This document shows positions 1 to 15,315 of a stretch of DNA of 15,315 nt, one piece after another. The DNA is from Cudoniella acicularis (Eukaryota; Ascomycota; Leotiomycetes; Helotiales; Helotiaceae). The stretch spans positions 1 through 15,315 of the forward strand of contig JAAMPI010001374.1 in the NCBI GenBank assembly GCA_013054445.1. The letters are read 5' to 3'. A model generated the notes under the pieces. The model had not been told where the DNA came from. It saw only the letters and a program-made list of their open reading frames with translations, and made no database searches. The position numbers were made by a program, and so were the translations under genes. How positions within the stretch are numbered: position 1 is the first letter of the stretch; each line of letters starts with the position of its first letter.

Positions 1-89
1 GAGCTGGCGGATTGCTTCTTTATGTTTGGTAAGAACTCTTCACCTGGCACATAGTCTGGCATCGGTGGAGTGGTAGGTAATTGATCCAT
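1..89 (-). CDS. Unidentified protein, N-terminal fragment (gene continues left of window)
   Basis: On the minus strand an ATG at 89-87 opens a frame that runs without a stop to the window edge (29 complete codons). The visible protein starts MDQLPTTPPMPDYVPGEEF and continues into a Lys-rich stretch. It is Pro-rich and slightly acidic, with no signal peptide or membrane segment. I do not recognise the family. The ATG is the first one after an AT-rich leader (about 90-120) containing TAATTAATTAATTAA. It could also be an internal stretch of open frame. Only the neighbouring sequence can settle whether this is a real first exon. Confidence 0.4.
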   Translation of the reverse strand, partial: MDQLPTTPPMPDYVPGEEFLPNIKKQSAS

Positions 90-566
90 AATTAGTAATT
101 AATTAATTAAGGTCTAAAAGGAGGGGGTGAAAAAATATCGGGTAAGCCTGAACGCACGGACTTATGTCAGTAGGTTCGTTAAGTGGCAGGCATTTCGGAA
201 CACATTGTACAATTACGAGCAAAACAAACACACAGCGAAGAGGTCTTATCTTATATAGATAGTAAAAGTCATTGAAGACCATTCATTTGATTTACACCTC
301 TCCTGAAGTTCCAGCTTCCTTCCAAACTCTCCGATTCATTCCCCTTTCCATCCATTCCCAATAATATGCAATAAAACATGTCCAAAGAATTTACCTATTA
401 ACATCCATCCATTCAACCGCCGCTTCAAACCAGTTCCTGCCACCCAAACCATCTATCAAAAATAATTAGAAGAACAAAGAAGGGGGTATACAAGTACAAA
501 AACATCAACATCAAAAACGCTCATCCATCCCCTATTTTTCTATCCTATTCTTCACCATCCAATCAA
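90..566. other. Intergenic: upstream region of the left-edge gene and 3' flank of the IVY1-like gene
   Basis: No ORF or RNA gene is visible. Both flanking genes are on the minus strand, so this should hold the IVY1 3' UTR (right part) and the promoter/leader of the edge gene (left part). The sequence is AT-rich with CT-rich runs around 300-560 and a TATATAGATAG stretch near 254-264. I see no clear terminator. Confidence 0.5.
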
Positions 567-2129
567 TCAATCAGAAACAACCCCGTCATCATCCGCAACA
601 CTCCACCTCCGCTCTTTCCCATTAACTCCCCCCTGAGGTCCCGTATCACTCACGCTCCTCCTCTCCGGCACCGTAACCTCCTTGTTACCACTCGATAACC
701 CAGCGTCGCTTTTCGGCGGTGAAGGTAGCGGACAGATGGTTTTCGGACTTGTAGCAAGGGAATTTGCTTCTGTGGACGTGTTGAATGCGGTGTCTTCGTC
801 AGCGGGTTCGGCTTCGGGTTCATCGGCTTCGATGCTTGGGAGAACATCTGATTCTTCAATCGGGGCGGGGGCTTCGCCGACGCCGAATTCGTCTTGGATT
901 TGAAGGTGCACTTGTGGGCGGGGTAGTTCTAGGGGGTCGTAGCTAGTTACGCGGTGCATAGTTGGAGGTGGAGAGAAGGGTCGCACGCCGCGAGAGCGGT
1001 TGAGGATTCCGGCTGTAGAGTTGTTGTTGTTTGTGCCAGATTCGGAGAATATGCTGGTTACATCTGTATCTCTTCCTACTCCGCTAGAAGATACGGCTCC
1101 AGCAAGGCTCTGGTATGTCTGACTGTGGCCTTCGACGAGGAGGCTGTCGCTGCGATTGTGGGTTGGTCGGGAGTTGTTAGTGTGATCTTGTCCAGAGTCC
1201 GCAAGTATGGATTTTTGTGGCAGGATGGAGAAGATCTTCGAGTTACCGTGGTTGTCCGACATATCATTTTCGTTTGCAAATAGATCTCGACCTCTTTCTA
1301 ACAGTTCGTCGAGTCCACCTCCAGACCAACCTTTCCGTGCCAAGGCTTCAAATATATCAACTTCTGCTCTCACTAACCCAGCTGCACACTCAACTATGAC
1401 AAGACTCATTTCCTGTCCTTCTCTCAGTAAACCTCTTGCGTGTCCCCCGTGTAAAGAAGTTAAACCATCCAGTTTTTGAGTAAGCCGCACAAGATGATCC
1501 CTGAAAGCACCGACATCCCGTTTTCGTTTCCCGTGCAGTTTAATGCCTTCTTTCTCCATTTTCCGTATGTCCCGGCTCATGCTCTTTGCTTCTTTCTGAT
1601 ATCTTTCTTCTTCCTCTTCCATCCGCCTCCGCCATTGATCCAGCTCACTCAACAACGGAACCTCGAAACTCCGGTACACAGTCTCGCTGAGAATTTGTTG
1701 ATGATTAGCGATAAGCTGATGTACGCCACTTGCTGCTAGTAGACTATCAGCTGTACAGCTTCCACCTCCTTGGGCCGAGAACGAATTCGATAAACTCCCC
1801 GTACTGATGTTTAAGCTTGGGGAGCGAGCTTCCTTTAATCGAGCGCATGCTTCAAGTGCAGAGCCAAAGGTGCTGGCGGATGAGGAGAGAGCGGCGAGGG
1901 CTAGGCGGTAGGCTTTTGCAGAAGTGAGAAGGTCCGAGTAGGCTGTCTGTGAAGCCTCGAGGTCAGTTTTTGTCAGGACGGAATCCGATGCTATCGGCGG
2001 CGGAGGGAGAGGTAAATTGAATGTTGAGGGGATTGGTTGCGATGTTGAGGCATATGAATAAGCTGGAGATCCCGGGATCGGTGGGAGAGCGCTGGCTGAG
2101 GGCGGACGAGAGTCAGATATGGTTGCCAT
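567..2129 (-). CDS. IVY1: IVY1-like phospholipid-binding I-BAR protein
   Basis: Predicted 520 aa from the ATG at 2129-2127, which sits in a strong GCCGCCATGG context. The frame is open upstream to a TAG but has no earlier ATG. Residues about 52-284 match my recollection of the fungal IVY1 family: helical N-terminal part, the NHQQILSETVYRSFEVPLL segment, a highly charged coiled coil (WRRRMEEEEERYQKEAKSM region), then the hallmark FEALARKGWSGGGLDELLER. Yeast Ivy1 is a vacuole/endosome inverse-BAR protein that binds phosphoinositides, the Rab7 homologue Ypt7 and Vps33, and affects Fab1 and TORC1 signalling. The N-terminus (Ser/Pro-rich) and C-terminal 220 residues (acidic and Ser-rich) look disordered. 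The C-terminus carries RRSVS and RRWS, basophilic-kinase-type sites. No intron is needed. It is divergent from APT1. The family call is from memory of conserved motifs, not from an alignment. Confidence 0.82.
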   Translation of the reverse strand: MATISDSRPPSASALPPIPGSPAYSYASTSQPIPSTFNLPLPPPPIASDSVLTKTDLEASQTAYSDLLTSAKAYRLALAALSSSASTFGSALEACARLKEARSPSLNISTGSLSNSFSAQGGGSCTADSLLAASGVHQLIANHQQILSETVYRSFEVPLLSELDQWRRRMEEEEERYQKEAKSMSRDIRKMEKEGIKLHGKRKRDVGAFRDHLVRLTQKLDGLTSLHGGHARGLLREGQEMSLVIVECAAGLVRAEVDIFEALARKGWSGGGLDELLERGRDLFANENDMSDNHGNSKIFSILPQKSILADSGQDHTNNSRPTHNRSDSLLVEGHSQTYQSLAGAVSSSGVGRDTDVTSIFSESGTNNNNSTAGILNRSRGVRPFSPPPTMHRVTSYDPLELPRPQVHLQIQDEFGVGEAPAPIEESDVLPSIEADEPEAEPADEDTAFNTSTEANSLATSPKTICPLPSPPKSDAGLSSGNKEVTVPERRSVSDTGPQGGVNGKERRWSVADDDGVVSD

Positions 2130-2575
2130 GGCGGCTTTTGGTGATGTTGTTCCAAGCAATTTTGTAGCCAAGATGAAGGATTTGCGAGTGTGCTAGGGGC
2201 ATCACAAGGAGAAGTCCAAAAAGGGTGCTCTGAAGAAGATTACGACTGAGACATCTGGCACTTGATGGAGGATGCGTGGGTCTGGCAGGTTGCCATGGAT
2301 GGTCGTCTCCTGACAGCTCCTTATCGGATCAACAAGGCTAAGATAAGGATCTTTTTCGGTGTTAGGGACCCCTAAATTAGATGCGATGCGGCCCAGGATA
2401 ACCCGATGCCGGCGGGCAGCAACTTCAATTCAGGAATCCCAACTTCTTCAACTCTCCTTCAGCACCCTCAAATCCTACAACGACTCTTTCCACCTTACAT
2501 TGCAATCTGGCTAGCTGTCTTGATTGTTTATTCTGTCTTTTCTGAAAACACAAACCGAATAAAAACTCAAACAAC
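2130..2575. promoter_or_regulatory. Divergent intergenic promoter region between IVY1 and APT1
   Basis: 446 bp separate the two start codons, so both promoters must lie here. Visible motifs are two GATA cores, TTATC at 2321-2325 and GATAA at 2342-2346, 17 bp apart in opposite orientation, and a TTAGGG at 2362-2367. The last 100 bp before the APT1 ATG are CT-rich then A-rich (ending ACTCAAACAACATG), typical of a fungal leader. No clear TATA box. Assigning GATA-factor control is inference from the motif alone. Confidence 0.5.
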
Positions 2576-3462
2576 ATGCCTCCACCCTCCGCCCTCGTCG
2601 TCCCCGCAGTGACGAAGCACACAGCAACTGTAATTATGGCCCATGGTTTGGGTGATACCGGCGCAGGTATGTTGATCATGGAGCAATATCTCTACAAATA
2701 TGCGGCATATTTGTCATAGTCTTGTCTTGTCATCGAGTTCGGGAGATCGAGCAGTGCTAATCCAACTACAGGTTGGGTATCACTCGCAGAGAACTGGCGT
2801 CGTCGCCAAAAGTTCCAAGAAGTCAAATTCGTCTTCCCAAATGCGCCTCAAATACCAATTACTGTGAACTTCGGCATGCAGATGCCAGGTTGGTATGATA
2901 TCGTAAGGCCCCGCAATGGAGTTCGTTGACACAGCTTTCTACAACCACGGTTGAACTCAGCTAACGATTTCCGTCCTAGACATCATTCAACGACCTTCAG
3001 GTTGGAGAAGACGAAGCAGGAATCTTAAAATCAAGGGATATCTTTCAAGCCCTGATCAAATCCGAAATGGATAGCGGCATCCCGTCGAATCGAATTGTCC
3101 TGGGTGGATTTAGTCAAGGCGGTGCTATGTCAATTTTTTCCGGCATCACCGCTCCTCAAAAGCTCGGCGGTATTTTTGGATTGAGTTGTTACCTACTTTT
3201 ACCCAACAAGATCAAGGAGCTCCTCCCAAAAGACAACCCAAATAAGGACACCCCTATTTTCATGGGTCATGGTGATAGCGATCCTCTTGTACTTCCAGCA
3301 TGGGGTCAGAAAACTGCTGATGTGCTGAAAAGTGGAGGATGGACGGTCAATTTGAAATTTTACGGAGGCCTCCAACACTCTGCAGATCCAACTGAGATTG
3401 ATGATGTGGAGAAGTACTTGAACGAAAGTATACCTCCGATCGGTGACAAGGAGAGTTTGTGA
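2576..3462 (+). CDS. APT1: Acyl-protein thioesterase 1 (APT1), palmitoyl-protein hydrolase
   Basis: Three exons: 2576-2666, 2772-2902 and 2980-3462, giving 234 aa. Introns are 105 nt (GTATGT...CTACAG, branch GCTAAT) and 77 nt (GTAAGG...CCTAG, branch GCTAAC). The enzyme is a cytosolic alpha/beta hydrolase that removes S-palmitate from proteins (EC 3.1.2.22). Family marks: VIMAHGLGDTGAGW near residues 19-32, PNAPQIPITVNFGMQMPGWYD (50-73 region, split by intron 2 just after), nucleophile elbow GFSQGG with Ser119, acid Asp175 in HGDSDP, and His207 in GLQHSAD. The triad is complete, and length and spacing agree with human APT1 (Ser119/Asp174/His208). No Cys follows Met1, so the Cys2 palmitoylation used by mammalian APT1 is absent. 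The stop is TGA followed by CTA G, with an open in-frame extension (separate entry). Confidence 0.95.
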
Positions 3463-3603
3463 CTAGCTGGGGAATCTTGGGTGGAGATTTATAAAGGCCC
3501 CTTGTTCCTGCTCGGGCTCATAGTTGCGGTCATAGCTGGATGGCTTTTAGTCAAAAGTGGTAAGAAGATACCAAGCGAGCAGAAGAAGCTCCACACGATG
3601 TGA
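3460..3603 (+). other. Candidate stop-codon readthrough extension of APT1 encoding a tail anchor
   Basis: The APT1 stop (3460-3462) reads TGA CTA G, the leaky-stop context established for fungal and animal readthrough proteins. In the same frame, 46 sense codons (3463-3600) follow before a second TGA (3601-3603). The extension starts LAGESWVEIYK, then has one hydrophobic helix of about 19 residues (GPLFLLGLIVAVIAGWLLV, codons 3496-3552), then a basic, polar tail with KSGKK and QKK. That is the layout of a tail-anchored membrane protein. Readthrough would give about 281 aa. Rival explanations: a 39-nt intron (donor GTATAC at 3428, acceptor CTAG ending 3466) that would remove the stop in frame, although 39 nt is very short; a fixed nonsense mutation in a once-longer gene; or chance. 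Confidence 0.65.
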
Positions 3604-4457
3604 CACACTGACGAGAGATATTTGCATTATAAATGCATACACACTGGTTTTGAGGTAACGATAGATTCACGAAAAGCGTTGGAACTAGAATTTCAAGAAA
3701 ATACCCTTCCATGTGGTGAGAAGTGTCCGAACTGATTTGAAAAACTGCTTCGTTGCAGAACTCTCATAAACAGATCCATCATTCCGCCCTCCATTTGACT
3801 TGTATCATTACTTCTGAGATTCGAGATCTTCCCTCTCGTGATAAGTTGGTCAAACAATTCTGATAGAAATCGTTCCTATTGGAATTTTTATTCCAACTAT
3901 ACACTATTCCTGCAAGTACAGTATTAATTCAAGGCCTCAATCATTCCACAAAAGATTCTATTGAGCTTCGCGTTGGATTAATAGCTCTCAACTGAGTAGC
4001 TTCGTCCTAGTATGCGTAAGTGCTCGACATAGATAGGCAGTGGTGTTGCAAAACTTTAGTGGGAATCTCTTCTCCTTTCCGTTATTTAGTCGCTCATAGG
4101 TCCGTGCATGAACTGCCATCCGAATACAACACTTCAAAAGAATGAACGCCATGTAGCTACTAGATATAATAAGAAAAGCATGTACATAACCCAGTGTAAT
4201 CTTTTCATATAATCTGATACCAAGATAATTTTGAAATTCATAGTAATTTAGGGATCTTAACTGTTATCGAAGCACGGGGTGTTTTAAAGCAAATTGCTTA
4301 TACTTACTAACGCTAATGAAAAATTACCAACCAGTAGTAAACTGCTTAGAATAGGAAAGTGCAATAATGGAAAGTAGCGTAAGTGCATAGAGAAAATCCC
4401 AGGTAAGCAGACAGTGTGGTTAGAGGCACTTAGAGTGACTAAGAGCTGTGGTGGAAG
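3604..4457. other. Intergenic, AT-rich, no gene seen
   Basis: Downstream flank of APT1. No ORF of note on either strand and no RNA gene recognised. A perfect 6-bp inverted repeat with 3-nt loop (TGCATTATAAATGCA) lies at 3623-3637, just after the second APT1 stop. It is short and AT-rich, so may mean nothing. The rest is AT-rich unique-looking sequence with many short TA-rich words, possibly old decayed repeat DNA, but I cannot identify any element. Confidence 0.5.
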
Positions 4458-4996
4458 TGTTGGCCCTACTGGGATATGGATTGATTTATTGTCAGCTGGC
4501 GGTCGCTAGACCATGTGACTGCCCCTCCCTTGATGGTTGGGTCTTCCACGTTATGCGTAGGTTGCTATTCTAATGTTTTTCTGAGCTACTCTTACTTGGC
4601 AAGCCGTTCATTTGTTCTCCTACTCAGCCACCCTTGTTGTCCCTTGTACACTCTTTGACTCGGGCCACTGGCCTCAGTCCTTGTCCTTCCTTTGGGTAGC
4701 GCGCGTACGCTTGCCTTCTAGTTCTTTCTTGTCTATCCCTCTGGTTTTTATTCAGCTGGCTCCGCGCTCCCCTCGGGTTGCGCCTCATCGCCCCCACTGT
4801 CCCCTGTTGGCTCTCCTTCCGTCCCCGGTGTCCTGGGTTCTCTCCCTATGAGCCACTGACCTTCCTCCGTTTGCCGTCTCGAACCGTTTCTCCGTTATGC
4901 ACCGGCGGCTGTATGCGGTCTTGGTTAGCCAGTCGGCCAATACCTTGACGCCCTTAGTCAGGAGCCATGCCCTACTGGGATATGTGAGACGGCACA
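4458..4996. repeat. Possible solo LTR or other repeat remnant
   Basis: A 539-bp block begins TGTTGG and ends GGCACA (TG...CA, TGT...ACA ends as in LTRs). It has no coding potential and is much more C/T- and GC-rich (especially 4610-4960) than its AT-rich flanks. A 16-bp exact direct repeat, GCCCTACTGGGATATG, occurs near both ends (4463-4478 and 4969-4984). An inverted GGTC-GCTA-GACC lies near 4501-4512, followed by CATGTGAC. Against an LTR: the flanks (GGAAG and TTGGG) are not a target-site duplication. A GGAAG does occur at 5000-5004, three bases further on. This is a composition and end-motif call only. Confidence 0.3.
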
Positions 4997-5451
4997 TTGG
5001 GAAGTTTCCCCCTTTCCATTCAGGGGTATTTTATAAATTATGTTGGTTTGGGTTTGTGGATGAGGGAATAGAATAACCTGGGCTTGAGTCAAACTGGATT
5101 ATCATGTTGTAACGGAGTCCCTTGGTTATTTGTATTAGCAATCATGAGTGCATTTCCAGCCGACATTGCCTTGCTGCCATCAAATGAAATTGCTTTGACA
5201 GTAGGGAAATGCCTATCAAGATGGTGGCAAGTGGTCTTCATATTGATATCGAATCGGTGCTTGCAAGATGGCTATAAGCCTCAAAAGTCCTGCCCCGTGT
5301 TGTTTGTACCACTCTTGCATTGATCAACTATCGTTCGTTCAAGATCAAGTCCGCAAAAAGCCCAAACGCTCATTCCATGCGTGACCCGGCTATCCCATAA
5401 CAGCAGCAAAACCAGCAAAGAAGCAAATTCCAGTCCCAACCTGTAAACCCT
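4997..5451. other. Intergenic; 3' flank of RPL24
   Basis: No supported gene. Short open frames here lack any recognisable domain. The last 100 bp should be the RPL24 3' UTR (the gene is on the minus strand and ends at 5452). Nothing else stands out. Confidence 0.5.
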
Positions 5452-6206
5452 CTACTTAGTTCTAGCCTGGACCTTCTGTTGTGCACCCTTCGCTCCCTGC
5501 TTGCTCGTCACTCTTGAGGTCTGTCCCTTCGCAGCACCGGCGGCACTCTTCGCCTTCTCAGCCTTCTTTGCGGATGCGGCAGCAGCGCGTTTCTCCTTGC
5601 CTTCCTTGATTGCTTGGGCGCGTGCGGCGGAGCGGGCTTCTGGGCGCATGCTTCGGCGTTCTTTGATCACATCGAGGGAGGCACCGACGATGGCTCGTTG
5701 CGACTTAACGGTACGGCGGGAGCGCTTCTTTGCTACTTCCTATTCATTCCAAGTCCCGTCAGCATTTATATCTTCACGCCCACGTTTTCTGAGCAGGTTC
5801 TAGCGCCCTTCGAAGGGGAAAATTGGCATTTCGTACCTCAGAGATACCCTTCTTGTGTTGTCTTCGGAAAAGAACGGTCCATGCGATACGACGGGGGTTC
5901 TTGCGCTGGAGGAATAGGGATTCGGTCTTGCCATTTTGGAAACGGAAGATCTTGCTGTCGCCACGGATGTAGAGCTTGCCCTGTAAATCAATCCGTCAGC
6001 ATTTCTCCTTTCCCAACATGCCCTTCCTCGATCGCCTTCGAATCCCCTCCATTATGCCATTTCTCCATTATTCCTCGAGTAAATTCTCTTTGTCTTTCGC
6101 TACCAACATGCAATTCCGCAGCCGCTGAAGAGGGTATCTTGGGGAAAATTCGTACCTTTCCGGGGTAGATCTTCTCGCCGGAGAAGGTATCGTCGTAGGT
6201 ACGCAT
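5452..6206 (-). CDS. RPL24: 60S ribosomal protein L24 (eL24)
   Basis: Spliced minus-strand gene with exons 6206-6156 (codons 1-17), 5980-5837 (18-65) and 5739-5452 (66-160), giving 160 aa. Introns of 175 nt (GTACGA...TTACAG, branch GCTGAC) and 97 nt (GTACGA...AATAG, branch TGCTGAC) both fall between codons. The protein starts [17 protein letters not shown] and continues [20 protein letters not shown], then the eL24 core with [18 protein letters not shown] and [20 protein letters not shown], then a long Ala/Lys-rich basic tail typical of this family. It is a structural protein of the large cytosolic ribosomal subunit. The start is fixed by the conserved fungal N-terminus. It shares its upstream region with TRM44 on the other strand, pairing a ribosomal gene with a tRNA-modification gene. 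Confidence 0.97.
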
Positions 6207-6631
6207 TTTGGTGATGTGCCGACGACTGTGGTTAGTTGGTGAGAGATTGGCGTTGAATTGTCGTTGTTCGGCGTCACATTCAAAAGTCGCGAATTTCCTG
6301 TGTGGGAGGCGCTAAATTCTCGCTTGACAGGAAGGGCCTAGCGCGGCCCTAAGGCTGTGATGCCTCATTGCGATTTTGCAGCGTCTCAGCCGCATCAATC
6401 ACCTTAACAACCGCGGCATTTGCTTCTAGTAACGCGATATTGAGTCGTGTAGATGGATGGATGCTACGATTGATTTCTCGTACATTGACCCCCTCTAAGA
6501 GAGCCCTGGCGGTCTCAGAGCCAATTCATCACGTGACACGTCATCAACACCAAACCGCGAGAAGACCACTTTTATTGAGCAGAAATCCACTTTTCAAGTC
6601 TCCAAGCCCTCTTCAAAAATTCGGGTTCAAA
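6207..6631. promoter_or_regulatory. Divergent promoter region RPL24 / TRM44
   Basis: 425 bp between the two start codons. On the RPL24 side there is a CCCTAA (6347-6352; TTAGGG on the RPL24 sense strand), a telobox-like core of a kind reported in ribosomal-protein promoters of several fungi, next to AGGGCCTAG (6333-6341). Toward TRM44 there is a CCAAT (6521-6525) and a perfect TCACGTGA palindrome (6529-6536). No obvious TATA box, as is common for housekeeping genes. The region also contains an open frame continuous with TRM44 (see findings). Confidence 0.55.
6521..6536 (+). promoter_or_regulatory. CCAAT box plus TCACGTGA E-box
   Basis: CCAAT at 6521-6525 is followed three bases later by the 8-bp palindrome TCACGTGA, about 100 bp upstream of the preferred TRM44 ATG. 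CACGTG is the core site for bHLH factors (Cbf1/USF type), and CCAAT is bound by the HAP/CBC complex. Their tight spacing upstream of 6632 supports this stretch being promoter DNA and not coding. Function is inferred from the motifs only. Confidence 0.5.
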
Positions 6632-8143
6632 ATGCCTCATTCGACGATGATACCTGTGCCCGCCGACCCTGACTCTCTTCCGCCCCTAGAGGAGGTCTCA
6701 GGGACTGGTTGGACTCCGCTCTTCAAACATGAATGTTCATTTCCTCCTGAGATCTTCAGACAGGTTATGCAGAATCTCATCCGAAATCCCAATATCAATA
6801 CGAATCACCTCTTCCGTGCAGATATCGCTCTCGATGTCCCATTCAACGATGGAGATACTCACTTCGAGACGGAGATACCTCCGCGAATCACTCACTTCAA
6901 GAATCTCGATCTCAAAACCGTGATGGTTCGGACTATGATCCCAAGAAACATGCTCGTGGACAAGCCATTAGACCAAACATGCCTCTTTCATGAGCGTATT
7001 GAAGAATCGGGTGAAGTTTTATCTCTTGTGTCATACCTACCACACATATCTTCTGCTGCCGAATCACCATTCTATCATCCTGCCGTACGCGGGATAGGCT
7101 TTCTACACAAGTACTGCCCTAAATCGAAAGAAGGCACAATCTCAATTCATTACTCATTTTTCGATTTGGAACCTCGATCACCTAAGCTTGAACGGACTGC
7201 TTTACATTTACTTGCCGTTGTGCACAAGCATGGCCAAGGAAGCGCGGCGGGATATGTGAAGAGAGTACAGCACGATGTCATTCTCCCTCAAGCAACAGTA
7301 CAAAACACCTACGCACGGCTAAAAGCAAAATATGGTAAGGCATTATGTCAGGGATGGATTGAAGTCACGGATCCGACCAAGCACGTCTTTGAAGATCTTG
7401 CCATCGCTGCGTTCTTGATCGAATTATGGGCTGAGATGTACCATGGGAGGTCATTTCCAGGTTTCGTGGATATTGGCTGCGGTAATGGGCTGCTCATTCA
7501 CATTCTAATTGAGGAGGGATACTCAGGTTGGGGCTTCGACGCAAGAAAGCGAAAGTCGTGGGTAACATGGAGCCCGAAAGCACAAGATAATTTGAAAGAA
7601 CTCGTCTTGATTCCGTTTATAATACAGAGGGGACAACCATCCAAAGAAATTATCAACCCAGAACATCGATCAAAAAACACGGACGACCAAGAGGAAAATG
7701 CACAGAGCAAGCCAGGAACACATGATGGGATCTTCCCAACGGGTACATTCATCATCTCCAACCATGCTGATGAATTAACACCCTGGACACCAATTCTAGC
7801 CAATGAATCCGAATCCCCATTCTTAATGATCCCATGTTGCAGTCATGCACTGAGCGGCGCCAAGTTTCGAGCACCTCCTCCCAAGAACGCTGGGGGAGTT
7901 GCAAGTTCGGCATTTGCATCACTCTGTGCATGGGTGTCAAATATAGCCACTGACTGTGGATGGGAGGTTGAGAAGGAGATGCTGCGGATTCCAAGTACTA
8001 GGAATACGGCCTTGATCGGAAGGCGAAGAACGCTTAAATATGAAGAAGTCGATGTCAATGATGTTATTCGGAAATATGGCGGTGCAGCAGGATTTGAAGA
8101 AAGCTCATTGAAGCTCGTAAAGGGGGCAGCGAGGGGGCATTGA
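6632..8143 (+). CDS. TRM44: tRNA (uracil-2'-O-)-methyltransferase Trm44
   Basis: Intronless, 503 aa from the ATG at 6632 (context TCAAAATGCC). The family enzyme methylates the 2'-OH of U44 in eukaryotic tRNA-Ser using S-adenosylmethionine. The SAM-binding motif is FVDIGCGNGLL at about residues 278-288, followed by the Trm44-typical GYSGWGFDARKRKSW. Later come NHADELTPWTP (about residue 380) and PCCSHALSGAKF (about 398-410), both characteristic of this family. Length is similar to yeast Trm44 (567 aa). The open frame extends upstream to at least 6368, with another ATG at 6461 that would add 57 mostly basic residues. I prefer 6632 because CCAAT and CACGTG sites lie between the two ATGs. It is convergent with the coiled-coil gene downstream. 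Confidence 0.9.
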   Translation: MPHSTMIPVPADPDSLPPLEEVSGTGWTPLFKHECSFPPEIFRQVMQNLIRNPNINTNHLFRADIALDVPFNDGDTHFETEIPPRITHFKNLDLKTVMVRTMIPRNMLVDKPLDQTCLFHERIEESGEVLSLVSYLPHISSAAESPFYHPAVRGIGFLHKYCPKSKEGTISIHYSFFDLEPRSPKLERTALHLLAVVHKHGQGSAAGYVKRVQHDVILPQATVQNTYARLKAKYGKALCQGWIEVTDPTKHVFEDLAIAAFLIELWAEMYHGRSFPGFVDIGCGNGLLIHILIEEGYSGWGFDARKRKSWVTWSPKAQDNLKELVLIPFIIQRGQPSKEIINPEHRSKNTDDQEENAQSKPGTHDGIFPTGTFIISNHADELTPWTPILANESESPFLMIPCCSHALSGAKFRAPPPKNAGGVASSAFASLCAWVSNIATDCGWEVEKEMLRIPSTRNTALIGRRRTLKYEEVDVNDVIRKYGGAAGFEESSLKLVKGAARGH

Positions 8144-8938
8144 AATGGCGTAGGCCGCGAGGTAATTCGTAGGAAAGAACAGCATTCAGGGGAATTGAGT
8201 TGTTGCACCTTTAGTACCTTTTCCCCTCCTTATCTTCGAAAAAAGCGTCCCCAAGTTCCGCACTAGACACATTCTCCCAGCCACAAAGACTGAATCCTAC
8301 AGAGGAGCAGGATGACAGTCGGCTTGTTTCTCTCCTACCTTTCTCAAGCCCGTTCCAGAATTTTCTTGATTACACGAATACGGACCGGAACAGAGATTCC
8401 TCAATATCGTCGGAATTTCTCGTTGCGCACGGAGAAGATACTCGCGTTAAACGCTCGAAGATCTTGAAGAAGTTCTTTGTCACGGTGACTTTCAGTCGTG
8501 GAAAGAACTACTGGTGCTACAGGAACTCGGCTCTCCTTTCCCGTCCGCCCCCATTGGGCAAAGGCGATGTTCAGGACAAGAGAGTAATCAAAATCTCAGC
8601 AATTTAAAAGATTTCTTCGAGCAATCTTTATGTTGAGTAGATCTCGGAATGGTCACGATGTGGAAACTTCATGCTGGTGAGGTTGAGCTTTTGTCTCTTC
8701 AATCGCCATCCGCACAAAACACTATACAGAGTGCGAGTCTTTTCATTTCACAACTATGCACACATATTACAAAAGTCATTTTGGGTTTGAAGTGTTTGCA
8801 TTCATTCCATCATTTCCAAGACATGATACTGAATCCAACAGGGCCGACCAACATAGCCCAACCAACCATAACTCCATCAGCCATAACTCCATCAAAGATG
8901 TCCCAAAAAATCTAATCCAAGTGTATTCCACCATCAAA
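8144..8938. other. Convergent intergenic region, TRM44 / coiled-coil gene 3' flanks
   Basis: No confident gene. It should contain both 3' UTRs. One small ORF, 8312-8467 (+), would encode a 51-aa basic peptide starting MTVGLFLSYLSQARSRIF. It has no recognised domain and may be chance. The right end holds a short tandem repeat (8866-8895). Confidence 0.5.
8866..8895. repeat. Short tandem duplication, 15 bp x 2
   Basis: CCATAACTCCATCAG is followed directly by CCATAACTCCATCAA (one mismatch at the last base). It lies 44 bp beyond the stop of the minus-strand coiled-coil gene, so probably in its 3' UTR. No function is evident. Confidence 0.7.
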
Positions 8939-9877
8939 TTATAGAACATCAATGTTTCTCAGGCCACACCATCTGAGAAACGAATCCACCTTGCCGTTCG
9001 CAAATTCCTTCAAGATTTGGAGCTCATTCTTGAGGGTCCTCTCATTCTCCTCCAGTTCGGCGACTTCTACCTTGGTCTTCTCGAGCTCATCCATGAGGGT
9101 GCTCTCATTGTCCTTCAGGTCGACAATTTCCTCCTTGCTCTTCTCGAGCTCATCTTCTAGTTCGAGGATCTTCTTGGTCATGTGGGCCTCCTTGTTCTTC
9201 AGGATGTAGTTGGCTTGCTGCACAACCTGCAGCTCGATTTCGAGTCTGTTTGGCTCTCTGTGATGTGGCTCGGGGTTCTCTCCTCCAGCGTCGCGGTACA
9301 TGATCTCGAGTCTGAGTTTTCGGATTGTTTCCTGCTGGGCGTCGATCATGACTTGTTGTTGTAGAGCTGTTTGGCGTGTACCATTCCAGAAGTCTTCCAG
9401 AGTTTGGCATCTGCTGGTAATTTTTCGGATTGTCTCTTGTTGGTCATCGATCATGGCTTGCTGTTGTTGGGCTCCTTGGCGTGAGCCGTCCCACAAGCCT
9501 TCCAGCGATTGGTATATGCTGCTGAGTTCGTGGAATCTTTGTCGGTAGACCAAGTTCGCCCGGCTGTGCTCTTCTGCGAGTTCCAGTTGGGTTTGGGTGT
9601 CCAGGAGCTCTTGGCGGGTTTGGTTAAGTTCGTTTTCTGCTTGTTTGGCGGCTTCCGTAGCTAATCCTGAGCTGATGAGGATACTTTCTATGTAAGTGAC
9701 GAGTTCTGGGGACAGAGCTTGGGTGAGCTGGTTCCATTGGCTGAAAGCAGCCTCTTCCTCGGTAAAATCCATCTCGGCCGGGGCTGGGGAGACCGGTCTG
9801 GAGGTCGGAGGGGATTGAAGATCAATCAGATCAGTGTTTTTAAGAGTGGCAGCGCTGAAGTTGGAGGTGGAAGGCAT
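8939..9877 (-). CDS. Coiled-coil protein of unknown function with internal tandem repeats
   Basis: 312 aa, intronless, ATG at 9877-9875 after ACAACAAGA, stop TAA at 8941-8939. I do not recognise a named family. Residues 1-35 are Ser/Thr/Pro-rich and probably disordered. Residues 37-122 are helical and Gln/Glu-rich. Residues 125-194 are two adjacent 35-aa repeats, each with the pattern LE-x-x-W-(D/N)-G-(S/T)-R-Q and QQQxMID-x-QQETIRK. Residues about 210-292 form a charged coiled coil that includes two 21-aa (three-heptad) repeats at 242-262 and 263-283. The end has Trp and Cys (FLRWCGLRNIDVL). No signal peptide or membrane segment. It looks like a structural or adaptor protein, which is inference. 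The upstream frame is open to 10291 but has no ATG, and a TATA box at 10261-10268 favours this ATG with a leader of about 350 nt. Confidence 0.72.
   Translation of the reverse strand: MPSTSNFSAATLKNTDLIDLQSPPTSRPVSPAPAEMDFTEEEAAFSQWNQLTQALSPELVTYIESILISSGLATEAAKQAENELNQTRQELLDTQTQLELAEEHSRANLVYRQRFHELSSIYQSLEGLWDGSRQGAQQQQAMIDDQQETIRKITSRCQTLEDFWNGTRQTALQQQVMIDAQQETIRKLRLEIMYRDAGGENPEPHHREPNRLEIELQVVQQANYILKNKEAHMTKKILELEDELEKSKEEIVDLKDNESTLMDELEKTKVEVAELEENERTLKNELQILKEFANGKVDSFLRWCGLRNIDVL
9029..9154 (-). repeat. Coding tandem repeat, 63 bp x 2 (21-aa coiled-coil units)
   Basis: Residues 242-262 (DELEKSKEEIVDLKDNESTL...) and 263-283 (DELEKTKVEVAELEENERTL...) of the coiled-coil protein are imperfect copies in exact register: 63 bp, or three heptads. 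This implies duplication that kept the heptad phase. Confidence 0.75.
9296..9505 (-). repeat. Coding tandem repeat, 105 bp x 2 (35-aa units)
   Basis: Residues 125-159 and 160-194 of the coiled-coil protein are adjacent 35-residue copies sharing LE, W, G, RQ, QQQ, MID and QQETIRK at matching positions. 35 residues equals five heptads, so coiled-coil phase could run through both units. The DNA copies are clearly related (for example TTTTCGGATTGT in both) but diverged. Confidence 0.8.
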
Positions 9878-10028
9878 TCTTGTTGTTATACCGAAATTGG
9901 TGGGTTGGTGAGTAGGCTGAAGGTGTGCACGTGCGTCGGGGTTTGAAGCTGACTGTTTGAGTGGACCGGTGGTCGACGAGTTGTTTGGAGTTGGCGAAGC
10001 TTGAAGTTTGTTGGGGAAGTTTGGTGTA

Positions 10029-10171
10029 GTCGAAGGACCTTTGGGTTGAGGAAGTCGGAAGGTTGTCGAAATACTTTGAGGTTGATGAAGCTGAAGGTAG
10101 TCGAAGTAACTTTTGGTTGACGAAGTTAGAAAGTTGTTGAAGGATGTTGGTGTTGCTGAAGCTGGAATCTT
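10029..10171 (-). repeat. Degenerate 36-bp tandem repeats in a G-poor 5' leader
   Basis: Four contiguous units lie at 10029-10064, 10065-10099, 10100-10135 and 10136-10171 (36, 35, 36 and 36 bp). On the plus strand each starts GT(C/T)GAA and has GGTTG or TGTTG mid-unit followed by GAAG. A less perfect related unit lies at 9972-10009. They sit between the TATA box (10261-10268) and the ATG (9877) of the coiled-coil gene, so they should be transcribed as leader. The sense (minus) strand here is C/A/T-rich and very poor in G: about 28 G in the 300 nt 9901-10200, counted by eye. Confidence 0.65.
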
Positions 10172-10260
10172 GTTGAGGTGGTCGTTGGGTCTTTGGGGAT
10201 CTGCTTTCTCTGAGTCGAACTGAACTGGAGAAGAAAAAATTGTGAAGGAGGCCTTTAAAC

Positions 10261-10268
10261 TATTTATA
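10261..10268 (-). promoter_or_regulatory. TATA box of the coiled-coil gene
   Basis: TATAAATA on the minus strand, followed about 30-35 bp downstream by pyrimidine-rich TTCTTCTCCAGTTCAG, a plausible initiation zone near 10225-10235. This would give a leader of about 350 nt ahead of the ATG at 9877. Confidence 0.6.
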
Positions 10269-10291
10269 CTTTTTCTGCGTTACTAAGAGTT

Positions 10292-12498
10292 CACATGTTT
10301 GACATGTTTGACAAATTTCATTAGTCTGGTCAGCTTGAAAATTTTCTATTACATCTCTCATTTTTCACTCTATTATTGCTAATCAGCGCGCCATCCAGAC
10401 TTCATTTGAAGCTATAGTAGCGGGTTTAGTTAAAGTGTCAACCAAATCAGCGGGGCACCACGCTTTCATAATGTTTTTTGCGCGCACTCTACCACTTTCG
10501 CACTTTTACACGGATAGTGTTTCGAATTCCCACATGCCAATCAGAGTTTTCATGTTGGCTACGACCTTTTTGGTTATTGAAATGTCACTTCTGATCTCAA
10601 TTCCATGTTCATGAGATAGAAATGACTCACCTGCTAACATGGGTTCCCAGAAATCAATAGAGCCAGGTGGGCATATATAACAACTACCTGATTCCAGATA
10701 CTCAAGTGAGTTTCTCTACATTTCTCATGATTTCTAGATCAATTGCCTTTCGTCATAAATCGGAACCCTTCCCACTTACTCACGAACGGTTGATTTAATT
10801 GGTTTTTTTGGTAGAATTCTTTCTCATTTTTTGGTCACCGAAACATTACATGCCCACAAAAGCAAAAGAACGAACCACGATCCTAAAATGTCTCACTTCA
10901 AGCAGCCAATAACGGGGCGCATTAAGTTGACCACTTTATGGTTTTGATGTTTCTGTTGCACATCGAGTCGGGAGAAATCGGGAGCTAGATAATGCAGATG
11001 CAAACCAAGGCTTGTTTCCACGTGGAAACGAGATCGAGATCTTTGGGGTTGAAACATTTGTGGGGTAGTTTTTGCTTGTCCATATTTAATAGCTGCTGCC
11101 CACCCCTTTTAACACGGCGTCCAGTTCCACATTGTAACTTACCGCATAATTTGTCTCGCTTTCAAATATTTCTGCGCATCCCACAATGAATTCTGCTGTT
11201 TGTGCGAGGCATTCAGGGCTCATCCTCCTTTCTCAAAAGGAAATTTAAGTGCTTATTTACTGCTTTCCCCTTTCCCTAGAGGTAGATTGCCGAGATCTAC
11301 TTGATCTAAGTCGTCACCAAAGTAGAGAAGCCAGCCAGCCCACCATCTCTTGTTGCAAATCGCACATTTCTTGGTACCCGAGCTATCGGCGGTTCCTTCC
11401 GTATGACATTTCAGGGACCGACACAAAACTTCCTAAAACCCAATCAAATTCTTCCAAAGTTGTAGGTGGACTGAACTCCCGAGATCTGGCCACACTGTTT
11501 ATTTGACCAAGTGGGTATGGGCTTTTCTTGCAAAGTATTGCTGTAATTCTTGCTGAGGTCTTAGAGCTTATTTGGTTAGATTATTGTGACTCACGTTGTT
11601 CCCATGATCTTGAATCGGTTTATGGGGCGTAGTTCGGCGCGAAGGGGGGTTTGGCACCCCTCACTTGAACGGATGGCTCCATTTTAGTGCAGAACTCTCC
11701 CATCAATTGAACGATAATTTGCAGCACTTATTGGGATGATATTCGAAGGATACTGTCAATGGATGTGAAATTTTATTGCTTGTTGGACATCTATATTGCT
11801 GCATCTTCAAGTTTTATGGGAGGCACTTTGGTTAGATTGAAAAGTCGACTCAGAATTTGCTTTGGCTGTGCAATTCAGAGCAGTCCGCTCCTTAATGCAT
11901 TCCCTCCTAAAATTTCGTCGAAGTTCAAATTTCAGGCCATCATTTGGTGGTCCAGATATTTTCGAAATGCAGTTTGATCTCACGATCTAGATTTCTCACC
12001 GTAACTCAATCGACCGGAGGTTGTGCCTTCCCAACGGTGCTCCAAAACGCAATAATGCAGTCATTCTTCCATTTTGAACTTTTCAGCCATTGGTTTCTTT
12101 GTTGGGGGGGGCACGATAGCTCCTTCTCTGTGACTCCCTCAAAGTTCATGCTACCCGTGGTTGTTCAAGCGTCAAGACAATGGAAATTTTCTCTCCTTCA
12201 TTTCCGGTTTGGACTTGAACCGCCCACAAGAACTCAACCACTCAGATCCAGGTTTTGTCATAATATCGTAATTCTCACTATATCTTCATGATTTTCTGTT
12301 CAATGGAGCCGACCACAGTACCCCACAGTACCTCGGTCACTCAGCTTCGTAAAAATTATCAGCTCTTTCCTCCTTTCGAAGTCTCATCCCATTCCTCAAG
12401 CAAGAGAACAGAAAATACCCACAGCGGCAGAGTCACCCAGAGTAATTCAAAGCCTCTCCTCTCGAACTCGACGAAAGCCTTCCTCGATCGAAAAGAAA
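10292..12498. other. Gene-poor region, about 2.2 kb, nothing firmly identified
   Basis: The longest open frames (for example 11944-12291 + and 11249-11506 +) have no recognisable domain. A minus-strand open stretch (10715-10509, 69 codons) looks somewhat protein-like but ends in stops. Near 10293-10312 there is a short tandem of ACATGTTTG. A G8 run occurs at about 12104-12111. The part left of about 12498 should contain the promoter of the gene at 12632. I see no transposon ends. Confidence 0.45.
12313..12332. repeat. Exact 10-bp tandem duplication CCACAGTACC x 2
   Basis: Two perfect head-to-tail copies of CCACAGTACC, about 190 bp upstream of the TATA box of the 178-aa gene. The core CACAGTA recurs at 12515-12521 and 13252-13258. 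It could be a regulatory site or simple duplication. Confidence 0.6.
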
Positions 12499-12506
12499 TA
12501 TAAAAA
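12499..12506 (+). promoter_or_regulatory. TATA box of the 178-aa gene
   Basis: TATAAAAA lies 133 bp upstream of the ATG at 12632. The predicted leader (from about 12530) is CT-rich and contains no ATG before 12632. Confidence 0.5.
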
Positions 12507-12631
12507 CAGTGCTTCACAGTACTATAGTGAGTCTCCTCTTTCTTGGGTATATCAGAGTTCCTGAGTATCTCAAAGCTCTTCAGTACTTCACGGTATCTCA
12601 GCAACTGACAATATCCTAGAACCTCGGAAAA

Positions 12632-13168
12632 ATGCCTTCCAAAGTTGTCCTCTATGAGCAAACCCCAGAGTACCACGGGCAGCAAACCGCTCGCACAAAT
12701 GACAATCCCTCTGGCCCAGCCAGGCAAAATCAGCAGCAATCCCGCCCAAATGGCGTCTCTGCCAGACAAAGCCAGCAGCAAAAAGCCCGCCGGGTTCTTC
12801 CCGAGGAAACAGAGGAGTATCATAACACTCCACCTCCTCCAAACAAGAAATGGAGCAAGAGGGATGGTGAAATCACACTCTCCGACATCGACGAGCAGGG
12901 TCAATATCAGGATCGAAGAATCAGACCCTGCACAAACACCGTCGATCTGAGGGACTCCATCCCAATTCACCGCTGGGAGAGCCTTCCCGCCCGCCCACCT
13001 ATTGGGACGGGGCGACCACCCAAGGCACCACCCAGGCCTCTCTCGGCAACTGCAGTGGAGTTCCTTCCAGCTGCTTTGCGAAACGGGGACGTTCGGCCTC
13101 CAACCGCTCAAGTCGCCAATGGAGGGACCATTGAAGGGCTCGGTAAGCCGGTCGAACTGGGAGGTTGA
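12632..13168 (+). CDS. Hypothetical disordered Pro/Gln/Arg-rich protein
   Basis: 178 aa from ATG at 12632 (context GGAAAAATGCC) to TGA at 13166-13168, intronless. No family recognised. The N-terminus reads MPSKVVLYEQTPEYHGQQ. A Gln/Arg-rich stretch (about 31-54) follows, then EETEEYHNTPPPPNKKW, an acidic ITLSDIDEQ patch and a Pro-rich C-terminal half (ARPPIGTGRPPKAPPRP). There is no membrane segment or signal peptide. Composition suggests intrinsic disorder, perhaps a small lineage-specific protein. Support for being real: a TATA box, good start context and an A-free CT-rich leader. A longer ORF on the opposite strand (13111-12359) overlaps it but looks like a shadow. Confidence 0.55.
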   Translation: MPSKVVLYEQTPEYHGQQTARTNDNPSGPARQNQQQSRPNGVSARQSQQQKARRVLPEETEEYHNTPPPPNKKWSKRDGEITLSDIDEQGQYQDRRIRPCTNTVDLRDSIPIHRWESLPARPPIGTGRPPKAPPRPLSATAVEFLPAALRNGDVRPPTAQVANGGTIEGLGKPVELGG

Positions 13169-13238
13169 TCAATCATGTCGACAACGCTTCAATTCAAACT
13201 TGTCGACAGGCGGACGGGGGGGAGTGGTGGTTTGGACG

Positions 13239-13356
13239 GACGATAAAGTGCCACAGTAAGACAAGCACTTATGTCCATGGGAGATGCGGAATGGATTGGA
13301 GGGGATTAATGTTGGGGTTGGAAGCTCGTGGCTTTGACGATAATGTGCCGCAGTAG
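13239..13356. repeat. Two dispersed copies of a 21-22-bp motif downstream of the 178-aa gene
   Basis: GACGATAAAGTGCCACAGTAAG (13239-13260) and GACGATAATGTGCCGCAGTAG (13336-13356) are near-identical, 97 bp apart in the same orientation. Flanks do not match, so this is not a simple tandem array. Confidence 0.55.
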
Positions 13357-13444
13357 AATGAGAACTCACGGTCTGGGGTGAAGATATGCTTGGAATTTTG
13401 TGGTTGGAAAGCTGAAAGCAGCAAATGTACGCTGTTGAAATGTA

Positions 13445-13876
13445 TCAGTCGTCTATACATGAAGACCAATGAGAAGCAAATATATTTTTTCTCCAGATGA
13501 AAGTCGCTTCCTCCGCACGGTGAAGTATCGCGATTTCCGTCCTTTCTTTTGAGCCTTTTTTAAACGCTTCTGTGTGTTGGGGTTTTTCATCCTCCTCTGC
13601 ACCTGCCCTAATGGCGTCACTTCCTTCCACAGTCATGTGTGTTCGGCTGGAGCCCCGCATTTCATTTCTCAATAACTTCAGAACTGGGTTGTTTTTTTCT
13701 CTCAAAAAAAAAAGGTATTTTTTTTCGGGCATGACGCCGCCATCGGACCTTCTCATGTGCCTATCCCAAGCTGAGAGAATATCATTACTATCTACTCCGA
13801 CTACTCGACGACAATACTTCTCAGCATCTACTTCTCTGAAAACAAATTCCTTTACGATCGTGTCGATCTTTTGCTC
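13445..13876 (-). pseudogene. Dubious ORF or gene remnant, charged protein
   Basis: Minus-strand frame open for 143 codons between a TGA (13879-13877) and a TAA/TGA-type stop at 13445-13447. The first ATG is internal (13756), leaving 103 aa. The upstream part reads plausibly (KEFVFREVDAEKYCRRV, then DSNDILSAWDRHMRRSDGG), so a 5' exon or frameshifted start may be missing. The charged C-terminal half has no known domain. Homopolymer runs inside it (A10 and T8 on the plus strand, about 13704-13725) make it frame-fragile and are unusual for coding DNA. A plus-strand ORF (13572-13922) overlaps it. I cannot tell which, if either, is coding. Confidence 0.25.
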
Positions 13877-14424
13877 TCATCTCTTTTCTCTTCTCTTTCG
13901 GGGTCGTGAACGCCATACCTAAAAACTGGCTCTGAAATACAGATATAGGGGAGTTAGGGGTGTAAGCGAGTTTGCTTGAGAACATTTCAGAATCAAGCTA
14001 TATAAAAGGCAATTAACTGAAATAACACCACACTGATTCGAAGCCTCATATTTTATTTTATTTCGGCAAGACAATCTATGCCTAATAAGAATTCGTAGAA
14101 ATTTGAAATATTTCAAGTGTTATAGGCGGTCTTAAGATGTTTTCCCATCGTCTGTGGGATTCGAGAGAAGTTGCGGTCGGAAAGGAATTTTCGTCTGTCC
14201 ACTTACCATATTTCTTGATTCATAGAATAAAATAAGAGGATGGAAAGGACATCAAGGTTGATTGCTTCTCTGTTTTTTCTTTCTTTTTTTCTTCTGTCGC
14301 ATTTCCAAATACTCGAATTCCCACTTGAATTCCCGCTTTTATTTTCGTATACAACTCTTTATAATTAAATAAACACAAATTATTAAAACTTCGTTTTTCT
14401 GTATCTAATATATATAATATATAG
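13877..14424. other. AT-rich intergenic stretch before the LINE fragment
   Basis: No supported gene. AT-rich with polypyrimidine runs (14266-14296) and alternating TA (about 14404-14424). The TA-rich run immediately precedes the change to GC-richer LINE-related sequence. Confidence 0.45.
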
Positions 14425-15315
14425 ATTGAGAGATCCGGCAAGGTAACGCGAAACAGCGACTGCTGCGAGGCGTGGTATATAATAGCAGCGACAGGGACGC
14501 TGTCTATATAGCCTGAGAGGACAGATGCGCGTGTCGGTCTATATAGATTATATGCAGCTGCAGAAGGACTTATACAGGCTTAAGGAGCAAACAGGACGGG
14601 AATCGTGAGGGAAGGCTTTTGGCCCTGGGTCGACCCTCCGAATTAGTAGAGAACGGTGAGCTCTAGGGTAAAAGTCTTGATCACTAAAGGGAAGCGCGGT
14701 AAGGAGGTCGCTAGCCTTACTTGTACTATAGCTATTCGTAGACATAATACAATTCTGTACCTGGCCAGGAAGACCCTCTGGGCTAAAGGTAGCAGCGCGG
14801 AGCCTAGGCAACATCCAAGAACTAATGAACAACAAGCGAAGCACTCAGTAATGGAGAGTCTAAGGATCCTCTAATACAACGTACAGAAAAGTAAAACCAA
14901 GACAATGATCCCGTTCGAAGACTTAAACACAAGCCGGATAGACATTATCGCCGTCCAGGAACCGTGAACCAACCCAAACGCCCCCACTACCTACAATCGC
15001 CGCCAGTCCAGCTTTTAGCTACCATACCCCCCCGAGAAAGGCCGGGCCTGCATGTATATTAACAAGAACCTCTCTCCAACAGCCTGGACGATCGACTTCC
15101 ACTCACCCGATTTCTGCACCCTTAAAATCCAAGTAAGAGGCGAAACCTAGCACATCCATAACGTCTACAATCAACCACCGGAACACCCCCGACACTTCCC
15201 CGAAGCCTCTCCGATATTCCTCCTACGGCAAGCACTAAGCCCACCAGGAGAGCACATTCTACTCGGGGACTTTAACCTCCACCACCCTCAGTAGAGTGGG
15301 CCCCGAGACCCGACC
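14425..15315 (+). mobile_element. Non-LTR retrotransposon (Tad1/I-like LINE) fragment, truncated by window end
   Basis: From about 14425 composition shifts from AT-rich to mixed. By 14851 the frame encodes a LINE apurinic-type endonuclease domain (next entry). The upstream 400 bp is presumed ORF1/ORF2 junction: a plus frame with coiled-coil-like DYMQLQKDLYRLKEQTGR sits near 14550-14600, but I see no zinc knuckle. The left boundary is uncertain; no target-site duplication or 5' end is recognisable, and the element may be 5'-truncated. The 3' end, reverse transcriptase and tail lie beyond 15315. Confidence 0.75.
14851..15315 (+). pseudogene. LINE ORF2 endonuclease (EEP) domain, inactivated by five stops
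   Basis: One continuous frame carries endonuclease/exonuclease/phosphatase motifs in order: YNV (metal-site Asn, just after 14874), DIIAVQEP (catalytic Glu, 14941-14964), GRACMYINKNLSPTAW, HSPDFCTLKIQV, HIHNVYNQPP, and LLGDFNLHHPQ near the window end. In-frame stops are TAA 14872-14874, TGA 14965-14967, TAG 15016-15018, TAG 15148-15150 and TAG 15292-15294. The conserved family residues there are Gln or Trp, so each stop is explained by a C-to-T or G-to-A transition. Four of five fit CpA-to-TpA on one strand, the RIP signature. No frameshifts are needed. The copy is dead, and the right end is cut by the window. Confidence 0.88.

Follow-up and report, generated by a model that had tools for sequence, protein, structure and literature searches.

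In the fungus U. maydis, the stop context UGA CUA can be sufficient for readthrough, and higher levels need downstream sequence (available sections of PMC4207609); for human genes, CUA G was described as the key determinant, and A or G directly before the stop as favourable in mammalian cells (available sections of PMC12233894). Tpi1, Art1 and Rpe1 of U. maydis and the human LDHB and MDH1 combine a UGA CU(A) context in a housekeeping enzyme with an extension that relocates a minor pool of the product, as far as the accessible text of PMC4207609 describes them, and the acyl-protein thioesterase gene APT1 of Cudoniella acicularis (Helotiales) resembles them in its stop context, its enzyme and the predicted effect of its extension. 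The C. acicularis genome assembly comprises 53.2 Mb in 1836 contigs, and the whole stretch of 15,315 nucleotides that was analysed is referred to here as the window. Its APT1 gene (G7Y89_g12710) is read from the forward strand and encodes 234 amino acids, and its translation matches the public protein P0001 (G7Y89_g12710, 234 aa) with 100% identity. Splice sites, translation and this identity define exon 1 (2576-2666) and exon 2 (2772-2902), and exon 3 (2980-3462, including the stop TGA at 3460-3462) was assigned from sequence, translation and the domain PF02230. Intron 1 (2667-2771) has a GTATGT donor, a branch-like CTAAT and a CAG acceptor, and intron 2 (2903-2979) a GTAAGG donor, a branch-like CTAAC and a TAG acceptor. 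PF02230 (Abhydrolase_2) covers residues 7-224 (profile positions 5-216 of 217) with 199.6 bits at a cut-off of 23, residues 3-228 of P0001 align with PDB chains that bear the name acyl-protein thioesterase 1, and the protein ends in GDKESL, the last codon before the TGA being TTG. At the intron-2 site, VRPRDT sets apart two metagenome-derived APT1 proteins, P0007 and P0008 (WYDIVEFGDL, WYDIVRPRDTVEFGDL), as if alternative donors had been used; intron 2 of the window gene starts with GTAAGGCCCCGC, which would translate to VRPR. Upstream of APT1, a 541-codon frame on the reverse strand (567-2192) matched PF08397 IMD weakly, its 22.0 bits falling short of the cut-off of 26.2, and may encode an Ivy1-like BAR-type protein. 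A 596-codon frame on the forward strand (6353-8143) matches PF07757 AdoMet_MTase with 128 bits and resembles a Trm44-type tRNA methyltransferase; a 446-codon frame on the reverse strand (8939-10279) is coiled-coil-like by eye and gave no Pfam match. RNA family searches at gathering scores returned no match in the window.

The APT1 stop lies in the sequence TGA CTA G (3460-3466), a high-readthrough context according to the accessible parts of PMC4207609 and PMC12233894, and the base directly 5' of the TGA is G. Past the stop, the same frame continues for 46 codons (3463-3600; LAGESWVEIYKGPLFLLGLIVAVIAGWLLVKSGKKIPSEQKKLHTM) to a terminal TGA at 3601-3603. It begins with LAGESWVEIYK, followed by the hydrophobic segment GPLFLLGLIVAVIAGWLLV (3496-3552), a putative transmembrane anchor, and by the basic tail KSGKKIPSEQKKLHTM (3553-3600), so that the segment would end 16 residues from the C-terminus of the extended form. 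Its 19-residue Kyte-Doolittle mean of 2.48 exceeds that of every other stop-to-stop segment of the window (1230 in six frames). Sums on the Hessa scale (no position weights) were -3.75 for the 17-residue core LFLLGLIVAVIAGWLLV and -0.78 for the 19-mer, by which membrane insertion is predicted to be favoured. The other two sense frames past the stop are broken, with hydropathies of -0.99 and -0.04, and the antisense side holds shorter frames, one with a hydropathy of 2.02. Within the segment, T occupies codon position 2 in 12 of 19 codons versus 4 and 3 at the other positions; as the enrichment is confined to position 2, the hydrophobicity does not merely reflect a T-rich stretch. No Pfam family was found in the extension, and its single match in the C. 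acicularis genome was the extension itself. A sequence-only reading had reported the TGA CTA G end, the open frame of 46 codons and the hydrophobic 19-residue segment with its basic tail; all were confirmed at the positions given above, and its recognition of UGA CUA as a functional readthrough motif agrees with the available text of PMC4207609.

From these features, the leaky stop of APT1 may give rise to a minor, tail-anchored form of the depalmitoylase, a reading that we hold tentatively and place appreciably below even. The main product would be the 234-residue soluble enzyme, and a few ribosomes would insert an amino acid at UGA-CUA-G and add the 46 residues. The extended form would then carry a C-terminal membrane anchor with the catalytic domain in the cytosol and the basic tail across the membrane or at its far face, so that the soluble pool and a smaller membrane-bound one would come from a single mRNA. 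Basic tails suit the mitochondrial outer membrane or the peroxisome, which suggests these as putative targets. A useful rate of readthrough, insertion of the tail rather than its degradation, the target membrane and maintenance by selection are all points that we infer.

The alternative that survives best, and that we put close to an even chance, is that an ordinary 3'UTR frame, hydrophobic by accident, lies behind a leaky stop, any readthrough product being a by-product that the cell removes. Such removal would fit the reported degradation of hydrophobic C-terminal extensions (accessible text of PMC12817085). The rarity of the coincidence was estimated from twenty 10-kb stretches of the C. 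acicularis genome, window excluded, with 18,275 stops; all stop codons rather than gene ends served as the null, since only 9 of 113 long frames met the coding filter. TGACTA was found at 53 and TGACTAG at 12 of these stops. Of all 18,275, 16 lead into a frame no longer than 120 aa that holds a segment of at least 2.478 (99 at 2.0 or above, 354 at 1.6 or above). Assuming independence and 15,000 genes, TGACTAG together with 2.478 is expected only 0.009 times, which argues against chance at the observed strength and full motif; the expectation is 0.038 for TGACTA with 2.478 and 0.24 for TGACTA with 2.0, and reaches 0.84 with the loose requirement of TGACTA and 1.6, a number that counts in favour of chance. 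Independence may, moreover, understate the rate, since 4 of the 53 sampled TGACTA stops precede a segment of at least 1.6, none of the 53 reaching 2.478. Two of these four, again in favour of chance, stand before a short frame (120 aa or fewer) whose hydropathy exceeds 2.0 (2.24 and 2.03); by this count, one or two genes in a genome could meet the 2.0 threshold. When the 138 nt were shuffled, 2.478 was reached in 0 of 2627 open shuffles and 1.6 in 2.0%; for 3463-3900 the corresponding results were 2 of 2092 and 6.3%. The motif, the frame and the segment, whose coincidence had been emphasised from the sequence, are thus all present, but an open frame of at least 46 codons follows 11% of all stops, so the openness of the frame adds little. 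The coincidence is rare for one gene, yet it was chosen after looking, and is suggestive but no proof; anyone reading through many windows could come across such a site.

Codon usage gave the tail a score equalled or exceeded by 47% of 11,176 open 46-codon windows. On synonymous codons alone it scored -0.045, the 15th percentile of 14,428 windows in a comparison of low power, and seven windows of APT1 exon 3 scored 0.018 to 0.060, all above the tail. The tail without codon bias counts in favour of a chance frame, but as codon bias is weak in the C. acicularis genome (296 windows of long frames average 0.017, the null -0.002), its non-coding-like character is mild evidence only. Predicted RNA folding at and past the APT1 stop was no stronger than in shuffles (z of -0.26, 1.84, 1.14 and 0.89). 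UGA CU was found at none of the four C. acicularis stops of PGK (TAA), Rpe1 (TGA TGA), GAPDH (TAG) and TPI (TAA), with last exons assigned by eye, and these genes therefore provide no positive control within the genome.

We were also interested in the C-terminal end of the homologous proteins, and compared the best 120 of 1732 homologues found with APT1 plus extension as a 281-residue query. The tail was absent from these 120 as part of an ordinary protein, the maximum query coverage being 84%, with the native protein itself at 83%. A search with residues 222-281 yielded 17 candidates, none at E <= 10, and one with residues 192-281 yielded 33 candidates and three proteins with 40-48% coverage, none with the tail, a coverage consistent with a match to the native end alone. 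A tail without homologue among the proteins compared is what a chance frame would give, but it does not exclude a conserved readthrough, because predicted proteins end at the stop. At the DNA level, the prokaryote collection gave six bacterial loci and the viral collection none. Most of the best 120 of 1732 homologues terminate at the matching place or within a few residues of it, and a stop shared in this way with relatives is an old one, not a recent nonsense mutation. The last residue is Leu in 73 of the best 120 (own protein included), preceded by Ser or Thr in 54 (SL or TL), while the linker before the terminal Leu varies in sequence and length. Among 26 homologues that we take to be Leotiomycetes from their species names, 18 have the terminal Leu; of the eight others, P0035 and P0102 are marked as partial, and P0020 and P0040 carry a replaced tail. 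This conservation of Leu before the stop argues against pure chance, and a Ser/Thr-Leu end over a variable linker may be a sign of constraint, either at the stop or beyond it. It may reflect either a free C-terminal motif or a constrained block running past the stop, the latter being what readthrough predicts. In the models P0020, P0035 and P0102 (Glarea, Mollisia, Hyaloscypha hepaticicola) the departure from the family is at or near LNE(R), and in P0040 (Sclerotinia borealis) the end is replaced after KES; alternative 3' splicing or model errors are possible explanations of these deviating ends.

If readthrough is real, the tail might also mark the product for destruction, the leaky stop then tuning or policing the dose of APT1 rather than its location. 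The motif evidence is the same as for a readthrough anchor, and in human cells hydrophobic extensions have been connected with degradation through BAG6 (PMC12817085, in the part accessible). We nevertheless regard such a degron as improbable, as one well-bounded segment with a basic flank would resemble an anchor more than a generic hydrophobic tail.

Alternative splicing that excises the stop in some transcripts and fuses a somewhat shorter APT1 to the tail appears about as improbable. Fungal peroxisomal isoforms are known to arise by alternative splicing as well as by readthrough (PMC9549241, in the part available), and in APT1 the removal of an in-frame GT...AG stretch of 39 nt (3428-3466, forward strand, GTATAC...GACTAG) would eliminate the stop; P0020, P0035 and P0102, the latter two labelled partial, diverge from the family almost exactly at the codon of the 3428 donor. 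This pseudo-intron is the best placed candidate of a scan for GT...AG pairs with donors at 3200-3461, acceptors up to 3500 and lengths of 36-250 nt, which gave 16 in-frame pairs. All 16, however, have donors with at most three of five consensus positions, and the sole branch-like site is GTGAC, unlike the CTAAT or CTAAC of the two real APT1 introns; the replaced tail of P0020 is, by eye, not similarly hydrophobic. A length of 39 nt is also very short for an intron of a filamentous fungus, and the stretch was judged unlikely to be spliced. Readthrough is the simpler route to the extended product, and the deviating models of relatives keep splicing alive at a low level.

A nonsense mutation or pseudogene was rejected, as most of the best 120 homologues stop at or close to the matching place and the PF02230 domain is complete, and so was an overlapping gene, as no frame of at least 80 aa overlaps 3463-3603 on either strand.

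Taken together, the observation is confirmed and its interpretation partly supported, a real minor isoform and a chance hydrophobic 3'UTR frame being of similar likelihood. The proposal of a minor tail-anchored APT1, already made from the sequence, stands insofar as nonsense mutation, an overlapping gene and splicing give no better account; the codon usage of the tail lends it no support, and no compared protein carries the tail.

How a soluble depalmitoylase gains access to membrane substrates is a live question. Human APT1 reaches membranes via a palmitoylated Cys2, and the animal enzymes thus carry their own lipid anchor. Animal APT1 and APT2 (LYPLA1/LYPLA2) belong to the same enzyme family as the C. 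acicularis protein, in which this Cys2 is missing; we know of no membrane tail in the animal proteins. A Cys within the first 12 residues is present in one of the best 120 homologues, and as the animal-type palmitoylated N-terminus is therefore missing, another route to the membrane would be useful. It is conceivable, though doubtful, that in Helotiales, perhaps in the wider Pezizomycotina, APT1 is a programmed-readthrough gene with a tail-anchored depalmitoylase as its minor isoform. Its Ser/Thr-Leu end, leaky stop and tail would then be conserved together as a single block, taking the place of the palmitoylated N-terminus found in animal APTs, and termination would set the soluble-to-membrane ratio. 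If a readthrough-made anchor is real, it would be a different solution from the lipid anchor of the animal enzymes, and would tie depalmitoylation to conditions that alter termination fidelity.

In the literature searched, which included few subscription papers, no described readthrough isoform of APT1/LYPLA1 was found. The U. maydis and human extensions contain a signal for the peroxisome and have been examined by experiment, as described in the accessible part of PMC4207609, whereas that of APT1 has a hydrophobic segment as its putative anchor. In Drosophila, transmembrane domains are predicted in eight readthrough extensions, to which the APT1 tail is similar in adding a predicted membrane segment; they derive from ribosome profiling in an animal, and APT1 is not among the eight in the available text (PMC3840789). 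Such predicted membrane segments in Drosophila mean that this kind of extension is already known. The class of mechanism is therefore not new, but the APT1 case would be, and, if it is true, UGA-CUA readthrough in fungi would supply membrane anchors as well as peroxisomal signals.
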